From contig NZ_JAIMBW010000001.1 of the NCBI RefSeq assembly GCF_019195455.1, forward strand, positions 2,232,001 to 2,296,000: a DNA stretch of 64,000 nt, in the 5' to 3' direction. Within the stretch, counting starts at the first letter, position 1. Each line of letters begins with the position of its first letter. A model generated the notes under the pieces. The model saw nothing but the letters and a program-made list of their open reading frames with translations, searched no databases and was not told the DNA's origin. This document shows, one piece after another, positions 1-64,000 of the stretch. Position numbers and translations under genes: made by a program. This DNA comes from Gymnodinialimonas phycosphaerae. GTDB taxonomy: Bacteria; Pseudomonadota; Alphaproteobacteria; Rhodobacterales; Rhodobacteraceae.

Positions 1-249
1 GGAACCCTGCGCGCAGGCGACGCCCTGGTTGAGCTGCGCAACCGCGAGATCCGGCTGCTTGAGGTTTTCGCCCGCAATCCGGGCCACATCCTCAGCAAGT
101 CCCAGTTGATGGATCGCCTGTTCTCTCACGATGCGGATGTCACCGAGAATGCGATCGAGGTCTATGTCGGTCGCTTGCGGCGCAAGCTGGATGGGGTCGG
201 CGTGAAGATCGAGACGGTGCGCGGGGCCGGTTACCGGATGTCCCTGTGA
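1..249 (+). CDS. OmpR/PhoB-type response regulator, C-terminal DNA-binding end (partial)
   Basis: Only the last 82 residues are in the window. They read as a winged-helix effector domain: the 'LRNREIRLLEVFARNPG' recognition-domain start, then 'SKSQLMDRLF', 'NAIEVYVGRLRRKLDG' and the terminal 'IETVRGAGYRM' wing, all hallmarks of OmpR-family regulators (TctD/QseB-like). The receiver domain lies upstream of base 1. The stop codon overlaps the GTG start of the sensor kinase by four bases, so the two are co-translated and form a cognate pair. The substrate-binding protein that follows suggests a transport-linked signal, as in TctD/TctE; this is inference. Confidence 0.92.
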   Translation, partial: GTLRAGDALVELRNREIRLLEVFARNPGHILSKSQLMDRLFSHDADVTENAIEVYVGRLRRKLDGVGVKIETVRGAGYRMSL

Positions 250-1688
250 GTGACAGAGAGCCCCAGCGCGCCTCCGGCGGGGCAACTCAGCGCGCCTCCG
301 GCGCGACGGCTCAGCGCGCCTCCGGCGCGACACCAAGCTGGCCCATCGCCCGGAAACTGACCCTTTTCCTTGCAGCCATCGTGGCCCTGCTGGCGTTGAT
401 CAGCTGGGGCATGGTGACAAGTTTCGCGCTAGAAGCGGCGGGGCGGACGCAGGATAATATCCTTGCGGCCTCGGCCACCGCCATCGCCGAGACGTTGCGC
501 TCGGAAAGCGGACAGGTGCGATTGGAACTTCCCTATGCCGCCTTCTCGATGCTGGGGGCAATCAGTGAGGATCGGGTGTTCTACCGGGTCGCGACCGGAG
601 ACGATGTGCTGACGGGCTACGCCGACCTGGAGGGGCCGGACGTGGTTCCGGGAGAGGTGGAGTTCGCGACGGTGGAGTACCGGGATGTGCCGGTCCGCGC
701 CGTCTCGGTCATGCGGGTGATCTTGTCCGATGGCGAGGCGGTGCCGATCACGGTGACGCTGGCCCAGACGCGCGACGGGGTGCAGGGCATTGCGGCGGGG
801 CTGTCACGGCAAGCGGCGGTGTTGTCGGTCGGCGTGTTCCTTCTGGCGGTGGGGATGTCGGCCGTCGCGGTGCGCGCTTCGCTTCGACCGCTCAATACGA
901 TGGCGCTGAACGTGGCGACGCGGGGGCCCTCAGATCTGCGGCCGCTGCGCCGACGCGGTCCCCCGGAATTGATGCCGTTGGTACGGGCGCTCAACCGGTT
1001 GATGCAGCGGCTTGAGGGCTCCATCAAGCGATCCGAGGATTTCATCGCCGAGGCGGCACACCGGGTGCGCACCCCACTGGCGATCGTGCGCACGCAGGCG
1101 GAAATAGCGCTGCATTCGGTCGAGGAAGAGGGGCAGAAGCAGACATTGCGCCGGGTGATCCGGGCCGTGGACGAGTCGTCACGGTCAGCGTCACAGCTTC
1201 TGGACCATGCGATGGTGTCGTTCCGTGCCGATGATCTGGCCCGGGACCGGGTGGACGTGCCTGCGCTTGTCGGCGCGGTCGTGGATGCCTTGCGCCCCAC
1301 GGCAGAAATGAAGGACATCGATATTGCGATGGACCTTTCAGACGTCTCGGTCGAAGGGGATGCGATCGTGCTGCAAAACGCCCTACGCAACGTGTTGGAC
1401 AATGCGATCAAGTATTCGCCTGCCGAGACGGTGGTGCGCATTGACGTGGCGCGGGTCAAGGACGAGGCGCGCGTCAGCATCCGCGATGAGGGGGACGGGT
1501 TTGGCGAAGGCTCTGCCGCGCATCTGACCGAACGGTTTCGACGCGGCGACAAGGTGGAGGGCATCGTAGGTTCGGGCCTGGGATTGACCATCGCGGAGTT
1601 GGCGTTGCGTGCCCATGGCGGGCGCCTGGAGTTGGGTTTGGCAGAGGGGGGGGGCGCATGCGTATGGCTGATTTTGCCAGCGGCTTGA
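246..1688 (+). CDS. Sensor histidine kinase (TctE/QseC-like)
   Basis: Inner-membrane kinase of 480 residues partnering the regulator just upstream (GTGA overlap). Visible layout: cytoplasmic tail with three 8-residue repeats (residues 7-30), TM1 about 34-62, periplasmic sensor about 63-187, TM2 about 188-211, HAMP-like linker, and an H-box 'AEAAHRVRTPLA' with phospho-acceptor His272. The ATPase domain shows N box 'NVLDNAIKYSP', 'DEGDGFG' and 'GSGLGLTIAELA'. GTG is the only start that fits the translational coupling. The 3' end overlaps the next gene by 31 bases. The signal is unknown; tricarboxylates or iron are guesses from the family and from the neighbouring binding protein. Confidence 0.93.
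   Translation: MSDREPQRASGGATQRASGATAQRASGATPSWPIARKLTLFLAAIVALLALISWGMVTSFALEAAGRTQDNILAASATAIAETLRSESGQVRLELPYAAFSMLGAISEDRVFYRVATGDDVLTGYADLEGPDVVPGEVEFATVEYRDVPVRAVSVMRVILSDGEAVPITVTLAQTRDGVQGIAAGLSRQAAVLSVGVFLLAVGMSAVAVRASLRPLNTMALNVATRGPSDLRPLRRRGPPELMPLVRALNRLMQRLEGSIKRSEDFIAEAAHRVRTPLAIVRTQAEIALHSVEEEGQKQTLRRVIRAVDESSRSASQLLDHAMVSFRADDLARDRVDVPALVGAVVDALRPTAEMKDIDIAMDLSDVSVEGDAIVLQNALRNVLDNAIKYSPAETVVRIDVARVKDEARVSIRDEGDGFGEGSAAHLTERFRRGDKVEGIVGSGLGLTIAELALRAHGGRLELGLAEGGGACVWLILPAA
264..335 (+). repeat. Three in-frame 24-bp tandem repeats (hairpin-forming)
   Basis: Three consecutive 24-bp copies (264-287, 288-311, 312-335), each starting CAGCGCGCCTCCGGCG and differing only near the end. 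They encode QRASGGAT, QRASGATA and QRASGATP in the kinase N-terminal tail. The core CGCGCC-TCC-GGCGCG is a perfect stem-loop in copies 2 and 3. It resembles the GC-rich 'CGCCTCCGGCG' hairpins I recall being common between genes in Rhodobacterales. The repeat keeps frame, so copy-number change would lengthen or shorten only the tail. Confidence 0.9.
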
Positions 1689-2710
1689 GGGCGGCTATTC
1701 TTGCGACCGTGCTTTCATCGCTTCCAGTGGCAGGGGCGCAGGGGCAAGAATTCGAGATCGAGGATCGACGGGCCTATCCCGGCACGGGTCAGGCCGTTCT
1801 GCGAGTGATCTCGACCGCGGATCTGGATGTGTTCGAGCCGTTTATCTTGCGCTTTCAAGAGGCAAACCCCGAAGTGGGGATCGATTATGTCACGGCATCC
1901 TCGGCAGAGTTGAACCGGGCGATCCGGGGCGGGGCGGCGTTTGATCTGGTGTTGTCCTCGGCGATGGATCTGCAATTCACGCTTGCAAATGACGGCTATG
2001 CGCGGCGCTACGCCAGCGGCGTGACCGAAATCTTGCCGGACTGGGCGCGGTGGAACGATCAACTCTTTGCCTTCACCGCAGAGCCCGCCGTGATCGTGAT
2101 CAACGAGGCGCTTTTCAACGGCCTTGCCCTGCCCCGCACCCGTGCGGAGCTGGTGACGCTGTTGCGCGACAATCCGGAGCGGTTTTCGGGCCGTTTGGGG
2201 ACTTATGACCTTCACGCCTCGGGCCTTGGGTATCTGTTCGCCACGCAAGAGGCGCGCGCCTCAGACGCCTATTGGCGCCTGACGGAGGTGATGGGGCGGC
2301 TGGATGCGCAGCTTTTCTGCTGCTCTGGACAAATGCTGGACGCGGTGGCGCGCGGCGATCTGGCGCTGGCCTACAACGTCCTTGGCTCTTACGCCGTGCA
2401 GCGGTTGGATCGCGACGAAGGATTGGCGATCTTGCCGGTCGAGGATTTTGCAAACGTGATGTTGCGCACGGCATTGATCCCGGTGACGGCGACGGAGGTG
2501 GCGGCCGCGGGCGCGATGCTGGACGCGCTGTTGCGAGAAGGAATGGGAGAGGGTCCGGCCGAGCCGGTCCTTCCGCCGCTGCAATCGCGGGGCCAGGCGG
2601 AAAGATCGCCCTTCGGGCCGATCCGCTTGGGACCGGCGTTGATGGTCTATCTGGACCGTTTGAACCGGGAGAGTTTCCTCGCCGCATGGGACGCGGCGAT
2701 GGAGCAATGA
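1658..2710 (+). CDS. Periplasmic substrate-binding protein (ABC type 1 family)
   Basis: A 350-residue exported protein. An N-terminal signal peptide (hydrophobic segment about residues 9-25, 'LSSLPVAGAQGQ' before the mature start) is followed by a solute-binding fold with 'LRVISTADLDVFEPFILRF' and 'VVIVINEALF'-type strands typical of extracellular solute-binding proteins of the iron/spermidine class. It overlaps the kinase gene by 31 bases and has no transporter permease beside it. This suggests a role as ligand-sensing partner of the kinase, or a binding subunit of a transporter encoded elsewhere. Ligand not identifiable from sequence alone. Confidence 0.75.
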   Translation: MRMADFASGLRAAILATVLSSLPVAGAQGQEFEIEDRRAYPGTGQAVLRVISTADLDVFEPFILRFQEANPEVGIDYVTASSAELNRAIRGGAAFDLVLSSAMDLQFTLANDGYARRYASGVTEILPDWARWNDQLFAFTAEPAVIVINEALFNGLALPRTRAELVTLLRDNPERFSGRLGTYDLHASGLGYLFATQEARASDAYWRLTEVMGRLDAQLFCCSGQMLDAVARGDLALAYNVLGSYAVQRLDRDEGLAILPVEDFANVMLRTALIPVTATEVAAAGAMLDALLREGMGEGPAEPVLPPLQSRGQAERSPFGPIRLGPALMVYLDRLNRESFLAAWDAAMEQ

Positions 2711-2756
2711 CGGCCCACGGGGTGCGTCACCTCCCGGGCGCAACGGGCGCCGCGGG

Positions 2757-5700
2757 TCAGGCCACCGCCGCCAATAGCGCCGCGTTACCGCCTGCGGCGG
2801 TGGTGTCGATGCAGGTGTGACGCTCGATAATCAGGCGTGGCGTGGGGTCCGCCTCGGTGATGAGCGGGAGGATCGGGCCGTCCATCGCCGCCAGGGCTTC
2901 GCGGTAGCGGCGCTTCTCCAACGCCTCCCCCCAGTAGATGAGCGCGTCAAAGGGCGGCAGCTTCGCCAAGGCCTCGGCGGGCAGGTCCGGCGCGAGGACG
3001 GGGGCGCAGCCGGTGACGGACGCAAGCCGCGCCTGGGCGCGGGCGGCGGCCTCTCCGGGGCCTGCGCAGAGGACACGCCCCCGTGGGTGGGAGGTGAGGC
3101 GGTTGGTCTCTCCGGTTGGGCCGGGGAGATCAACGGAGGTAAGCGTCCTGTCGGCAGGCGTTGCCACGCGCAAGTCATGGGCAGCGGCGGCGAGGTCGGC
3201 GGCGGCCCCCGGCATGTCTTGGCCCTGACCTTGAACTTGACCTTGGGCTGCACGCGTAAAGCGCGGCACGTAAGACGGCCCGCCCGCCTTCGGACCCGTG
3301 CCCGAAAGCCCCTGCCCGCCAAAGGGCTGACTGCCCACGATGGCCCCGATCTGGTTCCGGTTCACATAAAGATTGCCCGCCTTGATCCGCCCGGTGACAT
3401 CCGCGATGCGATCGTCAATGCGGGAGTGAATGCCGAAGGTCAGCCCGTAGCCCGTCGCGTTGATCTGATCGATCACGTGATCCAACTCTTGCGCCTTGAA
3501 GGTTGCGATATGCAGAACCGGGCCGAAAACCTCTTCGGCAAGATCCGTGATGGCGCTGACCCGGATTGCGGTGGGGGCGATGAACGTGCCCTTGGCTGGC
3601 GCTTCGGTTTCATGGAGGATGCGGCCCTCGGTCCGGGCCTGTTGGATGTGGGCGGCAATGCCGGCTTGGGCGCGGGCATCGATGACGGGCCCGATGTCTG
3701 TCGCCAGCGGCCAGGCGTTGCCAAGGCTGAGTTCATTCATCGCGCCGAAAAGCGCCTTGAGGAACGTGGGTGCGATGTCCTGTTGCACGTAGAGGCACCG
3801 CAGCGCCGAGCAACGCTGCCCGGCAGAGCGGAAGGCGGACATCACCACGTCTTTCACCGCTTGTTCCGGAAGGGCGGTGCTGTCGACGATCATGGCGTTG
3901 AGGCCACCCGTTTCGGCGATCAGCGGCGCTTCGGGCGCAAGGTGTTCGGCCATGGCGCGATGGATCGCCTGCGCCGTGGCGGTGGAGCCGGTGAACGCCA
4001 CGCCGTCGATGCGCGGGTCGCTTGTCAACGCCGCGCCGACGGTCGCGCCTTCGCCGGGCAGAAGGCGCAGGGCCTGCGTCGGGACACCGGCTTCGTGCAT
4101 CAGTGCCACCGCGCGGGCGGCGATCAGGGGCGTGGCTTCGGCTGGTTTGGCGAGGACGGCGTTGCCTGCGGCCAGCGCCGCCGCGATCTGCCCGGTGAAA
4201 ATCGCCAGCGGGAAGTTCCAAGGGCTGATGCAGGTGACGCGACCCAAGGCTGGGTCTTGCAGATCATCGATCCTCGCGGCGTAGTAGCGCAGAAAATCAA
4301 CGGCTTCGCGCAGTTCAGCCTCACAGTCCGGGAGGGTCTTCCCTGCCTCCCGCGCCAAAAGCGCGAAAAGCTCGGCGGCGTGGGATTCGTAGAGATCAGC
4401 GGCTTTGTTGAGAATACCCGCACGGTTCGAGGCCCCCCAAGGGGTCGCCTCAGCGATGGCCTTTTCGGCATCCTCGGCGGTGCAAAGGTTCACGTGTCCA
4501 ACCACGTCAGAGGGGTCTGCGGGATTGATCACCGGCAGGGTCGGGCCGCTTCCCCCTTTTGCCTGCCATTGCGCCCTACGGAAGGGCGCGCGAGCGGCCT
4601 CCAGCGTGGCCAGGGCGGCGGGATCGGTCAGGTCATGGCCTTCGGAGTTGGGCCGTTCCGGCGCGTAAAGCGCAGCGGGGGCAGTGACCGACGTGGCGGG
4701 GGCGTCCAAGGTGATAAAGGGGTCTTCGGCGACGGCCTCCGGGGGGGTCGCCTCATCCATGATCTTGTGCACGAAAGAGGAATTCGCCCCGTTCTCCAAA
4801 AGGCGGCGGACAAGGTAGGCCAAGAGATCGCGGTGCGCGCCGACGGGGGCGTAGATCCGGCAGCGGGTCATGTTGCCGCGATGCACCTGGTCGTGCAGTT
4901 CTTCGCCCATACCGTGAAGGCGCTGGAATTCGAACGCCTGCGGATCTTCCGCCATCTCGATCACGGACGCGACCGTATGAGCGTTATGGGTGGCGAACTG
5001 CGGATAGAGCCGGTCGGTCCGGTCCAGAAGCTGGCGCGCGCAGCACAGATAGGACACGTCCGTGGCCGCCTTGGTCGTGTAGACCGGAAAACCGGGCAGG
5101 CCCGCAACTTGCGCGCGCTTGATCTCGGTGTCCCAATAGGCGCCTTTCACCAGCCGCACCATGATCTTGCGATCAAGGGTCTGGGCCAGGGCATAGAGCC
5201 AGTCGATGACGGGGGCGGCGCGCTTGCCATAGGCCTGCACCACGACGCCGAAGCCATCCCAGCCCGCAAGCGAGCCGTCCCGCAGCACGGCCTCGATCAC
5301 ATCCAGCGACAGGTCAAGCCTGTCGGCTTCCTCGGCATCAATGTTGAAACCCATCTTTGCGGCTTTCGCAGCTTGCGCCAGTTCCAGCACACGGGGGACC
5401 AGTTCGGCCATGACGCGATCGCGCTGTGCTTCTTCGTACCGCGGATGCAACGCCGAGAGTTTGACGGAAATACCGGGGTTTTCGCGGATGTCATCACGGG
5501 TCGCATGTTTTGCCAGATGGGCGATGGAATGGGCGTAGGCGGCGTGGAAGGTGTCGGCCTCATGGGCGGTCACGGCGGCCTCGCCCAACATGTCATAGCT
5601 GTAGGTATAACCCTGGGCGGCGCGATCACGCCCCCGCTTCACGGCATCGGCGATTGTCTCGCCCAGAACAAACTGGTTGCCCATCTCCTTCATCGCGCGG

Positions 5701-6182
5701 CGGGTGGCTTTGCGGATCACCGGCTCTCCCAGGCGTTTCACAGCCCCCTTCAGGGTGCCCGCGATGCCTGCGCCGTCTTCCTCGGACAAGACGGCGCCCG
5801 TCAGCATCAACGCCAGGGTGGACGCATTCACCAGACCGGATTTCGACTTGCCCCGGTGCCCTGCCCACTTGGCAGGCACGATCTTGTCCTCGATCAGGGC
5901 ATCGACGGTGGCATCGTCGGGCACGCGCAACAATGCCTCGGCCAACCGCATCAACGCGAGCCCTTCGGCCGATGACAGCCCGTATTCTGCAAGAAAAACC
6001 TCCATCAAGCCGCCGCGATCTTGGGCACGGATGTCCTTGACCATGCGTGTGGCACGGCTGCTTGCCGCACCGCGCACCTGTTCCGAAATGGGATACGCAC
6101 GGCGCAGGCGGATCAATGCGCTGGCGTCGTCCTCCAGATAAGCTGAGGCGATGGCTTGGCGAAGGGGGTGAAGATCGGTCAT
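2757..6182 (-). CDS. putA: Bifunctional proline dehydrogenase / L-glutamate-gamma-semialdehyde dehydrogenase PutA
   Basis: Oxidises proline to glutamate in two steps (FAD-dependent proline dehydrogenase, then NAD-dependent P5C dehydrogenase). At 1141 residues it matches the shorter PutA class without an N-terminal ribbon-helix-helix repressor domain. The PRODH barrel carries 'GFNIDAEEADRLDLSLDV', 'MVRLVKGAYWD' and 'FATHNAHTVAS'. The dehydrogenase half carries 'ISPWNFPLAIFTGQ', 'ETGGLNAMIVDS' and the catalytic Cys in 'SAGQRCSALRC'. I start at the ATG at 6182 (MTDLHPLRQ); the open frame continues 83 codons upstream but would run across the intergenic region and promoter shared with the divergent Lrp gene. 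Regulation by that Lrp protein is expected, as for PutR in Rhodobacter. Confidence 0.96.
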   Translation of the reverse strand: MTDLHPLRQAIASAYLEDDASALIRLRRAYPISEQVRGAASSRATRMVKDIRAQDRGGLMEVFLAEYGLSSAEGLALMRLAEALLRVPDDATVDALIEDKIVPAKWAGHRGKSKSGLVNASTLALMLTGAVLSEEDGAGIAGTLKGAVKRLGEPVIRKATRRAMKEMGNQFVLGETIADAVKRGRDRAAQGYTYSYDMLGEAAVTAHEADTFHAAYAHSIAHLAKHATRDDIRENPGISVKLSALHPRYEEAQRDRVMAELVPRVLELAQAAKAAKMGFNIDAEEADRLDLSLDVIEAVLRDGSLAGWDGFGVVVQAYGKRAAPVIDWLYALAQTLDRKIMVRLVKGAYWDTEIKRAQVAGLPGFPVYTTKAATDVSYLCCARQLLDRTDRLYPQFATHNAHTVASVIEMAEDPQAFEFQRLHGMGEELHDQVHRGNMTRCRIYAPVGAHRDLLAYLVRRLLENGANSSFVHKIMDEATPPEAVAEDPFITLDAPATSVTAPAALYAPERPNSEGHDLTDPAALATLEAARAPFRRAQWQAKGGSGPTLPVINPADPSDVVGHVNLCTAEDAEKAIAEATPWGASNRAGILNKAADLYESHAAELFALLAREAGKTLPDCEAELREAVDFLRYYAARIDDLQDPALGRVTCISPWNFPLAIFTGQIAAALAAGNAVLAKPAEATPLIAARAVALMHEAGVPTQALRLLPGEGATVGAALTSDPRIDGVAFTGSTATAQAIHRAMAEHLAPEAPLIAETGGLNAMIVDSTALPEQAVKDVVMSAFRSAGQRCSALRCLYVQQDIAPTFLKALFGAMNELSLGNAWPLATDIGPVIDARAQAGIAAHIQQARTEGRILHETEAPAKGTFIAPTAIRVSAITDLAEEVFGPVLHIATFKAQELDHVIDQINATGYGLTFGIHSRIDDRIADVTGRIKAGNLYVNRNQIGAIVGSQPFGGQGLSGTGPKAGGPSYVPRFTRAAQGQVQGQGQDMPGAAADLAAAAHDLRVATPADRTLTSVDLPGPTGETNRLTSHPRGRVLCAGPGEAAARAQARLASVTGCAPVLAPDLPAEALAKLPPFDALIYWGEALEKRRYREALAAMDGPILPLITEADPTPRLIIERHTCIDTTAAGGNAALLAAVA

Positions 6183-6236
6183 GGCACGCAGGGTCCCGCA
6201 TGAAGGTTGCGCTGCTAATATAGCACCAGCAAGCAG

Positions 6237-6271
6237 GGCAAATTGCCTGAGGAGAGGCCGCGTGCTATAGA
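6237..6271 (+). promoter_or_regulatory. putR promoter with overlapping palindrome
   Basis: In the putA-putR divergent gap, GGCAAATTGCC (6237-6247) is a perfect 5-bp inverted repeat around a central A. It overlaps TTGCCT (6243-6248), which stands 17 bp from TATAGA (6266-6271), a good sigma-70 spacing reading toward the Lrp gene. An autoregulatory PutR site is the natural reading. Seen by eye only. Confidence 0.5.
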
Positions 6272-6304
6272 TGTGACCTGAAATTTCCCCCGAAAGACAA
6301 AAAT

Positions 6305-6784
6305 ATGCCTCTGAAGCTCCCGGAAGACAGCCCACTCGATCCAGCGGACTTGCGAATCCTGCGGGTCTTGGCAAGTGACGGGCGCATCCCCGTGACCGAA
6401 CTGGCCAATCGGGTGGGCCTGTCGAAGACACCGTGCCAGACGCGGCTGAAGCGCCTGCAGGAACAAGGCTACATTCAGGGCTTTCGCGCCGTCCTTGACC
6501 CCGGGCGCCTTGGCCTGGCCCATGTCGCCTTTGTCGAGGTCCGCCTGAGTGATACCCGAGAGCCCGCCCTGCGCGCGTTCAACACGGCCGCCTGCGCCGT
6601 CCCCGAGATCGAGCAATGTCACATGATCGCCGGAGCCTTCGACTACCTTCTGAAGGTCCGCTCTATCGATATTGCCGATTACCGCCGGGTGCTGGGGGAA
6701 GTGATCAGCCGTCTGCCTCATGTGGCGGCGACGTCGACCCATGTCTCGATGGAGGCGGTGAAGGACGAAAACGCCTTGGGATAA
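6305..6784 (+). CDS. putR: Lrp/AsnC-family regulator of putA (PutR)
   Basis: 159 residues: an N-terminal winged HTH ('LRILRVLASDGRIPVTELA', 'VGLSKTPCQTRLKRLQEQGYI', about residues 15-60) followed by the Lrp ligand-binding ab-sandwich ('AHVAFVEVRLSD', 'CHMIAGAFDYLLKVRSID'). Divergent to putA with a 122-bp gap. In Rhodobacter capsulatus the divergently transcribed Lrp-type PutR activates putA in response to proline; the same arrangement is seen here, so the name rests on context plus family. Confidence 0.9.
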   Translation: MPLKLPEDSPLDPADLRILRVLASDGRIPVTELANRVGLSKTPCQTRLKRLQEQGYIQGFRAVLDPGRLGLAHVAFVEVRLSDTREPALRAFNTAACAVPEIEQCHMIAGAFDYLLKVRSIDIADYRRVLGEVISRLPHVAATSTHVSMEAVKDENALG

Positions 6785-6848
6785 ATCACAAAGCTTGCGT
6801 TCGCCTTCTGCACAGGTAAGCGTTCGGGGCAAAAGGGGGGCGCGCACC

Positions 6849-8066
6849 GTGGCAAAACTGACATTCGACACTGTCCCCAATCGGGCCAGTTACGACGTCG
6901 TGATCGTCGGCGGCGCGATCATGGGATCGTCGACGGCGTGGTTTCTGACCGACAACCCGGATTTCGACGGCTCTGTCCTCGTCGTGGAACGCGATCCGTC
7001 GTACGAATTCTGCTCCACCGCCCACACGAATTCCTGCATGCGACAGCAGTTCTCGACCGAGTTGAACGTGCGCATCAGCCAGTTTGCCGCTGACTTCGTC
7101 AAGAATATCCGCGCGCGGATGGGCGATGATGATCGTATTCCGCCGCTGTCCATCCGATCATTCGGCTACATGTATCTGGCCGATACCGAGGGGTTCGCAG
7201 ACGTCCTGCGCGAGAACATCAAGGTGCAGCACGCCGCGGGCGCGGCGACGCAGTTGATGACCCCGGACGAGATTCGCAGCACCTACCCATTCTACAATGT
7301 CGATGACATCGTGCTTGGCTCTATCAACACTGTGGACGAGGGGTATTGGGACGGCGCCGCTGTCTTTGACTGGTGGAAACGCCAGGCCCGCGAGCGCGGC
7401 GTGGATTACGTCGCCAATGAGGTCGTCGCGATGAACCGCGACGGTCGGCGCATCACGAGCGTGACCCTGAAGACCGGAGAGGTCATCGCCTGTGGACAGG
7501 TCGTCAACGCCTCGGGTCCTCGCGCGGCGCGTACGGCCAGGATGGCCGGGATTGACGTGCCAGTGGAGCCGCGCAAGCGCTATTCCTGGGTGTTCAAGGC
7601 GGAAACCCCGCTGAACCGCGACCTTCCGCTGACGATTGACCCCTCGGGCGTCCATTGCCGAGAGAACGGCGGCGGTACTTATCAAGCTGGCGGCCATGCC
7701 GACATGGATCCGGCCGTGGATTACGACGATTTTCACATGGACCACAGCCTGTGGGAAAACCATGTCTGGCCGATCCTCGCCACCCGCATTCCCGCCTTCG
7801 AGGCGGTGAAAGTGCAATCGGAATGGGCCGGGCATTATTCGGTGAACACCTTGGATCACAACGCCATTCTCGGTCCGCACCCTGAGGTGGAAAACTTCAT
7901 TTTCCTCAATGGGTTCTCGGGCCATGGGTTGCAGCAATCGCCTGCCATGGGCCGGGCCACGGCCGAATGGTTGACCTATGGCGAATACCGCGCGCTGGAC
8001 ATGACCCCCTTCACCTATCAGCGGATCGTCCGCAATGACCCCATCCTAGAGACCGCCGTCATCTGA
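6849..8066 (+). CDS. FAD-dependent oxidoreductase (DAO family)
   Basis: 405 residues. A Rossmann dinucleotide motif 'DVVIVGGAIMGSSTAWFL' near the N-terminus, an interior 'VVNASGPRAARTARMAG', and a C-terminal 'FLNGFSGHGLQQSPAMGRATAEWL' identify a D-amino-acid oxidase/sarcosine-oxidase-type flavoprotein that deaminates or demethylates a small amine or hydroxy acid. I prefer GTG at 6849: a GGGGGG ribosome site ends 8 bp upstream. A TTG 18 codons earlier is in frame but adds a non-conserved leader. It is 12 bp from the next gene, so the two are probably one operon. Substrate unknown. Confidence 0.88.
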   Translation: MAKLTFDTVPNRASYDVVIVGGAIMGSSTAWFLTDNPDFDGSVLVVERDPSYEFCSTAHTNSCMRQQFSTELNVRISQFAADFVKNIRARMGDDDRIPPLSIRSFGYMYLADTEGFADVLRENIKVQHAAGAATQLMTPDEIRSTYPFYNVDDIVLGSINTVDEGYWDGAAVFDWWKRQARERGVDYVANEVVAMNRDGRRITSVTLKTGEVIACGQVVNASGPRAARTARMAGIDVPVEPRKRYSWVFKAETPLNRDLPLTIDPSGVHCRENGGGTYQAGGHADMDPAVDYDDFHMDHSLWENHVWPILATRIPAFEAVKVQSEWAGHYSVNTLDHNAILGPHPEVENFIFLNGFSGHGLQQSPAMGRATAEWLTYGEYRALDMTPFTYQRIVRNDPILETAVI

Positions 8067-8078
8067 GAGGCCAAAGAA

Positions 8079-8906
8079 ATGTTGAAAAAAATCGTTCTGA
8101 CCGGGGCCGCTGGCCGATGCGGCTCCATCCTGCGGCCCGCGCTGGCGGCCATGTGCGAAACGCTTGTCTGCTCGGACATCGTGGACAGCATTGACGGCCT
8201 TGCCGCCAACGAGACCTACGTGAAGGCCGACCTGGCCGATTACGCCGCCATCGCCGCGCTGATGGACGGGGTGGAGATGGTCTGCCACTTCGGCGCGATC
8301 GTCGATGAGGGGCCGTTTGAAGAGCTTCTGGGGCCGAACTTCATCGGCTCCTACAACGTCTGGGAAAGTGCTCAGAAGGCGGGCGCGCGGCGAATTGTCT
8401 ATGCGTCTTCAATCCATGCGGTTGGGATGCACCCCCGTCAGTCGTACATCGGAACGGATGCAGCGCATCGACCCGATACCTTCTACGGCCTCGCAAAGTG
8501 CTTCTCCGAGGATCTGGGCCGGATGTATTGGGAAAAGCGCGGAATCGAAAGCGTCCACCTGCGGATCCTGTCCTGCGCCCCGGTCAAGAACGCGCGCGCC
8601 TTGGGCACATGGCTGAGCGATGACGATCTGGTGCGCCTGGTCGAGCGCGCGATTGATACGCCTACGACGGGCTTTGCAGTGATTTACGGCGTCTCAGACA
8701 ACGACCGCAGTCCGGTCGATAACTCCAACGCCGCATTCCTGGGCTACAAGCCACAGGACAACGCCGAGCAATTCGCAGAGGAAATCCTGGCGGCTGAGGG
8801 CCCGGGTAATCCTGCGGATCTGGCGCAGATGGTTCATGGCGGGCCCTTTGGCCCGGTGCCTTTGGGCCAAGGCGGCGCGGCGGCGGCGGCGAAGGGCGAC
8901 GACTAG
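8079..8906 (+). CDS. NAD-dependent epimerase/dehydratase (uronate-dehydrogenase-like)
   Basis: 275 residues of the extended short-chain dehydrogenase fold: 'VLTGAAGRCGS' NAD motif, 'HFGAIVDEGPFEELLGPNF' and the catalytic 'YGLAK' (YxxxK). The spacing and the 'SSIHAVGMHPR' segment are those of the uronate dehydrogenase (Udh) group, which oxidises hexuronates to aldaro-lactones. Follows the flavoprotein by 12 bp. No other uronate gene is nearby, so the physiological substrate is unproven. Confidence 0.8.
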   Translation: MLKKIVLTGAAGRCGSILRPALAAMCETLVCSDIVDSIDGLAANETYVKADLADYAAIAALMDGVEMVCHFGAIVDEGPFEELLGPNFIGSYNVWESAQKAGARRIVYASSIHAVGMHPRQSYIGTDAAHRPDTFYGLAKCFSEDLGRMYWEKRGIESVHLRILSCAPVKNARALGTWLSDDDLVRLVERAIDTPTTGFAVIYGVSDNDRSPVDNSNAAFLGYKPQDNAEQFAEEILAAEGPGNPADLAQMVHGGPFGPVPLGQGGAAAAAKGDD

Positions 8907-8990
8907 GGTCGTCTACTCCACGCGGGAGCCAACGCTTTGCGTGTAGCTGCGTAGGATTTTGGACGGAGGCGCCTCGCGTTTCTCGACAAA

Positions 8991-9374
8991 CTAGCTGAGC
9001 CCGACGCGCCATTGGGCGTCGCTCAGGCGCAGGGTGCACATGCCGGAATAGGCCTCGATCACCTGCCCCTTATCGTTCACCAGGCGGGTGTCATGGACAC
9101 CGCGGATCGCCTCGGGCCCACCGAACTGCGCCACGCTGCAAACGCGCACCATCCGCGTTGCGCTAATATCGCGCAGACCCTGCGCCACTTTGTCGAAGGT
9201 CAATCGCAACGCTTCAAGCGTACCAATCGTTTCGCGCCCTTCGAAGGTCTCAATAAACGAAGGCATCTGAAAGAACGGATGGTAGCGGTCGAAAGCACCG
9301 AGGTTCAAGGCGTCCCCGCTTCCGTCCCGGATCGCTTGGTAAATCTTGAAGGCAAGGTCATCTGGTTGGGTCAA
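8991..9374 (-). CDS. SnoaL/NTF2-like small protein
   Basis: 127 residues with the cone-fold pattern of SnoaL-like/limonene-epoxide-hydrolase-type proteins ('FDRYHPFFQMPSFIETFEGRE', 'TRMVRVCSVAQF', 'CTLRLSDAQWRVG'). The only plausible start is TTG at 9374, supported by GGAG five bases upstream. It lies downstream of hpaH on the same strand with a 148-bp gap, so it may be read through from the hpa operon or stand alone. Function unknown. Confidence 0.6.
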   Translation of the reverse strand: MTQPDDLAFKIYQAIRDGSGDALNLGAFDRYHPFFQMPSFIETFEGRETIGTLEALRLTFDKVAQGLRDISATRMVRVCSVAQFGGPEAIRGVHDTRLVNDKGQVIEAYSGMCTLRLSDAQWRVGLS

Positions 9375-9522
9375 ATCCGCTCCGTTCCGAGGTATGTGAC
9401 GCGTTTTATAAACCGAAATCCGAATAATTTTATGCCGTAACCTTCACAAATGCATACGGGAAAATGCTTCGGCGTTTTGGCGTGGTTGTGTTGGTGCCCG
9501 CCTTAGAACTTGGGACAGCAGA

Positions 9523-10323
9523 TCAGTCGAACGCCAGATCGACATGTCCGAAAGAGCCGAAATCGGCGTGAATCCGCGTGCCTGCGGGGCATTCGACGGG
9601 GCGAATGAAACTGCCCGAGAGGATGATTTGCCCCGGTGCGATACTTTGCCCGTACTGCGCCATTCGGCGCGCCAGCCAGACGACGCTTTCCACCGGGTCA
9701 TTCAGCACGCCTGCCCCCAGCCCGGTTTCCTCGACCTCACCGTTGCGTGACGTAATCGCGCCAACCCAGCGCAGATCGAAAGCGTCGGGCGCGTGGCGTT
9801 GCCGCCCCAGAACAACGCCCGCGTTGGCGGCGTTGTCGCTTATGGTGTCAAAGACCGTGCGGACCTTGCCCGTGGCCGCGTCCGTACGGGTGATGCGGGT
9901 GTCGAGAATCTCGATAGAGGGGGCGACGTAGTCCGTTGCGGCCAGCACATCGTCGCGGGTGACATCGCCCCCCCCGATGGGTGCCTTCATTACAAATGCG
10001 ATCTCGGCCTCGATCCGGGGCTGGATGAAGCGGCCCTTGGGCACCGTGGCCCCATCTTCGAACGCCATATCGTCGAAAAGGATCCCGCTATCGGGAATGT
10101 CGATGTTCAGTGCGTTTTGCATGGCCTTCGATGTCAGCCCGATCTTCCACCCGATTACACGCCGACCTTGCGCCAGCTTGGCGGCCGCGATGGCGTTCTG
10201 AATGGCGTAGGCGTCGTCCATCCCCATCTTGGGATGGCGCAGGGTCAGAAGGCCGATCTGTTGTCCCGTGGCCTCGGCGCGCAACAGATCGTCGGCGGCG
10301 CGGGCGTGATCTTGCGGGGTCAT
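9523..10323 (-). CDS. hpaH: 2-oxo-hept-3-ene-1,7-dioate hydratase HpaH
   Basis: 266 residues, usual length for HpaH/HpcG. Hydrates 2-oxo-hept-3-enedioate to 4-hydroxy-2-oxo-heptanedioate in the homoprotocatechuate meta-cleavage route. The MhpD/HpaH fold is visible in 'RVIGWKIGLTSKAMQ', the metal-site segment 'QPRIEAEIAFVMKAPI' and the terminal 'DFGSFGHVDLAF'. Its ATG overlaps the stop of the upstream FAH-family gene (ATGA), so the two are coupled. Last gene of the hpa operon in view; the HpaI aldolase that would act next is absent. Confidence 0.93.
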   Translation of the reverse strand: MTPQDHARAADDLLRAEATGQQIGLLTLRHPKMGMDDAYAIQNAIAAAKLAQGRRVIGWKIGLTSKAMQNALNIDIPDSGILFDDMAFEDGATVPKGRFIQPRIEAEIAFVMKAPIGGGDVTRDDVLAATDYVAPSIEILDTRITRTDAATGKVRTVFDTISDNAANAGVVLGRQRHAPDAFDLRWVGAITSRNGEVEETGLGAGVLNDPVESVVWLARRMAQYGQSIAPGQIILSGSFIRPVECPAGTRIHADFGSFGHVDLAFD

Positions 10324-11174
10324 AGAACTTCATCCGCCACGGTGTTGCGCAGGGTGCCGATGGTGTTGACCTCTACTTCTACAAGATCTCCGGGCGCCAG
10401 ATAACGCGGTGGATCGAACCGCGCGCCGGCCCCCGTGGGCGTTCCGGTAACGATGACGTCGCCGGGCTGGAGCGTCATGAAGGTCGAAATATACTCGATC
10501 TGCCGCCGGATCGGATGCATCATGCGATCAAGTGTATCGTCTTGGCGCACCTCTCCGTTCACGCGGGTGACGATGCGGGCATCATCCAGCTGGCTGGCGT
10601 CTGTGAACGGCACCAACCACGGCCCCATGGCGGCGGAACGGTCCCAATTCTTGCCCTGTGTCACGTTGAACTTCGCATGTCGCACCCAATCGCGGATCGT
10701 GCCTTCGTTGCAAATCGTCAGCGCCGCGATGTGGTCATAGGCGTCGGCCTGCGCGATACGGCGACCCGCCTTGCCGATGACGACAGCAACCTCGCCTTCG
10801 TAGTCCAGCGTGTGGTTTTCGGGCGGGCGGATCAGGGGCTGATCGTGCCCGGTGAACCCGCTGGCGAAGCGCGGAAAAAGAGACATGTATTTGGGCGTCT
10901 CACTGCCATCTTTATATTCGGCGTTACGATCCGGGAAATTGACGCCGACGCACAGGATGCGCCGCGCATCGGGCAGGACCATATCGTAGGTGAAGGTGGT
11001 GTGGGTGACGGGCTTGTCCTTGGCGACTTCGGCCAATCGGTCGAAAGTGCCCGCGGCGATCACCTCGTGTAGGGTGCGCCATTGCGGCAAATCGGGGCTG
11101 AGGGCGATCATGCCCGCGTCGGTCACGGCGCCATAGTATGGTTGCCCATGGGCAATGTAGCTTGCGTATTTCAT
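10320..11174 (-). CDS. Fumarylacetoacetate-hydrolase-family enzyme (HpaG-type decarboxylase/isomerase candidate)
   Basis: 284 residues, one complete FAH domain with 'NHTLDYEGEVAVVIGKAGR' (metal-binding Glu), 'ICNEGTIRDWVRHA' and 'GDVIVTGTPTGAGA'. In the hpa pathway a FAH-family enzyme (HpaG/HpcE) decarboxylates 5-oxopent-3-ene-1,2,5-tricarboxylate and isomerises the product. The E. coli protein is a tandem of two FAH units (about 430 residues), whereas this is one. ATG at 11174 is chosen because it forms an ATGA overlap with the upstream stop and has GGGAG 9 bp away; an ATG five codons earlier lacks both. Confidence 0.8.
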   Translation of the reverse strand: MKYASYIAHGQPYYGAVTDAGMIALSPDLPQWRTLHEVIAAGTFDRLAEVAKDKPVTHTTFTYDMVLPDARRILCVGVNFPDRNAEYKDGSETPKYMSLFPRFASGFTGHDQPLIRPPENHTLDYEGEVAVVIGKAGRRIAQADAYDHIAALTICNEGTIRDWVRHAKFNVTQGKNWDRSAAMGPWLVPFTDASQLDDARIVTRVNGEVRQDDTLDRMMHPIRRQIEYISTFMTLQPGDVIVTGTPTGAGARFDPPRYLAPGDLVEVEVNTIGTLRNTVADEVL

Positions 11175-12568
11175 TGAAGTTTCTCCCAAACTTCCGCGAT
11201 CACATCGCGCGCCACCATGACGTCATCGCGGGTGCAATCGAATTGCCCCACCTGGAAGCGGACCACCTTGCGGCCCTGGAACGCGCCTTGTGTCAGGTAG
11301 ATGCGCCCATCGTCGTTGAGGGCATCGACAAGGCGCTGTTGGTCGTCGTCGCTGCCGTGGCAGCGGAAGGAGAAGAGGCTGAGGATCGGCTCGGACGTGA
11401 TCTCGAAACCCTCCATGTCGCGGATCGCCTCGGCCAGGTCCTCCGCCCACGCCACATGGTTGCGGATGCGGGTGCGCAGGCCGTCCAACCCGTAGGTACG
11501 GATCAGGAACCAGATTTTCAGGGCGCGAAAACGTCGGCCCAGGGGGATCGTCCATTCCGAGTAATTGGTGACGGCATCGCCTGACGTCTTCAGGTATTCC
11601 GGCTCGATCTTCAGGGTGTTGAGCTGCGGTTGCGGATCGCGCAGGAACTGAATGGAGCAGTCGAACTGCGCCCCCAACCATTTATGTGGATTGAACACGA
11701 TGGAATCGTATCCCGCCACACCGTCCCAGAACGCGGCGTGAAACTCGGGGCAGATCATCGCCGCACCCGCCCACGCGGCATCGAGGTGGGTGTAGAGGTC
11801 ATGGGCGCGGGCGACCGCCAGCACTCGGCCCAGATCATCCGAGGCACCCACCCCCGTGCCGCCCGTGATCGCGATGATCCCCGCAGGCGTGTGGCCCGCC
11901 GCGATGTCAGCGGCAATCGCGGACTGCAACGCGTCCGCATCAATCGCGAAACGCGAACCGTGGGTAGGGATCTTCACCAGATTGTCTTGCCCTATGCCAG
12001 CTACCCAACAGGCGCGATCAATCGAGGAATGAACCTCTTGCGAGCAATAGATGCGCAGGTGGCCCTTGCCGGACAGACCCTCACGGTTGCTTGTGTATCC
12101 CGTCGCCCTCTCGCGCATTGTCAGCACGGCGGACAGTGTTGCAGAAGACGCGCTGTCCTGGATTACACCGGAATAGCCGGAAGGCAAATCAAGGGCCTGG
12201 CGCAGCCAATCCACCATAACCCCCTCGACTTCGGTCGCCGCGGGCGAGGTCTGCCAAAGCATGCATTGGGCCGCGACGGTGTTGACCAGCTGCTCGGCCA
12301 GCATGGACGGCGGCGCGGCGTTTGCAGCGAAGTAGGCAAAAAAACGTGGGTGCTGCCAATGGGTCATGCCGGGCATGACGATGGCCTCGAAATCAGCCAT
12401 GACGGCGGCCATGTCCTCGGGGCTGTCAGGCGGCGAGGTCGGAAGCTGTGCCGCGATTTCGCCCGGTGCGGTCTGCGCCCGCACGGGGCGGTCGCGCAGG
12501 GTCTTGTGGTAGTCCGCGCCCCAATCAGCGATGTGCTTGCCCCAATGGGCGAATTCGTCCCAGTTCAC
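11171..12568 (-). CDS. PLP-dependent aromatic amino-acid decarboxylase (AADC/TDC family)
   Basis: 465 residues of group-II pyridoxal-phosphate decarboxylase. Seen: 'CSQEVHSSIDRA' with the cofactor-stacking His180, 'ITGGTGVGASDDL', 'THLDAAWAGAA' with the pyridine-binding Asp263, and the Schiff-base Lys296 in 'NPHKWLGAQFDCS'. This family decarboxylates L-DOPA, tyrosine, tryptophan or phenylalanine. It sits inside the hpa operon, 17 bp after hpaD and overlapping the FAH gene, so its likely role is to feed an aromatic amine (tyramine or dopamine) toward homoprotocatechuate. That role is inference: no amine oxidase is next to it and the substrate cannot be read from sequence. Confidence 0.88.
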   Translation of the reverse strand: MNWDEFAHWGKHIADWGADYHKTLRDRPVRAQTAPGEIAAQLPTSPPDSPEDMAAVMADFEAIVMPGMTHWQHPRFFAYFAANAAPPSMLAEQLVNTVAAQCMLWQTSPAATEVEGVMVDWLRQALDLPSGYSGVIQDSASSATLSAVLTMRERATGYTSNREGLSGKGHLRIYCSQEVHSSIDRACWVAGIGQDNLVKIPTHGSRFAIDADALQSAIAADIAAGHTPAGIIAITGGTGVGASDDLGRVLAVARAHDLYTHLDAAWAGAAMICPEFHAAFWDGVAGYDSIVFNPHKWLGAQFDCSIQFLRDPQPQLNTLKIEPEYLKTSGDAVTNYSEWTIPLGRRFRALKIWFLIRTYGLDGLRTRIRNHVAWAEDLAEAIRDMEGFEITSEPILSLFSFRCHGSDDDQQRLVDALNDDGRIYLTQGAFQGRKVVRFQVGQFDCTRDDVMVARDVIAEVWEKLQ

Positions 12569-12585
12569 TGGCTCTCCTCCCGCGC

Positions 12586-13569
12586 TCAGGGCGCGATAAT
12601 CGGGGTGGCGGCCAACGCAGAATCCCTGGTTTCCACCCCCACGAACTGCGTGCCGTGTTCAAACCAGCTTCTTGGCGCGGGCGCCCCCCATAGCGTCTGG
12701 CGCTGGGGGTCCTTGAGGTCCCACTTGATCGGCTCATGATCCGGATCAACGGTCTGATAATCCGAGCAATAGATCTCGATCCGGTGACCGTCCGGGTCAA
12801 GGATGTAAAGGAAGAACGCGTTGGAAATTCCGTGCCGACCCGGCCCGCGTTCGATGTTACTGACGTAGCCGGTGGTGGCCATGAGGTCGAGCAGATCAAT
12901 GATGTTCAGCGGCGTCGGCACCCAGAACGCCACGTGATGCAGGCGCGGCCCAGTGCCATTGGTAAAGGCCATGTCGTGCACGCCGCCCTTGCGGTGCATC
13001 CACGCGGCCCACATCTTCCCGCTTTCGGCATCTTCAGTGTATTCCGTCACGCGGAAGCCGAAGTCGTTGTAGAAGGCGACCGACGCGTCGACGTCATTTG
13101 AGAAGCAATTGAAGTGGTCGATCCGCAGGGGCTTCACCCCGCGATAGAGCGCGTACTTCTGGTGGATCGACGGAAGACGATCCATCTTGTGGTAGAATTC
13201 CAACGGAATGCCCATGTTGTCTGACGTCAGCAGGGTGCGGCCCTGGTAGGAACGCTCGACCCATTGCGTTGGGCGGCCCTTGGCCTGAAAATAGGCCTCG
13301 GCCCGATCCAGATCAGCTTCGTCATAGGTCTTGAAGCCCATGACCTCGACCGTACCGGGCTGGTCGGATTTTTGCAGGATGACGCAATGATGCCCCCGTT
13401 CTTCCATGGCCCGCAGGTAGATGTGCGTGTCGGTCTCATCCGTGACCTGAAGACCAAGGATGTCGGTGTAGAACGTCTTGGAAGCCGCAAGATCGGCCAC
13501 GTTCAGGCAAACATGGCTCAGGCGGATGACATTGAAATCCGGGTACAGGTTGGGTGCGGGTGCGGGCAT
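12586..13569 (-). CDS. hpaD: Homoprotocatechuate 2,3-dioxygenase HpaD (extradiol, VOC type)
   Basis: 327 residues in two vicinal-oxygen-chelate domains (about 15-130 and 148-270). Extradiol ring cleavage of 3,4-dihydroxyphenylacetate to 5-carboxymethyl-2-hydroxymuconate semialdehyde. The Fe(II)/Mn(II) triad is visible: His152 ('LRIDHFNCFS'), His211/212 ('RLHHVAFWV') and Glu265 ('HRIEIYCSDY'). Begins immediately after the hpaE stop codon and precedes the decarboxylase gene by 17 bp. Length and motifs fit the Brevibacterium/Arthrobacter-type HPCD rather than the LigB-type HpaD of E. coli. Confidence 0.95.
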   Translation of the reverse strand: MPAPAPNLYPDFNVIRLSHVCLNVADLAASKTFYTDILGLQVTDETDTHIYLRAMEERGHHCVILQKSDQPGTVEVMGFKTYDEADLDRAEAYFQAKGRPTQWVERSYQGRTLLTSDNMGIPLEFYHKMDRLPSIHQKYALYRGVKPLRIDHFNCFSNDVDASVAFYNDFGFRVTEYTEDAESGKMWAAWMHRKGGVHDMAFTNGTGPRLHHVAFWVPTPLNIIDLLDLMATTGYVSNIERGPGRHGISNAFFLYILDPDGHRIEIYCSDYQTVDPDHEPIKWDLKDPQRQTLWGAPAPRSWFEHGTQFVGVETRDSALAATPIIAP

Positions 13570-15081
13570 TCAAAGCGCTCCTAACTTGGTGATCTTGTGC
13601 GGGCCAAGGGCAAAGCCCACGTGCTTTTGCTCCATGTAGAACTCGAACGACCAATCTCCGCCATCGCGACCGATGCCACTGGCCTTCACACCACCAAACG
13701 GCGTCGGCAGGTGGCGCACGTTTTCGGAGTTCACCCAGATCATCCCGGCCTCCAGCTTATCGGTAAACCGCAGCGCGCGGGTCAAGTCATTGGTCCAGAC
13801 ATAGCCGGTCAGGCCGTAGGGCGTGTCATTGGCGATATGCAGCGCCTCGTCCTCGGTCGAGAACGGGATGGAGGTCAGCACCGGGCCGAAGATCTCTTCC
13901 TGTGCGATGCGCATGTCATTGCGCGCGCCGGTGAAAAGCGTCGGGCGGACGAAATAGCCCTCACTCCCGATCGTCTCGCCGCCCGCCGCAACGGTCGCGC
14001 CGTCTTGCTCGGCGATGTCGAAGTAGCTTGTGACCTTGGTGAAATGCTCCTCACTGATCAGGGGGCCGACTTCTGTGGCGGGGTCCAGCGGGTGGCCCAC
14101 ACGGATGTTGTTCACACGCTCGACCAGTCTGGCTTCGAAGTCTTCGCGCACGCCTTCTTGCACAAGAAGTCGCGAGGATGAGGTGCAGCGCTCCCCGTTG
14201 ATCGAATAGATCATGAAGATCACCGCATCCAGCGCGCGGTCAAGGTCGGCATCCTCAAACACGATGACCGGGTTCTTTCCGCCAAGTTCAAGATGATTGC
14301 GCTTCAGCGTATCGGCGCCCTGTTTTGTGATGAGGCTTCCGGTCTTCGACTCTCCCACAAAGGCAATCGCGCGGATCTTGGGATGCTCGCAAAGCGCTTT
14401 GCCGGCGCCTTCGCCGAACCCGTTCACCGTGTTGAGCACGCCCGGTGGCAGGCCCGCTTCCTCGGCAATCTCAACCAGCAGGCGGGCGGTCAGGGGCGAG
14501 GCTTCGGCGGGTTTATGCACAACCGTGCAGCCTGCCGCCAAGGCGGGCGCGATCTTCCAAGTGGACAACATGAAGGGCGTATTCCACGGCGTGATGACGC
14601 CCACCGGGCCGATGGGCACGCGGGAGGTAACATTCATCAACGTCGGTGATTTCAGGTGCTGACCGTCGCGGGCTTGCACGACCTGATCAGCGAAATAGCG
14701 AAAGTTTTCCGCGCCGCGCAGGGCCGCTTTGGACATGAACTTGAAGGCCTGGCCCGTATCCCAGCACTCGCAAAGCGCGATTTCTTCGGCCCGCGCCTCG
14801 ATCCCTTCCGCCACGCGGACCAGGATCCGTTTACGCTCCGGCGCGGGCAAGTCGCGCCACGCCGGGAAGGCGGCATTGGCCGCCTGCGCTGCCACATCTA
14901 TGTCCGGCGCTGTCCCGAGGGCCACATCGCAGATGACGCTTTTGTCGACCGGGGAGATCGTCTGGAACACGCCCCCGGCCCCGGCCACATCCGCCCCTGC
15001 AATCCGGTTGCGGATGCCCGTGTCACGGAACCGGGCCAGATAGCCGTCCAGTTTGGCGATGTTGTCGTCCAGCTTGCTCAT
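13570..15081 (-). CDS. hpaE: 5-carboxymethyl-2-hydroxymuconate semialdehyde dehydrogenase HpaE
   Basis: 503-residue aldehyde dehydrogenase, NAD-dependent, second step of the homoprotocatechuate pathway. Catalytic elements seen: 'VITPWNTPFMLSTWKIAPAL', 'HLELGGKNPVIVFEDAD' (general-base Glu), 'INGERCTSSSRLLVQEGV' (nucleophilic Cys) and 'EEIFGPVLTSIPF'. Assignment to HpaE rather than a general ALDH follows from its position between hpaF and hpaD and from the conserved 'FGGVKASGIGRDGGDWSFEF' tail. Confidence 0.94.
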   Translation of the reverse strand: MSKLDDNIAKLDGYLARFRDTGIRNRIAGADVAGAGGVFQTISPVDKSVICDVALGTAPDIDVAAQAANAAFPAWRDLPAPERKRILVRVAEGIEARAEEIALCECWDTGQAFKFMSKAALRGAENFRYFADQVVQARDGQHLKSPTLMNVTSRVPIGPVGVITPWNTPFMLSTWKIAPALAAGCTVVHKPAEASPLTARLLVEIAEEAGLPPGVLNTVNGFGEGAGKALCEHPKIRAIAFVGESKTGSLITKQGADTLKRNHLELGGKNPVIVFEDADLDRALDAVIFMIYSINGERCTSSSRLLVQEGVREDFEARLVERVNNIRVGHPLDPATEVGPLISEEHFTKVTSYFDIAEQDGATVAAGGETIGSEGYFVRPTLFTGARNDMRIAQEEIFGPVLTSIPFSTEDEALHIANDTPYGLTGYVWTNDLTRALRFTDKLEAGMIWVNSENVRHLPTPFGGVKASGIGRDGGDWSFEFYMEQKHVGFALGPHKITKLGAL

Positions 15082-15091
15082 GCGCGGTCCC

Positions 15092-15481
15092 TCATTCTGA
15101 CTTGGGCAAATGATCGCGGATGGTGCCTGTCTTGGGCGACAGGGCCGCGTCGATGTCGCGCATCTCCGCGGACAGCGCGATGGAGTGGGTGGCCATCGCG
15201 TCGACCAGACAAGCCTTTGCTGCCTCGAAGATCCGGGCGATGGCGTCTTGCTTCACGTCGTCCGGCCGACCTTCCCGCAGACGGACCGAGATATCGACAA
15301 AGCCGTGCTTGGGATTGCCATCGGCAATCGCGTAGTGATCGACACGGGTCGCACGGACGCGGATGCCCGGCATCGGAAACGCATCGATGCCCGCTGCCTC
15401 GGCGCGGATCGCCTCGCACAGGGCGGCCATGTCCACGGTGTCTTCAAGGTTGGCTGAATAGTCGATCTGGAAATGAGGCAT
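15092..15481 (-). CDS. hpaF: 5-carboxymethyl-2-hydroxymuconate delta-isomerase HpaF
   Basis: 129 residues of the tautomerase superfamily (CHMI). The N-terminal Pro2 after Met ('MPHFQIDYSANLED') is the catalytic base of the family; 'HYAIADGNPKHGFVDISVRLREGR' is the CHMI core. Isomerises 5-carboxymethyl-2-hydroxymuconate for the FAH-family decarboxylase. First gene of the operon, 108 bp from divergent hpaR, with hpaE 10 bp downstream. Confidence 0.94.
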   Translation of the reverse strand: MPHFQIDYSANLEDTVDMAALCEAIRAEAAGIDAFPMPGIRVRATRVDHYAIADGNPKHGFVDISVRLREGRPDDVKQDAIARIFEAAKACLVDAMATHSIALSAEMRDIDAALSPKTGTIRDHLPKSE

Positions 15482-15488
15482 GGCACGC

Positions 15489-15538
15489 TTAACATGTTAA
15501 TTGTTGCGAAGTTAATTAAATCCGGCTTGTATTGTCAA
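15489..15538 (-). promoter_or_regulatory. hpa operon promoter and HpaR operator candidate
   Basis: Reading on the minus strand, TTGACA (15538-15533) is followed after 17 bp by TTAACT (15515-15510), a good sigma-70 promoter toward hpaF. Just downstream lies the perfect 12-bp palindrome TTAACATGTTAA (15489-15500), and TTAATTAA (15512-15519) overlaps the -10. A repressor bound at the 12-bp palindrome would block early transcription, which fits HpaR, a MarR-type repressor in E. coli. The AT-rich patch stands out from the GC-rich surroundings. Confidence 0.6.
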
Positions 15539-15589
15539 GCCTGACTTGGCAGCACACGAGAGCATCTCATAGAATAGCCCGAGCCCCAA

Positions 15590-16027
15590 ATGCCTCGCAC
15601 ATTTCCCCCCACCGCGCGTTCCTTGCCGATGGCGCTGATCCGCGCCCGCGAAGGCGTGATGGCTCCGATCCGTGATATGTTGTCCGAGACCGGCATTACC
15701 GAGCAGCAATGGCGGGTGCTTCGGGTCCTATCTGAAAACGGGCCGCTGGATGCGACCTCGCTGGCGGATCGCGCAAGCCTACTGTTCCCCAGCCTCACCC
15801 GCATCGCCACGAAGATGCGTGAAAAGGGCCTGATCACCCAGACCCGCGACGAGGTCGACCGACGTCGGCATTTCATCGCGATCACCGAGGCGGGACAGAA
15901 GATCATCGACGAGCGGGCCGAGCAATCGGCGCGGATCGTGGCCGATATCCGCGCGACCCTGGGGGAGGAGAATTACGAGACGCTCCTCGATTTGTTGGCG
16001 ATGCTGGATCCGGGATCACGGGACTAG
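15590..16027 (+). CDS. hpaR: MarR-family regulator of homoprotocatechuate catabolism HpaR
   Basis: 145 residues with a MarR winged HTH: 'GITEQQWRVLRVLSENGPLDATSLADRA', 'SLTRIATKMREKGLITQTRDEVDRRRHFIAITEAG'. Divergent to hpaF across 108 bp, the arrangement of hpaR in enteric hpa clusters, where it represses the meta operon until homoprotocatechuate-type ligands appear. Its 3' end runs 12 bases into the end of the convergent UPF0261 gene. Confidence 0.92.
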   Translation: MPRTFPPTARSLPMALIRAREGVMAPIRDMLSETGITEQQWRVLRVLSENGPLDATSLADRASLLFPSLTRIATKMREKGLITQTRDEVDRRRHFIAITEAGQKIIDERAEQSARIVADIRATLGEENYETLLDLLAMLDPGSRD

Positions 16028-17245
16028 CCCCTCGGCCCGCCACTTGTCGAAGATCGCAAGCGCCGTGTCCGCAAAGGCCGCATCGTTGATGTGGGCGTCG
16101 ATGGGATGGGCCTTCACGTTGGGTGGCAGCGCATGTGTCAATTCCGCGAGGAAGGCATCAAGGCCCGCCTGGTCGTGCAGGTCCGCGCCTTCGCGGTCCC
16201 ATTCGCCAAGGCCCTGGCGGGGGAGGATCATCGCCGTGGGGGCCGTGGCCCTGGCCAGTTGCTCCGCATGGGCGCGGGCCACCTGTCGGCGCTCTTGGGC
16301 GTTCAGCACGATAGAGGTCAGAAGGCGATTGTGGGCATGGCTTGGGTGATCGGCCCATTTGCCGGGAATTGGCTGCCAGCCGACGATATCGACCAGGTCA
16401 TAGCACCCCGGTGCCACGATCTGCGGCGTGCCGCGAAGGCCCGCGCCCGTCAGCCTGTCCGCCCCGGCCGAGATGTTGGAGCCGTGAATGTGGTTGCCAA
16501 GCTCTTGCGTGCAGAAGTCGAACACGCAGGCAAACGCCCCTTGGGCCGCGAGGCTTTCAAACGCGCGCCCGCCCATACCGGTGGCGTGGAACACGGCGAC
16601 CTCGTATCCGCGCGCTTCCAGCGCAGGTTTCAATGGGATCACGTATTTCAGGGCCGAGGTGCCGAGGGACATCATCCCAATCAGCGGTTTGTCGGGGTCC
16701 GGCTTCTGGACTGCGCGCGCAGCACCAAGGACGGCGCCGGCCGCCTGGCTTAGCGATGCCTTGCAGACCGAGTTCAGCCCGTAAAGCCCGCCCGCCCAAA
16801 GGATCATCTGAGCGTCCGCCGCGATCCGCTCGGGCGGGATCAGCGGCGAGAAGGATACCGTCGAGACGATATATTTCGGCACGCCCAAGGGCAGGGCCAA
16901 GCAGACATCGAGCGCCAGATCGGTTCCCATGGTACCGCCGAGCACCACCATGCCGTCAAAGCGCCCTTCCGCGAAAAGCCGCGCCACCAGCAATGACGCG
17001 CCATGGGCCATGATCTGCATGGCCGTGTTTTCATCGCCCGAGGCAATGGCGGCCTCGATACTGCTGCCGCCTTCCTGCGCCACGTCGTGCTTTGACAGGT
17101 CGCAAGGCATGGACGGCTCGCCCAAGACCGAGACATCCATGCTCAACACACGCCCGCCCTGCCCCCGGATCACGTCTGCCAGGAACCCAAGCTCTGCGTC
17201 CTTGGTGTCATAGGTGCCGATCACGAGGATGGTCTTGTCGGTCAT
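16016..17245 (-). CDS. UPF0261 / Tm-1-like ATP-binding protein
   Basis: 409 residues of the UPF0261 family (Tm-1 N-terminal domain): 'ILVIGTYDTKDAELGFLAD', 'VVLGGTMGTDLAL', 'ALPLGVPKYIVSTVSFSPLIPPERIAADAQMILWAGG'. Structures of the plant Tm-1 domain bind ATP, but the bacterial role is unknown. I use ATG at 17245 because it forms an ATGA overlap with the aldehyde dehydrogenase stop; a start four codons earlier is in frame. Last gene of the tctCBA-ALDH operon, so a role in catabolism of the imported acid is inferred. It meets hpaR tail to tail with a 12-bp overlap. Confidence 0.85.
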   Translation of the reverse strand: MTDKTILVIGTYDTKDAELGFLADVIRGQGGRVLSMDVSVLGEPSMPCDLSKHDVAQEGGSSIEAAIASGDENTAMQIMAHGASLLVARLFAEGRFDGMVVLGGTMGTDLALDVCLALPLGVPKYIVSTVSFSPLIPPERIAADAQMILWAGGLYGLNSVCKASLSQAAGAVLGAARAVQKPDPDKPLIGMMSLGTSALKYVIPLKPALEARGYEVAVFHATGMGGRAFESLAAQGAFACVFDFCTQELGNHIHGSNISAGADRLTGAGLRGTPQIVAPGCYDLVDIVGWQPIPGKWADHPSHAHNRLLTSIVLNAQERRQVARAHAEQLARATAPTAMILPRQGLGEWDREGADLHDQAGLDAFLAELTHALPPNVKAHPIDAHINDAAFADTALAIFDKWRAEGLVP

Positions 17246-18726
17246 AGCTTGATCCACGCGGTCTTGAGGTTGATGTATTTGTCCAAGGCATGCAGCGATT
17301 TGTCGTGGCCATTGCCCGATTGCCCGACACCGCCCAAGGGCACCGTGCCATCCGCGCCGCCGTAGGTATTCACGTGCATCACCCCGGTGCGGATGTCGCG
17401 CACCATGCGGTGGGCGCGCGACAGGTTCGCGGTCCAGACTGCGCCCGCCAAGCCATAAACGGTTGAATTTGCGATGCGCACCGCGTCGTCATCCGTCTCG
17501 AACGGGGAGACGCCAAGGATGGGGCCGAAGACCTCTTTCTGGGCCAGCGTCGCCTCAGGCGTGACGCCGGTGACGATGGTCGGGGCCATGAAATTGCCCC
17601 CCGTCTCTTGCAGAATGCGGGTGCCGCCGGTCACGACCTCGCCCCCTTCCGCCCGTGCGGTGTCCACGAAGCCCAGGTTCTGGGTCAGTTGCGCCTCGGA
17701 ATTCACCGCCCCGATGTTGGTTTGCAGATCCAGCGGATCGCCCACGCGCATCGCCTCGGTCGCGCGGATCACGGCGGCGACGAAATCGTCGTGGATGGCA
17801 GCCTCCACCAACAAGCGCGAGCCTGCGACACAAACCTGGCCCGCGTTGCGGAAGATACCCGCAGCGGCGACCTTGGCGGCCTCGTCCAGATTGGGGGCAT
17901 CGGCAAAGACGACGTTGGGGGACTTGCCCCCCAGTTCCAGATAGACGCGCTTGAGGTTGGACCGGGCGGCGTATTCCAGCAACCGCCGCCCCGTCCCGCC
18001 AGAGCCGGTGAAGACCAGCACGTCGACGTCCATCGAAAGGCCCATGGCTTCACCCACCACCGCACCTTCGCCGGTGACGGCGTTCAGCACACCGGGCGGC
18101 AAACCGGCCTCCAGCGCAAGTTCAGCCATGCGCATCAAGGACAGGGACGCCGTTTCCGCCGGTTTCACCACCACCGAATTGCCCATCGCCAAGGCAGGTC
18201 CAAGTTTCCATGCGCCGATCATCAGCGGGAAGTTCCAGGGAACGATCGCGCCGACGACACCGACCGGTTCGCGATGGATCAGGCCAAGGACATCGCCTTG
18301 GGTCGGGGCGATCTCTCCGTAGACCTTATCAAGCGCCTCGGCGTAATAGCGGATCGTGGCGGCGGCAGATCCGGGTTCGGCCTTCATCGCCATGGAGATC
18401 TCGGTCCCGTTGTCACGCACGCCAAGGACGGCCAACTCAAGCGCATGGGCCTCGATCAGATCGGCCCACTTGTGCAGGACCTTCTTGCGGGCGGCAGGTG
18501 CTTGTCCCGCCCAACGTCCGTCCCCAAACGCAGCGCGCGCCGAGGTGATGGCGGCGTCCATATCTTGCGCCGTCCCGCGCGCAACGGTGGTCAGAACCGC
18601 GCCGTTGAGAGGCGAGATAACGTCCATCGTCGCCCCGTCCGAGGCGGACACGACCTTCCCATCGATCAAATGGCCAAAAGGCGCGATAGGCTGCGCGCGG
18701 AGCGCGTCGATGCTGTTTTGGTCCAT
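17242..18726 (-). CDS. Aldehyde dehydrogenase (PuuC-like)
   Basis: 494 residues. Cofactor and catalytic motifs: 'GAIVPWNFPLMIGAWKLGPA', 'FTGSGGTGRRLLEYA', 'YLELGGKSPNVVFADA' (general base) and 'NAGQVCVAGSRLLVEAA' (nucleophilic Cys). The tail 'VGQSGNGHDKSLHALDKYIN' resembles gamma-glutamyl-aminobutyraldehyde dehydrogenases of putrescine breakdown. Starts 6 bp after tctA ends and overlaps the UPF0261 start by 4 bp. Substrate unproven; an omega-amino or hydroxy aldehyde from the acid imported by TctABC is possible. Confidence 0.9.
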   Translation of the reverse strand: MDQNSIDALRAQPIAPFGHLIDGKVVSASDGATMDVISPLNGAVLTTVARGTAQDMDAAITSARAAFGDGRWAGQAPAARKKVLHKWADLIEAHALELAVLGVRDNGTEISMAMKAEPGSAAATIRYYAEALDKVYGEIAPTQGDVLGLIHREPVGVVGAIVPWNFPLMIGAWKLGPALAMGNSVVVKPAETASLSLMRMAELALEAGLPPGVLNAVTGEGAVVGEAMGLSMDVDVLVFTGSGGTGRRLLEYAARSNLKRVYLELGGKSPNVVFADAPNLDEAAKVAAAGIFRNAGQVCVAGSRLLVEAAIHDDFVAAVIRATEAMRVGDPLDLQTNIGAVNSEAQLTQNLGFVDTARAEGGEVVTGGTRILQETGGNFMAPTIVTGVTPEATLAQKEVFGPILGVSPFETDDDAVRIANSTVYGLAGAVWTANLSRAHRMVRDIRTGVMHVNTYGGADGTVPLGGVGQSGNGHDKSLHALDKYINLKTAWIKL

Positions 18727-18732
18727 GGGGTT

Positions 18733-20250
18733 CTACCGCTGTTGAGTGTCGTGAATCGCGTGATCATCTTCGGCGCCAGGCGCGCGGAATTCCGTGATCA
18801 GGGTGCGAATGTGCAGCGCGATCACAAGGACGATCATTGCGAAAATGATCATCGCGATGGGGCGGTCGATCATATCAAGCGGTATATTGAGCCGCGGCAA
18901 GGCCGAGCGGAGCTTGACCTCCATGATCCCGCCCAGAACCATTCCAAGAATGATGGGCACAATCGGAAGGTTCAGCCGCTTCAGGATCAAGCCAAGCACC
19001 CCGAAACCCGCCGCGATCATGCAATCGGTCAGGGAATTGCGCAGCGAATAGACGCCCACAAAGGACAGGATCAGGATCAGGATGCCAAGGAACCGCGTCG
19101 GGATCTTGATGATCTTCGTCAGCAGGTTGGTGGAAAACAGAAGGAACACCATCACGATCACATTGAGAGCAATCAGCGCGACATAGAGGCCATAGACGAG
19201 GTCGATGTTGTTCTGGAAGAGCTGTGGGCCGGGGATGACGTTGTGCACGTAGAAGACCGACAGCATCATGGCGGTCAGCGCCTCTCCGGGGATACCAAGG
19301 GCCAGCAGCGGAATCATCGCGGCGGCAGGCACGGCGTTGTTGGCGGCCTCGGACGCGATCAGGCCTTCGGGGGAGCCTTTTCCGAAAGCTTCCGGTGTTT
19401 TGGAGGTCTTCTGGGCGTAGGTGTAGCTCATGAATTGGGCGGTGAATTCACCCGTGCCGGGGATCATGCCCAGGATAACCCCGAAACTGGAAGCCACTGT
19501 GGCGACACGCTTGTGTTTGAGAAGCTCGCGGAAGCCAGCAGACATGCGGCCCGCGACAGGCTTGGCGTCAGGGGATTCATCGGGGGCGGTAAGCAGGAAG
19601 AAGGCTTGGGACAACGCGAAGAGGCCAAGAACCACGACGATCAGGTTCACGCCCGACGACAGGAAAGATAGGTTGAACGTGTAGCGCGGCGTGTAGGTGA
19701 CAGCGTCGAGGCCCACGGTTTGCAGGAAGATGCCAAACATCGCCAAAAGCCCCGCCGCCATGATCTGGCCCCGGTGGGCGAGGATCACGAGGATGATGCC
19801 CAGAAGGGCGGCCAGGAAGATCTCGCGGCTGCCAAACATAGGCGCGATGATTGCCAGCACGGGGGACAGCAGGATCAGGCAGAGGATGCCGAAGATCCCG
19901 CCCCAGAAAGAGGCGGAATAGGCCAGCGACACCGCGCGGTGCGCCTCTCCGTTCTGCGTCATCGGGTAGCCATCGTAGGACGTAAGCGCATTGACTGCGG
20001 TGCCCGGCGTATTGATCAGAACCGCCGGGATCGCGCCGCCATACATGCTGGAGCCGTAAATGCCGAGCAGCACAGTCAGCCCCACGATGGGATCGAAAGC
20101 GAAGGTGGCAGGCAGCAGGATCGCGATGGCGACGGCGGGGCCGACACCGGGAATGGCGCCGACAATGACACCTCCAATGGAGCCGACCAAGAGCGCCAGA
20201 GCCACGTCCCAGCGGGCCAACATCTGTACGCCTGCAAGCAGATTTTCCAT
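18733..20250 (-). CDS. tctA: Tripartite tricarboxylate transporter, large membrane subunit TctA
   Basis: 505 residues with about 12 predicted membrane segments. Family signatures: 'IGGVIVGAIPGVGPAVAIAI', 'GSSMYGGAIPAVLINTPGTA' and 'LGMIPGTGEFTAQFMSYTYA', the paired Gly-Pro-rich loops of TctA. Forms the transport core with TctB and accepts a carboxylate from the periplasmic TctC. Separated by 15 bp from tctB and 6 bp from the aldehyde dehydrogenase gene. Confidence 0.95.
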   Translation of the reverse strand: MENLLAGVQMLARWDVALALLVGSIGGVIVGAIPGVGPAVAIAILLPATFAFDPIVGLTVLLGIYGSSMYGGAIPAVLINTPGTAVNALTSYDGYPMTQNGEAHRAVSLAYSASFWGGIFGILCLILLSPVLAIIAPMFGSREIFLAALLGIILVILAHRGQIMAAGLLAMFGIFLQTVGLDAVTYTPRYTFNLSFLSSGVNLIVVVLGLFALSQAFFLLTAPDESPDAKPVAGRMSAGFRELLKHKRVATVASSFGVILGMIPGTGEFTAQFMSYTYAQKTSKTPEAFGKGSPEGLIASEAANNAVPAAAMIPLLALGIPGEALTAMMLSVFYVHNVIPGPQLFQNNIDLVYGLYVALIALNVIVMVFLLFSTNLLTKIIKIPTRFLGILILILSFVGVYSLRNSLTDCMIAAGFGVLGLILKRLNLPIVPIILGMVLGGIMEVKLRSALPRLNIPLDMIDRPIAMIIFAMIVLVIALHIRTLITEFRAPGAEDDHAIHDTQQR

Positions 20251-20265
20251 GAGGGTACGACCCTG

Positions 20266-20805
20266 TCAGAGGTAAATGAGGAAGAACTGGCGGATGCCGT
20301 CCGGCAAGTACTGATAGATCTCACCGGCGGGCAGACGCACCTGCAGGAGTGATTTGAACAGGACCACGATAGCGATTGCAGCCGCAGCGGCAGACAGAAG
20401 CGCACGGGCCGTGCGGTAGCCCGCGCGCAGGGCCAGGGCGAGGGCGAAGACAACGGTCGTGGGCAGGTAGCCGGTGTAGGGTATGACCAGCGCATAGACG
20501 ATGAACCAGCCCGCGTATTCCAGCGACGAAATCCAGAGCCAAACTTCGGTCCATCGGCCGTGGATCCGCTCGGACAGAGCCGAGCCCAGAAGGTGGAATG
20601 CTGCGAAAATCGCCATGCCGGCAAGTGACACGCCCGGCCAGAAGCGGGGTTGCGCGAACAAAGCGTTCCCATTGCGCCACGTGGTTTGCCCCCAAAGCTG
20701 CGACAGCAGCAAGACGGAGATAATCAGAAGCACCCAGGCGAAGACGATATCACCGGGGCGGCGATACCGCTTGAACAGGACTTGCAGGGTCTTCACGCGC
20801 GACAT
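20266..20805 (-). CDS. tctB: Tripartite tricarboxylate transporter, small membrane subunit TctB
   Basis: 179 residues with four predicted helices ('DIVFAWVLLIISVLLLSQLW', 'SLAGMAIFAAFHLLG', 'AGWFIVYALVIPYTGYLPTT', 'ALLSAAAAAIAIVVLFKSLL') as usual for TctB. ATG at 20805 is preferred (GGAG 7 bp upstream); the open frame has an earlier start 12 codons away. Lies between tctC and tctA, with 57 bp to tctC. Confidence 0.9.
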   Translation of the reverse strand: MSRVKTLQVLFKRYRRPGDIVFAWVLLIISVLLLSQLWGQTTWRNGNALFAQPRFWPGVSLAGMAIFAAFHLLGSALSERIHGRWTEVWLWISSLEYAGWFIVYALVIPYTGYLPTTVVFALALALRAGYRTARALLSAAAAAIAIVVLFKSLLQVRLPAGEIYQYLPDGIRQFFLIYL

Positions 20806-20862
20806 GGGCAGGCTCCGGGAAGGAGGAAGGCCGGGCAGCACCTGCCACCCGGCCCTGTTGGA

Positions 20863-21807
20863 TTACTGCGCCAGCATCGCCTCGATGCCCGCAAGCGTCT
20901 CGATATCCGTCTGGATCTGGGTGACGACCTCATCGGCGGGCTGCCAGTAGACCAGCGCGCCGGTTTCAGCGGCCAAGGCCTGCGCGCGATCCGACATCAC
21001 CGTTTCACGGGCGACGGCGATGATCGCGTCCTGGATCTCTTGCGGGGTGTCGCGGTGCACGAAGAGGCCGTTCCAAAGGGCGACGTCCAGCCCATCGGCC
21101 AGTTCGGACACTGTGGGGGCGTCAGGCGTCAGACTGATCCGGTCAGCCCCGATGGAGGCCAGCACAGTCACATCATCAAGGCACGGCAAGATCAGTTGCA
21201 GCGTGGTGTTAATCACATCCACATCACCCGAGGCCAGCGTGTTGCAATCCAGCGCGTCAAACGCCGCATCGGAGGCGTAGGAAAATCCCATCTGATGCGC
21301 CAGACCCAGTGTCACCTGCGTCGGCACCAAGGGTGCACCGAAATGGCCCAGAACGACGCCGTTGTCGCCTGCATAGGCAGCAAGCTCTTCCATCGACTGG
21401 TAGGGCGCATCGCCCGAGGTGGCGATGACGAACGGATATGTCAGAAAGTTGCCAAGGGGCACGAAGGGGTCGGGGTTCAACTCGGGGATGCCGATCTGGG
21501 GGCCAACCACGGGCACGGCGATGATGAACGATCCGATGGTCGATCCATCGGCAGGCGCATTGGCCACATCGATCGCGCCGGGGAACGGGCCGCCACCGCC
21601 GCCGGGACGGTTCACAACGGCTGCGGGCACACCGTAGGCTTCCTGGAAATCCTCCGCGATCATGCGCGTCAGGATGTCTTCCAGATCACCGGGAGGCCAC
21701 GGCACAACGAATTCAACGGGACCCTCGGGGTATTCAGCCAAGGCGGGGCCAGCCAGCGCCGCCATGGCAACGGCAACCGCCGTCAACGATTTGGTGAACT
21801 TGATCAT
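20863..21807 (-). CDS. tctC: Tripartite tricarboxylate transporter substrate-binding protein TctC
   Basis: 314 residues with a clear signal peptide ('AVAVAMAALAGPALA' then EYPEGPVEF). The Bug/TctC fold begins 'VEFVVPWPPGDLEDILTRMI' and has the 'NRPGGGGG' loop. Captures the carboxylate in the periplasm for TctAB. First gene of the operon; a palindrome lies 20 bp before its start. The Asp in 'PPGDLED' sits where TctC proteins contact the ligand, but the ligand cannot be named. Confidence 0.92.
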   Translation of the reverse strand: MIKFTKSLTAVAVAMAALAGPALAEYPEGPVEFVVPWPPGDLEDILTRMIAEDFQEAYGVPAAVVNRPGGGGGPFPGAIDVANAPADGSTIGSFIIAVPVVGPQIGIPELNPDPFVPLGNFLTYPFVIATSGDAPYQSMEELAAYAGDNGVVLGHFGAPLVPTQVTLGLAHQMGFSYASDAAFDALDCNTLASGDVDVINTTLQLILPCLDDVTVLASIGADRISLTPDAPTVSELADGLDVALWNGLFVHRDTPQEIQDAIIAVARETVMSDRAQALAAETGALVYWQPADEVVTQIQTDIETLAGIEAMLAQ

Positions 21808-21826
21808 GCGTAGTCTCCCTGAGATC

Positions 21827-21843
21827 GGTTCATATATTGAACC
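21827..21843. promoter_or_regulatory. Perfect inverted repeat between tctC and iclR (candidate IclR operator)
   Basis: GGTTCATATATTGAACC: arms GGTTCA/TGAACC with a 5-bp TATAT centre. It lies in the 118-bp gap between divergent tctC and the IclR gene, 19 bp from the tctC ATG. Size and symmetry suit an IclR-family dimer site controlling both directions. Confidence 0.6.
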
Positions 21844-21925
21844 ATTATTTCAGAAAAAAGGTTGCCTTGTGAAATATCCTCTGTCAAACTTTTTTTGGGA
21901 ATTGGATGGGAAGGGTTGGTCTGAG

Positions 21926-22729
21926 ATGTCCTCTGCGGCGAAGACCCTGGAACTACTGGCGCACTTCACGACGGCGCGGCCCGAGATCGGGCTGTCGTCC
22001 CTGACCCGGCTTGCAGGCCGCGACAAGGCCACGACATACCGGCACCTTCAGGCGCTGGAAGAAGTTGGTTTCGTAGAGCAAAACCCGGCCACAAAGCAGT
22101 ACCGCCTTGGCCCCGCCGTCTTGCGGTTGGCCCAGACCCGAGAGGCCACGGTTCCGCGCAAGGCCGCGGCCGAGGCCGCCTTGGTGGGTCTGGCGGAAGC
22201 CACCGGTGAGACAAGCCACGTCTCGGTGCTGTCGGGCGCCACGCTCCATTCGTTGGCATCGTGCGAATCGCATCACCACTCGACCCGCGTGATCATCGAT
22301 GTCGACGTTCTGCCGCTCCATGCCACGGCCTCGGGCCTCTGCGCCCTGGCCTTCGGTCCGCCCGAGTTGCTGGAGGGCTTGGACGACACGCTAGAAGTAT
22401 TCACTGCAAGCACGTTGGCCACACCTCAGAAGGTGGCACGGGCGGCCGCGCAGATCCGCGACACCGGGTTCGCACAAACGGATCGCCACTACGAGGAAAA
22501 CACCCATTCGATCTCGGCGCCGGTATTCGACCAGACCGGACACTTCGCCGGGGCCGTTTCCGTCGCCAGCGTCGCCACCCGCTATACGCCGGAATTGGAC
22601 GTCCGCGTGAAGCAGAGCCTTGTCACGGCAGCCCGAGATATCACTCAGAATTGGGGCGGCATCGTGCCCCACAGCGTCGAGACCGCCTGGTCCCACACGC
22701 TCGCAAACATACTGGATAAAGCTTCATGA
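21926..22729 (+). CDS. IclR-family transcriptional regulator
   Basis: 267 residues: N-terminal winged HTH ('MSSAAKTLELLAHFTTARPE', 'LAGRDKATTYRHLQALEEVGFVEQ') and C-terminal effector domain ('GETSHVSVLSGATLHSLASC', 'LPLHATASGLCALAFG', 'SISAPVFDQTGHFAGAVSVA'). ATG at 21926 places the helix-turn-helix at the usual distance from the N-terminus; the frame is open further upstream, across the operator, without similarity. Stop overlaps the aminotransferase start (ATGA). Likely controls both the divergent tctCBA operon and its own. Confidence 0.9.
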   Translation: MSSAAKTLELLAHFTTARPEIGLSSLTRLAGRDKATTYRHLQALEEVGFVEQNPATKQYRLGPAVLRLAQTREATVPRKAAAEAALVGLAEATGETSHVSVLSGATLHSLASCESHHHSTRVIIDVDVLPLHATASGLCALAFGPPELLEGLDDTLEVFTASTLATPQKVARAAAQIRDTGFAQTDRHYEENTHSISAPVFDQTGHFAGAVSVASVATRYTPELDVRVKQSLVTAARDITQNWGGIVPHSVETAWSHTLANILDKAS

Positions 22730-24069
22730 AAGACTCCAACTTCCTCAAAGAGAACAACGGGCGTCTCATGTGGCACCCGATGACCTCACCGCAAGATAGC
22801 ATCGACAGCCCGCCCAAGATCGTGACCGAAGGCCATGGCGTGCGGATCAAGGACATTGACGGACATGAGGTCGTCGATGCTGTCGGCGGGCTTTGGAACG
22901 TGAACCTTGGCTATTCCTGCCAGCCAGTGAAAGACGCCATCGCAGCGCAGTTGGACCGCTTGCCGTATTACTCGACGTTCCGGGGCACCTCGAACGACGC
23001 CGCGATCGAATTGTCCTATGAATTGGCGCAATTCTTCGCCCCTGACGGACTTAGTCGCGCGTTCTTCACCTCGGGTGGGTCGGACAGCGTCGAGACCGCC
23101 CTGCGCCTTGCGCGGCAGTACCACAAGCTGCGCGGTGAGCCCGGTCGCGTGAAATTCCTGTCCCTCAAGAAGGGCTATCACGGCACCCACATGGGGGGCG
23201 CATCGGTCAACGGAAACGCCAATTTCCGCACGGCCTACGAGCCGCTTTTGCCCGGCTGCTACCACATCCCCGCCCCCTACACTTACCGCAACCCGTTAAA
23301 CGAGACCGACCCGGAGCGTCTGGCACAACTGTGCGTGCAGGCGTTGGAGGATGAGATCGCGTTTCAGGGCCCCACCACCATCGCCGCGATGATCATGGAG
23401 CCGATCCTGGGCGCCGGTGGCGTGATCCCGCCCCACGCAAGCTTCGCACCAATGGTGCGCGATATCTGTGACCGCAACGGCATCCTGCTGATCACCGACG
23501 AGGTCATCACCGCCTACGGGCGCACCGGCGCGTGGTCTGGCGCACGGCTTTGGGGCATCCAGCCCGACATGATGGCAACGGCGAAGGCGATCACCAACGG
23601 CTACTTTCCCTTCGGAGCAGTGATGCTTGGCGAAAAGATGATCGAGACATTCGAGAACAACGCCGCCGCCAAGATCGGCCATGGCTACACCTACTCGGGC
23701 CACCCGGTGGGCGCGGCGGCGGCGTTGGCCTGTCTGGCGGAAACCCAGCGCCTGAACGTGATCGACAACGCCGCCGCCCGCGGCACGCAGCTTTATGAAG
23801 GCTGCAAGGCATTGATGGAGAAGTATGATGTGATCGGCGATGTGCGCGGCGGGCACGGGTTGATGACCGCGATCGAGATGGTCAGCGACCGGGACACCAA
23901 GGCCCCCGACGCGGCCTCTGGCGCGTTGGTCCAGGAAGTGGCCTATCAGAACGGCGCGATGGTGCGCGTGTCCGGCCCCAACCTGATCCTGTCGCCGCCG
24001 CTGATCCTGACGGAGGACGATGCGAGCGTGATCCTGGGCGCCCTCGACAAAGGCTTTGCAGCCCTGTGA
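22726..24069 (+). CDS. Class-III PLP aminotransferase
   Basis: 447 residues. Subgroup-II aminotransferase features: 'MWHPMTSPQDS' (start of the omega-transaminase fold), 'FFTSGGSDSVETALRLARQY', 'GYHGTHMGGASVNG', 'LLITDEVITAYGRTGAW' (cofactor Asp) and 'MATAKAITNGYFPFGAV' with the Schiff-base Lys. Similar in plan to taurine-, beta-alanine- or putrescine-pyruvate aminotransferases. Co-translated with iclR and with the metallo-hydrolase (GTGA overlap). Together with the PuuC-like ALDH across the gap this could make an amine-to-aldehyde-to-acid pair; that is inference. Confidence 0.9.
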   Translation: MKDSNFLKENNGRLMWHPMTSPQDSIDSPPKIVTEGHGVRIKDIDGHEVVDAVGGLWNVNLGYSCQPVKDAIAAQLDRLPYYSTFRGTSNDAAIELSYELAQFFAPDGLSRAFFTSGGSDSVETALRLARQYHKLRGEPGRVKFLSLKKGYHGTHMGGASVNGNANFRTAYEPLLPGCYHIPAPYTYRNPLNETDPERLAQLCVQALEDEIAFQGPTTIAAMIMEPILGAGGVIPPHASFAPMVRDICDRNGILLITDEVITAYGRTGAWSGARLWGIQPDMMATAKAITNGYFPFGAVMLGEKMIETFENNAAAKIGHGYTYSGHPVGAAAALACLAETQRLNVIDNAAARGTQLYEGCKALMEKYDVIGDVRGGHGLMTAIEMVSDRDTKAPDAASGALVQEVAYQNGAMVRVSGPNLILSPPLILTEDDASVILGALDKGFAAL

Positions 24070-24932
24070 GCAAGCAAACGCGTGACTATGTGGTTCTGTT
24101 GGGGACAAAGGGCGGGCCGTCATCGCGGCCCGGATCGTCCAAACCCACGTCGAACCTTTATGTGTTGGACGGGCAGCCGATTGTTGTGGACTGCGGGTTG
24201 GGTGTGACGCATTCGCTGGTCGGTCAAGGAATGCACCTGCGCGACCTGTCGCTGATCTTCATCACCCATCTGCATGCCGACCACTACCTGGAGTTGGGGC
24301 CGCTGATCCATACCGCCTGGACCTCGGGCCGCAAAGAGCTGATCGACATCTACGGGCCTGCGGGTCTGGCCGCCTATTGGGCCAATTTCGTCGAGGCGAT
24401 GCGTGCCGATATCGACCTGCGTATCACCGACGATGGCCGCATGGACATCCGCGATCTGGTGCGCATTCACGCGGTGGACGCGGGCGAGGTGCTGACCCGC
24501 GGCGATTTGCAGGTCCGCGCCCTGCGCACGCAACATCCGCCGATGACGGACTGCTTCGCCTATTCGTTCCGCACGCCCCGCAGCCATGTTGTGTGCTCGG
24601 GCGACACCGCCCCCCTGCCCGCGTTGGTGGAATTCGCGCGCGGCGCAGACCTGCTGGTGCACGAGGCGATGCTGGTCGAGGCCCTGCCCGCCCTGATGGC
24701 GAAACTGGGCGACACAGGCGGAAAATTGAAAGCGCGGCTCTTGCGGGTTCATTCGCCCGCGCAGGATGCCGCTGCCATTGCGGCAGAGGCGGGCGTGGGC
24801 GCTCTTGCCTTCTCTCACCTGATCCCCTCGAACGATCCGGCGTTCACGGAAGCCCATTGGCGCGACGCTGCACGCGGCATCTATGACGGGCCGCTTCATA
24901 TCGGTCACGACGGCTTGCGGATTGATCTTTAG
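24066..24932 (+). CDS. MBL-fold metallo-hydrolase (RNase Z/arylsulfatase-like)
   Basis: 288 residues. The metallo-beta-lactamase motif is complete: 'IFITHLHADHYLELGPL' (HxHxDH), a later His in 'RTQHPPMTDCFAYSF', 'VCSGDT' and 'LVHEAML'. The layout matches the RNase Z-like branch that includes hydrolases of small esters. GTG start overlaps the aminotransferase stop by 4 bp, third gene of the iclR operon. Its substrate is probably a metabolite of the same pathway. Confidence 0.85.
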   Translation: MSKQTRDYVVLLGTKGGPSSRPGSSKPTSNLYVLDGQPIVVDCGLGVTHSLVGQGMHLRDLSLIFITHLHADHYLELGPLIHTAWTSGRKELIDIYGPAGLAAYWANFVEAMRADIDLRITDDGRMDIRDLVRIHAVDAGEVLTRGDLQVRALRTQHPPMTDCFAYSFRTPRSHVVCSGDTAPLPALVEFARGADLLVHEAMLVEALPALMAKLGDTGGKLKARLLRVHSPAQDAAAIAAEAGVGALAFSHLIPSNDPAFTEAHWRDAARGIYDGPLHIGHDGLRIDL

Positions 24933-24950
24933 CGGGCATCTGCGGCGCGG

Positions 24951-25703
24951 CTAGGGCGCGATGTCCGGCGGATTTGGCACGCTCAGGTAGGTGTTCTTCG
25001 GGATGCGAACGAGGCCCTTGATCCCCAAGGCCGCCGTGTCTTTTGTCGATAGCGCCGCAATGGCCCCCTGCACCGCCTCGAACATCACATCTGTGTCGCG
25101 GCCCTTGGCCGTGATCAACGGCAGGCCCGGTGTGGGCGCTGTCCAGTCGAGCACGCGCAGGCCGTCCGCGAAGGGTTCAAACGTCTGAGCATTGCGCCAT
25201 GTAACGGCATCGATGGCGGCGATGTCCGCACGCCCCTCGGCCACCGCGCGGGCCGAGCCAAGGTGTTGCCCCGTATGCAGGCGGTTTTCGAAGAAAAACC
25301 CCATCGGTTTCACGTGCCAATAGGCGGCCGCAAATCCGGATTGCGAGAAGGTTTGATTGTAAGCGAACCGCGCGTCCCGAAACGCGGCGATGTCGCCACG
25401 CGGGTCGTCGGCGCGCACCACGATGGCACTGCGGTAATATCCCGGCGCGCAGCCCTTCAGGCCGTAATCCGGGGTGCCGACCAGTGCGACATGGGTATGC
25501 AACCAAAGCCGAAACGGCATACCGCAGGTCTGACTGAGGATCAGATCCGGGTCACGCCAGACCGAGAATTCTTCCGCGTCCTGGTCCAGCGCCTCGGGCG
25601 CATCGATCCCGGTGTCTTGCAAGCGCACCCTGATACCCTGCCACAACCGATCATGGGCGGCGGCCAGTTCGGGCCGTTGGTACATCATCAGGCTGGCGAT
25701 CAT
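24951..25703 (-). CDS. PhnD-like periplasmic-binding-fold protein
   Basis: 250 residues of the phosphate/phosphonate ABC substrate-binding family (PhnD-like): 'DPDLILSQTCGMPF', 'YYRSAIVVRADDP', 'FAYNQTFSQSGFAAA', 'ARAVAEGRADIAAIDAVTW'. No signal peptide is visible, so it may act in the cytoplasm or the start may be misjudged. No transporter genes adjoin. Lies 27 bp downstream of the TPR gene on the same strand, so probably co-transcribed. Confidence 0.8.
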   Translation of the reverse strand: MIASLMMYQRPELAAAHDRLWQGIRVRLQDTGIDAPEALDQDAEEFSVWRDPDLILSQTCGMPFRLWLHTHVALVGTPDYGLKGCAPGYYRSAIVVRADDPRGDIAAFRDARFAYNQTFSQSGFAAAYWHVKPMGFFFENRLHTGQHLGSARAVAEGRADIAAIDAVTWRNAQTFEPFADGLRVLDWTAPTPGLPLITAKGRDTDVMFEAVQGAIAALSTKDTAALGIKGLVRIPKNTYLSVPNPPDIAP

Positions 25704-25730
25704 CGCGGGCGGCTTTCGTTAGGGCGCGCA

Positions 25731-27392
25731 TCACTCTGGCGTGGCGGCGCGGCACAGACAAGACGATGTGATCGAGACATCCGCCTTGGCCATGGCGCGG
25801 GCCAGCTTGTCCTCCAGCGCGGGCAACTCGGTGGTCTCGCCGCGCCGACGCAGACATTCGACCAATCCGTGCAGGGCCCAGACGTTGTCATGGTGTTGCG
25901 CGCAACGGTGCAGCTTGCCGTTGAGGCCAAGGTCGGTGCGGTAGACATCCTCCGCCTCGGCATGGTGCCCCTGCTCGGCCAACAGAGCCGCGAGGGCGTG
26001 GCGCGGAGGGTGCATCCAGGCCCAGGGCTCGGTGTATTCCAGGGTGTCACTGCGATGCACGGCCACGCGCAGGTGATCAAAGGCCGTGGGGTAATCTCCG
26101 GCGTGATAGGCGACTTCGCCCTCCATCATCATTTCGCCCACAGCCAGGATCGATTGCGCGGCGTTGTTGAAAAAGCGTCGGTTCGCGGGCACGCGGGCCA
26201 CGGCGGCGTGAAAGGCCGCGCGCGCGTCCTGTGCTTGCGCGGCGTTGCCCAAGGCGGCGTGGGCCACGCCCTTGGCGTAGTGATGCATCGCGGTCGACAC
26301 GCAATAAAGCGCCGGATCGTCCGGCACCGGCGTATCCACGATCTCTTGCCACAGGGCAAAGCGGACAAGCACATGCATCCGCATCGAATAATACCCCTCC
26401 ATCGTGATTGCCATTTGCGGACGGTCCTTCACGCTCAGCACGTCTTTCGACAGGGTCGCGCACATCTTGTCGGCGGCCGCCAAGGCCGGTTCCAACTGGC
26501 CCAGAAACATGCAGACATACATCATCAGGTGCAGGTCATGGCACCGCGCGGTGGTGTAGAAATTGAACGCGCCCGCGTGCTCCACATAGAGGTCATCGGC
26601 GCGGATCGCCTTTTCACTGGCCTGCTTGGCCTTCTCATAATCTCCGCACAGCACGTAGGTATGGCCGGGCATGTGGTTCATATGGCCCGCGTCAGGGCAC
26701 ATGTCGCCCAGCAGATCAGCCGAGCGCAAGGCGTGTTCGGGCGCGGCGGACATCTCGGTCGCGTGGATATGCAGGTGAAGGATCGCCGGGTGCTGCGGCG
26801 TCCCACGCGCGTCGTTGCGTGCGATGGACCTTTCGATGATCCCCAGCGCCTCCACCACGTCAGAGCCCGGCGCGGGCAGACCGCTGCGCACGTCCCACAG
26901 CTTCCACGCGCTACGGGTCATCAGCGCCTCGGCGGTCAGGGCGGCGACGTCATCATCGTCAGGATAGGCGGTGCGCACTTGTCGCATCGCGTCCGCGTAG
27001 TCATCATCCCATCGATCGAACGTGTCGCCCGAGACGCCATGGGGGAGTTGAAACCGTTTGGCCAGCGCTGTCACCAAGGCGTGCTCTACCGCGGTTGCGT
27101 CCAAGGCCTGTGCAAGCTGGATATGGGTGTGGCAGGTGCGGGTGGCTGCATCGGCCTCGGCCGCACTGAACTGGCGCCAGACGTTGTTGTAGAAGGGCCC
27201 GGTCCCGTAGGCGATGCCCCAGTGGGCCATCATGCAGGCTGGGTCATGCTCCAGCGCCTTGTGGAAGCACGCAACGCCTTCTTCGTGGTTGAAGCCGTAG
27301 CACCAGTTGAGGCCGAGGTCGAACCACCGCTGCGCCTGGGCCGAAGTGGTCGAGACGGGCCGCGTGTGAGCGCCAAGGTCAAACGTACTCAT
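25731..27392 (-). CDS. Tetratricopeptide-repeat protein
   Basis: 553 residues made of helical repeats, starting with 'AQRWFDLGLNWCYGFNHEEGVACFHKALEHDPACMMAHWGIAY', a canonical TPR pair, and continuing with many 'A..H..A..G' helices. No signal peptide or enzyme motif. It is rich in His, Cys and Met ('HLHIHATEM', 'MNHMPGHTYVLCGDYE'). Proteins of this type appear widely as hypothetical TPR proteins in marine bacteria; a scaffold role is likely, the partner unknown. Upstream gap of 413 bp. Confidence 0.75.
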   Translation of the reverse strand: MSTFDLGAHTRPVSTTSAQAQRWFDLGLNWCYGFNHEEGVACFHKALEHDPACMMAHWGIAYGTGPFYNNVWRQFSAAEADAATRTCHTHIQLAQALDATAVEHALVTALAKRFQLPHGVSGDTFDRWDDDYADAMRQVRTAYPDDDDVAALTAEALMTRSAWKLWDVRSGLPAPGSDVVEALGIIERSIARNDARGTPQHPAILHLHIHATEMSAAPEHALRSADLLGDMCPDAGHMNHMPGHTYVLCGDYEKAKQASEKAIRADDLYVEHAGAFNFYTTARCHDLHLMMYVCMFLGQLEPALAAADKMCATLSKDVLSVKDRPQMAITMEGYYSMRMHVLVRFALWQEIVDTPVPDDPALYCVSTAMHHYAKGVAHAALGNAAQAQDARAAFHAAVARVPANRRFFNNAAQSILAVGEMMMEGEVAYHAGDYPTAFDHLRVAVHRSDTLEYTEPWAWMHPPRHALAALLAEQGHHAEAEDVYRTDLGLNGKLHRCAQHHDNVWALHGLVECLRRRGETTELPALEDKLARAMAKADVSITSSCLCRAATPE

Positions 27393-27805
27393 GGTCTGTG
27401 CCTGGGGGACAGGTCTGCGACCTGCCTCTTGTGATCCATGGCATTCATAAGCTTAGGTCCGTGCAGAAAAGGTTGCCTCAGACAACACTAGAGCCTTTTT
27501 CATCGCCAAGAACAGGCCTGAGATGATACGCGCCGGCTCAAGGCGCAAGAATGCAGGCGGCAAACGTTCAGGCGGCAATTGCCCTTTCACTCGACGTGCG
27601 CCGCCTCATTCCTTTCAATGACATGATTGAAAACGCTGGCGTGCGGTTTGGTGATTGAATGTTTTGACTTCCCCAATAGCGATAACCTTACGTCAACTCC
27701 GCGCCCTGTGCCTATGAGTGGATTCACATATGTTGCCCGATTGCTGCGACTGGGTAAGGTAACGTCACAGCCTGCAAGAAAGCCCGCGCCCTGATTGATC
27801 ACACC
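27393..27805. other. Intergenic stretch, nothing recognised
   Basis: 413 bp between the TPR gene start and the decayed response regulator. It is less GC-rich than its surroundings and contains no open frame with coding character. It should carry the leftward promoter of the TPR gene; I could not pick a convincing -35/-10 pair. Confidence 0.6.
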
Positions 27806-28434
27806 GTGCTGATCATTGAGGACCGCCCGGATATCGCAGACAACCTTTGCGCTGGCGTGGCGGCGACCGACGGCATCACCGTGGCGGTCGTTGCCGGAAC
27901 CCTCGACCGGGGCTTGCAGTTGTTGTTTGAAATGCGCCCCCGCATCCTGTTGGTTGATATCGGCCTGCCCGGTGGCAACGGCGTGGACGCCATTCGCGCG
28001 GCGGCGCAAGCTGATTGGCGTGTGGACGCGCTGGTGATCTCGATTTTCGGAGATAAGGCGCGGGTGATCGAGGCGATCCGCGCGGGCGCCAAGGGCTACC
28101 TGCTGAAAGGCGGCCATCTTGCGCATATCGGAGAGGACATCTAATCGGTCCTGGATGTCGGCAGCCCGATCAGCCCCGCCATCGCGCGCACCTTCTGTCG
28201 CTGCTCAACGATCCCCGTGACGCCCCTGCCCCTGAAGGGGCCTCTGGTATGACCAACCGCGATACAGAAATCCTTCGTTCCGTCGCACGCGGCTACAAAC
28301 GTCATGAGATCGCCGCGCAACTGGGGATTTCGGCTGGCACCGTGGGCAATCACATCACCAGCATCTATCGCAAGTTGGAGGTCTCCTCCAACATCGAGGC
28401 TGTCGCCATTGCCTCCCGGGCTGGCATGCTGTGA
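27806..28434 (+). pseudogene. Decayed NarL/FixJ-type response regulator
   Basis: The receiver part (27806-28141) is intact: 'LIIEDRPDIADNL', phospho-acceptor region 'ILLVDIGLPGGNGVDAI' and 'GAKGYLLKGG'. It ends at TAA (28142-28144). Coding similarity continues past the stop, shifts frame near 28190 and resumes in the frame giving 'NRDTEILRSVARGYK', 'LGISAGTVGNHITSIYRKLE', a LuxR/NarL HTH that ends at 28434. One stop plus one frameshift separate the phosphorylation and DNA-binding halves. The end overlaps the start of the kinase remnant (GTGA), so the original pair was co-translated. Confidence 0.85.
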
Positions 28435-29719
28435 GCGGTCGCCTGGCGTGGATCTCGGTCACGATGACGCTCTGGGTGGCTTTGCTGACGGGGCTAATCT
28501 ATGCGCTCAACATTGGCCGAATATCACCTATCGAGGGCGCGCGTTTCATCGAATCCATGGCGCTTTGCGCGGACCGTGCGCACCCCAGCACCTGCACCGA
28601 CACGCCCCTGCCCTACCATTCCACCCGTGAGCCTGAAGATCGCAACCTGACACGCACGCTTGTTGCGCGCGTCACCTTCGACACGATCCCAGAGGCGGTA
28701 CAGGCGCTCTATTTTCCGAAGTTCGCGGATAGCATTACCGTCGCGCTCAATGGAGAGACGCTTTTCGTGCTGCCCGCGGACGTCCGATTGTGGAACACGC
28801 CCCTTCTGATCTCGGTCCCGCCTGCGCTTCTGCGCAACGGCGAGAACACCGTCGCCCTTACGCTTCAAGGCCCCGCGTCCGAGGGGCTGGAGCTTTGGCA
28901 ATTTCACATCGGCCCCCATGCACTTCTGGCGCAAGCCTATTCGACGCGGCTCAACCTCGGGCTGGGAATAGGCCGCTTTTCCATGGGACTTATGGGCGTT
29001 CTGGCAGCGGCGTTGTTGTTGATCTGGTGAAACCGCCGGGCCGAATTGCACTACTTCTGGCTTGCTGCCTCCTGCCTCAGCGCACTGTCCATTGTGACAC
29101 ACTACGCGGACGGAACCTCTTTCGGACCCTACACGATCTAGGCAATCGTCTGGACCTTTTCGGCCGCCGTCTATGTCTTTGCGATCCTGAAGTTCCTGCG
29201 CCATCTCCTGTCCCTCCCCGTTCTGGTGCTGGAAAAGATCCACCTGAGCATGATCGTCGCGTGCCTTTCGGCGGTACTGGTTCTGCCCGGCGGCTATACC
29301 TTCCTGATTTCCCTGACGGTCAACACGCTAAGCGCGCCCTCGGCCGTAGCGGTCCTGGTGATCCTCTGGATGCGGCGCACCGATCTTCCGGGGCCCGACT
29401 TCCCGGTGTTTTTCACCTGCATTTCCGTCGCCGTGACACTTGGCGTCTACAGCCTGATCATCACGGCCATGCCAAACACGCCGCGCAGCCTGCCCCTGTA
29501 CTGGGTGATGCCAGCGTGATCCGGGTCGCGACGGATGTGCGCTCTATCTCGATCAGTGACAATGGCCGAGGGTTTGATGCCGCCGCCGCACGGACTGCGG
29601 GAAGCGGGCATGGCATCTCCCACATGAAGCGCCGGGCGGAGGCCCTGGGGGCCCGGCTTAAGGTCACGTCGAGCCCGTCGGGCACCACGATCACGTTGGC
29701 CTTCCCCGAGGGACCCTGA
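28431..29719 (+). pseudogene. Decayed 7TM-type sensor histidine kinase
   Basis: Frame 1 from GTG 28431 gives an N-terminal TM and periplasmic domain of the 7TMR-DISM type, broken by TGA (29028-29030) and TAG (29139-29141). The same frame then continues as membrane helices ('LLSLPVLVLEKIHLS', 'TFLISLTVNTLSAPSAV', 'VAVTLGVYSLIITA') to 29519. From about 29517 a different frame gives only the end of an ATPase domain ('SISDNGRGFDAAAAR', 'GHGISHMKRRAEALGARLKV'). The His-containing dimerisation domain and the first half of the ATPase are missing, so a deletion accompanies the nonsense changes. Remnant of the partner of the preceding regulator. Confidence 0.85.
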
Positions 29720-29765
29720 CCCAAGCCCTGTTGCGGCGGCGCAATTGATGTGGCTTCCTGCCCCC

Positions 29766-31532
29766 ATGAGCGCACCCCCACAGGCCCTGCACCGCCGACC
29801 GCATCGCAACTGGAGCCTTTGGGCGCTGCTTGCCGCGGCGATCCTGTCGCTTACGGCGGCGGTCTGGTTCGCCTCTTACCGGTACTTCCAATCCGAGGAA
29901 TTGCAGCGCGCGGGCGGCCGCCTGTCCCTCTATCGCAGCACGGTGTTGGCAGAGGTTGAGCGGTTCGAGCACTTGACGCAGGTCCTGTCCGTCGATCCCT
30001 ACGTGATCGCGGCGCTTGAAGACGGGGCGAATGATCTTCTGAATACGCGCCTGATGGACTTTGCACAGGCGGCCGGCCTTGATGCGATTTTCCTGATGGA
30101 CGTCGACGGCCTGACGACCGCGGCCTCCAATGCCGGCACCGAGGGAACCTTCGTCGGGCAAACCTATGCCTTTCGCCCGTATTTTCAGGCGGCCCTTGAT
30201 GGCGAAACGGGGCGCTTCTACGGCATCGGCGCGACGACGGGGCTTCCGGGCTATTTCATCGCCGATCCGGTACGCGACGCAGGGGGGCGGGTGATCGGCG
30301 TCGTGGCGATCAAGATCAATCTTCTGCCGTTCGAGGCGTCGTGGCGCGATGCCGGGGAGGAGGTCATGCTGGCCGACGCGCAGGGCGTTGTGCTTCTGGC
30401 CTCCGATCCCGCGTGGCGCTACAGGACGTTTGCGCCCCTGACCGAGGCCGACCGCCACGTGATCCAACAGGCGCGGCAATTCACCGGTCAACCGCTCGAC
30501 CTGCTGGATTGGGACGTGTCCGGTGACCGCGCCACCATCCTGGGCGCCGAGCGCCTGCACGTGGCGACGGAGGATCTTCCGTTCGGCTGGCAGCTTCACT
30601 ATCTGGCCTCCGACGAGGCGGTGGTGACCCGCGCGTCGCTGGCCGCCGGGGCCGTGCTGGTCCTGGCGGCCCTTGGATTGATCGTCGCGCAGCTGCAACG
30701 CGCCCGGCGCCTTGGCGCGGCCTTGCGCCGATCCGAGGCCGAAGAGGCGGACCTGCGTCAGGCAAACGAGCGTCTCGCCACAGAAATCGAAGACCGTCGC
30801 CGGGCCGAACGTCGCCTGCGAGAGACCAAGGAAGAGTTGGAGCGCGCATCGCGGCTGGCCGCGTTGGGGCAACTTGCGGCCTCTGTCACCCACGAGTTGG
30901 GCCAACCCATTGCGGCCATGCGCAATCACCTTACGGCCCATGAGATCACCCGCCACGGCGACACCCGGCTGACCCGTTTCATGGGAGACCTCGTGGACCG
31001 GATGGAGGGCATTACCCGACAGCTCAAGTTCTTCGCCCGGTCCGACACCGAGCCTTTCGAGCAGGTGGATCTGCGCGAGTGCGTGGCCGCCGTCGTGGCG
31101 CTTGTCCGTCCTTCCGCCGATGTCGCGGATGTGGAAATTGACTACGTCGCCCCCGCGTATCCGGTGCTTGCCCGGGGCTCACGCCTGCGGCTGGAACAAG
31201 TGCTGACGAACCTGTTCCGCAACGGCATTGACGCGATGGAAGATGCGCAGGACCGCCGCCTGACCGTTCGGTTGGGGGTGGAAGATGGCGGGGTCTGGGT
31301 CGATGTGGCCGACCAGGGCCATGGGCTCGGAGAGGCCAGCCTCGCGCAACTGAGTGAGCCATTCTACACCACCCGTGAAAGTGGTCAGGGCATGGGCTTG
31401 GGGCTGGCGATTTCCACCGGTATTCTTGCCGATCACGGTGGCCACCTTGATGCGCGCGACGGGGTCGCTGGCGGCACCGTCTTCCGCATGGTCCTGCCCC
31501 TGGGCACGCAACAGGACGTGGCCGCGCAATGA
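29766..31532 (+). CDS. dctB: C4-dicarboxylate sensor histidine kinase DctB
   Basis: 588 residues from ATG 29766 (in-frame starts also at 29745 and 29748; none has a strong ribosome site). TM1 'LWALLAAAILSLTAAVWFA', a periplasmic double-PAS sensor with 'DAIFLMDVDGLTTAASNAG' and 'TGLPGYFIADPV', TM2 'GAVLVLAALGLIVAQL', a coiled coil, then the H-box 'LAASVTHELGQPIAAMRNHL' and ATPase boxes 'NLFRNGIDAMED', 'DQGHGLGEA', 'GMGLGLAIS'. The sensor and H-box pattern is that of DctB, which senses succinate-type acids. Overlaps dctD by 4 bp. Confidence 0.93.
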   Translation: MSAPPQALHRRPHRNWSLWALLAAAILSLTAAVWFASYRYFQSEELQRAGGRLSLYRSTVLAEVERFEHLTQVLSVDPYVIAALEDGANDLLNTRLMDFAQAAGLDAIFLMDVDGLTTAASNAGTEGTFVGQTYAFRPYFQAALDGETGRFYGIGATTGLPGYFIADPVRDAGGRVIGVVAIKINLLPFEASWRDAGEEVMLADAQGVVLLASDPAWRYRTFAPLTEADRHVIQQARQFTGQPLDLLDWDVSGDRATILGAERLHVATEDLPFGWQLHYLASDEAVVTRASLAAGAVLVLAALGLIVAQLQRARRLGAALRRSEAEEADLRQANERLATEIEDRRRAERRLRETKEELERASRLAALGQLAASVTHELGQPIAAMRNHLTAHEITRHGDTRLTRFMGDLVDRMEGITRQLKFFARSDTEPFEQVDLRECVAAVVALVRPSADVADVEIDYVAPAYPVLARGSRLRLEQVLTNLFRNGIDAMEDAQDRRLTVRLGVEDGGVWVDVADQGHGLGEASLAQLSEPFYTTRESGQGMGLGLAISTGILADHGGHLDARDGVAGGTVFRMVLPLGTQQDVAAQ

Positions 31533-32869
31533 CGACGGAGGCCCCCCTGCGCGTTCTGATTGTCGAAGATGATCGCGCCATGCGACAATCGCTGTTGGAT
31601 TTGTTGGAGGCCGCGGGCTGGCGGGTGGAGGCGCTGTCGCGCGCGGATCGGGCCGAGGCGACGCTGGCGACATTCAACGCCGATGTGATCCTGTCGGACG
31701 TGCGCATGCCCGGGCAATCCGGCCTCGATTTCCTGCGCAGTCTTGATCCCGCCTCCGCCCCGCCCGTGGTCCTGATCTCGGCCCATGGCGACATTCCGAT
31801 GGCGGTGGAGGCGATGCAGGCGGGCGCCTATTCCTTCGTCGAAAAACCCTACGACCCGCGAAGGTTGCTGCACATTCTGCACCACGCGGCGGAACAGTCG
31901 CGGATGCGCGCAGACAACGACCGCCTGCGGGCGCGGCTGCTGGCGTTATCGGGCCTGGACCGCATCCTGATCGGTGACGCGCCCCCGGTGCGCCAGGTGC
32001 GACGCGATGTGTTGTCGTTGGCCGAGGCCCGCGCACCGGTCTTGCTGCTGGGTGAGACGGGCACCGGCAAAGACCTTGTGGCCCGGGCGATCCATGACCT
32101 CGGCCCCTTGGCGGACCGCCCATACGTGGCGGTCAATTGTGCGCTGCTGACCTCCGAGCGGTTCGAGGCCGAGATGTTCGGCACCGCCGACGGGGCCGAC
32201 GGCCACATCCTGCGCGCCGATGGTGGCACGCTGTTTCTGGATGAGGTCTGCGCCTGCCCGCCGGAAGTGCAATCTCGCTTTCTGCGGGTGCTGGAGGAAG
32301 GCTGCCTGCAACGCCTGGGCGAAACGACGTCGCGCAGGTTCGGCATCCGCCTGATCTCGGCCACGAACGAAGACATGACGGCCGCCATCGCCGAAGGCCG
32401 CTTCCGCGAAGACCTGCTCTATCGCCTGAACACCTTTACGCTTGAGCTACCGCCACTTCGCGCCCGGCGCGAGGATCTGAGCGTGCTGGTGACGCATTTC
32501 ATGGACAATCTCGCCGCCGTCTACGAGGTCGCGCGCCCGCCCCTCAGCCCCGATGACCTTTCTGCCCTGATGAGCCACGACTGGCCCGGCAACGTCCGCG
32601 AGTTGCGCTCGGTGGCCGAGCGTCGCCTGCTTGCCGCACGACGCGGCGGCGGCTCCATGGCCGAAGCGATCGCGCCAGGCCAAGCCCATGATGATGCCCC
32701 CGAAACCCTCCGCGCCGCCATCGCCGCGTTTGAGCGTGAACTGATCGGTCAGGCGATCACCGCCCAAAAGGGCCGCATGGATGCGGTTGCCGAGGCCCTC
32801 GGGATCGGGCGTCGCACGCTGAACGAGAAGATCGTGAAACTGGGCCTCGACAAGGACGGCCTTTTGTAG
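31529..32869 (+). CDS. dctD: DctD-type AAA+ response regulator lacking the GAFTGA loop
   Basis: 446 residues: receiver (Asp57 in 'ILSDVRMPGQSG'), AAA+ core with Walker A 'GETGTGKD' (residues 175-182), Walker B 'GGTLFLDEV', 'RFREDLLYRLN' and 'HDWPGNVREL', then a Fis-type HTH ('MDAVAEALGIGRRTLNEKI'). Between 'EMFG' and 'GGTLFLDE' it has 13 residues where sigma-54 activators have about 21, and the GAFTGA loop that contacts sigma-54 is absent. Rhodobacter capsulatus NtrC also lacks GAFTGA and works with the housekeeping polymerase, so this DctD may do the same at dctPQM. Confidence 0.93.
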   Translation: MTTEAPLRVLIVEDDRAMRQSLLDLLEAAGWRVEALSRADRAEATLATFNADVILSDVRMPGQSGLDFLRSLDPASAPPVVLISAHGDIPMAVEAMQAGAYSFVEKPYDPRRLLHILHHAAEQSRMRADNDRLRARLLALSGLDRILIGDAPPVRQVRRDVLSLAEARAPVLLLGETGTGKDLVARAIHDLGPLADRPYVAVNCALLTSERFEAEMFGTADGADGHILRADGGTLFLDEVCACPPEVQSRFLRVLEEGCLQRLGETTSRRFGIRLISATNEDMTAAIAEGRFREDLLYRLNTFTLELPPLRARREDLSVLVTHFMDNLAAVYEVARPPLSPDDLSALMSHDWPGNVRELRSVAERRLLAARRGGGSMAEAIAPGQAHDDAPETLRAAIAAFERELIGQAITAQKGRMDAVAEALGIGRRTLNEKIVKLGLDKDGLL

Positions 32870-32901
32870 CGACCTTTCTTCAGGGCCATTCCGGGCACCT
32901 C

Positions 32902-32915
32902 TGCGGATTTCCGCA
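32902..32915. promoter_or_regulatory. Inverted repeat upstream of dctP (DctD site candidate)
   Basis: TGCGGA-TT-TCCGCA, perfect, 33 bp after the dctD stop and 102 bp before dctP. Its sequence resembles the TGCGG...CCGCA DctD-binding pattern as I remember it. No correctly spaced -24/-12 sigma-54 promoter is visible; the nearest GG/GC pair (32964-32965 and 32977-32978) has 11 bp between instead of 10. Confidence 0.6.
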
Positions 32916-33016
32916 AAGCCAAGCGCCCGATCAAGCGGATTTTCTCATTAACAAGCGCACCTCGGCCCGCAATACTGCCCCGATAAACAGACCGCATGTA
33001 ACTTTGGGAGGATATC

Positions 33017-34027
33017 ATGCAGAAACTTCTTACCCGTACCGCGCTTGCGACCTTAGCGCTCACCATCGGCTCTGAGGCCATGGCGACCGAATGGAACGTG
33101 TCCCTCTGGGGTCAACGTCGCGCCTTCACCGAGCATGTGGAGCGTCTGGCAGAACTGGTGTCCGAGCGCACCAATGGCGAATTTACCCTCAACATCAGCT
33201 ACGGCGGGCTGTCGTCGAACCGCGAAAACCTTGACGGGATTTCCATCGGTGCTTTCGAGATGGCGCAGTTCTGCGCGGGATATCATGCAGACAAGAATCC
33301 CTCCATCACCGTGCTGGAACTGCCGTTTCTGGGCGTGACCTCGCTGGAGCAGGAAGTGGCCCTGTCGATGGCGCTTTACCAGCACCCCGCCGCCGTCGCG
33401 GACCTTGAACGCTGGAACGCCACGCTGCTGATGCCCTCGCCCCTGCCCCAATACAACCTTGTAGGTGTGGGCGATGCGCCTACGTCTCTGGCGGATTTTG
33501 AAGGCCTGACCGTGCGCGCCACCGGCGGTATCGGGGCGGCAATGTCAACGGTCGGCGCCGTGCCGACCTCCATGTCCGCCACCGAGGTGCGCCAGGCAAT
33601 GGACTCCGGTGTCGTGCGCGCCGTCAGCTTCGCGCCCCACGCGCACATGTCCTTTGGCACAATCGAGAACGCGACATGGTGGACCACGAACCTGAACCCT
33701 GGCACCGTGAACTGCCCGGTCGTCGTGAACTCGGACGCGCTGGCCAGCCTGTCCGATGAAGAGCGGGAAGTCCTGTTGGGCGCCGTCGATGAGGCATTGG
33801 ACCACTACGTCACCTACTACAATGAGCAGACGATGGCAGCTTGGGGCCCGGCCCTGGAAGAGCGTGACATCACGCAAGTCACCTTCCCCGAAGCAGAGAT
33901 CGCAGCCTTTCGCGAGGCCGCTGCCGACCCAGCCGCGGCTGCGTGGATCGAAGACAACACCGCCCGCGGTTTGCCCGCGCAAGAGTTGTATGACTTCGTG
34001 ACCGGCATGATCGCCGAAGGCAACTAA
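33017..34027 (+). CDS. dctP: TRAP transporter substrate-binding protein DctP
   Basis: 336 residues with a signal peptide ('TALATLALTIGSEAMA' then TEWNVSLWG). TRAP/DctP fold: 'RTNGEFTLNISYGGLSSNRENLDGI', 'LPFLGVTSLEQE', 'FEGLTVRATGGIGAAMSTVGA' with the substrate-binding Arg, and 'NCPVVVNSDALASL'. A strong GGGAGG ribosome site precedes it. Delivers a carboxylate to DctQM. Located directly after dctBD, hence C4-dicarboxylate is the best guess; TRAP binding proteins of similar length bind many acids. Confidence 0.92.
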   Translation: MQKLLTRTALATLALTIGSEAMATEWNVSLWGQRRAFTEHVERLAELVSERTNGEFTLNISYGGLSSNRENLDGISIGAFEMAQFCAGYHADKNPSITVLELPFLGVTSLEQEVALSMALYQHPAAVADLERWNATLLMPSPLPQYNLVGVGDAPTSLADFEGLTVRATGGIGAAMSTVGAVPTSMSATEVRQAMDSGVVRAVSFAPHAHMSFGTIENATWWTTNLNPGTVNCPVVVNSDALASLSDEEREVLLGAVDEALDHYVTYYNEQTMAAWGPALEERDITQVTFPEAEIAAFREAAADPAAAAWIEDNTARGLPAQELYDFVTGMIAEGN

Positions 34028-34038
34028 GGCAAATCACC

Positions 34039-34101
34039 GGCGCGGGCCAGGTCTTCCGCGCCGATCTTTCTTCCCTGCGCGTGGCCAATCTGCGCGCAGG
34101 G
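34039..34101 (+). terminator. Two stem-loops between dctP and dctQ (attenuator)
   Basis: GGCGCGG/CCGCGCC (34039-34045 with 34056-34062) is followed by GATCTTTCTT, and CCCTGCGCG/CGCGCAGGG (34073-34081 with 34093-34101, 11-base loop) by TCTTTCCCC. Two perfect hairpins in a 103-bp gap inside the operon fit partial termination or 3' protection that gives more binding protein than permease, as is common in TRAP operons. Confidence 0.65.
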
Positions 34102-34130
34102 TCTTTCCCCGATCTTACAGGAGGTCCCCC

Positions 34131-34766
34131 ATGGCTGTGGGTTCCCTCGTCAAAACCGACGACAGCCTTGTCAGCCGCGTCGACCGCGCGCTGAACAAGG
34201 TGGAATACGTCACCATCATCATCGGCGGGCTCACCGTCTTTGCCCTGATGCTTCTGGCCGTCTTCTCGGTGGGTGGACGCAATTTCTTCAACACGCCCCT
34301 GCCCGGCTATGTCGATTGGATCGAGCAATTGATGCCCGTGATCGCCATCCTTGGTGTATCCTACGTCTGTCGCGAAGGCGGCCACATCCGCATGGATATC
34401 CTTGTCGGAATGATCAAGGGCCGCGCGCTCTGGGCGGCCGAATTCTTTACCACGCTGGCGATCTTCATCTTCGCAATAATGCTGCTTTATGGCAGCTGGA
34501 CCCATTTTGATCGCAGTTTTGAGTTCGGCCAACCGATGTGGTCGCGCGACAGCTCCATGGATATCGGGCTGCCGATCTGGCCCGCGAAACTGGTCGTGCC
34601 GTTTGCGCTGACGATCCTGAACCTGCGCCTGATCGTGCAGCTCTGGGCCTATGGGTTGGCGTTCGCGCGCAATTCGGATCGCCCCGTCGCCGTGCCCCTT
34701 GTTGCAGATGTCGCCACCCAAGCCGCGATGGAGGCCCGTCAGGTCTCCGGTCGCGAAGACGCTTAA
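34131..34766 (+). CDS. dctQ: TRAP transporter small permease DctQ
   Basis: 211 residues with four membrane helices ('VTIIIGGLTVFALMLLAVFSV', 'LMPVIAILGVSYVCREGGHI', 'FFTTLAIFIFAIMLLYGSW', 'LVVPFALTILNLRLIVQLW'), the DctQ layout. An AGGAGG ribosome site lies 8 bp before the ATG. Separated from dctM by 11 bp. Confidence 0.92.
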   Translation: MAVGSLVKTDDSLVSRVDRALNKVEYVTIIIGGLTVFALMLLAVFSVGGRNFFNTPLPGYVDWIEQLMPVIAILGVSYVCREGGHIRMDILVGMIKGRALWAAEFFTTLAIFIFAIMLLYGSWTHFDRSFEFGQPMWSRDSSMDIGLPIWPAKLVVPFALTILNLRLIVQLWAYGLAFARNSDRPVAVPLVADVATQAAMEARQVSGREDA

Positions 34767-34777
34767 GGACCCGCCCC

Positions 34778-36223
34778 ATGGAACCAATTACGATTGGCCT
34801 CTACGTAACCGGCGGCTTGCTGGTATTCGTCATCCTTGGCATGCGCGTGGCCTTTGCGGCGGGCATGGCAGGGCTTATCGGCCTGATCTGGATCTTCTGG
34901 ATGCGGCGCGATTTCGGCGCAGATGACTTGGGATGGGCCGTAGGCGTAGCCGTGCAGACGGCGGGCCAGGTGCCCCACGCCAAGGTGGCCAGTCAGGCCC
35001 TGTCCCTGATCCCCACGTTTATCCTTATCGGCTACATGGCCTACTACGCCGGCCTGACCAAGGCCCTGTTCGAGGCTGCAAAACGCTGGATCGCCTGGGT
35101 GCCGGGGGGGCTTGCCGTCTCTACCGTCTTCGCAACGGCGGGCTTTGCTGCCGTCTCGGGCGCCTCAGTCGCCACCTCCGCCGTCTTCGCCCGCATCGCC
35201 ATCCCCGAGATGTTGAAGATCGGCTACGACAAGCGCTTCGCGGCAGGCGTCGTCGCGGCGGGCGGCACGCTGGCTTCGCTGATCCCGCCCTCGGCCATCC
35301 TCGTGATCTACGCCATCATCGTGGAGCAGGACGTGGGGATGCTGTTGCTGGCAGGCTTCATTCCAGGCGCCTTTTCGGCCCTGATCTATGGGTTGATCAT
35401 CATCGGCCTCGCGCTTTCGATCAAGAACTTCGGCCCGCCCGTAAAGGGCTTCACCTGGGGCGAAAGGTTCAGCGCACTGCTGCCCGCGCTACCGATTGTG
35501 GCGGTTGTCGTGATCATCCTCTTCTTCGTCTACAACCCGATCCCCGCCGAGGCGACAATCGCGGGGCGCACGATCAACATCCCCTTCGGTGGCGACAGCT
35601 GGGGCACACCCACCGAGGGTGGGGCGATCGGCGCTTTCATCGTCTTTCTCATGGCGCTGGTGCGCGGCATGCGCTGGCCCGAATTCCGCGACGCGCTGAT
35701 TGAGACGGCGAAACTGTCGGTGATGATCTTCACGATCATCTGGGGCGTGCTGATCTATGTCCGGTTCCTTGGCTTTGCCGAACTTCCTGCCGCCTTCTCC
35801 GACTGGATCACCAGCTTGACGGTGTCCCCGATGCTGATCCTCGTGTGCATTCTTCTCGCCTATGCCGTCCTGGGCATGTTCATGGACGCCATCGGTATGC
35901 TGCTGTTGACCCTGCCCGTCGTCTTCCCCGCCGTCATGGCGCTTAACGGGGGGATCGACGTCTCCGCCGCCGACAGCACCTTTGGCATGTCCGGGCCGAT
36001 GTGTGCGATCTGGTTCGGGATCCTGGTGGTCAAAATGGCCGAGTTCTGCCTGATCACGCCGCCCATCGGCCTCAATTGCTTCGTCGTTGCAGGCGTGCGC
36101 GATGACCTGACGGTGCAAGACGTGTTCCGAGGCGTCACACCGTTCTTCATCGCCGATGCCATCACCATCGCGCTATTGGTAACGTTCCCATGGATCGTGC
36201 TCTGGCTTCCCAGTCAGGTATAG
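34778..36223 (+). CDS. dctM: TRAP transporter large permease DctM
   Basis: 481 residues, about 13 helices. Signature strings: 'LSLIPTFILIGYMAYYAGL', 'FAAVSGASVATSAVFARIAIPEM', 'AAGGTLASLIPPSAILVIYAI', 'GMFMDAIGMLLLTLPVVFP' and 'CLITPPIGLNCFVVAGV'. I start at ATG 34778, 11 bp after dctQ; the open frame reaches 240 bp further back, inside dctQ, without similarity. Uses an ion gradient to import the acid handed over by DctP. Confidence 0.95.
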   Translation: MEPITIGLYVTGGLLVFVILGMRVAFAAGMAGLIGLIWIFWMRRDFGADDLGWAVGVAVQTAGQVPHAKVASQALSLIPTFILIGYMAYYAGLTKALFEAAKRWIAWVPGGLAVSTVFATAGFAAVSGASVATSAVFARIAIPEMLKIGYDKRFAAGVVAAGGTLASLIPPSAILVIYAIIVEQDVGMLLLAGFIPGAFSALIYGLIIIGLALSIKNFGPPVKGFTWGERFSALLPALPIVAVVVIILFFVYNPIPAEATIAGRTINIPFGGDSWGTPTEGGAIGAFIVFLMALVRGMRWPEFRDALIETAKLSVMIFTIIWGVLIYVRFLGFAELPAAFSDWITSLTVSPMLILVCILLAYAVLGMFMDAIGMLLLTLPVVFPAVMALNGGIDVSAADSTFGMSGPMCAIWFGILVVKMAEFCLITPPIGLNCFVVAGVRDDLTVQDVFRGVTPFFIADAITIALLVTFPWIVLWLPSQV

Positions 36224-36292
36224 CCGCGTGCTGCATCCTCTTGTTGTCGGTGATCGCGCGGCCTATGCGGTGGGGAAAGTGAAGGACCCCCC

Positions 36293-37189
36293 ATGGCACA
36301 ATCGCAAGACGACGACACACCGGCCGGCTTCGCCTACGCGGTCAGCGCATATGTGCTTTGGGGCGGATTGCCGATCTACCTCAAGGCGTTGTCCCATATC
36401 TCTCCGATGGAGATCGTTGCCCATCGGGTGATCTGGTCGCTGCCGATTATCGGCGTGCTGATCTGGGTCACGGGTCGCACCGCGGACCTGAAAGTCGCGC
36501 TGCGCACGCCACGCTTGATGGCCATGGCGGCGCTGACAGCGCTGTTCATCTCGGTGAACTGGGGGGTCTACATCTGGGCCATCGCCAATGAGCGCGCTTT
36601 GGATGGCGCCCTTGGTTACTACATCAACCCCCTCTTCAGCATATTCCTGGGCGCGGTCTTGCTTGGTGAGCGCCTCAGCCGCCTACAATGGGCTGCCGTC
36701 GCCCTGGCCGCGCTTGCAGTCGTCGTCCTAACCGTCGAGGAAGGCCGCCTGCCCTGGGTCGCGCTGGCCCTGATGCTAAGTTGGGGCGGCTACGCCTTTT
36801 GCAAACGCAAGCTGCCTGTCGGCCCCAACCAGGGATTCTTTCTTGAAGTTGCGCTCCTATGCGTGCCTGCATTTGCTTACGTGACATGGCTTGGCGCAAC
36901 GGGCAGCGGCAGCTTCCTTGTCGGCGTGCCTTGGGACAGCTGGCTTCTGGTGGGCTGCGGGTTGGTCACGGCGGTCCCACTGATCCTTTACGTGAATGGC
37001 GCCAAACTCTTGCGCCTCAGCACCATCGGCATCCTGCAATACATTGCGCCCACCCTGATTTTCCTCGTCGCGGTGTTCCTCTTCAACGAGCCCTTCGGCT
37101 CCGCCCGCATGATCGCCTTCCCGATGATCTGGGCGGCACTGGTGCTCTATTCCGTGGCCCTGTTCCGCCAGTCCCGCAGGCCCACGTGA
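36293..37189 (+). CDS. rarD: RarD-type EamA transporter
   Basis: 298 residues with ten helices arranged as two EamA repeats. RarD features: 'AVSAYVLWGGLPIYLKALSHI', 'MEIVAHRVIWSLP', 'NWGVYIWAIANERALDGALGYYINPLF' and 'LLRLSTIGILQYIAPTLIFLVAVFLF'. The family is linked to chloramphenicol sensitivity and metabolite export; the substrate is not defined. Stands 69 bp after dctM. Confidence 0.9.
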   Translation: MAQSQDDDTPAGFAYAVSAYVLWGGLPIYLKALSHISPMEIVAHRVIWSLPIIGVLIWVTGRTADLKVALRTPRLMAMAALTALFISVNWGVYIWAIANERALDGALGYYINPLFSIFLGAVLLGERLSRLQWAAVALAALAVVVLTVEEGRLPWVALALMLSWGGYAFCKRKLPVGPNQGFFLEVALLCVPAFAYVTWLGATGSGSFLVGVPWDSWLLVGCGLVTAVPLILYVNGAKLLRLSTIGILQYIAPTLIFLVAVFLFNEPFGSARMIAFPMIWAALVLYSVALFRQSRRPT

Positions 37190-37242
37190 CAGGGTAGAAT
37201 TCTGCCTTGTTTTCCGTGTGCGCCGACATTAGACGGGTCAAC

Positions 37243-37332
37243 GGAGACGTGGCCGAGTGGTCGAAGGCGCTCCCCTGCTAAGGGAGTAACGGGGAAACTC
37301 GTTCGAGGGTTCGAATCCCTTCGTCTCCGCCA
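37243..37332 (+). tRNA. tRNA-Ser(GCT)
   Basis: A 90-base class-II tRNA with CCA encoded (37330-37332). Acceptor GGAGACG/CGTCTCC; anticodon stem CTCCC/GGGAG enclosing CTGCTAA with anticodon GCT at 37277-37279; long variable arm; T-arm 'GAGGGTTCGAATCCCTT'. The 3' end is followed 39 bp later by a tyrosine integrase gene, so it is the probable attachment site of the element. Confidence 0.97.
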
Positions 37333-37371
37333 CCACACTTAACGTGTTGTTATCAAGAGGTTTTTTAGGCG

Positions 37372-38816
37372 ATGTCCAACGGCTTGTTGTCCAGCATGGA
37401 CCACAGAAAGGCCGAGAAAGACCTCATGCGCTACCTTGTTCAGCCTCGCGGCCCCGGCAAGAGCTGGGTGTTCCGCATGGCGACCCCCCTAGCTCTCGTG
37501 GGCGTTCCGAACCCATGGGATGGGAAACCACTCGCGAAAGAGATCAAGAGAGGGCTGGGCACCCGCCACCTTCCTGAAGCCCGCACCCGTCGTGACGTTG
37601 TGTTGGCCGACATCCGTAGGCTTCAAGTCAGCTTGAGCGATGGTGAGGCTTTCTCGCTAGCCTCCGCAGTTCAGTGGCGTGAGACGATCTTGACTGATCA
37701 GGCCGAGGCACAGGCCCAAGGTGATGGCCACAACGTCGGCTCGGAGTTCGTGCTGGCCGACAAGCTCGAGCAGGCTGAGGCCGCTGGCTTCCCTCGGGAC
37801 CAGCTCAAGCGCTTCGCTCGTGTAGCCACCGGGAAGGGCTTCCCCCTCGACCTAGCCCATGCGCAGTACGTGAAGGCTCGTCGCCCAGCCAACCCGTACG
37901 GCTACGCCCCTCTCAAGCGAGCCACAGTCGCCAACCTCGACACCGCAATGAAGCACCTTCGCGCGTTCCTCCACGACGAGGCGAAGACAGCCTGCATGGA
38001 AGACTTGACGCCAGAGCTTGCCCAGCGTTTCCGGGATGAGTACCTCCCATCCGTTCCCAACAATCGCAACCCTCGGGGTCTCTCCGCGCAGACGGTTGCC
38101 AAAAACGTCAACCTACTCAAGCAAGTCTGGGTGTGGGCCATTGGTGAGGGACATCTTGGGAGGAAGGCCAGAAACCCGTGGGAGTTTCGCAAGGGCCTGA
38201 GGCGCACCGTCAACAAGCGTGAAAAGGTCCGTGAAGATTACCAGCCACACGAGTTTAGCGCCCTTCTGAAGGCCACTACACGCGGCTCGAGAGAGGGAGA
38301 CATCCTCCGCCTCGCAATCGCATCAGGTTACCGTGCTGACGAACTCGCCACGCTCTCCATCGACGAAGTGAAGGCAGACGGTTCCGGCTTCTCTCTTGCG
38401 CAGGGCAAGACCAGCAACGCCAAGCGGTTCATCCCTCTAGTCGATGACGCCAAAGAGCTGCGACAGCCCGTTTGGAGACTTACGGCACATCGGGTAGGCT
38501 ATTCCTCGAATGGCCCATCAGGCCTGCCTCAGGGAAGGCTGCTGCCGTCTCTCAGTGGTTCACCCGCTTTTGCCGCAAAGTGCTGGGACCTGAGACCGAT
38601 GGACGCCTCGCTCTCCATTCCACCCGTCACACTTGGATGACCGTCGCCCACCGTACCCGCGTTCTTGAAGAAGACATCAACGAGCTTGGTGGATGGGCCG
38701 GGAAGCGCGGGTCAAACGCCGACTATGACCATGGCTTGCTTGAGGAGCAGCTGGTGGAGGCTCAGGGGATGGTGTGGTCGGGACTGAAGCGAGGCGGCTA
38801 CCTCGACGGGTTCTGA
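37372..38816 (+). pseudogene. Tyrosine-recombinase integrase, frameshifted
   Basis: The N-terminal frame (37372 to about 38470) encodes the arm/core-binding domain ('LKRATVANLDTAMKHLRAFLHDE', 'LSAQTVAKNVNLLKQVWVWAI') and the first catalytic Arg ('IASGYRADELATLSIDEV'). The remaining catalytic residues lie in another frame from about 38472: 'LHSTRHTWMTVAH' (HxxR) and the Tyr in 'RGSNADYDHGLL', ending at 38816. A one-base deletion near 38466-38475 explains the change of frame. Without recoding, the protein lacks HxxR and Tyr and should be inactive. Restored length would be about 481 residues, usual for integrases of tRNA-borne elements. Confidence 0.85.
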
Positions 38817-38821
38817 CATGA

Positions 38822-39157
38822 CTAAAAGCGAGCATCACCGTCTATGGGGTCACGAAGTCGGTCAAATTCGGCCACGACTGTGTATGGCCACGTCACGTCC
38901 AAGCCTTCCCACAGATTTCGAGTTTCCACGATACGAGCTTCAGACCAACACCCCCTGAACACAAACGGTGATGCTGGGCGAGGAAACAATAACTCCCTCT
39001 CAACTCGCTCTGCCAGCACGTAGCATACGTGGCTTTCGCTCTCCCCTTCACCGAAACGTGGGACGAACTCTCTGAACGGATCACTTTCGTTCGATATCCT
39101 ACCCACCATCAGACCGACTGCGAATACAGCTGCGATCAGTATCACTTCGCGCTTCAC
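38822..39157 (-). CDS. Small exported or membrane-anchored hypothetical protein
   Basis: 111 residues starting with 'MKREVILIAAVFAVGLMVGRIS', a signal anchor, then a soluble domain with two cysteines ('SHVCYVLAERVERELLFP', 'VFRGCWSEARIVETRNLWEGL'). Its stop lies 6 bp from the integrase end on the opposite strand, so it belongs to the inserted element. No family recognised; base composition is less GC-rich than neighbouring core genes. Confidence 0.5.
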   Translation of the reverse strand: MKREVILIAAVFAVGLMVGRISNESDPFREFVPRFGEGESESHVCYVLAERVERELLFPRPASPFVFRGCWSEARIVETRNLWEGLDVTWPYTVVAEFDRLRDPIDGDARF

Positions 39158-39227
39158 GTTGGGTTGCCCCCCGTTTGTTTACATGTACAAATAGTGAGAG
39201 ACAGAGACGCAAGACAGCGCCCAGCGC

Positions 39228-39515
39228 CTAATTCCCTAGTACTCGGTAGACCGACGTCCTTGCAATCCCCAGCGCCGATGCAATCTCCGTCGCGCCCATG
39301 CCTTCCACATACCGCATCCGTCTTACCTCGTCCACGTCGACAGACGGCTTCCTCCCTTTGTAGACCCCCTTAGCCTTAGCCTTGGCGATCCCCTCTAGTT
39401 GCCTCTCCCGGCGTAGGTTTGTCTCAAACTCTGCGAACACGCCCAACATCTGGAAGAACGCCTTGCCTGCTGCGTCGCTCGTATCCACTGACTGCTCCGT
39501 CGCCATCAGCGCCAC
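39228..39515 (-). pseudogene. Serine recombinase (invertase/resolvase), C-terminal fragment
   Basis: 95 codons homologous to the second half of Pin/Hin-type recombinases: 'AGKAFFQMLGVFAEFETNLRRERQLEGIAKAKAKG' (end of catalytic domain and E helix), 'YKGRKPSVDVDEVRRM', then the HTH 'MGATEIASALGIARTSVYRVL'. The catalytic Ser and Arg region that should precede it is gone; coding similarity stops abruptly at about 39515. Remnant of an invertase or transposon resolvase inside the element. Confidence 0.85.
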
Positions 39516-39520
39516 ACACG

Positions 39521-39610
39521 GGCGAGGAGGCGTGGCTTTACACCTCTGGCGGGGACAGCGGTTATTTGATTGTCAACTGGGACGACCCCTATCAGGTGCT
39601 GGATACCTAG
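39521..39610 (+). other. Possible C-terminal coding remnant
   Basis: A short open stretch, 'GEEAWLYTSGGDSGYLIVN' and onward to a TAG at 39608-39610, has protein-like composition and sits exactly where the recombinase fragment breaks off. It could be the tail of a gene cut by the element's insertion or deletion. Family not recognised. Confidence 0.3.
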
Positions 39611-39681
39611 GTGCCCATTACGAATACGGGTACGGCGCGCGCAAACCTGAGTCCGCACGCGCCGTTTTCGGTCAGGGGGCC

Positions 39682-40824
39682 TTACGCCGCCGCAATCCGC
39701 TTCTTGGGGTCGTAGAACGGACGCTCTACAACAATCGCCTTGCTCGGGCCGGACGTTGTGACAACCTCCACCTCGGCACCCAGCACCGCCACATCGACCG
39801 CGACCATTGCCAGTGCAATGTTCTTCTCAAGGCGCGGTGAATAGACCGCCGACGTGACCTTGCCGATCGATTCTCCGCCCTGGTTGACCTTCCAGAAGGT
39901 TGTGTTCGGCCCGTTCAATGGATCGCAATCAATGATCAGGCCCACTTGCTTGCGCGTCGGGCCTTCTTCCTTGATGCGGTGCAGCGCGGCCTTGCCGATG
40001 AACTCAGCGTCCATTTCGAGGTTCACAAGGCGATCCAAGCCCAACTCGTAGGGGTTTGTATGGATGTCCGCATCGGCGTGATACGACAGCATGCCTCCTT
40101 CGATCCGACGGATGGATGACGTGTGACCCGGCTTGAGCCCGTGCTGCATGCCAGCCGCCATGATCTTCTCCCACAGCAGGTCCCCCTTCGAGCCATCGCG
40201 CAGGTAAAGCTCAAAGCCCAACTCGCTTGACCAGCCGGTGCGCGACACCAACAGCGGGATCCCATCCAGATCAACCGCGCGCAACCAATAGTATTTCAGG
40301 TCCTTGATGCTATCGCCGAACAGCTCCTGCATGATCAGGCCCGACTTCGGACCCTGAAGTTGCAGCGGCGAGACATCGGGTTCACCGATCTGCACGTCGA
40401 GGCCGGAATGCACGGCAACGCCCTGCGCCCACAGTAGGATGTCGCTGTCGGCCAACGAGATCCAGAACTGGTTTTCAGCAAGGCGCAACAGGATCGGATC
40501 GTTCAGGATGCCGCCATCTGCATTGGTGATAAGGACATATTTGCACTGCCCCACAGCCATCTTGGAAAGATCGCGAGGGGTCAGCATCTGGACGAATTCA
40601 GCGGCATCCGGACCGGTGATCTCGACCTGGCGTTCAACGGCCACATCACACAGGATCGCCTCGTTCACGAGGTTCCAGAAGTTTTGCACCGGGTCGCCAA
40701 AGTCACGCGGGATATACATATGATTGTAAACAGAAAAACCCTTGGCGCCCCAACGGACTGTTGCATCGAAATATGGAGATTTGCGGATTTGCGTGCCGAA
40801 GCCGAAGCCGTCTGTTTGTGTCAT
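39682..40824 (-). CDS. GcvT/DmdA-family aminomethyltransferase-like protein
   Basis: 380 residues of the folate-dependent GcvT superfamily. The order 'VYNHMYIPRDFGDPV', 'VERQVEITGPDAAEFVQMLT', 'LNDPILLRLAENQFWISLAD', 'EPDVSPLQLQGPKSG' and 'SRTGWSSELGFELYL' closely tracks dimethylsulfoniopropionate demethylase (DmdA) as I recall it. DmdA moves a methyl group from DMSP to tetrahydrofolate, a hallmark of marine Rhodobacterales. Divergent DmdA-like paralogues are common, so the exact substrate is uncertain and I give no gene symbol. An Lrp regulator lies upstream on the same strand. Confidence 0.8.
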   Translation of the reverse strand: MTQTDGFGFGTQIRKSPYFDATVRWGAKGFSVYNHMYIPRDFGDPVQNFWNLVNEAILCDVAVERQVEITGPDAAEFVQMLTPRDLSKMAVGQCKYVLITNADGGILNDPILLRLAENQFWISLADSDILLWAQGVAVHSGLDVQIGEPDVSPLQLQGPKSGLIMQELFGDSIKDLKYYWLRAVDLDGIPLLVSRTGWSSELGFELYLRDGSKGDLLWEKIMAAGMQHGLKPGHTSSIRRIEGGMLSYHADADIHTNPYELGLDRLVNLEMDAEFIGKAALHRIKEEGPTRKQVGLIIDCDPLNGPNTTFWKVNQGGESIGKVTSAVYSPRLEKNIALAMVAVDVAVLGAEVEVVTTSGPSKAIVVERPFYDPKKRIAAA

Positions 40825-40930
40825 GTTTTCGCCCTTATAGCAGGTGGCCTGACAGACCCGTGACGTATTGAAACCTGACGATGATTTTGATTGAAGACCT
40901 ATGCGGATAGGGACTGAAAACGAACGTCCA

Positions 40931-40978
40931 TCAGACCGTTCAGACTGATTGTCGACCCAAGGTCAGACCGTTCAGACT
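40931..40978. promoter_or_regulatory. Pair of 16-bp direct repeats upstream of the DmdA-like gene
   Basis: TCAGACCGTTCAGACT occurs exactly twice (40931-40946 and 40963-40978), 32 bp apart start to start, about three helical turns. Each copy contains TCAGAC twice. They lie in the 160-bp gap between the Lrp gene and the DmdA-like gene. Same-face repeats suit a multimeric regulator such as Lrp. Confidence 0.6.
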
Positions 40979-40984
40979 TTGGAG

Positions 40985-41476
40985 CTATTTCAGAGCCTTG
41001 CCTGCAAGTTTGGCTATGTTCGGCTGGCTTGCCTTGACCTGATGGGTCGCGATGTACGTCATATAGCGTTCAATCGAGAGGTCGGATGACCGCATCATAT
41101 CCATGATTGCCTGGAATTCCGCCAAACTGCTTGTGACCACTTTCATCACGTAATCCATTCCACCACCTGTCGCGATGCAATCGGTCACTTCATCCAGCTT
41201 GCGGATGTAATCTTCAAACCGGTCGAACTCTGACTGGCGATGAGAACTGAGCGAGACGGTCACGATCACTTGAGTAAAATCGACGATGCGCTCCAATGCC
41301 AGATCGGCGCGGTAGCCGCGGATATAGCCCGCAGTCTTCAGCCGGTCCAAACGCGCCCAACAAGGGGTCGGCGACAAATTCACCAGCTCAGCCAGACGCG
41401 TCTTGCTCAATTGCCCATGCTGCTGGACGGCGCCCAGAATGCGAATGTCTGTGGCATCCAGGCCAAGCTTTTTCAT
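40985..41476 (-). CDS. Lrp/AsnC-family transcriptional regulator
   Basis: 163 residues from ATG 41476 ('MKKLGLDATDIRILGAVQQH'); the frame is open upstream but that part lacks coding character. HTH 'LSKTRLAELVNLSPTPCWARLDRLKTAGYIRGYRADL' then the effector domain 'TQVIVTVSLSSH', 'TDCIATGGGMDYVMKVVTSS', 'YMTYIATHQVK'. Most likely regulates the DmdA-like gene 160 bp downstream through the 16-bp repeats. Confidence 0.88.
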   Translation of the reverse strand: MKKLGLDATDIRILGAVQQHGQLSKTRLAELVNLSPTPCWARLDRLKTAGYIRGYRADLALERIVDFTQVIVTVSLSSHRQSEFDRFEDYIRKLDEVTDCIATGGGMDYVMKVVTSSLAEFQAIMDMMRSSDLSIERYMTYIATHQVKASQPNIAKLAGKALK

Positions 41477-42000
41477 GTGCGTGGTTCTTTCACTTAACCG
41501 AAGTGAAGGTTGTCTAAAACTTCGGTCGATGACCTTACATTCCAATCTCAGGCAATTCTCCGGCGCTGACACACGCCTTTCCGACCTATTCCCCCACAAT
41601 AGCGCCAACAAAACCAAGCCGCGTTGCGTCTCAACCAAGACATTGCGGCCAAGGTTGCTGCCGAAGGAAAGCGGAAGCGGTGCGTGAAAACGATCCACAC
41701 AAGGCAGCGTGACCTCTGAAAGCGTTGGGCGGAGAGCCGTCCCTCGAGCCGATTTAATCGACGGGCCTTGTCCGCAGCGCCGCCGTTCAAGCGACTGAAT
41801 TGCAGCAAGAAGCACCAATGGAAGCAGTACGGAGGCTACGGCGCAGCGTGCAACGATGACGTGCCGGTCAGCATTGGGCCTGCCATGACGTCGAAGACCG
41901 TTCGTCCAATGGGCACGTCTTGGCACTATCGGAGGCCCGTGCGAGCCCTTTATGCCGGCGTTTGCGGCGTTCTCCGAAGGACGCCATTGCAGCAACCCCT
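41477..42000. other. Intergenic stretch, nothing recognised
   Basis: 524 bp between the Lrp start and the TetR stop. Several open frames cross it on both strands but none shows domain similarity or consistent codon use, and none continues from a neighbour. It must hold the Lrp promoter. Possibly relics of lost genes; I cannot name one. Confidence 0.5.
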
Positions 42001-42603
42001 TCAGGCCTTCCTGATCACCGAAAGCGCGAGAGTAAGTGAGCTTCTGATTCCAGCAAGATCTTCCTGTGTGGCGCGCTGCGTCAGCGCCAGCCCGATTTGC
42101 TCCATCAGATATCGCGCGATCAGGGCTGTTGGTTGATCGCTGGCCCATGCCCCGGCATCCTGTTGACCCTTGAGGTATGTCTCAAAGGCATGAACGGCTG
42201 CGGCGTCAATCTCCTCGACGCGCTGACGAGTCTTTGGTCCCAGCCGATGCTTGCCCGCGCGCATCTTGTAGAACAGGCAGCCGGTTTCCAACCGTTGGTC
42301 GTTGAGGGCGAAGTCGATCAGGGCGTCCAACGTTGGGTCGAGGGCTTGATTGCGTTGCAGGATTGCAAAGAGATCTCCCAAGACCCGCTCGGCATAGCGA
42401 TCGAGGGAGGCGAGGGTCAGCCCATCCTCATTACCGAACGCACGGTAAAGCGATGGCTTTGAGATACTGGCCATCTGACAGATCGCATTTACCGACACAT
42501 CGGCGGGATCGGCCCGCTGATACGCTGACACAGCAACGTCCAGCACAGCAGCCTCATCCATGGTGCGGGGGCGACCGCGCGTCGGTTTTTCGGTGTCAGT
42601 CAC
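42001..42603 (-). CDS. TetR-family transcriptional regulator
   Basis: 200 residues: 'TRGRPRTMDEAAVLDVAVSAY' leader, HTH 'VSVNAICQMASISKPSLYRAFGNEDGL', and an all-helical effector domain with 'LETGCLFYKMRAGKHRLGPKTR'. Divergent from the membrane-protein gene at 42744 across a 140-bp gap holding two matching inverted repeats, so it probably represses itself and that gene. Ligand unknown. Confidence 0.9.
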   Translation of the reverse strand: MTDTEKPTRGRPRTMDEAAVLDVAVSAYQRADPADVSVNAICQMASISKPSLYRAFGNEDGLTLASLDRYAERVLGDLFAILQRNQALDPTLDALIDFALNDQRLETGCLFYKMRAGKHRLGPKTRQRVEEIDAAAVHAFETYLKGQQDAGAWASDQPTALIARYLMEQIGLALTQRATQEDLAGIRSSLTLALSVIRKA

Positions 42604-42611
42604 TATTTTGT

Positions 42612-42667
42612 TACCGGTTGGTATTTAATTATTGACGTCAGATCTTGTATTTTTGTACCAATAGGTA
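42612..42667. promoter_or_regulatory. Two TACC-N4-GGTA inverted repeats (TetR operator candidates)
   Basis: TACCGGTTGGTA (42612-42623) and TACCAATAGGTA (42656-42667) share the same TACC/GGTA arms and are 44 bp apart (about four helical turns). Both lie in the AT-rich gap between the TetR gene and the divergent gene, the first only 9 bp from the TetR start. Two copies of one motif in a divergent gap is good evidence for a dimeric repressor site. Confidence 0.65.
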
Positions 42668-42743
42668 TCAAACGAAGCAAGTCCCGCCTCGGGGCCTTCC
42701 GATCAGGCAAGCAAGCTCCTGCTCCCGAATGAAAGACTTCTGA

Positions 42744-43286
42744 ATGTCCAATACTACGATCTCAACAATTGGGCTGTTGCTATGCCTCGCGCCCGCCGTC
42801 GTTCACGCAGTGGAGGTCATCAGGCCACTCTGGGCAAGGTGGGTGGTGAACTGGGTTCTGCCGTTTTTTGGCCCCGGCTTGCCTCGCCCTTCCACGGCGC
42901 TCACACAAGATGACCAGACAGCCATGCTCGCCGCGGCACTCAGCACCTTGCCCGAGGAAAAAACCCAAGGCGGCGCGGATTACCTTTTCCTGATGCTTTT
43001 CGAGCAACGCCAAGGCACACTGGCCTTCATCGCCGTTGCGATTGGTGTGATTTACGGGCTGAGCCTGCCCTTGGCCGACCGCCATGCCTTGCACCTCGTC
43101 TTCGGCATCATGGCGGCGTTGTTCACGCTGGTGAACGCCAATCACGCCGGTGTCCCGTTTCTGGGCCATCACCCCAAAATCTCGCACAACGGACGGAACG
43201 TGGGCGTCGTGTTCGCGCCCTTTTGGGCTGCGGCCACGGTCTTGAACACCCTCGGCTTCGCCGCTGCCACGGCTGTCGCGATCTGA
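42744..43286 (+). CDS. Unknown integral membrane protein
   Basis: 180 residues with about four hydrophobic segments ('TISTIGLLLCLAPAVVHAVE', 'GTLAFIAVAIGVIYGLSLPL', 'ALHLVFGIMAALFTLVNA', 'PFWAAATVLNTLGFAAATAV') and His-rich loops ('NANHAGVPFLGHHPKISHNG'). No family recognised. Controlled, by position, by the divergent TetR gene; a secreted SnoaL-like protein follows 30 bp later in the same direction. Confidence 0.75.
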   Translation: MSNTTISTIGLLLCLAPAVVHAVEVIRPLWARWVVNWVLPFFGPGLPRPSTALTQDDQTAMLAAALSTLPEEKTQGGADYLFLMLFEQRQGTLAFIAVAIGVIYGLSLPLADRHALHLVFGIMAALFTLVNANHAGVPFLGHHPKISHNGRNVGVVFAPFWAAATVLNTLGFAAATAVAI

Positions 43287-43316
43287 CTTTTACCACTAGC
43301 CCAAAGGAACATCCCC

Positions 43317-43790
43317 ATGACACGCACTGTAAAGGCTTTGGCTCTTGCCACCGCAGCCCTTGCCAGCCCTGCTTTGGCCAACGACCTCGACACGGTTCGG
43401 GCATTCTACACCGATATCCTCAGCAATCCCGCAGAGACTACATCAGAGCGCTACTTCGAGTTGTTCTCGCCCGACGTCGTCTCGATCCCGACACCGCCCG
43501 GCGGAGAGGGCGCGCAGGGGATGCTCAATACCATTGGCTTTCTCGGGCAGGTCGTCCCTGACCTGACGTGGGAGCCGCAGGAGATCATCGCAACCGATGA
43601 CGGCCGCTATGTCGTGCGCGGCACGTTCTCGGGCACACCGGTAGGTCCGTTCCTTGGTGTCGATCCGGCGACAGGCAATGGGTTCGAAGCGATGTCCATC
43701 GATATCGTGACCGTGGAAGCGGGGCTGATTTCCCACATCTACCATCTGGAGGATTGGACCGGCGTCATTGCTCAACTCACCGCCGAGTAG
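43317..43790 (+). CDS. Secreted SnoaL-like (ester-cyclase-type) protein
   Basis: 157 residues with a signal peptide ('VKALALATAALASPALA' then NDLDTVRAFY). The mature part has SnoaL-like features: 'ERYFELFSPDVVSIPTPPGGEG', 'RYVVRGTFSGTPVGPFLGVDP', 'MSIDIVTVEAGLISHIYHLEDW'. Export of such a fold is unusual for cyclases and more typical of small binding proteins. Probably one operon with the preceding membrane gene. A strong hairpin follows its stop. Confidence 0.8.
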   Translation: MTRTVKALALATAALASPALANDLDTVRAFYTDILSNPAETTSERYFELFSPDVVSIPTPPGGEGAQGMLNTIGFLGQVVPDLTWEPQEIIATDDGRYVVRGTFSGTPVGPFLGVDPATGNGFEAMSIDIVTVEAGLISHIYHLEDWTGVIAQLTAE

Positions 43791-43822
43791 GATGGACTTC
43801 GGCTCAGAGCCCGAAAATCATG

Positions 43823-43848
43823 GGGCAGCCGCACGCGTGTGGCTGCCC
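43823..43848. terminator. Bidirectional hairpin terminator
   Basis: GGGCAGCCGCAC-GC-GTGTGGCTGCCC forms a 12-bp stem with a single G-T wobble, between the convergent SnoaL-like gene and the sensor-kinase gene. There is no long T run on either side, so termination may be partial or factor-assisted. Confidence 0.65.
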
Positions 43849-43877
43849 TGAATTCCGCTCCGCCTGCCGTCGCGTGG

Positions 43878-45215
43878 TCATTTGTCCCGACTTGTCCGTT
43901 TCAGGATCAGCGTTGCCGTCAAGCCTGGGTTGGCGTCGACCAGCATTAGTGAGCCGCCAGCGGCCTCTGCGATCTCGGAGGCGATGGAAAGACCCAGCCC
44001 TGTGCCAGACAAATCTTCGCGCGCGTGACGCCTGATCAACGCGTCACGCGTTGCGGCTGGCATGCCGGGACCATCGTCGGTGACGCTAAGATGCAGATGG
44101 TCGTCCCTGGTCTGCGCCAAGAAGGTAACGCGCGATTTTGCATGGCGCGCGGCGTTTTCCGCCAGCGCACCCAGCGCTTCGGCCAGATCTGACTCGTCCA
44201 GGGCAACAACAAGGTCAGGGGCAATATCTTGATGCCATTCCAGCTCTGCGCCCTCTGGCGTGCGCCGTAGCACGGCGATCAGGCGGTTCGCCACGAGGGC
44301 CGGAATACCTCGGGCAGAAGCTATGCGCGCGGCGGCGCGGGTCCGCGACAATTCTCGGTCCACGGTCCGGCGCATGGCAAGCGCGGTATCCTCGATCCCC
44401 TCGGCCTCGGCGACAGCGCCGTTTGCACGAAGGCGTGCGGCCTCGCCCATCAGCGCCTGAAGCGGAGTTTTCAGGCCATGGGCGAGGTCGGCGGCGCGGG
44501 TCCGCGCACGGTCGATCTCAGCCTCGCGCGCTGCAAGAAGCGCGTCGATCTCGGAGGCGACGGGGCGGACTTCCGTGGGCCAGTCGCCCCCCAGGCGCGT
44601 CGCATCCCCCGCGCGCAGGTCCGAGACGCGCGCGCCAAGGCCCGACAGGGGACGCAAGCCAACCGAAAGCTGCACCCAGCCTGCAGCTATCAACGCTAGC
44701 GCCAGAAGCCCGAGGTAGGGGGCGAGGTCCATCAAGAAGGCCCGGCGCGCCTCCTCCAACTCTGCCGCTACCATCCCGACCGCCGCACGCGCGGTGCCGC
44801 CGCCCAACCGTGCGGGCAGGGTGACAGAGCGTTCAAGCACCAGCAGGCTTTCGTCCTGCGGTCCGGGCAAGCGGTGGACGTGGATGCCGCCATCACTCAA
44901 CGTATCAGCTGGCAGGTCAAGCGCAGCGTCCCAGAGCGAGCGGGAACGCTGGGTCTCTCCGTTCCAGTCGATCTGCCAATAGAGCCCCCCGTATGGTGTC
45001 GCGAAGCGTGGATCGGCTGGGGGGCGTTCCAGCGTCAAGCCGTCCGGTCCCTGTGCAAGGCCTGCAAGGACCTGATCCAGTTGCACGGACATCTCCGCGA
45101 CGGCGCGGCGCTCCACATGGGCGCCAAAAAGCTGCGAGAGGCCCAATGCGGTCAGGGCCAGCGCCACGAGGATCGCCACGGCGCCCGCCAGCGCAAGGCG
45201 CAGGCGCAGGCTCAT
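43878..45215 (-). CDS. PhoQ-like sensor histidine kinase
   Basis: 445 residues. TM1 'LRLALAGAVAILVALALTALGLS', a periplasmic domain with 'PYGGLYWQIDW', TM2 'APYLGLLALALIAAGWVQLSVG', a HAMP linker, then the H-box 'ADLAHGLKTPLQALMGEAAR' (PhoQ-type His-Gly-Leu-Lys), 'LAENAARHAKS', 'DDGPGMPAA' and 'GTGLGLSIASEIAEAAGG'. The start overlaps the regulator stop by 4 bp. With the PepSY genes it forms one leftward operon, so it likely senses an envelope condition such as cations or metal. Confidence 0.92.
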   Translation of the reverse strand: MSLRLRLALAGAVAILVALALTALGLSQLFGAHVERRAVAEMSVQLDQVLAGLAQGPDGLTLERPPADPRFATPYGGLYWQIDWNGETQRSRSLWDAALDLPADTLSDGGIHVHRLPGPQDESLLVLERSVTLPARLGGGTARAAVGMVAAELEEARRAFLMDLAPYLGLLALALIAAGWVQLSVGLRPLSGLGARVSDLRAGDATRLGGDWPTEVRPVASEIDALLAAREAEIDRARTRAADLAHGLKTPLQALMGEAARLRANGAVAEAEGIEDTALAMRRTVDRELSRTRAAARIASARGIPALVANRLIAVLRRTPEGAELEWHQDIAPDLVVALDESDLAEALGALAENAARHAKSRVTFLAQTRDDHLHLSVTDDGPGMPAATRDALIRRHAREDLSGTGLGLSIASEIAEAAGGSLMLVDANPGLTATLILKRTSRDK

Positions 45216-45871
45216 TCCTGCTCCAGGAAATAGCCGAAGCCGCGCCGCGTGCCGATCACGCCAGAGCCAAGCTTGCGGCGCAGCCGCGCGATCACCGCCT
45301 CCAGCGCATTCGCCTCGCGTCCATCATCGTCGCCATAGAGATGCTCCAAGAGTTCGGTGGGCGGCACGGGGCGGTCGCGGTGCTGCATCAGGTAGGCAAG
45401 CGCCCGGTATTCCAGTGCGCTGACCGGCACCGGCACACCACGCAACGCCACGCCCATACGGTTTGTATCAAGGCTCAACTCACCGGCTTCCTGCATCGCC
45501 GCCGCGTGACCGCCTGAGCGGCGTACCAGCGCGCGGGCGCGAGCTACCAGTTCCTCCATCCGGAAAGGCTTGGGCAGGTAATCGTCGGCCCCCGCCTCAA
45601 TGCCTTCGACCCGCTCCTGCCAGGTGCCGCGTGCGGTCAGGACAAGCACCGGCATGGTGCGGCCATTGGCGCGCCAACGTTTCAGAACCGCCAAGCCATC
45701 CAGCGCAGGAAGGCCCAGATCCAGCACGACAAGGTCGTAATCCTCGGTATCGCCCAGAAACCACGCGTCCTCGCCGTCGTTGGTCTGCTCGACCCGGAAT
45801 CCCGCGGCGCCGAGAGCGGCCTTGAGGTCGGCGGCAATGCGAGGGTCATCTTCGACGGCCAGCGCGCGCAT
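45212..45871 (-). CDS. OmpR-type response regulator
   Basis: 219 residues: receiver 'MRALAVEDDPRIAADLKAAL' with phospho-acceptor Asp in 'DLVVLDLGLPALDGLAVL' and 'GADDYLPKPFRMEELVAR', then the winged-helix effector 'VSALEYRALAYLMQHRDRPV', 'EAVIARLRRKLG', 'IGTRRGFGYFLEQE'. Overlaps both neighbours by 4 bp (PepSY gene upstream, kinase downstream). Likely binds the phased CTGAC repeats in the divergent gap. Confidence 0.93.
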   Translation of the reverse strand: MRALAVEDDPRIAADLKAALGAAGFRVEQTNDGEDAWFLGDTEDYDLVVLDLGLPALDGLAVLKRWRANGRTMPVLVLTARGTWQERVEGIEAGADDYLPKPFRMEELVARARALVRRSGGHAAAMQEAGELSLDTNRMGVALRGVPVPVSALEYRALAYLMQHRDRPVPPTELLEHLYGDDDGREANALEAVIARLRRKLGSGVIGTRRGFGYFLEQE

Positions 45872-46164
45872 CAGTCGTCCTCGCGCTCGATCTCGAGGAT
45901 GGTGCCGGTCGCACCATCGATCTCCATCTCGTAAAGGTATCCGCCGGGCGTGATCAGTTCCAAGTCGTAGATCCAGCGGCCATCGTCGCGCTCCAGGTCC
46001 AACTCGATGACCCGGCCACTGCGGGCGGCTTGGGCCACTTCCAGAATATCCGCCAAGGGAAGGATCTCGCCGGCCTCCAGCGCCCGTCGCGCGCGGTCCT
46101 GGTCGTCGTCGTCAGCCCAGGCCGGCACGGTGAGGAGGATCAGGATCAGGGCGAAGTGTTTCAT
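45871..46164 (-). CDS. Secreted PepSY-domain protein (first)
   Basis: 97 residues: signal peptide 'MKHFALILILLTVPAWA' and one PepSY domain, 'RARRALEAGEILPLADILEV', 'VIELDLERDDGRWIYDLELIT' and 'YEMEIDGATGTILEIEREDD'. PepSY proteins often accompany two-component systems and redox proteins. Rich in acidic residues at both ends (DDDDQD; EREDD), which could bind cations. Translationally coupled to the response regulator. Confidence 0.88.
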   Translation of the reverse strand: MKHFALILILLTVPAWADDDDQDRARRALEAGEILPLADILEVAQAARSGRVIELDLERDDGRWIYDLELITPGGYLYEMEIDGATGTILEIEREDD

Positions 46165-46189
46165 GGGGTCATTCTTTACCGCGATGAAC

Positions 46190-46205
46190 CTGACGGCAAG
46201 CTGAC
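46190..46205. promoter_or_regulatory. Phased CTGAC direct repeats in the PepSY divergent gap
   Basis: CTGAC-N6-CTGAC (46190-46194 and 46201-46205) has an 11-bp period, one helical turn, the geometry used by OmpR-family dimers. Located between the two divergent PepSY genes. An opposed GTCAGG follows at 46224-46229. Likely target of the adjacent response regulator. Confidence 0.5.
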
Positions 46206-46293
46206 AGGGGCAATCAGGGCAACGTCAGGCGGTGTGGCGCATAACGGACCCATCGCAGCCAAGGGGGCTGTTTGGACACAAAGGAAACATACC

Positions 46294-46626
46294 ATGAAAC
46301 GCACGATCGTCTTCACCACTGCACTTGCTTCGGCCATTGGCTTGGTCGCACTCGGCGCACAGGCCCAAGGAATGGGCACACAAGCGCAGATCCCTGCCCA
46401 GGCCGCCGACTTCATGAGCATCGCGCAGATCGCAACCCTGCTGGAGGGCCAAGGCTACACCGTGCTGGAAATCGAACTGGAGCGAGGCCGTTACGAGGTC
46501 GAGATGCGCGACGCCAATGGCATGCGGGTGGAGGCCTACCTGAACCCGATTACCGGCGAGGTGCTGCCCTACCGTGATGACGACGACTACCGCGACGATG
46601 ATCGGTCGGAGCGGGACGACGACTGA
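46294..46626 (+). CDS. Secreted PepSY-domain protein (second), Asp-rich tail
   Basis: 110 residues from ATG 46294: signal peptide 'TTALASAIGLVALGAQAQ', PepSY domain 'MSIAQIATLLEGQGYTVLEI', 'ERGRYEVEMRDANGMRVEAY', 'PITGEVLPYR', then an extreme acidic tail (DDDDYRDDDRSERDDD). The open frame extends 88 codons upstream but only from ATG 46294 does a signal peptide appear. One base overlap (TGATG) with the cytochrome gene. Divergent to the first PepSY gene. Confidence 0.88.
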   Translation: MKRTIVFTTALASAIGLVALGAQAQGMGTQAQIPAQAADFMSIAQIATLLEGQGYTVLEIELERGRYEVEMRDANGMRVEAYLNPITGEVLPYRDDDDYRDDDRSERDDD

Positions 46627-47261
46627 TGGCAGATCGGATTGAGCCGGTCATGGTGCGGGTCTGGGATCCCCTGATCCGCATCGGCCATTGGATCCTCTTA
46701 ACCGGTTTCGCCACCGCCTACCTGACGGAAGGTGAGCCGCAATGGCTGCATACCACTGCGGGGTATGCCATTGCCGTGACGGTGACGCTGCGGATCGTCT
46801 GGGGCGTCATCGGTCCGCAGCGGGCGCGGTTTTCCGATTTCGTCACCGGCCCCCGACAAGTGGTGGCATATCTGCGGGATCTGGTGGCGGGCCGGGCAGA
46901 ACGTCAACTGGGCCACAGCCCGGCAGGCGGCGCGATGACCTTAGCGCTTCTGCTAGCGCTGGCAATCACGGCGCTTTCGGGGATGGCGACCCTCGCAGTG
47001 GAAGAGGGCCAGGGCCCACTGGCCGGTATCGTCACCGCGCAAAGTATGCCCGCATTGATGATGGAAGATGAGCACGACCGTTACGGCGGGTCCGATGAAG
47101 GTGAAGGCGCAGAGGCCTTCGAGGAGATTCACGAAATTGCCGCCAACGCCACGCTGGTGCTGATCGTATTGCACGTCGCGGGCGTGCTCTGGGCCAGCCG
47201 GGTGCATGGCGAGAACCTGATCCGGGCCATGATCAACGGACGCAAACGCCCCGTCAAGTGA
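46626..47261 (+). CDS. Cytochrome b561-type membrane protein
   Basis: 211 residues, four helices with heme-ligand histidines: 'VWDPLIRIGHWILLTGF', 'EPQWLHTTAGYAIAVTVTL', 'GGAMTLALLLALAITALSG' and 'FEEIHEIAANATLVLIVLHV'. Belongs to the Ni-hydrogenase b-type/cytochrome b561 group that passes electrons between quinones and periplasmic partners. An acidic insert ('EDEHDRYGGSDEGEGAEAF') lies before the last helix, echoing the acidic tail of the PepSY protein with which it is co-translated. Confidence 0.9.
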   Translation: MADRIEPVMVRVWDPLIRIGHWILLTGFATAYLTEGEPQWLHTTAGYAIAVTVTLRIVWGVIGPQRARFSDFVTGPRQVVAYLRDLVAGRAERQLGHSPAGGAMTLALLLALAITALSGMATLAVEEGQGPLAGIVTAQSMPALMMEDEHDRYGGSDEGEGAEAFEEIHEIAANATLVLIVLHVAGVLWASRVHGENLIRAMINGRKRPVK

Positions 47262-49196
47262 ACTGCATCGGGCCCCTGTCATAGGGCCCGGTGCGACCCT
47301 CAAAAGCATGTAATTGCGCGAGGCGGGCGAACGTCCGCGCAAGGAAAGCCGAATAACGGCACGAAAGAAGACGATGAAAGAGGCGAAGAGCCGAGAGCCT
47401 CGTTTTGTTGCACCTTGCTCAAAGGTACGACAACTCAGAGTTCCGTGGCCCTAGACGCGACATCCCACGGCCTTCCAAACACTCTATGATCAGTATTGGG
47501 AATAGCTTGGTCGAACGCCAAAAGCAGCGAGCGCTGTCTCATTCTGACATTCTTTTCTGTACAATCCGCAACAACCGGGACGCCTGCACCCAGCAAGTTC
47601 AATCACCAATCGGCATGCTAGGTGCGTTGGACCGGAGCCCGCGTTCGCGGCCACTAAGGCTCCAAGCCGCGCCGGTCCGATGTGGTTGCCGTGGCGCCTA
47701 CGCGGCCCGACACCCTGTCCGGTGATCTAGACCCTTTCCCGCTCTAGCGACGGGTGGCACATGCAGCATTAGCTATGTGAGTCAGACCATGACGGAAGCG
47801 GCCATTGGACTCGGGATAGCGGACGATCCTGCGTCCCTTTCCGTTTCTCAAGACGCCGGGCTGTTCCGGTGCGATCCGGCGCCGTCAGATCCCGTCAGAT
47901 GCGTTGTCCTGGCTGGTGAGCCTTGCCCCGGACGCACTGCCTCGGGGGCCGGATGACTGTCGGACCTGACGCGGTTGGGCAAGCCGTTCGATACTTCGCG
48001 CAAGAGGCTGACACGCCCGAGGGCTTCAACGCCGGCCTTTTTCCAGTTCAGGTTGTCGGTGCGACCTGCAGCATCCGACACGATGGCGCTCACTCAACCT
48101 TGGCAGCACCATCATCGCGGATCAGCTTCGGGCCAAGAGCGGCGCCCCCAGCTTCTGACGGATATCGCTGTCTTCACCTCCCAGCGTCTCATTGTTGGGC
48201 AGTAAGGTCTCAGTCCGCGCGCCAGCGGCGCAGGTGATTTCAGCTACGCCACACATGAAGTGGATCAAGGTCACCGCGCCACCATCCGCGATGTCGACAC
48301 CGCGCCGTTCCTGTCACGAGCGTGGCACAACAATATATTTATGGTCCAAGCGACACGTGCTGATCCGTACATCGATGGGCAACGCCTCAGCGCGTTGTAG
48401 CGGCGATGGCTTGCCGCGTGGCGCGCGATACCCGCGCAGCGCTCCATCCAGGAACGTGGCGAAGTACGGCACCCGTGTCGATGAATTCGGTCGCGTTTGA
48501 GGCCATTCGCATGGTCGGGTTGACCCGGCAAGCGCCAGCCCAGCAGCGGTGGGGGCATGGACATGGGCCGTAATGGAGGGAGAGGTTTAACAGCGCATCG
48601 AGCTCGGTTTGGAACTGTCCACCACACGGTTTGTATCGGGATACGTGCCTCGGCCATGGAATTTTCGGTTAAAGGCTTGTGATCCCTTAGGGCTCAATAA
48701 ACTGGTGCAGTTACGGCCCCTTGTTCGGCCCATCCAATTTGGCATCGCTTTCCTAGAGCACTGTCCTGAATTTTCGGTCGCCAGCCTTGTCCCAGTGCAG
48801 CGCCAATATGCGGCACGTGATCTCGTTGGAATGCCCCTGTTGAAGGCTGAAAATGTCTGCTGCCAAGACTGCTACGACGCGGTAGATGTCCAGAGGCGTT
48901 GGAAACCCTGCTGCCCCGTTCCGGCCAAGGCTAACCTCAAAGTTCGACGCGACGGCGGGCAGCGTGAAGCAGATGCTGAGGGCGGGAAGATCGGGAAACC
49001 TGTCCGCCAAAGCGCGGGCGACCTGGCAAATGGATTCGTGACGCACAATCAGAAACCGGCAGCAAACGACTCCATTGCTTCCAGTTTCTGCACCGTGCTT
49101 CGTCGCAAACTGACCCCACCTCGTAACGCCCCCGTCTGCTAACACATGTTAACGAAATGCGGGCAGAGAACGTTTTCAACGGCAAGAAGCCGCCTG
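47262..49196. other. Gene-poor 1.9-kb stretch
   Basis: Between the cytochrome b561 gene and the amidohydrolase. Open frames on both strands (for example 48609-49142 plus, 48753-49145 minus) overlap one another, lack domain similarity and have irregular codon use. I see no transposase motif, tRNA or clear terminal repeat. Most likely accumulated remains of dead genes. Confidence 0.6.
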
Positions 49197-50405
49197 TCAG
49201 CCCCGTGCCAAACGCTGCGCGGCATCTGCAAGGACCTTGAGGCCGTCCACAAGATCGGCCTCGGCGGTGTCTTCCTCGAAGGCATGGGAAATGCCGTTGA
49301 TCGAGGGCACGAACAGCATGCCCACCGGCATCAGTTCCGCCACGTTGGAGGCATCATGCAACGCGCCCGAGGGCATCGACCGCCAGCGCCCCGGCGTGAC
49401 TGCTTCCGCCGCCTGGCAAAGGGCAGTCTGCATCTGGCCGTCCATCGGCACTGGAAGAAGCATCTGGCGCAATCGCCGGGAGGTGATGGCGCAGCCGGTG
49501 CCTTGGCGCACTTCGTCAAGGACTTCGTTGATTACCTTCTCCATCCGCTCCAATCGGTCGGCGTCCTCATCACGCCATTGCAGCGTGAAGACGGCGCGCC
49601 CAGGCACGATGGAAGGCGCGTTGGGATGCAGGTGCAGCTGGCCAATAGTCCAGACGCTTTGCGGCGTGACAACGTTGGCAAAAGCGCGCTCCAGCCCCGC
49701 TACGATCCGCGTGACCGTTGTCAGTGCATCGCGCCGCATCGCCATCGGCGTCGTGCCAGCGTGGTTTTGCTGGCCTTGCACGGTGATTTCCAGTTGGCGC
49801 GATCCGACGATACCGGTGACGACGCCAATCGCCTCTTCCGCAAGATCGAGGGCCGGGCCTTGTTCGATGTGCATCTCAAGGAAGCCGGTGAACTGCTTGG
49901 GGTCGATGAAATCGCCCGCCCTGCCTCCAAGGCATGCGCGCGCCTCGGCCAAGGTTGTTCCGTCCGCCGCAGTCAGGGTATCGGCCTCGGCCAGATCCAG
50001 TTTGCCGGACCAGACCGAGCTTCCGGTCAGCGCGCCAAAGCACCCCTCTTCATCCTGAAAGCTGACCACGGAAATCGGTGAACAACCGGCCTCGGCGCTG
50101 GCGCGCGCGACCTCCAGCGCGGCGATCACGCCCAAGGCACCGTCCAGCCAGCCACCTTCCGGCTGGGTGTCGGAATGCGATCCCAAAAGCAGCGACGGCC
50201 CTGGCGCAAGCCCGAAGAGGTTGCCGACAGGGTCAAAATGCGGCGTCAGCCCTGCGTCCGACATCCGCTTGGCCAACCAGTCCCGCGCGGCGATATCCGG
50301 TTCGGCGAAGGCGCGGCGACGGACGCCGACGCCATCCTTGCCGAACTGGCGCAGGGCATGCAGGTCGGCCAGAAAACGAGCGGGATCTACGGTAAAACGT
50401 TCCAT
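49197..50405 (-). CDS. Zn-dependent M20-type amidohydrolase (N-carbamoylase/allantoate amidohydrolase)
   Basis: 402 residues from ATG 50405 (the frame is open 14 codons further without similarity). Metal and substrate motifs of the AllC/HyuC group: '[21 protein letters not shown]', '[18 protein letters not shown]', '[14 protein letters not shown]', '[18 protein letters not shown]' and '[20 protein letters not shown]'. Cleaves an N-carbamoyl or ureido group from an amino acid, allantoate or similar. Stands alone, with pseudogenes upstream, so the substrate is unknown. Confidence 0.9.
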
Positions 50406-50485
50406 GGTCGGATGGTAGCGGCACGCAGGCCAACCTCCAACCCCCATAGGCGACTACGGTGCGACGTCAGGGGCTGCTGCTGCGC

Positions 50486-51165
50486 CTAATCGATGTAGGC
50501 ATCGGCCCTCTGCCCTGCGCGTTCATGGTGAATTGGCAAGGTGCGCCCATAAAGCTGCATCGTCCGCTCTGGCGCGCCGACCATGTTTGGCTCTTCAACA
50601 TAGGAGTAGATCGCGACGTAGCGCGCCCGTTCGCCCAGAAGCGGCGCCACCCGGAGCAGGGAATATCGCCCCCGGAAGATTTGCAGATCTCCGGGTTCGA
50701 GGTTGAGGATTTTCACCCGATCTGACGTACCGTCCAGGGCGCGGGCGACCTCGGTAAAATTCTCGCCGCCTTTTTGTATGTGCGGCACGTATTCAAACGC
50801 CCCCCCGCCTCGGCATTCTGAATGGCAATTGTCACGGCGACGTTGTTGGTATCGAAATGCCAGGGAAAGCCATTGCCCTCTTCAGCTACATTCACGATCA
50901 CGTCTGCCAGCGGGTCGGCGTATCGATATTTTTTTCAGGCAGTTCTGAATGAAGGCATCAAAGCCGTCGCTGTCATGGATGGTGCGCAGCGGGCCGTCTT
51001 TCGCGAAATTATCGGCGGCCACGAACGCGTTGGATCGGTCGAAGGTGTGCCCCGGGGACCGAAGCGCTGACCCTCGGCCTCACCGATACGGGAGCGCGGC
51101 AGGGCCGCGACATCGCCGTAAATGGCAACCCGGCGTTCGATTCCCGCAAAGATGCCCGTGCCCAG
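50486..51165 (-). pseudogene. Decayed 2OG-Fe(II) oxygenase
   Basis: Read in frame pieces this is a 2-oxoglutarate/iron oxygenase of the HalD/ArpA kind. An iron site 'GFPWHFDTNNVAVTIAIQ' (HxD) and 'ILNLEPGDLQIFRGRYSLLRVAP' are visible, but the distal His normally found in 'YSLHRV' is Leu here. Frame changes occur near 51058, at an A7 run (50930-50936) and at a C7 run (50800-50806). The C-terminal piece runs to the stop at 50486. The N-terminal limit is uncertain. Several independent lesions plus a lost iron ligand argue for a dead gene rather than a sequencing slip. Confidence 0.75.
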
Positions 51166-51171
51166 AATGGG

Positions 51172-52293
51172 GTGTTTCGCGGGCTCTATAACGTCAAGCG
51201 CCTGCAACTGGGCTTTTTGCGTGCCCGTGCTGTCGTGCAAAGCTACTGCAATGCGGTCGATACCGCCAACAGCAACGTCGATGACCCGAACCCACGGCAG
51301 GCATTCCGGGACAAGACCGAGGCGAAATCCGCGGTGGCCGTCCAATCCCCGGACGGCGCGGGTTCTTCCGTCCCTGTCACTATCCCCGTCACCGTGGACA
51401 TCGACGACCCGGTGCAGGCTGCCGCCCCAGCGCACTCGACAGAGCGCATGGTCAAGCCAACGCACGACCCCGGCCATGCCGCACGCCCCGGCTATGACCC
51501 GGATCTCCTTGGCCTACCCGTGCCCATGCGCAGGGTCACGCCCCCCTCCCAGACCCCTCTGCTCTCGACTGCGGGTCCACCACGCGCGACCATGTCCACT
51601 TCTCGCTGGCCATGAACAAACACCGGCGTCTGGCGCAGATCCCCGCTGCCAATGTCGATGCCAATCCCGCTCGCGTCCGGTCGGCGCCGGGGCGTGACTA
51701 CACGCGCCGGGGCCTCAACCGGTTCACCTCCGACATCGACCGCGAGGGGTGGTTCACCGCCCCCCGCATTCTCGCGCAGCATCAACTGCCCAACCGTTTC
51801 TTCACCCGCGACCGCACGGCGTTCGACAAGGGCCACTTCGTCCTCTGCAATGCCGCGGGCTGGGGCGACACCTGTGCCGAGGTGCAGGCCGCCAACGGCG
51901 ACACGTTCCATGTCACCAATTGCTCGCCCCAAGGCGACGGGTTTCAACCGCTCCAATCTGGGCGGGCTGTAGGGCAAGTTGGAGAACCTCGTTTTGACCG
52001 AAGCCACAGCCGAGCGTCTGCGTGTTTTCGCAGGTCCGGTCCTTGCGTATGATGATCCCGTATTCGTCGGCGTCGACAATATCGGCACCGTCAATGTGCG
52101 CATCCTCCGCGCCTATTGGAAGATCATCGCGGCCCAGAAGGCCGGCACGGTGCAAAACTTCGGATTATTACTGGAACAAGACCTTGCGGATGTGGATTCG
52201 GAGTTACGGTTGACGACGGAATGCACTCGACGCCTGACGTCCCTGTCCGAAATGCAGGATCGCATCGACGTGGTCACATGCGACCCGTACTGA
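51172..52293 (+). pseudogene. Decayed DNA/RNA non-specific endonuclease
   Basis: Fragments of a NUC1-type nuclease in two frames: an N-terminal part from 51172, then 'YTRRGLNRFTSDIDREGWF' and the active-site-like 'RTAFDKGHFV' (D-x-GH), then 'DTFHVTNCSPQ' in one frame. Next comes 'GFNRSNLGGL', a TAG at 51970-51972 in place of an expected Trp, and 'KLENLVLTEATAERLRVFA', 'WKIIAAQKAGTVQ' in another frame. At least two frameshifts and one nonsense change. Lies head to head with the oxygenase pseudogene. Confidence 0.8.
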
Positions 52294-52317
52294 TCAGGGC
52301 CGAGCAAACCTGAACGT

Positions 52318-53442
52318 TCAAACGGGCGCAATCTGCCCCGCGATCATCGGGGCGGCCACGCCCGTCGTGCCCGGATAGCTTACCGGCAAGTCCCGTAGCC
52401 GCCGCATCGCGAGGTAGGCAAAACACTGCGCCTCGGTCGCGTCGCCTTCCCAACCGACGTTTTCGGCACGGTCCGCCTGCACGCGGGCATAGCGTTCGAT
52501 CATCGCGAGAAGCGTCGGGTTTCGCCGCCCACCGCCGCACACGATCAGGCGGTCGGGCCGTTGAGGCAACAGGTCCAGACCCCGCCCCACGGCGCTTGCG
52601 GTAAATGCTGTCAGGGTCGCCGCCCCGTCGGCGTCGGACAGGTCCGCCACCCAATCGTGACCGAAGTCAAACCGATCCAGCGACTTGGGATAGGGCCGCG
52701 TCAGGTAGGGATGCGCCAGCGCGCGGGCCAACAGCCCTTCGTCGACCTGCCCTGTTGCCGCCAAGCGCCCGTCCCGGTCCATCTCTCCCAAGCCGCGCGC
52801 ACCCATGAAATCGTTGATCGGAGCATTGGCGGGGCCGGTGTCGAACGCCGCCAACCCGCCCAGTCCATCGCGCGCCGTGACATTCGCCACTCCACCGAGG
52901 TTCAGGATCGCTGTCGCCGCGCCCCCCTCCAACCGATCCAGGAGCGCACCGTGATAGACCGGGCACATTGGGGCGCCCTGCCCGCCCGCCGCCATGTCAC
53001 CGCTGCGGAAATCGAACACGACGGGCACGCCAAGGCGGCCCGCCATCGCGTGCCCATCGCCCAATTGTCGCGTCTGGCCAAGACGTTGCTCCGTGGGGGC
53101 CCGGTGCAGCACCGTCTGCCCGTGGAACCCCACCGCCACGATGTCTGCCATCGCAAGTCCGGCCTCTGCCACCAGACGCGCCACGGCGTCCGATTGAGCT
53201 CGGGTAATCCGTGCCTCCGCTTGGGCGAAAACCGCGGGCTCCGGGCCATCGAAGGCCCATACCTTCGCCTGTTCCAGACAACTCGCCAACATCGCATTTG
53301 TTTGCGCATCATAGGGGTAAAGCGCATGGGCCCCGAACCCGTCGATCCTGTCCCCATCGGTGCGTAGCAGCGCCACGTCGATGTTGCCGTCCAACACCGT
53401 GCCCGTCATCAGCCCCACGGCCCACTGCATCTTACCCGACAT
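52318..53442 (-). CDS. anmK: Anhydro-N-acetylmuramic acid kinase AnmK
   Basis: 374 residues. Opens and phosphorylates 1,6-anhydro-MurNAc to MurNAc-6-phosphate with ATP. Family strings: 'AVGLMTGTVLDGNIDVALL' (ATP/phosphate loop), 'ILNLGGVANVTA', 'AFDTGPANAPINDFMG' and 'LIVCGGGRRNPTLL'. ATG at 53442 has GAGG 6 bp upstream; another ATG four codons later is possible. Its start overlaps the end of the serine-hydrolase gene by 11 bp. Last gene of the murQ-ABC operon; its product is the substrate of MurQ. Confidence 0.95.
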   Translation of the reverse strand: MSGKMQWAVGLMTGTVLDGNIDVALLRTDGDRIDGFGAHALYPYDAQTNAMLASCLEQAKVWAFDGPEPAVFAQAEARITRAQSDAVARLVAEAGLAMADIVAVGFHGQTVLHRAPTEQRLGQTRQLGDGHAMAGRLGVPVVFDFRSGDMAAGGQGAPMCPVYHGALLDRLEGGAATAILNLGGVANVTARDGLGGLAAFDTGPANAPINDFMGARGLGEMDRDGRLAATGQVDEGLLARALAHPYLTRPYPKSLDRFDFGHDWVADLSDADGAATLTAFTASAVGRGLDLLPQRPDRLIVCGGGRRNPTLLAMIERYARVQADRAENVGWEGDATEAQCFAYLAMRRLRDLPVSYPGTTGVAAPMIAGQIAPV

Positions 53443-54403
53443 AAAGCGCCTCTCCCACGGTTTGGCGCAGGGTGCCGATGCCGGTCTCGATGTGACGCGA
53501 GGGATGCACCCGGTTTGTCAGAAGCGTCCACGCGCGCCCGGCCTCCGCGTCGATCCAAAGCCCTGTCCCGGTGAACCCCGTGTGCCCGATGGTCGCCACG
53601 CCACAACGCTGCCCGCCCGACCATCCGGCGTGGCGGATCTCCCAGCCATGGGTGCGCGACCCCTCGACCCGCGTGCCTGCCAATCCAAGTCCCTGCGCCA
53701 GCATCGCCTCGCCAACGTCCAGCAGCGCGTCCGCGGTCCCAAACAGCCCCGCATGGCCCGCGCCCTGAAGCGCAAAACAATTCTCGTCATGGACTTCGCC
53801 GCGCATCACACGGCCCCGCCAGGTGCAGGCCTCCGTCGCCGCGCAGGCCGCCGGATCGGGGGTGAAGGTGAACCCTGCGCCGGGGTCCATCTGGCGAATA
53901 CCGCACCCCTCCAACCGCTCCAACGCAATGCCGAGGAGGATGAAGTTGATGTCGGAATAGACGGGTGTTGGCACGCGCCGCCATTCCCGCTGCAACACGA
54001 AGGCCCGCAGAGTGGCAGGGTCCTGGCCATAAGTGTAGAGGGGGGCCACCGCCGGGAAGGGCGTGCGATGGGCCAGGCAATCGCGGAAAGTCACGGCCCG
54101 CTCCCAGCAGTCCGCGTGGTACTGTCGGAAATCCGGGATGACCTGCGTCAAGGGCGCATCAAGGTCGATCCGCCCGGCTTTTGCATGGGCCAAGATCCGC
54201 CGCGCCGTGAAGACCGGCTTGGTCAGGGACGCGAGGTCGAAGATCGCCTCACGTGTCATCCCGGCCGAGTCTGGTACCACCTGCGCGGCACCGGCGCAGG
54301 CCACTTGCCGCCCGCCTGCGTCCACGACGCCCAAGACCGCGCCCGGGATGCGGCCCTTGGTGACGGCGTCGCCCACCAACGCCCATGCCGCGTCAAACCC
54401 CAT
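53432..54403 (-). CDS. Class-C beta-lactamase-family serine hydrolase (YfeW-like position)
   Basis: 323 residues from ATG 54403, in a 4-bp overlap with the ABC ATPase stop. Penicillin-binding fold: SxxK in 'FDLASLTKPVFTARR', the second motif region 'PVYSDINFILLGIALERLEG' and the third 'TIGHTGFTGTGLWIDAEAG'. No signal peptide is seen, so it may act in the cytoplasm. In E. coli the class-C-like YfeW gene follows murQP, so this gene holds the equivalent place. A role in trimming peptide from imported muropeptides is inferred. Confidence 0.85.
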   Translation of the reverse strand: MGFDAAWALVGDAVTKGRIPGAVLGVVDAGGRQVACAGAAQVVPDSAGMTREAIFDLASLTKPVFTARRILAHAKAGRIDLDAPLTQVIPDFRQYHADCWERAVTFRDCLAHRTPFPAVAPLYTYGQDPATLRAFVLQREWRRVPTPVYSDINFILLGIALERLEGCGIRQMDPGAGFTFTPDPAACAATEACTWRGRVMRGEVHDENCFALQGAGHAGLFGTADALLDVGEAMLAQGLGLAGTRVEGSRTHGWEIRHAGWSGGQRCGVATIGHTGFTGTGLWIDAEAGRAWTLLTNRVHPSRHIETGIGTLRQTVGEALYVG

Positions 54404-56091
54404 CACCCGGCCTCCGCCACGAAACGGTGCCCCGGCCCATGCTCTTGCCAAAGCACTGCTGCGGGCTCCCAACCCGCCGGGCGCAGGGTCGAGGGGACTT
54501 CATCGGTATCCAGGGCGAAATCCACTTCGCGCTTTTCCAATGACGGCACGGCGGCCATCAACTTGCGGGTGTAGGGATGTTGCGGATCCGACAGCACATC
54601 GGTCGAGGGGCCCATCTCGACGATCTGGCCCGCATGGATCACCGCGATCCGGTGCGCGACCCGCTCCACCACGCCCATGTCGTGGGAGACGAACAGATAC
54701 GCAAGGCCAAACTCCTTCTGCAAATCCATCAGCAAATCCAGCACCTTGGCCTGCACCGACACGTCGAGCGCCGACACCGCCTCGTCCAGTACAAGGATCT
54801 TCGGCTCTGGCATCAGGGCGCGCGCGATGCACACTCGCTGCCGCTGCCCGCCCGAGAATTCGTGGGGGTAGCGATCCAGCGCATCAAGGGGCAGGTCGAC
54901 CTTACGCAGCAACGTCTCCATCCGCTCCACACAGGCCGCGTCCACGCGCCCCCCCGCAGCGATCACCGGCTCGGCGAGCGCGGTTCGGATCTTCATACGC
55001 CCGTTGAGCGACGCATTCGGGTTCTGGAACACCATCTGCACGGCCCGGTCCCCTCCACACGCAATGCGCCCCTTCGACGGCTTCACCAGTCCCAGCACCG
55101 CGCGGGCCATGGTCGATTTACCCGATCCGCTTTCGCCGACGACTCCCAGGGTCTCTCCGGGGGCCAGGTCGAACGAGACGTTCGACACGGCATGGACGAC
55201 CCCCTTCGACTTGCGCAGGAAGCCACCGCCGACCGGGAACCGGACGGCCAAGTCGTCGACCTGCAGCGCAGGCTTTCCGGCGGCGTCGTTGGCCTTGGGC
55301 GCGGCAGCCCCATGGCGGAAAAGGGGAACGGCGCTGAGCAAATGGCGCGTGTATTCATGCCGGGGCCAGTCGATGATATCGCCTGTAGACCCGCTCTCGA
55401 CCACCATGCCGTTTTGCATGACGACCACCCTGTCGGCGATACCGGCCACGACGCCGATATCGTGGGTGATGAAGATCAGGCCGGTCCCGGTTTCACGCTG
55501 CAACTCGGCCAGCAGGGCAAGGATTTGCGCCTGAATGGTCACGTCCAGCGCCGTCGTGGGTTCATCCGCGATCAACAGCCGAGGCTCACCAGCCAGCGCC
55601 ATGGCGATCATGATCCGCTGCAACATCCCACCCGACATCTGGTGCGGCGCCTGATCCAACCGCCGCTCGGCGTCGGGGATGCGCACCCGGTCCAAGGCAC
55701 GGATGGCGGCCTGCCGCACCGCGCGGCCTGACATCCCGTGGCGCTTGGCGAAGATCTCTCCTATCTGGGTGCCGACCTTCAGGACGGGGTTGAGAGAGGT
55801 CATCGGCTCTTGGAAAATCATCCCGATCTCGCGCCCACGCAGGCGCTGCAAGGCAACCTCTTCCGCTTGGACCAGGTCGGTTGTTCCATCCAGAAGTATG
55901 GACCCGCCCCGGATCCGCCCGCCGCTGTAGTCGATCAGGCGGTTGATCGACATCGCGGTCACCGACTTGCCCGATCCGCTTTCTCCGACGATTGCGAGGG
56001 TCTCTCCGGCGGCGACATCGAAACTGACGTTGTGCACAACATCCGTATCGCCAAACCCCACCCGCAGGTCCTTGACCGACAGCAGCGTCAT
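54403..56091 (-). CDS. ABC transporter, fused DppD-DppF-type ATPase
   Basis: 562 residues comprising two complete ABC ATPase domains in one chain (GsiA-like). Walker A 'GESGSGKS' occurs in both halves (about residue 40 and again after the mid linker), with signatures '[16 protein letters not shown]' and '[15 protein letters not shown]', Walker B '[13 protein letters not shown]' and '[14 protein letters not shown]'. Oligopeptide C-terminal extensions are present in both. ATG 56091 is used (ATGA overlap with the DppC-type gene). Drives the DppB/DppC permease encoded upstream. Confidence 0.95.
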
Positions 56092-56927
56092 GCCCGGCCC
56101 CTTTGCGCCTTGGGGTCCGTGATGTCGCGCAAGGCGTCCCCCAGCAGGTTGAAGCCAAGGACCGCCAGCATGATTACCGCCGCCGGAAAGATCAGCAGCC
56201 AAGGCGCCATTTCCATCAGGTTGCGGCTGTCCGACAGCATCAGGCCAAGCGACGGATGCGGCGGCTGCGTGCCGAGGCTGAGGAAGCTAAGCGCCGCCTC
56301 CGTCAGCAGCGCCCAAGCCAGCGCCAGGGTAAATTGCACGGTCAGGGGTGCCACGAGATTGCCAAGCAGGTGCCGCGACAGGATGTAGGTGCGAGAGCTG
56401 CCGAACGTCCGTGCCGCATCCACGAAACTGCGCGTCTTCAGCGACAGCGCCGGACCGCGCGCCACCCGGGTGAAGATTGGCGTGTAGACGATGGCGATCG
56501 CCAGGACGCTCGTCCATACGCCCGGTTGCAGGATCGCCACAATCAACAGCGCCAGCAAGATCGCCGGGAAGGCCAGAAGGACGTCCATGGAGCGCATGGC
56601 GACCCCGTCCCACAGTCCCCCGAACCACGCCGCCGTCAGGCCCAGCACGGTGCCCAGCGTTGCCGCCAGTGACACCGATAACAGCGCCACCTTGAACGAC
56701 CGGCCGATGCCCTCCATCAGGCGGCTGAGCATGTCGCGCCCGAACAGGTCCGTGCCCAGAAGATAGGTGCCGCTGGGGGCTTGCAGCCGCGCAAGGCGGT
56801 CTTGGGCGAGCGGGTCGTGGGGCGTCAGGCCCAGCAGGCCCAAAAGGGCGGCAAGGCCAAGCACGCCGATGATCACAAGGCTGATCCGCCCCGCCGAATG
56901 ATCCCAAAGCGCGCGCAACAGACTCAT
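56088..56927 (-). CDS. ABC transporter permease, DppC type
   Basis: 279 residues, six helices, with the 'GTDLFGRDMLSRLMEGIGRS' start of the inner-membrane domain and the EAA loop 'SFVDAARTFGSSRTYILSRH'. The typical C-terminal 'NLLGDALRDITDP' closes it. Overlaps both neighbours by 4 bp (ATGA). Heterodimer partner of the DppB-type protein for import of dipeptide-sized substrates. Confidence 0.93.
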   Translation of the reverse strand: MSLLRALWDHSAGRISLVIIGVLGLAALLGLLGLTPHDPLAQDRLARLQAPSGTYLLGTDLFGRDMLSRLMEGIGRSFKVALLSVSLAATLGTVLGLTAAWFGGLWDGVAMRSMDVLLAFPAILLALLIVAILQPGVWTSVLAIAIVYTPIFTRVARGPALSLKTRSFVDAARTFGSSRTYILSRHLLGNLVAPLTVQFTLALAWALLTEAALSFLSLGTQPPHPSLGLMLSDSRNLMEMAPWLLIFPAAVIMLAVLGFNLLGDALRDITDPKAQRGRA

Positions 56928-57886
56928 GATTGGTTCCCGTAGCGGATGCGCGGATCAAGGGCGGCGTAGGCCAGATCCACAAGCAGATTGACCAACATGA
57001 AGTTGAAGGCGATGAACAGGATCACCCCTTGAACGAGGGCGTAGTCGCGCTCCAGAATGGCATCCAGCACAACGCGGCCCAAGCCGGGAAGCGCGAAGAT
57101 TTGCTCGACAATGACAGCGCCGCCCAGCAGGTAGCCGAATTCGACCCCGCTGAGCGTCAGGACCGGGATCAGCGCGTTGGGCAACGCGTGGCGCCAGATT
57201 ACGTAGCGTTCCGAGAAGCCCTGGGACCGCGCCGTGCGCACGTAATCCTCGGACAGGATGTCCAACATCGCCGCCCGCGTGATCCGCGTCACAGCGGCGG
57301 CAAAGGCCGTGCCAAGGGCGAAGGCGGGCAGGATCATCTGCGCCAGGTTACCCAGGGGATCTTCGGTGAAGTGCACGTAGCTGCCCATGGTGGGCAACAC
57401 TCCAAAACCCACCGACAGGATGAAGATCGCCAGAAGCGCCACGACGAAATTGGGCATCGACTGGCCGACCATGGCAAGGATGCGCACGATCAGATCAGAC
57501 GCGCGGTTGGCATGGACCGCCGCGAAGACGCCCGCTGGCAGGCCGATGAGCAGGGCGATCACCATCGACATCAGCGCCAGTTGCAGGGTCAGGGGGAAGC
57601 GTTCAAGGATCAGGTCGAGGACCGGCTGGCCATAGGTGACGGAAATTCCCAGGTCTCCCCGGAACAGCCCCGCCAGCCAGCGCCCGTATTGCACGGCCCA
57701 GTTCTGATCGAGCCCGAAATACGCTGTTAGCGCCTCGCGCTGAGCGGGCGTCAACATGCCTGCTTCGGTGCCCAGCATCGCCGTGATGGCGTCGCCGGGC
57801 ACCAGCCTTATTGCGACAAAGACGAACACCGACACGCCCAGCATGACCAGCGGAAACACCGCGAGGCGTCTGAGAAGATAGGTCAT
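56924..57886 (-). CDS. ABC transporter permease, DppB type
   Basis: 320 residues: the 'MTYLLRRLAVFPLVMLGVSV' N-terminal helix characteristic of DppB, the periplasmic segment 'REALTAYFGLDQNWAVQYGR', EAA loop 'DYVRTARSQGFSERYVIWRH', and 'ALPGLGRVVLDAILERDYAL'. 57 bp downstream of the binding-protein gene and 4-bp overlap with the DppC-type gene. Confidence 0.93.
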   Translation of the reverse strand: MTYLLRRLAVFPLVMLGVSVFVFVAIRLVPGDAITAMLGTEAGMLTPAQREALTAYFGLDQNWAVQYGRWLAGLFRGDLGISVTYGQPVLDLILERFPLTLQLALMSMVIALLIGLPAGVFAAVHANRASDLIVRILAMVGQSMPNFVVALLAIFILSVGFGVLPTMGSYVHFTEDPLGNLAQMILPAFALGTAFAAAVTRITRAAMLDILSEDYVRTARSQGFSERYVIWRHALPNALIPVLTLSGVEFGYLLGGAVIVEQIFALPGLGRVVLDAILERDYALVQGVILFIAFNFMLVNLLVDLAYAALDPRIRYGNQS

Positions 57887-57943
57887 GCCCCCGTCCTCAT
57901 GTAGCGCAGCGGTAGGACATGAAAGAAGGTCCCGCCCTGTGCC

Positions 57944-59443
57944 CTATTCAGCCAAAGTCACATCGACCAACCCGAAGAGCGATCCGGTAGGCGACGCCTC
58001 GAACCCTGAAACGCCTTCGACCTGCGCCGTGTAGGTGTTGCCGGTGAACAGCCACACCCAAGGCGACATATCGGCCAGATGGCCCTCGAACTCGGCGAAG
58101 ATCTCGCTGCGGCGCGCCGGATCGGTTTCCGTGCGGCCTTCGTTCATCAAGCTGTCGAGCGTGTCGTCGATGTAGTTGGCCACCCCTTGCAGGTTGCCGT
58201 CCCGCGTCCAGTAACGATTGTACATCGTGTAGGGATCCACGCGGCCCCCGTTCAATGCCACGGCCATGTCGAAATCAGCCGCCAGCCAACGGTCGATATA
58301 GACGCTGAGTTCCTGCATCTCGATCTCAAGCTCGATGCCAACCTCGGCCAGTTGCGACTGGATCACCTGCGCCACGGAAGAGGCGGTTGGCGGCTCTCCG
58401 GTGGCGGCCATGACCGTAGCCGTGAAGCCATCAGCATAGCCCGCCTCGGCCAGCAATTCGCGGGCGCGATCCTGATCCTGTTCGTAACAGAACAGGCCAC
58501 TGGGGTCCGTGCGATAGGCCGGCGACGTCAGCGGCCCCGTCACTTCGCCCTCACCCAGAAGGGCGGCATCCAGAATGTCCTGCCGGTCGATTGCACAGGA
58601 AATCGCCTGGCGCAGCGGCAGGGAGTCCATCGGCTCGCGGGCGGCGTTCAACTGCAACACGTAGTAGCTGAGTGTCGGCGCCGTGTTCAGGCTGAGGCCC
58701 GGCGATTGCGGGATCAGCGTGGCGACCAGCGGGTCGTTGATCAGGGCGAAATCCGCCTGCCCGGCGCGCAGGGCGGCCAGAAGTGCCGTCTCGTCGGGCA
58801 ATACGCTGATGGCGATGTTGTCATAGGCGACGTCGCCGCCGTGCCAGCCGTCGAAAGCCACCAGATTGGCACTGGCGTTGGGGGTTCGGCTTTCCAGTGT
58901 AAAGGGACCGGAGCCCACGACTTCCGTGGCGATTGTCCCGGCCTCAATGGCAGAAGCGGGCACCACGGCGGCGTTGACGGAGGCCATGCCGTTCAGGATC
59001 GGCGCATCCGCGCCGTCCAACACGAAGGTGACCGTGTGGTCATCTGGGGTCTGGATCTCGATGATCGAGGTGTAGTTGGCGCGCGCAATCGCGCCGGTTT
59101 CCTCGTCCAGAATGCGGGTGAACGACGCGGCCACATCGGCGGATGTCACCGGCGTGCCGTCGTGGAACATCGCGTCGGGATCCAACTGGAAGGTCAGCTG
59201 CAAGCCGTCGTCCGAGAACGCCCAGCTTTCCGCCACGGCGGGCTGCAACTCCAGGTTCGCGTCAAGCCGCACCAGCGGCTCGTACATCAACTCCAGCAGG
59301 CGGATCGTCGCGAAACCGGGCTGCGTGTGCGGGTCGAGGCCCGTCGCGTCCTGCGACCAGGCCAGGTCCAGCGTTTGTGCCGACAAGGGCGTCACCATCG
59401 CGGTGGTCAAAAGCGCAAGCGCCGTGGTCTTAAAGGTAGTCAT
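57944..59443 (-). CDS. ABC transporter substrate-binding protein, family 5 (DppA/MppA-like)
   Basis: 499 residues from ATG 59443 (GGGAG 9 bp upstream); an ATG three codons earlier touches that site and is less likely. Signal peptide 'TTALALLTTAMVTPLSA' then QTLDLAWSQD. Family 5 features: 'YEPLVRLDANLELQPAVAES', 'FHDGTPVTSADVAASFTRIL' and 'LPLRQAISCAIDRQDI'. In this operon the ligand is expected to be a murein fragment such as anhydro-MurNAc(-peptide), as MppA binds murein tripeptide in E. coli. Gap to murQ is 30 bp. Confidence 0.92.
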   Translation of the reverse strand: MTTFKTTALALLTTAMVTPLSAQTLDLAWSQDATGLDPHTQPGFATIRLLELMYEPLVRLDANLELQPAVAESWAFSDDGLQLTFQLDPDAMFHDGTPVTSADVAASFTRILDEETGAIARANYTSIIEIQTPDDHTVTFVLDGADAPILNGMASVNAAVVPASAIEAGTIATEVVGSGPFTLESRTPNASANLVAFDGWHGGDVAYDNIAISVLPDETALLAALRAGQADFALINDPLVATLIPQSPGLSLNTAPTLSYYVLQLNAAREPMDSLPLRQAISCAIDRQDILDAALLGEGEVTGPLTSPAYRTDPSGLFCYEQDQDRARELLAEAGYADGFTATVMAATGEPPTASSVAQVIQSQLAEVGIELEIEMQELSVYIDRWLAADFDMAVALNGGRVDPYTMYNRYWTRDGNLQGVANYIDDTLDSLMNEGRTETDPARRSEIFAEFEGHLADMSPWVWLFTGNTYTAQVEGVSGFEASPTGSLFGLVDVTLAE

Positions 59444-59473
59444 TCCAGTCATCTCCCAAGTTCCGTGGTTGTT

Positions 59474-60406
59474 TCAAACGGCGGGGTTTTGTCCCGCTCT
59501 TTCAATGGCTTTACGAAGGAAGCCTCCTTCGGCCTCCAGGGTTGCCCGCGCCGTTTCGGCATCGAGGCCCGTCATCTGCATCAGAAGCGCCAGCTTCACG
59601 CTGCCTCCGCCTTGCTCCAGCGCCGCGCGGGCTTCGGCCGGGCTGCATCCGGTCGCCTCGACCAGCATCGACAGCGCCCGTTCAGCCAGCTTCTGGTTGG
59701 AGATCGTCACATCGACCATCCGGTTTCCCCAGGTCTTGCCCCGCCGGATCATGCTTGCCGTGCTCAGCATATTCAGCACCATTTTCTGGGCCGTGCCGGA
59801 TTTTAACCGGGTGGAACCCGTCACAACCTCGGGGCCCACAACCGGAGAGATCGCCGTATCGGCAAGGGCCGACAGGGGCGATCCGGGGTTGCACGTCAGC
59901 GCCGCCGTGGCAGCCCCTACCCCCCTGGCGTGGCGCAGCGCGCCCATGACGTAGGGTGTTCGGCCACTGACGGCGATGCCCACGACGACGTCCGCAGCGC
60001 TCACGGCAATCGCTTCAAGATCGGCCGCGCCGCGCGTCTCGTCATCCTCGGCCGCCTCAACGGAATGGCGCAACGCACGATCGCCGCCTGCAATCAGGCC
60101 CACGACCATCTCGGGCGGGACGGAAAATGTCGGCGGGCATTCCGAGGCGTCCAACACACCCAACCGCCCGCTGGTGCCGGCGCCGATGTAGATCAACCGC
60201 CCGCCTTCGTTCAGCGCATCGACGATCCGGTCGACGACCTCGGCAATTGCAGGCAGCTCTGTGGCCACGGCATCGGCCACGCCGCGATCTTCCTCGTTCA
60301 TGCAGGCGATGATCTGGGCGCTGGACATCAGGTCGATCTGCTCCGTGCGCGGGTTCCGCGCCTCGGACACAAGCGTCTCAAGATCCGATGTGATGGTGGC
60401 AGACAC
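59474..60406 (-). CDS. murQ: N-acetylmuramic acid 6-phosphate etherase MurQ
   Basis: 310 residues of the SIS-fold etherase. Splits MurNAc-6-phosphate into GlcNAc-6-phosphate and D-lactate. Seen: 'RLIYIGAGTSGRLGVLDASE' with 'CPPTFSVPPEMV', 'IAGGDRALRHSVEAAEDDE' (catalytic Glu) and 'GNRMVDVTISNQKLAERALS'. I choose GTG at 60406, with GGGGAG 8 bp upstream; an ATG nine codons earlier is in frame. First gene of the seven-gene murQ operon and divergent to the RpiR-type regulator. Confidence 0.95.
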   Translation of the reverse strand: MSATITSDLETLVSEARNPRTEQIDLMSSAQIIACMNEEDRGVADAVATELPAIAEVVDRIVDALNEGGRLIYIGAGTSGRLGVLDASECPPTFSVPPEMVVGLIAGGDRALRHSVEAAEDDETRGAADLEAIAVSAADVVVGIAVSGRTPYVMGALRHARGVGAATAALTCNPGSPLSALADTAISPVVGPEVVTGSTRLKSGTAQKMVLNMLSTASMIRRGKTWGNRMVDVTISNQKLAERALSMLVEATGCSPAEARAALEQGGGSVKLALLMQMTGLDAETARATLEAEGGFLRKAIERAGQNPAV

Positions 60407-60437
60407 GGCAGCGACTCCCCTTCTTGCCCGCAAGGTT

Positions 60438-60450
60438 GAATTTTTTATTC
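60438..60450. promoter_or_regulatory. AT-rich inverted repeat between murQ and the RpiR gene
   Basis: GAAT-TTTTT-ATTC in the 101-bp divergent gap, within an AT-rich island (60436-60486) that includes a second AATTTTTTT run and GGTAGATTATT. A MurR-type dimer site controlling both directions would sit here. The motif is simple, so confidence is limited. Confidence 0.4.
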
Positions 60451-60507
60451 GTCGCTGTCAATTTTTTTGTGGTAGATTATTCCAAATCGACAGCCCGAGG
60501 TTCCGCC

Positions 60508-61353
60508 GTGTCCATTCTTACCCTCATGCAAGCCCAACGAGGGACGCTATCGGCAGGCGAACGGCAGATCGCCGACACCATTCTGGACGATCCCGACACC
60601 ATGGCGCGCCTCTCTTCCAGCGAGTTGGCCCGCGCCGCCGGGCGCAGCCAATCGTCGGTGGTGAAGTTTTGCCAGAAGCTGGGGTTTTCCGGCTATCAGG
60701 ACCTGCGGTTGGAAATCACCCGCGCCGCCGCCGCCCGCACCGCGACGGTGGAGGCGGTGCATAGCACCATCGACCTTGGCGACGATGCCTCCGTCACCGC
60801 GCAGAAACTTTTGGCCAGCAAGGTCAACGCCTTGCAAGAGACGCTTGGCATCAATCCGCCCGCCCGTCTGGACGCTGCTCGAGATGCGCTGAATACGGCG
60901 GCGCGCGTGCAGCTTTCCGGCGTCGGTGCCTCGTCGCTGGTGGCCCGCGACTTCGCCTACAAGCTGCAAAAGCTTGGCATTCCGGTTCTGTTCGACGCCG
61001 ACAGCCACATCCAGATGGCCCATGCGGCCTCCCTCACGCCCAAGGACGTGGTCGTGTCACTCTCGCAATCCGGCACCAGTCTGGAGACCCTGCGTATTGC
61101 CGAGGCCGCCGCGCGGCGCGACGCCACCCTTGTCACCGTCACGGGCTTACACCCCAATCCTCTTGCGGATCTGGCCGCCTTCGCCCTGCGGACCGTGACC
61201 GATGAAGATCAGGTGCGCTCCTCCGCCATCACGTCGCGTGATGCGCAATTGATCCTGTTGGATCTTCTGTTCCTGCGCCTCGTGCAGATCCGCGATGACG
61301 CGGTCGAGCGTATCAGCGGCGTGGCCAAGGCTGTCGCCCCCCTGAAGCTGTGA
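60508..61353 (+). CDS. RpiR/MurR-family regulator with SIS domain
   Basis: 281 residues from GTG 60508 (GAGG 8 bp upstream); the frame is open further back across the operator. HTH 'LSAGERQIADTILDDPDTMARLSSSELARAAGRSQSSVVKFCQKLGF' region, then a SIS domain 'RVQLSGVGASSLVARDFAYK', 'DVVVSLSQSGTSLETLRIAE' for a phosphosugar. MurR in E. coli is the same family, divergent to murQ, and responds to MurNAc-6-phosphate. Overlaps the GNAT gene start (GTGA). Confidence 0.9.
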   Translation: MSILTLMQAQRGTLSAGERQIADTILDDPDTMARLSSSELARAAGRSQSSVVKFCQKLGFSGYQDLRLEITRAAAARTATVEAVHSTIDLGDDASVTAQKLLASKVNALQETLGINPPARLDAARDALNTAARVQLSGVGASSLVARDFAYKLQKLGIPVLFDADSHIQMAHAASLTPKDVVVSLSQSGTSLETLRIAEAAARRDATLVTVTGLHPNPLADLAAFALRTVTDEDQVRSSAITSRDAQLILLDLLFLRLVQIRDDAVERISGVAKAVAPLKL

Positions 61354-61817
61354 CGCAGGTCCGTCCCTACACGCCTGCCGACCGCGAGGCAGTGGCGCGC
61401 CTCAACGTGACTTATTATACAACAACTCACGGGTTCAACGGGACCTTCGCAGATGCCGTTGCGGGCGCGTTGGACAGCTTGGGGGATGGCGATCTGGGCT
61501 GGGTCGTGACGGATCAGGGCCGCATCGCGGGCTCTCTGTTCCTGTCGGTCGAGACGCCCGACGTCGGCCGCCTCCGCCTGTTCCTATTGCGCCCCGATCT
61601 GCAAGGGCGCGGCCTTGGGCGCGTGCTTCTGGGTCACGCCCTTGCTTCCACTTCACCCCTTGGCATCACGCGTCTCAACGTCTCCACCTTCACGATCCAC
61701 AGGGGCGCCTGCGCCCTCTACACCGCCTCGGGTTTTTCCGAGACCGCGCGCCTGCCCTGCCATGCATTCGGCCGCACGCTGGAGCAGGTGGATTTCAGCC
61801 GCACCATCAGCGCCTGA
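61350..61817 (+). CDS. GNAT-family N-acetyltransferase
   Basis: 155 residues with acetyl-CoA-binding motif A 'LFLLRPDLQGRGLGRVLLGHAL' and the following 'YTASGFSETARLPCHAFGRTL'. GTG start overlaps the RpiR-gene stop, so the two are co-translated. A substrate among amino sugars or murein peptides is suggested by the neighbourhood but not shown. Confidence 0.85.
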   Translation: MTQVRPYTPADREAVARLNVTYYTTTHGFNGTFADAVAGALDSLGDGDLGWVVTDQGRIAGSLFLSVETPDVGRLRLFLLRPDLQGRGLGRVLLGHALASTSPLGITRLNVSTFTIHRGACALYTASGFSETARLPCHAFGRTLEQVDFSRTISA

Positions 61818-62013
61818 CCCACGCCCGTCGGACCGCAAAGATCCCGGGCGGCCCTTGTCTTGGACGCATTCGTTCCTGTCGACCCGGGCCTTCCGTCGCC
61901 TTCTACGGGGTCAGGAATTCCTTACCCAAGCGACAGAAACGGCGGCGTGGCGCGTATCACTTACCGTCACCATTAGACAAAACCACTTTTTTAAACCCAA
62001 AGGAAATTGACCC

Positions 62014-62394
62014 ATGAAACTGAATGTTAAAACTCTCGCCCTCGTTGCCCTTGCCACCTGTGCTGCAGTGCCTGCATCGGCCAACACCTTCCTTGGCGCC
62101 CGCATGGCCGCGGATACCAGCGACGTCGACATCATCAGCGTACCGGGCCCGGCACTCGTCCGTGAGGTGCGCTTCTGTGTCGTCAACTGCGCGGTGCATT
62201 TCGGAGACGTCGACGTCCGCTTCGCCATCGGCACCAGCCAGGACCTGCCCGTTCGCCGCATCGTGCGCCCCGGCAACTGCACCAACTGGCTCGATCTGCG
62301 TGGCCCGGTCCGCAACATCGATGAGATCCGGTTCCGCTATCAGACCATCGTCAACGCAGGCCCCCAGGCCATCGTGACCGCCCACGGTCGGTAA
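62014..62394 (+). CDS. Secreted DUF2541-like protein
   Basis: 126 residues: signal peptide 'TLALVALATCAAVPASA' then 'NTFLGARMAADTSDVDIISV'. The mature part has three cysteines (CVVNC, NC) and a beta-rich pattern 'VREVRFCVVNCAVHFGDVDV', 'VRRIVRPGNCTNWLDLRGP', resembling E. coli YaaI (DUF2541) in layout. Function unknown. AAAGGAAA ribosome site; terminator 11 bp after the stop. Confidence 0.75.
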   Translation: MKLNVKTLALVALATCAAVPASANTFLGARMAADTSDVDIISVPGPALVREVRFCVVNCAVHFGDVDVRFAIGTSQDLPVRRIVRPGNCTNWLDLRGPVRNIDEIRFRYQTIVNAGPQAIVTAHGR

Positions 62395-62405
62395 TCGCCA
62401 CTGGT

Positions 62406-62432
62406 CCCGCGCTTCATCGCGCGGGGCCTTTT
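62406..62432. terminator. Rho-independent terminator between convergent genes
   Basis: CCCGCGC-TTCATC-GCGCGGG stem-loop (62406-62425) followed by GCCTTTT. Placed between the DUF2541-like gene and the convergent ychF, immediately before the ychF stop, so it can serve the rightward gene and perhaps both. Confidence 0.8.
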
Positions 62433-63528
62433 ACCCCCCGTGAAGGAAGTGCAGGACGTCGCCATCCTTGACCACGTAGCCCTTGCCTTCCGCCCGCATC
62501 TTGCCCGCCTCCTTGGCGGGGTTTTCACCGCCCAGCGTCACGTAATCATCATAGGCAATCGTCTCGGCCCGGATGAACTTGGCCTCAAAATCGCCGTGGA
62601 TCACGCCGGCGGCGGCGGGGGCCAGCGTGCCCTCCTTGATCGTCCAGGCGCGGGCCTCTTTGGGGCCGACGGTGAAGTAGGTTTGCAGGTTCAAAAGCTC
62701 GTATCCGGCGCGGATCAGTCGGTCGAGGCCGGGCTCTTCCAGCCCCAATTCCTCCAGGAACATCTCGGCGTCATCGGCATCCAGTTGGCTGATGTCTTCC
62801 TCGATCTTGGCGGAGATCACCACGTGGGCGTTGCCCTGCGCGGCCGCCATTTCGGCGACCCGCGCGGACTGGGAATTGCCTGTGCCCGCGTTCTCTTCTT
62901 CAACATTGCAGACGTAGAGGATCGGCTTGGTGGTCAGCAATTGCAACATCTTCCAGGCTTTCGCGTCTTCATCGGCCACGTCCACGGTGCGTGCGGGCTT
63001 GCCGTCTTCCAGCGCCGCTTTCGCGGCGTTCAACAGGCGTTCCTGCTGCACCGCTTCCTTGTCACCACCGCGCACCTTTCGAACGAGGTTCACCATGCGC
63101 TTCTCGATGCTTTCCAGATCGGCAAGCATCAGCTCCGTCTCGATGGTTTCCGCGTCCGCGATGGGATCCACGCGGCCATCGACGTGGACGACGTCTCCAT
63201 CCTCGAAACAGCGCAACACATGGGCAATCGCGTCGGTCTCGCGGATGTTGGCGAGGAACTGGTTGCCGAGGCCTTCACCCTTGGAGGCCCCCTTCACGAG
63301 GCCCGCGATATCCACGAAGGTCATCCGCGTCGGGATGATCGACTTGGACGCCGCAATCGCGGCCAGTTTGTCGAGGCGGTCGTCCGGCACGGCGACGTCG
63401 CCCACATTCGGCTCGATCGTGCAGAACGGAAAGTTCGCGGCCTGCGCGGCGGCGGTGCGCGTCAGCGCGTTGAACAGGGTCGATTTGCCGACATTCGGCA
63501 GGCCCACGATGCCCATTTTGAAACCCAT
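62431..63528 (-). CDS. ychF: Redox-regulated ATPase YchF
   Basis: 365 residues of the universal Obg-like P-loop ATPase YchF/OLA1. Seen: 'MGIVGLPNVGKSTLFNALT' (G1), 'IPTRMTFVDIAGLVKGASKGEGLGNQFL' region (G3), 'ILYVCNVEEEN' (NVxE in place of NKxD, giving ATP preference), and a C-terminal TGS domain 'LQTYFTVGPKEARAWTIKEG', 'YVVKDGDVLHFLHGG'. ATG 63528 gives the conserved MGFKMGIVG start; an ATG three codons earlier also exists. Confidence 0.96.
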   Translation of the reverse strand: MGFKMGIVGLPNVGKSTLFNALTRTAAAQAANFPFCTIEPNVGDVAVPDDRLDKLAAIAASKSIIPTRMTFVDIAGLVKGASKGEGLGNQFLANIRETDAIAHVLRCFEDGDVVHVDGRVDPIADAETIETELMLADLESIEKRMVNLVRKVRGGDKEAVQQERLLNAAKAALEDGKPARTVDVADEDAKAWKMLQLLTTKPILYVCNVEEENAGTGNSQSARVAEMAAAQGNAHVVISAKIEEDISQLDADDAEMFLEELGLEEPGLDRLIRAGYELLNLQTYFTVGPKEARAWTIKEGTLAPAAAGVIHGDFEAKFIRAETIAYDDYVTLGGENPAKEAGKMRAEGKGYVVKDGDVLHFLHGG

Positions 63529-63725
63529 GTGACGCACTCCGCTGAAGCGTTGAAATCAGCGCGCATGTAGGTCGCGCGCGGGGGGAAGGTCAAGGCACCG
63601 CCGCCTTTGTCGCACGGCGAGGGCGGCCCGCTGGGGCGCGAACGGCGGGCGCACCAAGGGCATCATCGCGCCACCCGTGGTCGCAGGCCGATTGACTTGC
63701 CCCCCCACGCGCGTAGACGGACGCC

Positions 63726-64000
63726 ATGACCACCGACGTCTTGCCCTCCGCCCGCGCCGAGCTTGCGCCCCTGATCCGCCTTTCGGTTCCCCTGATGGTG
63801 GGCCTGACGGCGGCGTTGCTGATTGGCGTGGTGGATACGGTCATGATCTCGCCCCTTGGCACGGTGCCCCTGGCGGCGGCGGGGGTGACGACCGCCGTGT
63901 TGATCATCCTGATCTCGGCGCTTTGGGGCCTGCTTACCGTGATCTCCGTCCAGATCAGCCAGGCCGAGGGCGCGGGCGAGCCTGCCAGGGTGGCACTTGC
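63726..64000 (+). CDS. MATE-family efflux transporter (partial, N-terminal part)
   Basis: 91 codons before the window ends: 'LAPLIRLSVPLMVGLTAALLIGVVDTVMIS', 'GTVPLAAAGVTTAVLIILIS', 'LLTVISVQISQAEGAGEP', the first helices and the Gly-rich loop of MATE Na+/H+-drug antiporters. Start at ATG 63726; the upstream 188 bp from ychF carry no gene. Confidence 0.85.
   Translation, partial: MTTDVLPSARAELAPLIRLSVPLMVGLTAALLIGVVDTVMISPLGTVPLAAAGVTTAVLIILISALWGLLTVISVQISQAEGAGEPARVAL

Follow-up and report, generated by a model that had tools for sequence, protein, structure and literature searches.

Gene content of the locus

The window, by which we mean the whole 64,000-nucleotide stretch of Gymnodinialimonas phycosphaerae DNA analysed, carries on the minus strand, from 52318 to 60406, murQ and genes for a binding protein, two permeases, a fused ATPase, a beta-lactamase-fold hydrolase and AnmK. 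These and the adjoining features are as follows.

52318..53442, minus: anmK paralogue, anhydro-MurNAc kinase family, GLMTGTV clade (PF03702, NF007141)
53432..54403, minus: class-C beta-lactamase-fold serine hydrolase, candidate (anhydro)MurNAc-L-Ala amidase or peptide trimmer (PF00144, motifs, N-terminus)
54403..56091, minus: fused ABC ATPase, GsiA/YejF-like (two ABC_tran stretches plus oligo_HPY)
56088..56927, minus: DppC/GsiD/NikC-type permease (profile matches)
56924..57886, minus: DppB/GsiC/NikB-type permease (profile matches)
57944..59443, minus: periplasmic family-5 (cluster C) substrate-binding protein (PF00496, 278 bits)
59474..60406, minus: murQ, MurNAc-6-phosphate etherase, GTG start (TIGR00274, PRK12570)
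60438..60450, no strand assigned: predicted operator GAATTTTTTATTC, of the palindrome type common to 64/67 regions
60456..60461, minus: -35-like TTGACA in the murQ promoter, with the operator 5 bp downstream
60508..61353, plus: RpiR/MurR-type regulator, divergent (HTH_6 and SIS)
61350..61817, plus: GNAT acetyltransferase (PF00583, 36 bits), overlapping rpiR

Profile matches bore out the gene set and strands given by a sequence-only reading of this DNA, and open reading frame and profile searches likewise placed the RpiR/MurR-type gene where that reading had it, divergent from the leftward murQ-anmK operon. The operon genes overlap one another by 1 to 11 bp, apart from gaps of 57 bp between the binding protein and DppB genes and 30 bp between murQ and the binding protein gene.

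The murQ product is, by sequence, a member of the MurNAc-6-P etherase family and scores far above curated cut-offs (TIGR00274, 398.9 bits versus 302; PRK12570, 458.9 bits versus 255). Its best PDB matches are entries named MurNAc-6-P etherase, and its start was set to the GTG at 60406 by comparison with relatives. The operon kinase scored 247 bits with PF03702 (cut-off 24) and 468 bits with the NCBIfam equivalog NF007141 (cut-off 352). It is one of two AnmK copies in the G. phycosphaerae genome, the other being a housekeeping copy at C1:446844, and belongs to a clade apart from housekeeping AnmK. GLMTGTV was present in all 73 operon copies and GxMSGTS in all 19 housekeeping copies; the latter motif, which is also that of the solved 3cqy, is absent from operon AnmK, where TGTV replaces SGTS and extra residues occur. 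Because these positions are invariant within each group but differ between the two, the operon AnmK may have a substrate unlike that of the housekeeping enzyme. We call it an AnmK-family member with a putative anhydro-MurNAc kinase role.

This divergence raises the alternative that AnmK and MurQ have been re-tooled and handle another anhydro- or amino-sugar acid, a reading that also gains from the relationship of AnmK to levoglucosan kinase. We give it very little weight, because MurQ stands so far above its cut-offs (459 versus 255 bits) and because the copies of murA in Rhizobiales loci and of nagA and nagB in Rhodobacterales loci indicate peptidoglycan amino sugars.

Like E. coli murQ-murP-yfeW, which has a divergent murR and in which the PBP4B gene is next to murQP, the window has MurQ together with a hydrolase gene resembling PBP4B and, divergently, an RpiR/MurR regulator, but in place of the PTS transporter it has an ABC importer with anmK linked to it (PMC5061867, available text). 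Indeed, none of the ten ORFs scanned from 49 to 62 kb encoded the PTS EIIBC MurP of MurNAc PTS operons (murQP). The B. subtilis cluster murQ-murR-murP-amiE-nagZ-ybbC, which serves extracellular digestion and PTS uptake, similarly brings together MurQ, MurR and a muropeptide hydrolase, whereas the window operon has import, an anhydro-sugar kinase and no nagZ (same source, available text).

Conservation and regulation of the operon

Homologous loci were retrieved via the binding protein, giving 80 that are mutually related and hence not independent. The seven operon genes occurred in the same order and strand in 72 of the 80, in line with the earlier expectation that the operon partners would be linked in relatives; three flanking window genes used as controls occurred in none. 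Many of the relatives that keep the genes together are soil or marine bacteria. The eight exceptions are five loci that end early and three Devosia loci without murQ. Since the Devosia loci keep the importer, hydrolase and anmK, the importer appears tied to the anhydro-sugar step. Either murQ or anmK was linked in 79/80 loci, the sole exception being a 4-kb contig. Pairwise distances for eight genes, taken without species-tree correction from the 65 of 81 sequences having all eight, were correlated at 0.88 to 0.96.

Further cell-wall sugar genes accompany the operon in relatives. Matches to murA were found in 53/80 loci and to a NagK-type kinase in 57/80; both join the cluster in many Rhizobiales, and the copies in locus L063 were confirmed by models. 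In some Rhodobacterales the additions are nagA (6/80 loci, including 6/6 of L031-L036) and nagB (5/80). The occurrence of murA beside murQ in rhizobia was unexpected, as it places a synthesis enzyme within an apparent breakdown operon.

The single MurQ of G. phycosphaerae is the one in the operon, and this was the only genome of 149 sampled from the order with a MurQ above cut-off, so that the operon is sporadic there. Across the class, 9/385 genomes had MurQ above cut-off, namely G. phycosphaerae and eight genomes of at most 2.0 Mb. Sub-cut-off MurQ-like genes (163-277 bits) were present in 39/149 genomes, from other Rhodobacteraceae. Within the 1.5-kb flanks of the 29 retrieved, 26 adjoined a NagK-like gene, one (L003) lay beside a weak ATPase match, and none had an anmK or binding-protein match; we did not treat them as orthologues.

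Relatives of the regulator were present in 66/80 loci. As an HTH_6 and SIS protein divergent from murQ it fits the MurR trait, and because it scored 167 bits with the NCBIfam MurR model NF012026 (cut-off 408) we name it RpiR/MurR-type only. The intergenic regions between regulator and operon share a GAAT-N5-ATTC palindrome in 64 of 67 cases, the window included (the exceptions being L053, L057 and L058), against 0.20 of 67 expected from shuffling. Its density was 4.19 per kb in these regions versus 0.058 per kb in the rest of the loci. A strict form of the operator with at most one mismatch had no match genome-wide; this pattern misses the weaker site of the window too, so its absence excludes only strong sites.

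The GNAT gene, described as co-translated in the sequence-only reading, shares 4 bp with rpiR. Its proposed membership of the system did not hold, however: tblastn found no GNAT match in any of the 80 related loci, at E up to 1e-8 or then up to 0.01, and we rejected it as a component of the conserved system. The architecture and the pathway logic of that interpretation are well supported by the linked partners and by the extra cell-wall sugar genes in relatives, whereas its cargo is a putative one.

The importer and the hydrolase

In profile searches for the binding protein, the best match of known structure was AgaA (6hlx, 241 bits), an opine-type binder. Alignment placed a Gly at the position of DppA Asp408, presumably a ligand of the peptide amine. 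That position is Gly in 17/17 aligned proteins, and the Gly lies in the search motif of 116 of the best 120 homologues, the other four not matching the motif. These 120 share 64-93% identity with the window protein, which, though of the same family as AgaA and the DppA-type cluster C proteins, belongs to a compact subfamily of its own that lacks DppA Asp408. A structure model built from 17 close homologues was of low confidence (mean pLDDT 61.5).

The permeases and ATPase are of the broad di/oligopeptide class and could therefore suit an importer of ordinary peptides, with MurQ and AnmK mere neighbours engaged in internal recycling. The invariant Gly of the aligned proteins, the near-constant linkage of murQ or anmK and the separate housekeeping AnmK in the genome make this improbable.

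In Agrobacterium, YejBEF-YepA has been described as an importer of anhydromuropeptides, the route onward there using AnmK, MupP, AmgK and MurU, and YepA is reported to be widespread in Rhizobiales and Rhodobacterales (PMC9790009, available text). The earlier statement that no dipeptide-type importer dedicated to this sugar was known is thus too broad, although the window importer is indeed a different one. Both are peptide-class ABC importers of the same bacterial orders, with muropeptide cargo putative for the window, but the window permease scored 118.6 bits with the YejB model (cut-off 445) and its importer is linked to MurQ. A separate YejB above the curated cut-off is encoded in the G. 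phycosphaerae genome at C1:2686284. At 1e-3, BLASTP gave no match between the window binding protein and the 640-aa product encoded next to this YejB, taken as YejA. That a YejB-type importer is already present in the same genome counts against reading the operon as a scavenging system.

The hydrolase scored 102 bits with PF00144, and its fold is presumably that of B. subtilis AmiE. Its best NCBIfam model was PBP4B/YfeW (NF002968), matched partially at 55.2 bits, so far under the cut-off of 385 that we rejected it as PBP4B/YfeW proper. Also unlike E. coli PBP4B, it is probably cytoplasmic, because the hydrophobic N-terminus seen in the binding protein is missing.

Alternatively, free sugar alone (anhydro-MurNAc or MurNAc) might be imported, with the hydrolase acting elsewhere, for example in releasing D-Ala like PBP4B. 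Consistent with this, the substrates of AnmK and MurQ are sugars, AgaA, the nearest protein of known structure to the binding protein, is of the opine-binding type, and Gly replaces the dipeptide amine anchor; a PBP4B gene also adjoins murQP in E. coli (PMC5061867, available text). On the other hand, 76/80 loci have the hydrolase, the 72 complete loci all place it between importer and kinase, and it is apparently cytoplasmic, which suggests imported material needing hydrolysis, and we regard import of the free sugar alone as unlikely.

A proposed route for muramic acid fragments

We favor, with a probability of about 0.72, the reading that the operon is an inducible scavenging system for muramic-acid-containing peptidoglycan fragments, importing (anhydro)MurNAc fragments and degrading them to GlcNAc-6-P. 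The gene identities, their linkage and conservation, the common palindrome and the two AnmK copies are features of the sequences; from them we infer the transported substrate, the hydrolase reaction, the repression and its ligand, and the direction of flow. The binding protein would capture a periplasmic (anhydro)MurNAc fragment, most likely a short anhydromuropeptide, perhaps also anhydro-MurNAc in free form, which the ABC importer would move inward unphosphorylated. The cytoplasmic hydrolase would then trim or remove the peptide, the operon AnmK would open the anhydro ring and phosphorylate the sugar to MurNAc-6-P, and MurQ would cleave D-lactate from this to give GlcNAc-6-P for the NagA encoded elsewhere in the genome. 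AnmK and MurQ can in this way replace the PTS phosphorylation step. The RpiR/MurR-type protein would repress the operon via the GAAT-N5-ATTC operator adjoining the -35 box, and MurNAc-6-P would presumably relieve the repression.

As to other recycling genes, G. phycosphaerae has one NagA, outside the operon, and one NagZ match below cut-off (189 bits versus 207). MurU gave six weak matches, none above cut-off, with a model that was above cut-off in 0/14 control genomes as well. No AmpG above cut-off was found in the genome; Rhizobiales and Rhodobacterales have recently been reported to lack it, cell-wall recycling in Agrobacterium proceeding by way of an ABC importer.

More tentatively, Rhizobiales and some Rhodobacterales may possess a MurR-type regulon in which fragments are imported by its own ABC system and converted to GlcNAc-6-P via a paralogous AnmK, with co-regulated MurA and NagK resynthesis in Rhizobiales. 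This would be a second salvage route for peptidoglycan, alongside YejBEF-YepA and the MurU pathway, although we put its likelihood somewhat below even.

A review of MurNAc etherase operons by Jaeger and Mayer in 2008 may mention ABC-linked murQ. We found no description of the window operon in the titles and opening abstract lines of the open-licence literature searched, which misses most subscription journals, nor in the available text of PMC9790009, PMC11980594, PMC5061867, PMC13046382, PMC6403190, PMC10838918, PMC4051167, PMC10771577, PMC11737092 or PMC13041923. Within that open-licence literature, no earlier tie of this importer type to cell-wall sugar uptake was found. Conserved and equipped with an AnmK, a MurQ and an operator of its own, the operon would be the second such importer system in Rhizobiales and Rhodobacterales, and one binding protein and one operator make it directly testable. 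If the proposed reading is true, these plant-associated and marine bacteria would also feed on cell-wall fragments, perhaps those of their neighbours.

Composition and conservation of the cluster

Pfam and NCBIfam identification recovered every gene named in the sequence-only reading, each on the strand given for it.

60406 to 52318 (−): operon; from right to left MurQ, family-5 solute-binding protein, DppB-type permease, DppC-type permease, fused two-domain ATPase, PF00144 hydrolase and AnmK
60438-60450: predicted operator, a palindrome match 5 bp past a TTGACA box
60508-61353 (+): divergent regulator, HTH_6 plus SIS
61350-61817 (+): GNAT gene, overlapping the regulator gene rpiR

Comparison with relatives placed the murQ start at a GTG codon at 60406. 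No convincing gene was seen in the ~1.5 kb before anmK (about 50800-52300), and an M20 carbamoylase-type gene lies at 49197-50447. Elsewhere, the genome (4.32 Mb, two contigs) carries nagA, a single murA and a NagZ-like gene.

The best 120 binding-protein homologues, the window's own excluded, are 64-93% identical to the window protein; the named ones come mainly from Rhodobacterales and Rhizobiales, the closest (93%) being from Gymnodinialimonas. When 17 of these proteins were aligned and the alignment was used to scan named genomes, 262 candidate stretches came up; relatives are encoded in 208, and the best 80 were kept as loci. In these, tblastn matched DppB in 80, DppC and the ATPase in 79 each, MurQ and the hydrolase in 76 each, AnmK in 75 and the regulator in 66. 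In 72 of the 80 loci the seven operon genes share one strand and an unchanged order; the expectation that the partner genes are kept together in relatives was thus borne out. Three control neighbours outside the operon (GNAT, the M20 hydrolase, and a GTPase at 62431-63537) had no tblastn match in any of the 80. In five of the eight exceptions (L043, L054, L058, L068, L089) the available sequence stops where the absent genes would be; the other three, all Devosia (L048, L069, L086), have the importer, hydrolase and anmK but neither murQ nor the regulator. Among the 65 of 81 sequences with all eight genes (16 dropped), pairwise gene distances correlate at 0.88-0.96, uncorrected for the species tree. 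The GNAT gene had been read as joined to the regulator: the 4-bp overlap with rpiR holds in the window, but the pairing does not extend to the 80 related loci. The GNAT protein weakly resembles models of aminoglycoside acetyltransferases, scoring 25 bits where the cut-offs start at 290, and might be a candidate for amino-sugar acetylation.

AnmK paralogues, distribution and added genes

The window's genome has two AnmK genes, 47% identical. In a tree of the window operon copy, those of 72 of the 75 AnmK-bearing loci (readings of ≤330 residues dropped) and 19 housekeeping copies (from the window's genome and 18 others picked among 149), the 73 operon copies formed one clade free of housekeeping copies (support 0.85). 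The operon clade has GLMTGTV vs GxMSGTS in housekeeping AnmK; residues common to both include the FDTGPAN stretch, which contains the catalytic Asp. The operon clade also has extra residues (window 52318-53442 compared with locus L129).

AnmK occurs in all 149 genomes of the order, and MurQ exceeds its curated cut-off in one, the window's own, and in 9 of 385 genomes of the class; the operon is therefore sporadic in Rhodobacteraceae. The best 80 loci are mostly from Rhizobiales genera, e.g., Rhizobium, Mesorhizobium, Martelella and Nitratireductor. Scoring 163-277 bits, short of the MurQ cut-off, a MurQ-like SIS protein is found in 39/149 genomes of the order, and a NagK-like gene adjoins the MurQ-like gene in 26 of 29 such loci fetched from other Rhodobacteraceae (L002-L030); these sub-cut-off genes probably represent a different amino-sugar pathway.

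The clusters of relatives carry further genes. murA was matched in 53/80 loci. It precedes murQ, on the upstream side, in 49; it lies past anmK in two Roseibium loci (L052, L053) and one from Pelagibius (L057); and the match in L092 is weak, partial and on the opposite strand. The PGGC motif, whose Cys is presumably functional, is kept in 52 of the 53. NagK-type matches occur in 57/80 loci, four of them weak (36-37%; L031, L034-L036). As in many Rhizobiales, the murQ-anmK cluster of L063 includes a full-strength murA together with a gene for a NagK-type kinase (L063:5599-7751); its MurA scores 530.6 bits (cut-off 392.7), and its kinase 280 bits on the NagK_SO3507 model, under that model's cut-off of 370. 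MurA is a synthesis enzyme within a seemingly catabolic operon. A lytic-transglycosylase-domain gene was matched in 16/80 loci, directly after anmK in 15 (domain, PF01464, checked in the L063 copy, L063:17405-18355); lytic transglycosylases make anhydro-MurNAc ends. nagA is close by in all six of L031-L036, and nagB is present in L031, L034, L035, L036 and L039. Independently of the reasoning in the sequence-only reading, these added genes point to peptidoglycan amino sugars.

A predicted shared operator

Of the 67 intergenic regions between regulator and operon, one from the window and 66 from the loci, 64 contain a GAAT-N5-ATTC palindrome (consensus GGAATAAAAWATTCCA); the regions of L053, L057 and L058 lack it. 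Its density is 4.19 per kb in the intergenic regions (70 sites in 16.7 kb) vs 0.058 per kb in the rest of the loci (92 sites), and mononucleotide shuffles placed it in 0.20 of the 67 regions on average. The position of the predicted operator in the window would be consistent with repression by the divergent regulator, and no strong copy was found elsewhere in the window's genome. The 8.5-9.5-kb bin, in which murQ starts in most loci, accounts for 66 of the 92 sites outside these regions, and the palindrome lies within 250 bp of murQ in 35 of the 49 loci having murA upstream of it. This clustering suggests that the predicted operator is common to the two halves of the Rhizobiales cluster, so that their murA and NagK-type genes would apparently be under it too.

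Substrate and relation to known systems

In the binding protein, alignment to solved DppA (5f1q) puts a Gly at the first Asp of the DppA GDNGDP motif, chain residue 436 by count; assuming 28 signal residues, this is Asp408 of the mature protein, the ligand of the peptide amine. The Gly is present in 17/17 aligned binding proteins and in 116 of the 120 best homologues, the other four failing the search motif. Because Gly replaces the DppA Asp and AgaA (6hlx) is the best solved relative, an ordinary dipeptide is an unlikely ligand. The hydrolase motifs SLTK, YSDIN and HTGFTG are all exact in 65 of 77 sequences (12 lack one or more by motif search). Hydrophobicity of the best 12-residue N-terminal stretch has a median of 1.22 and a maximum of 1.67, vs a binding-protein median of 2.19, so that none of the 77 hydrolases is as hydrophobic there as a typical binding protein. 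The hydrolase reaction is deduced from context, because the best NCBIfam model, PBP4B, is far under cut-off and the solved structures matched by sequence, all at ≤34 bits, are carboxylesterases or beta-lactamase-like proteins.

Agrobacterium is reported to import anhydromuropeptides by YejBEF with YepA, YepA being present in nearly every family of Rhizobiales and Rhodobacterales, orders that mostly lack AmpG (PMC9790009). The window's genome fits this pattern, having a YejB that passes its cut-off (C1:2686284) and no AmpG that does; the importer in the window is distinct from YejBEF-YepA. The murQ clusters of E. coli and B. subtilis also include a hydrolase gene but have a PTS transporter (PMC5061867), and Caulobacter is described as lacking MurQ and using the MurU route instead (PMC11980594, PMC13046382). 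No published description of the window operon was found in the open-licence literature searched. The arrangement for which none was found is ABC import together with a dedicated AnmK paralogue, MurQ and a predicted shared operator. The operon is real and conserved and belongs to a general kind already known, muramic acid salvage, with the anhydro-MurNAc or muropeptides first proposed as the putative substrate of its importer.
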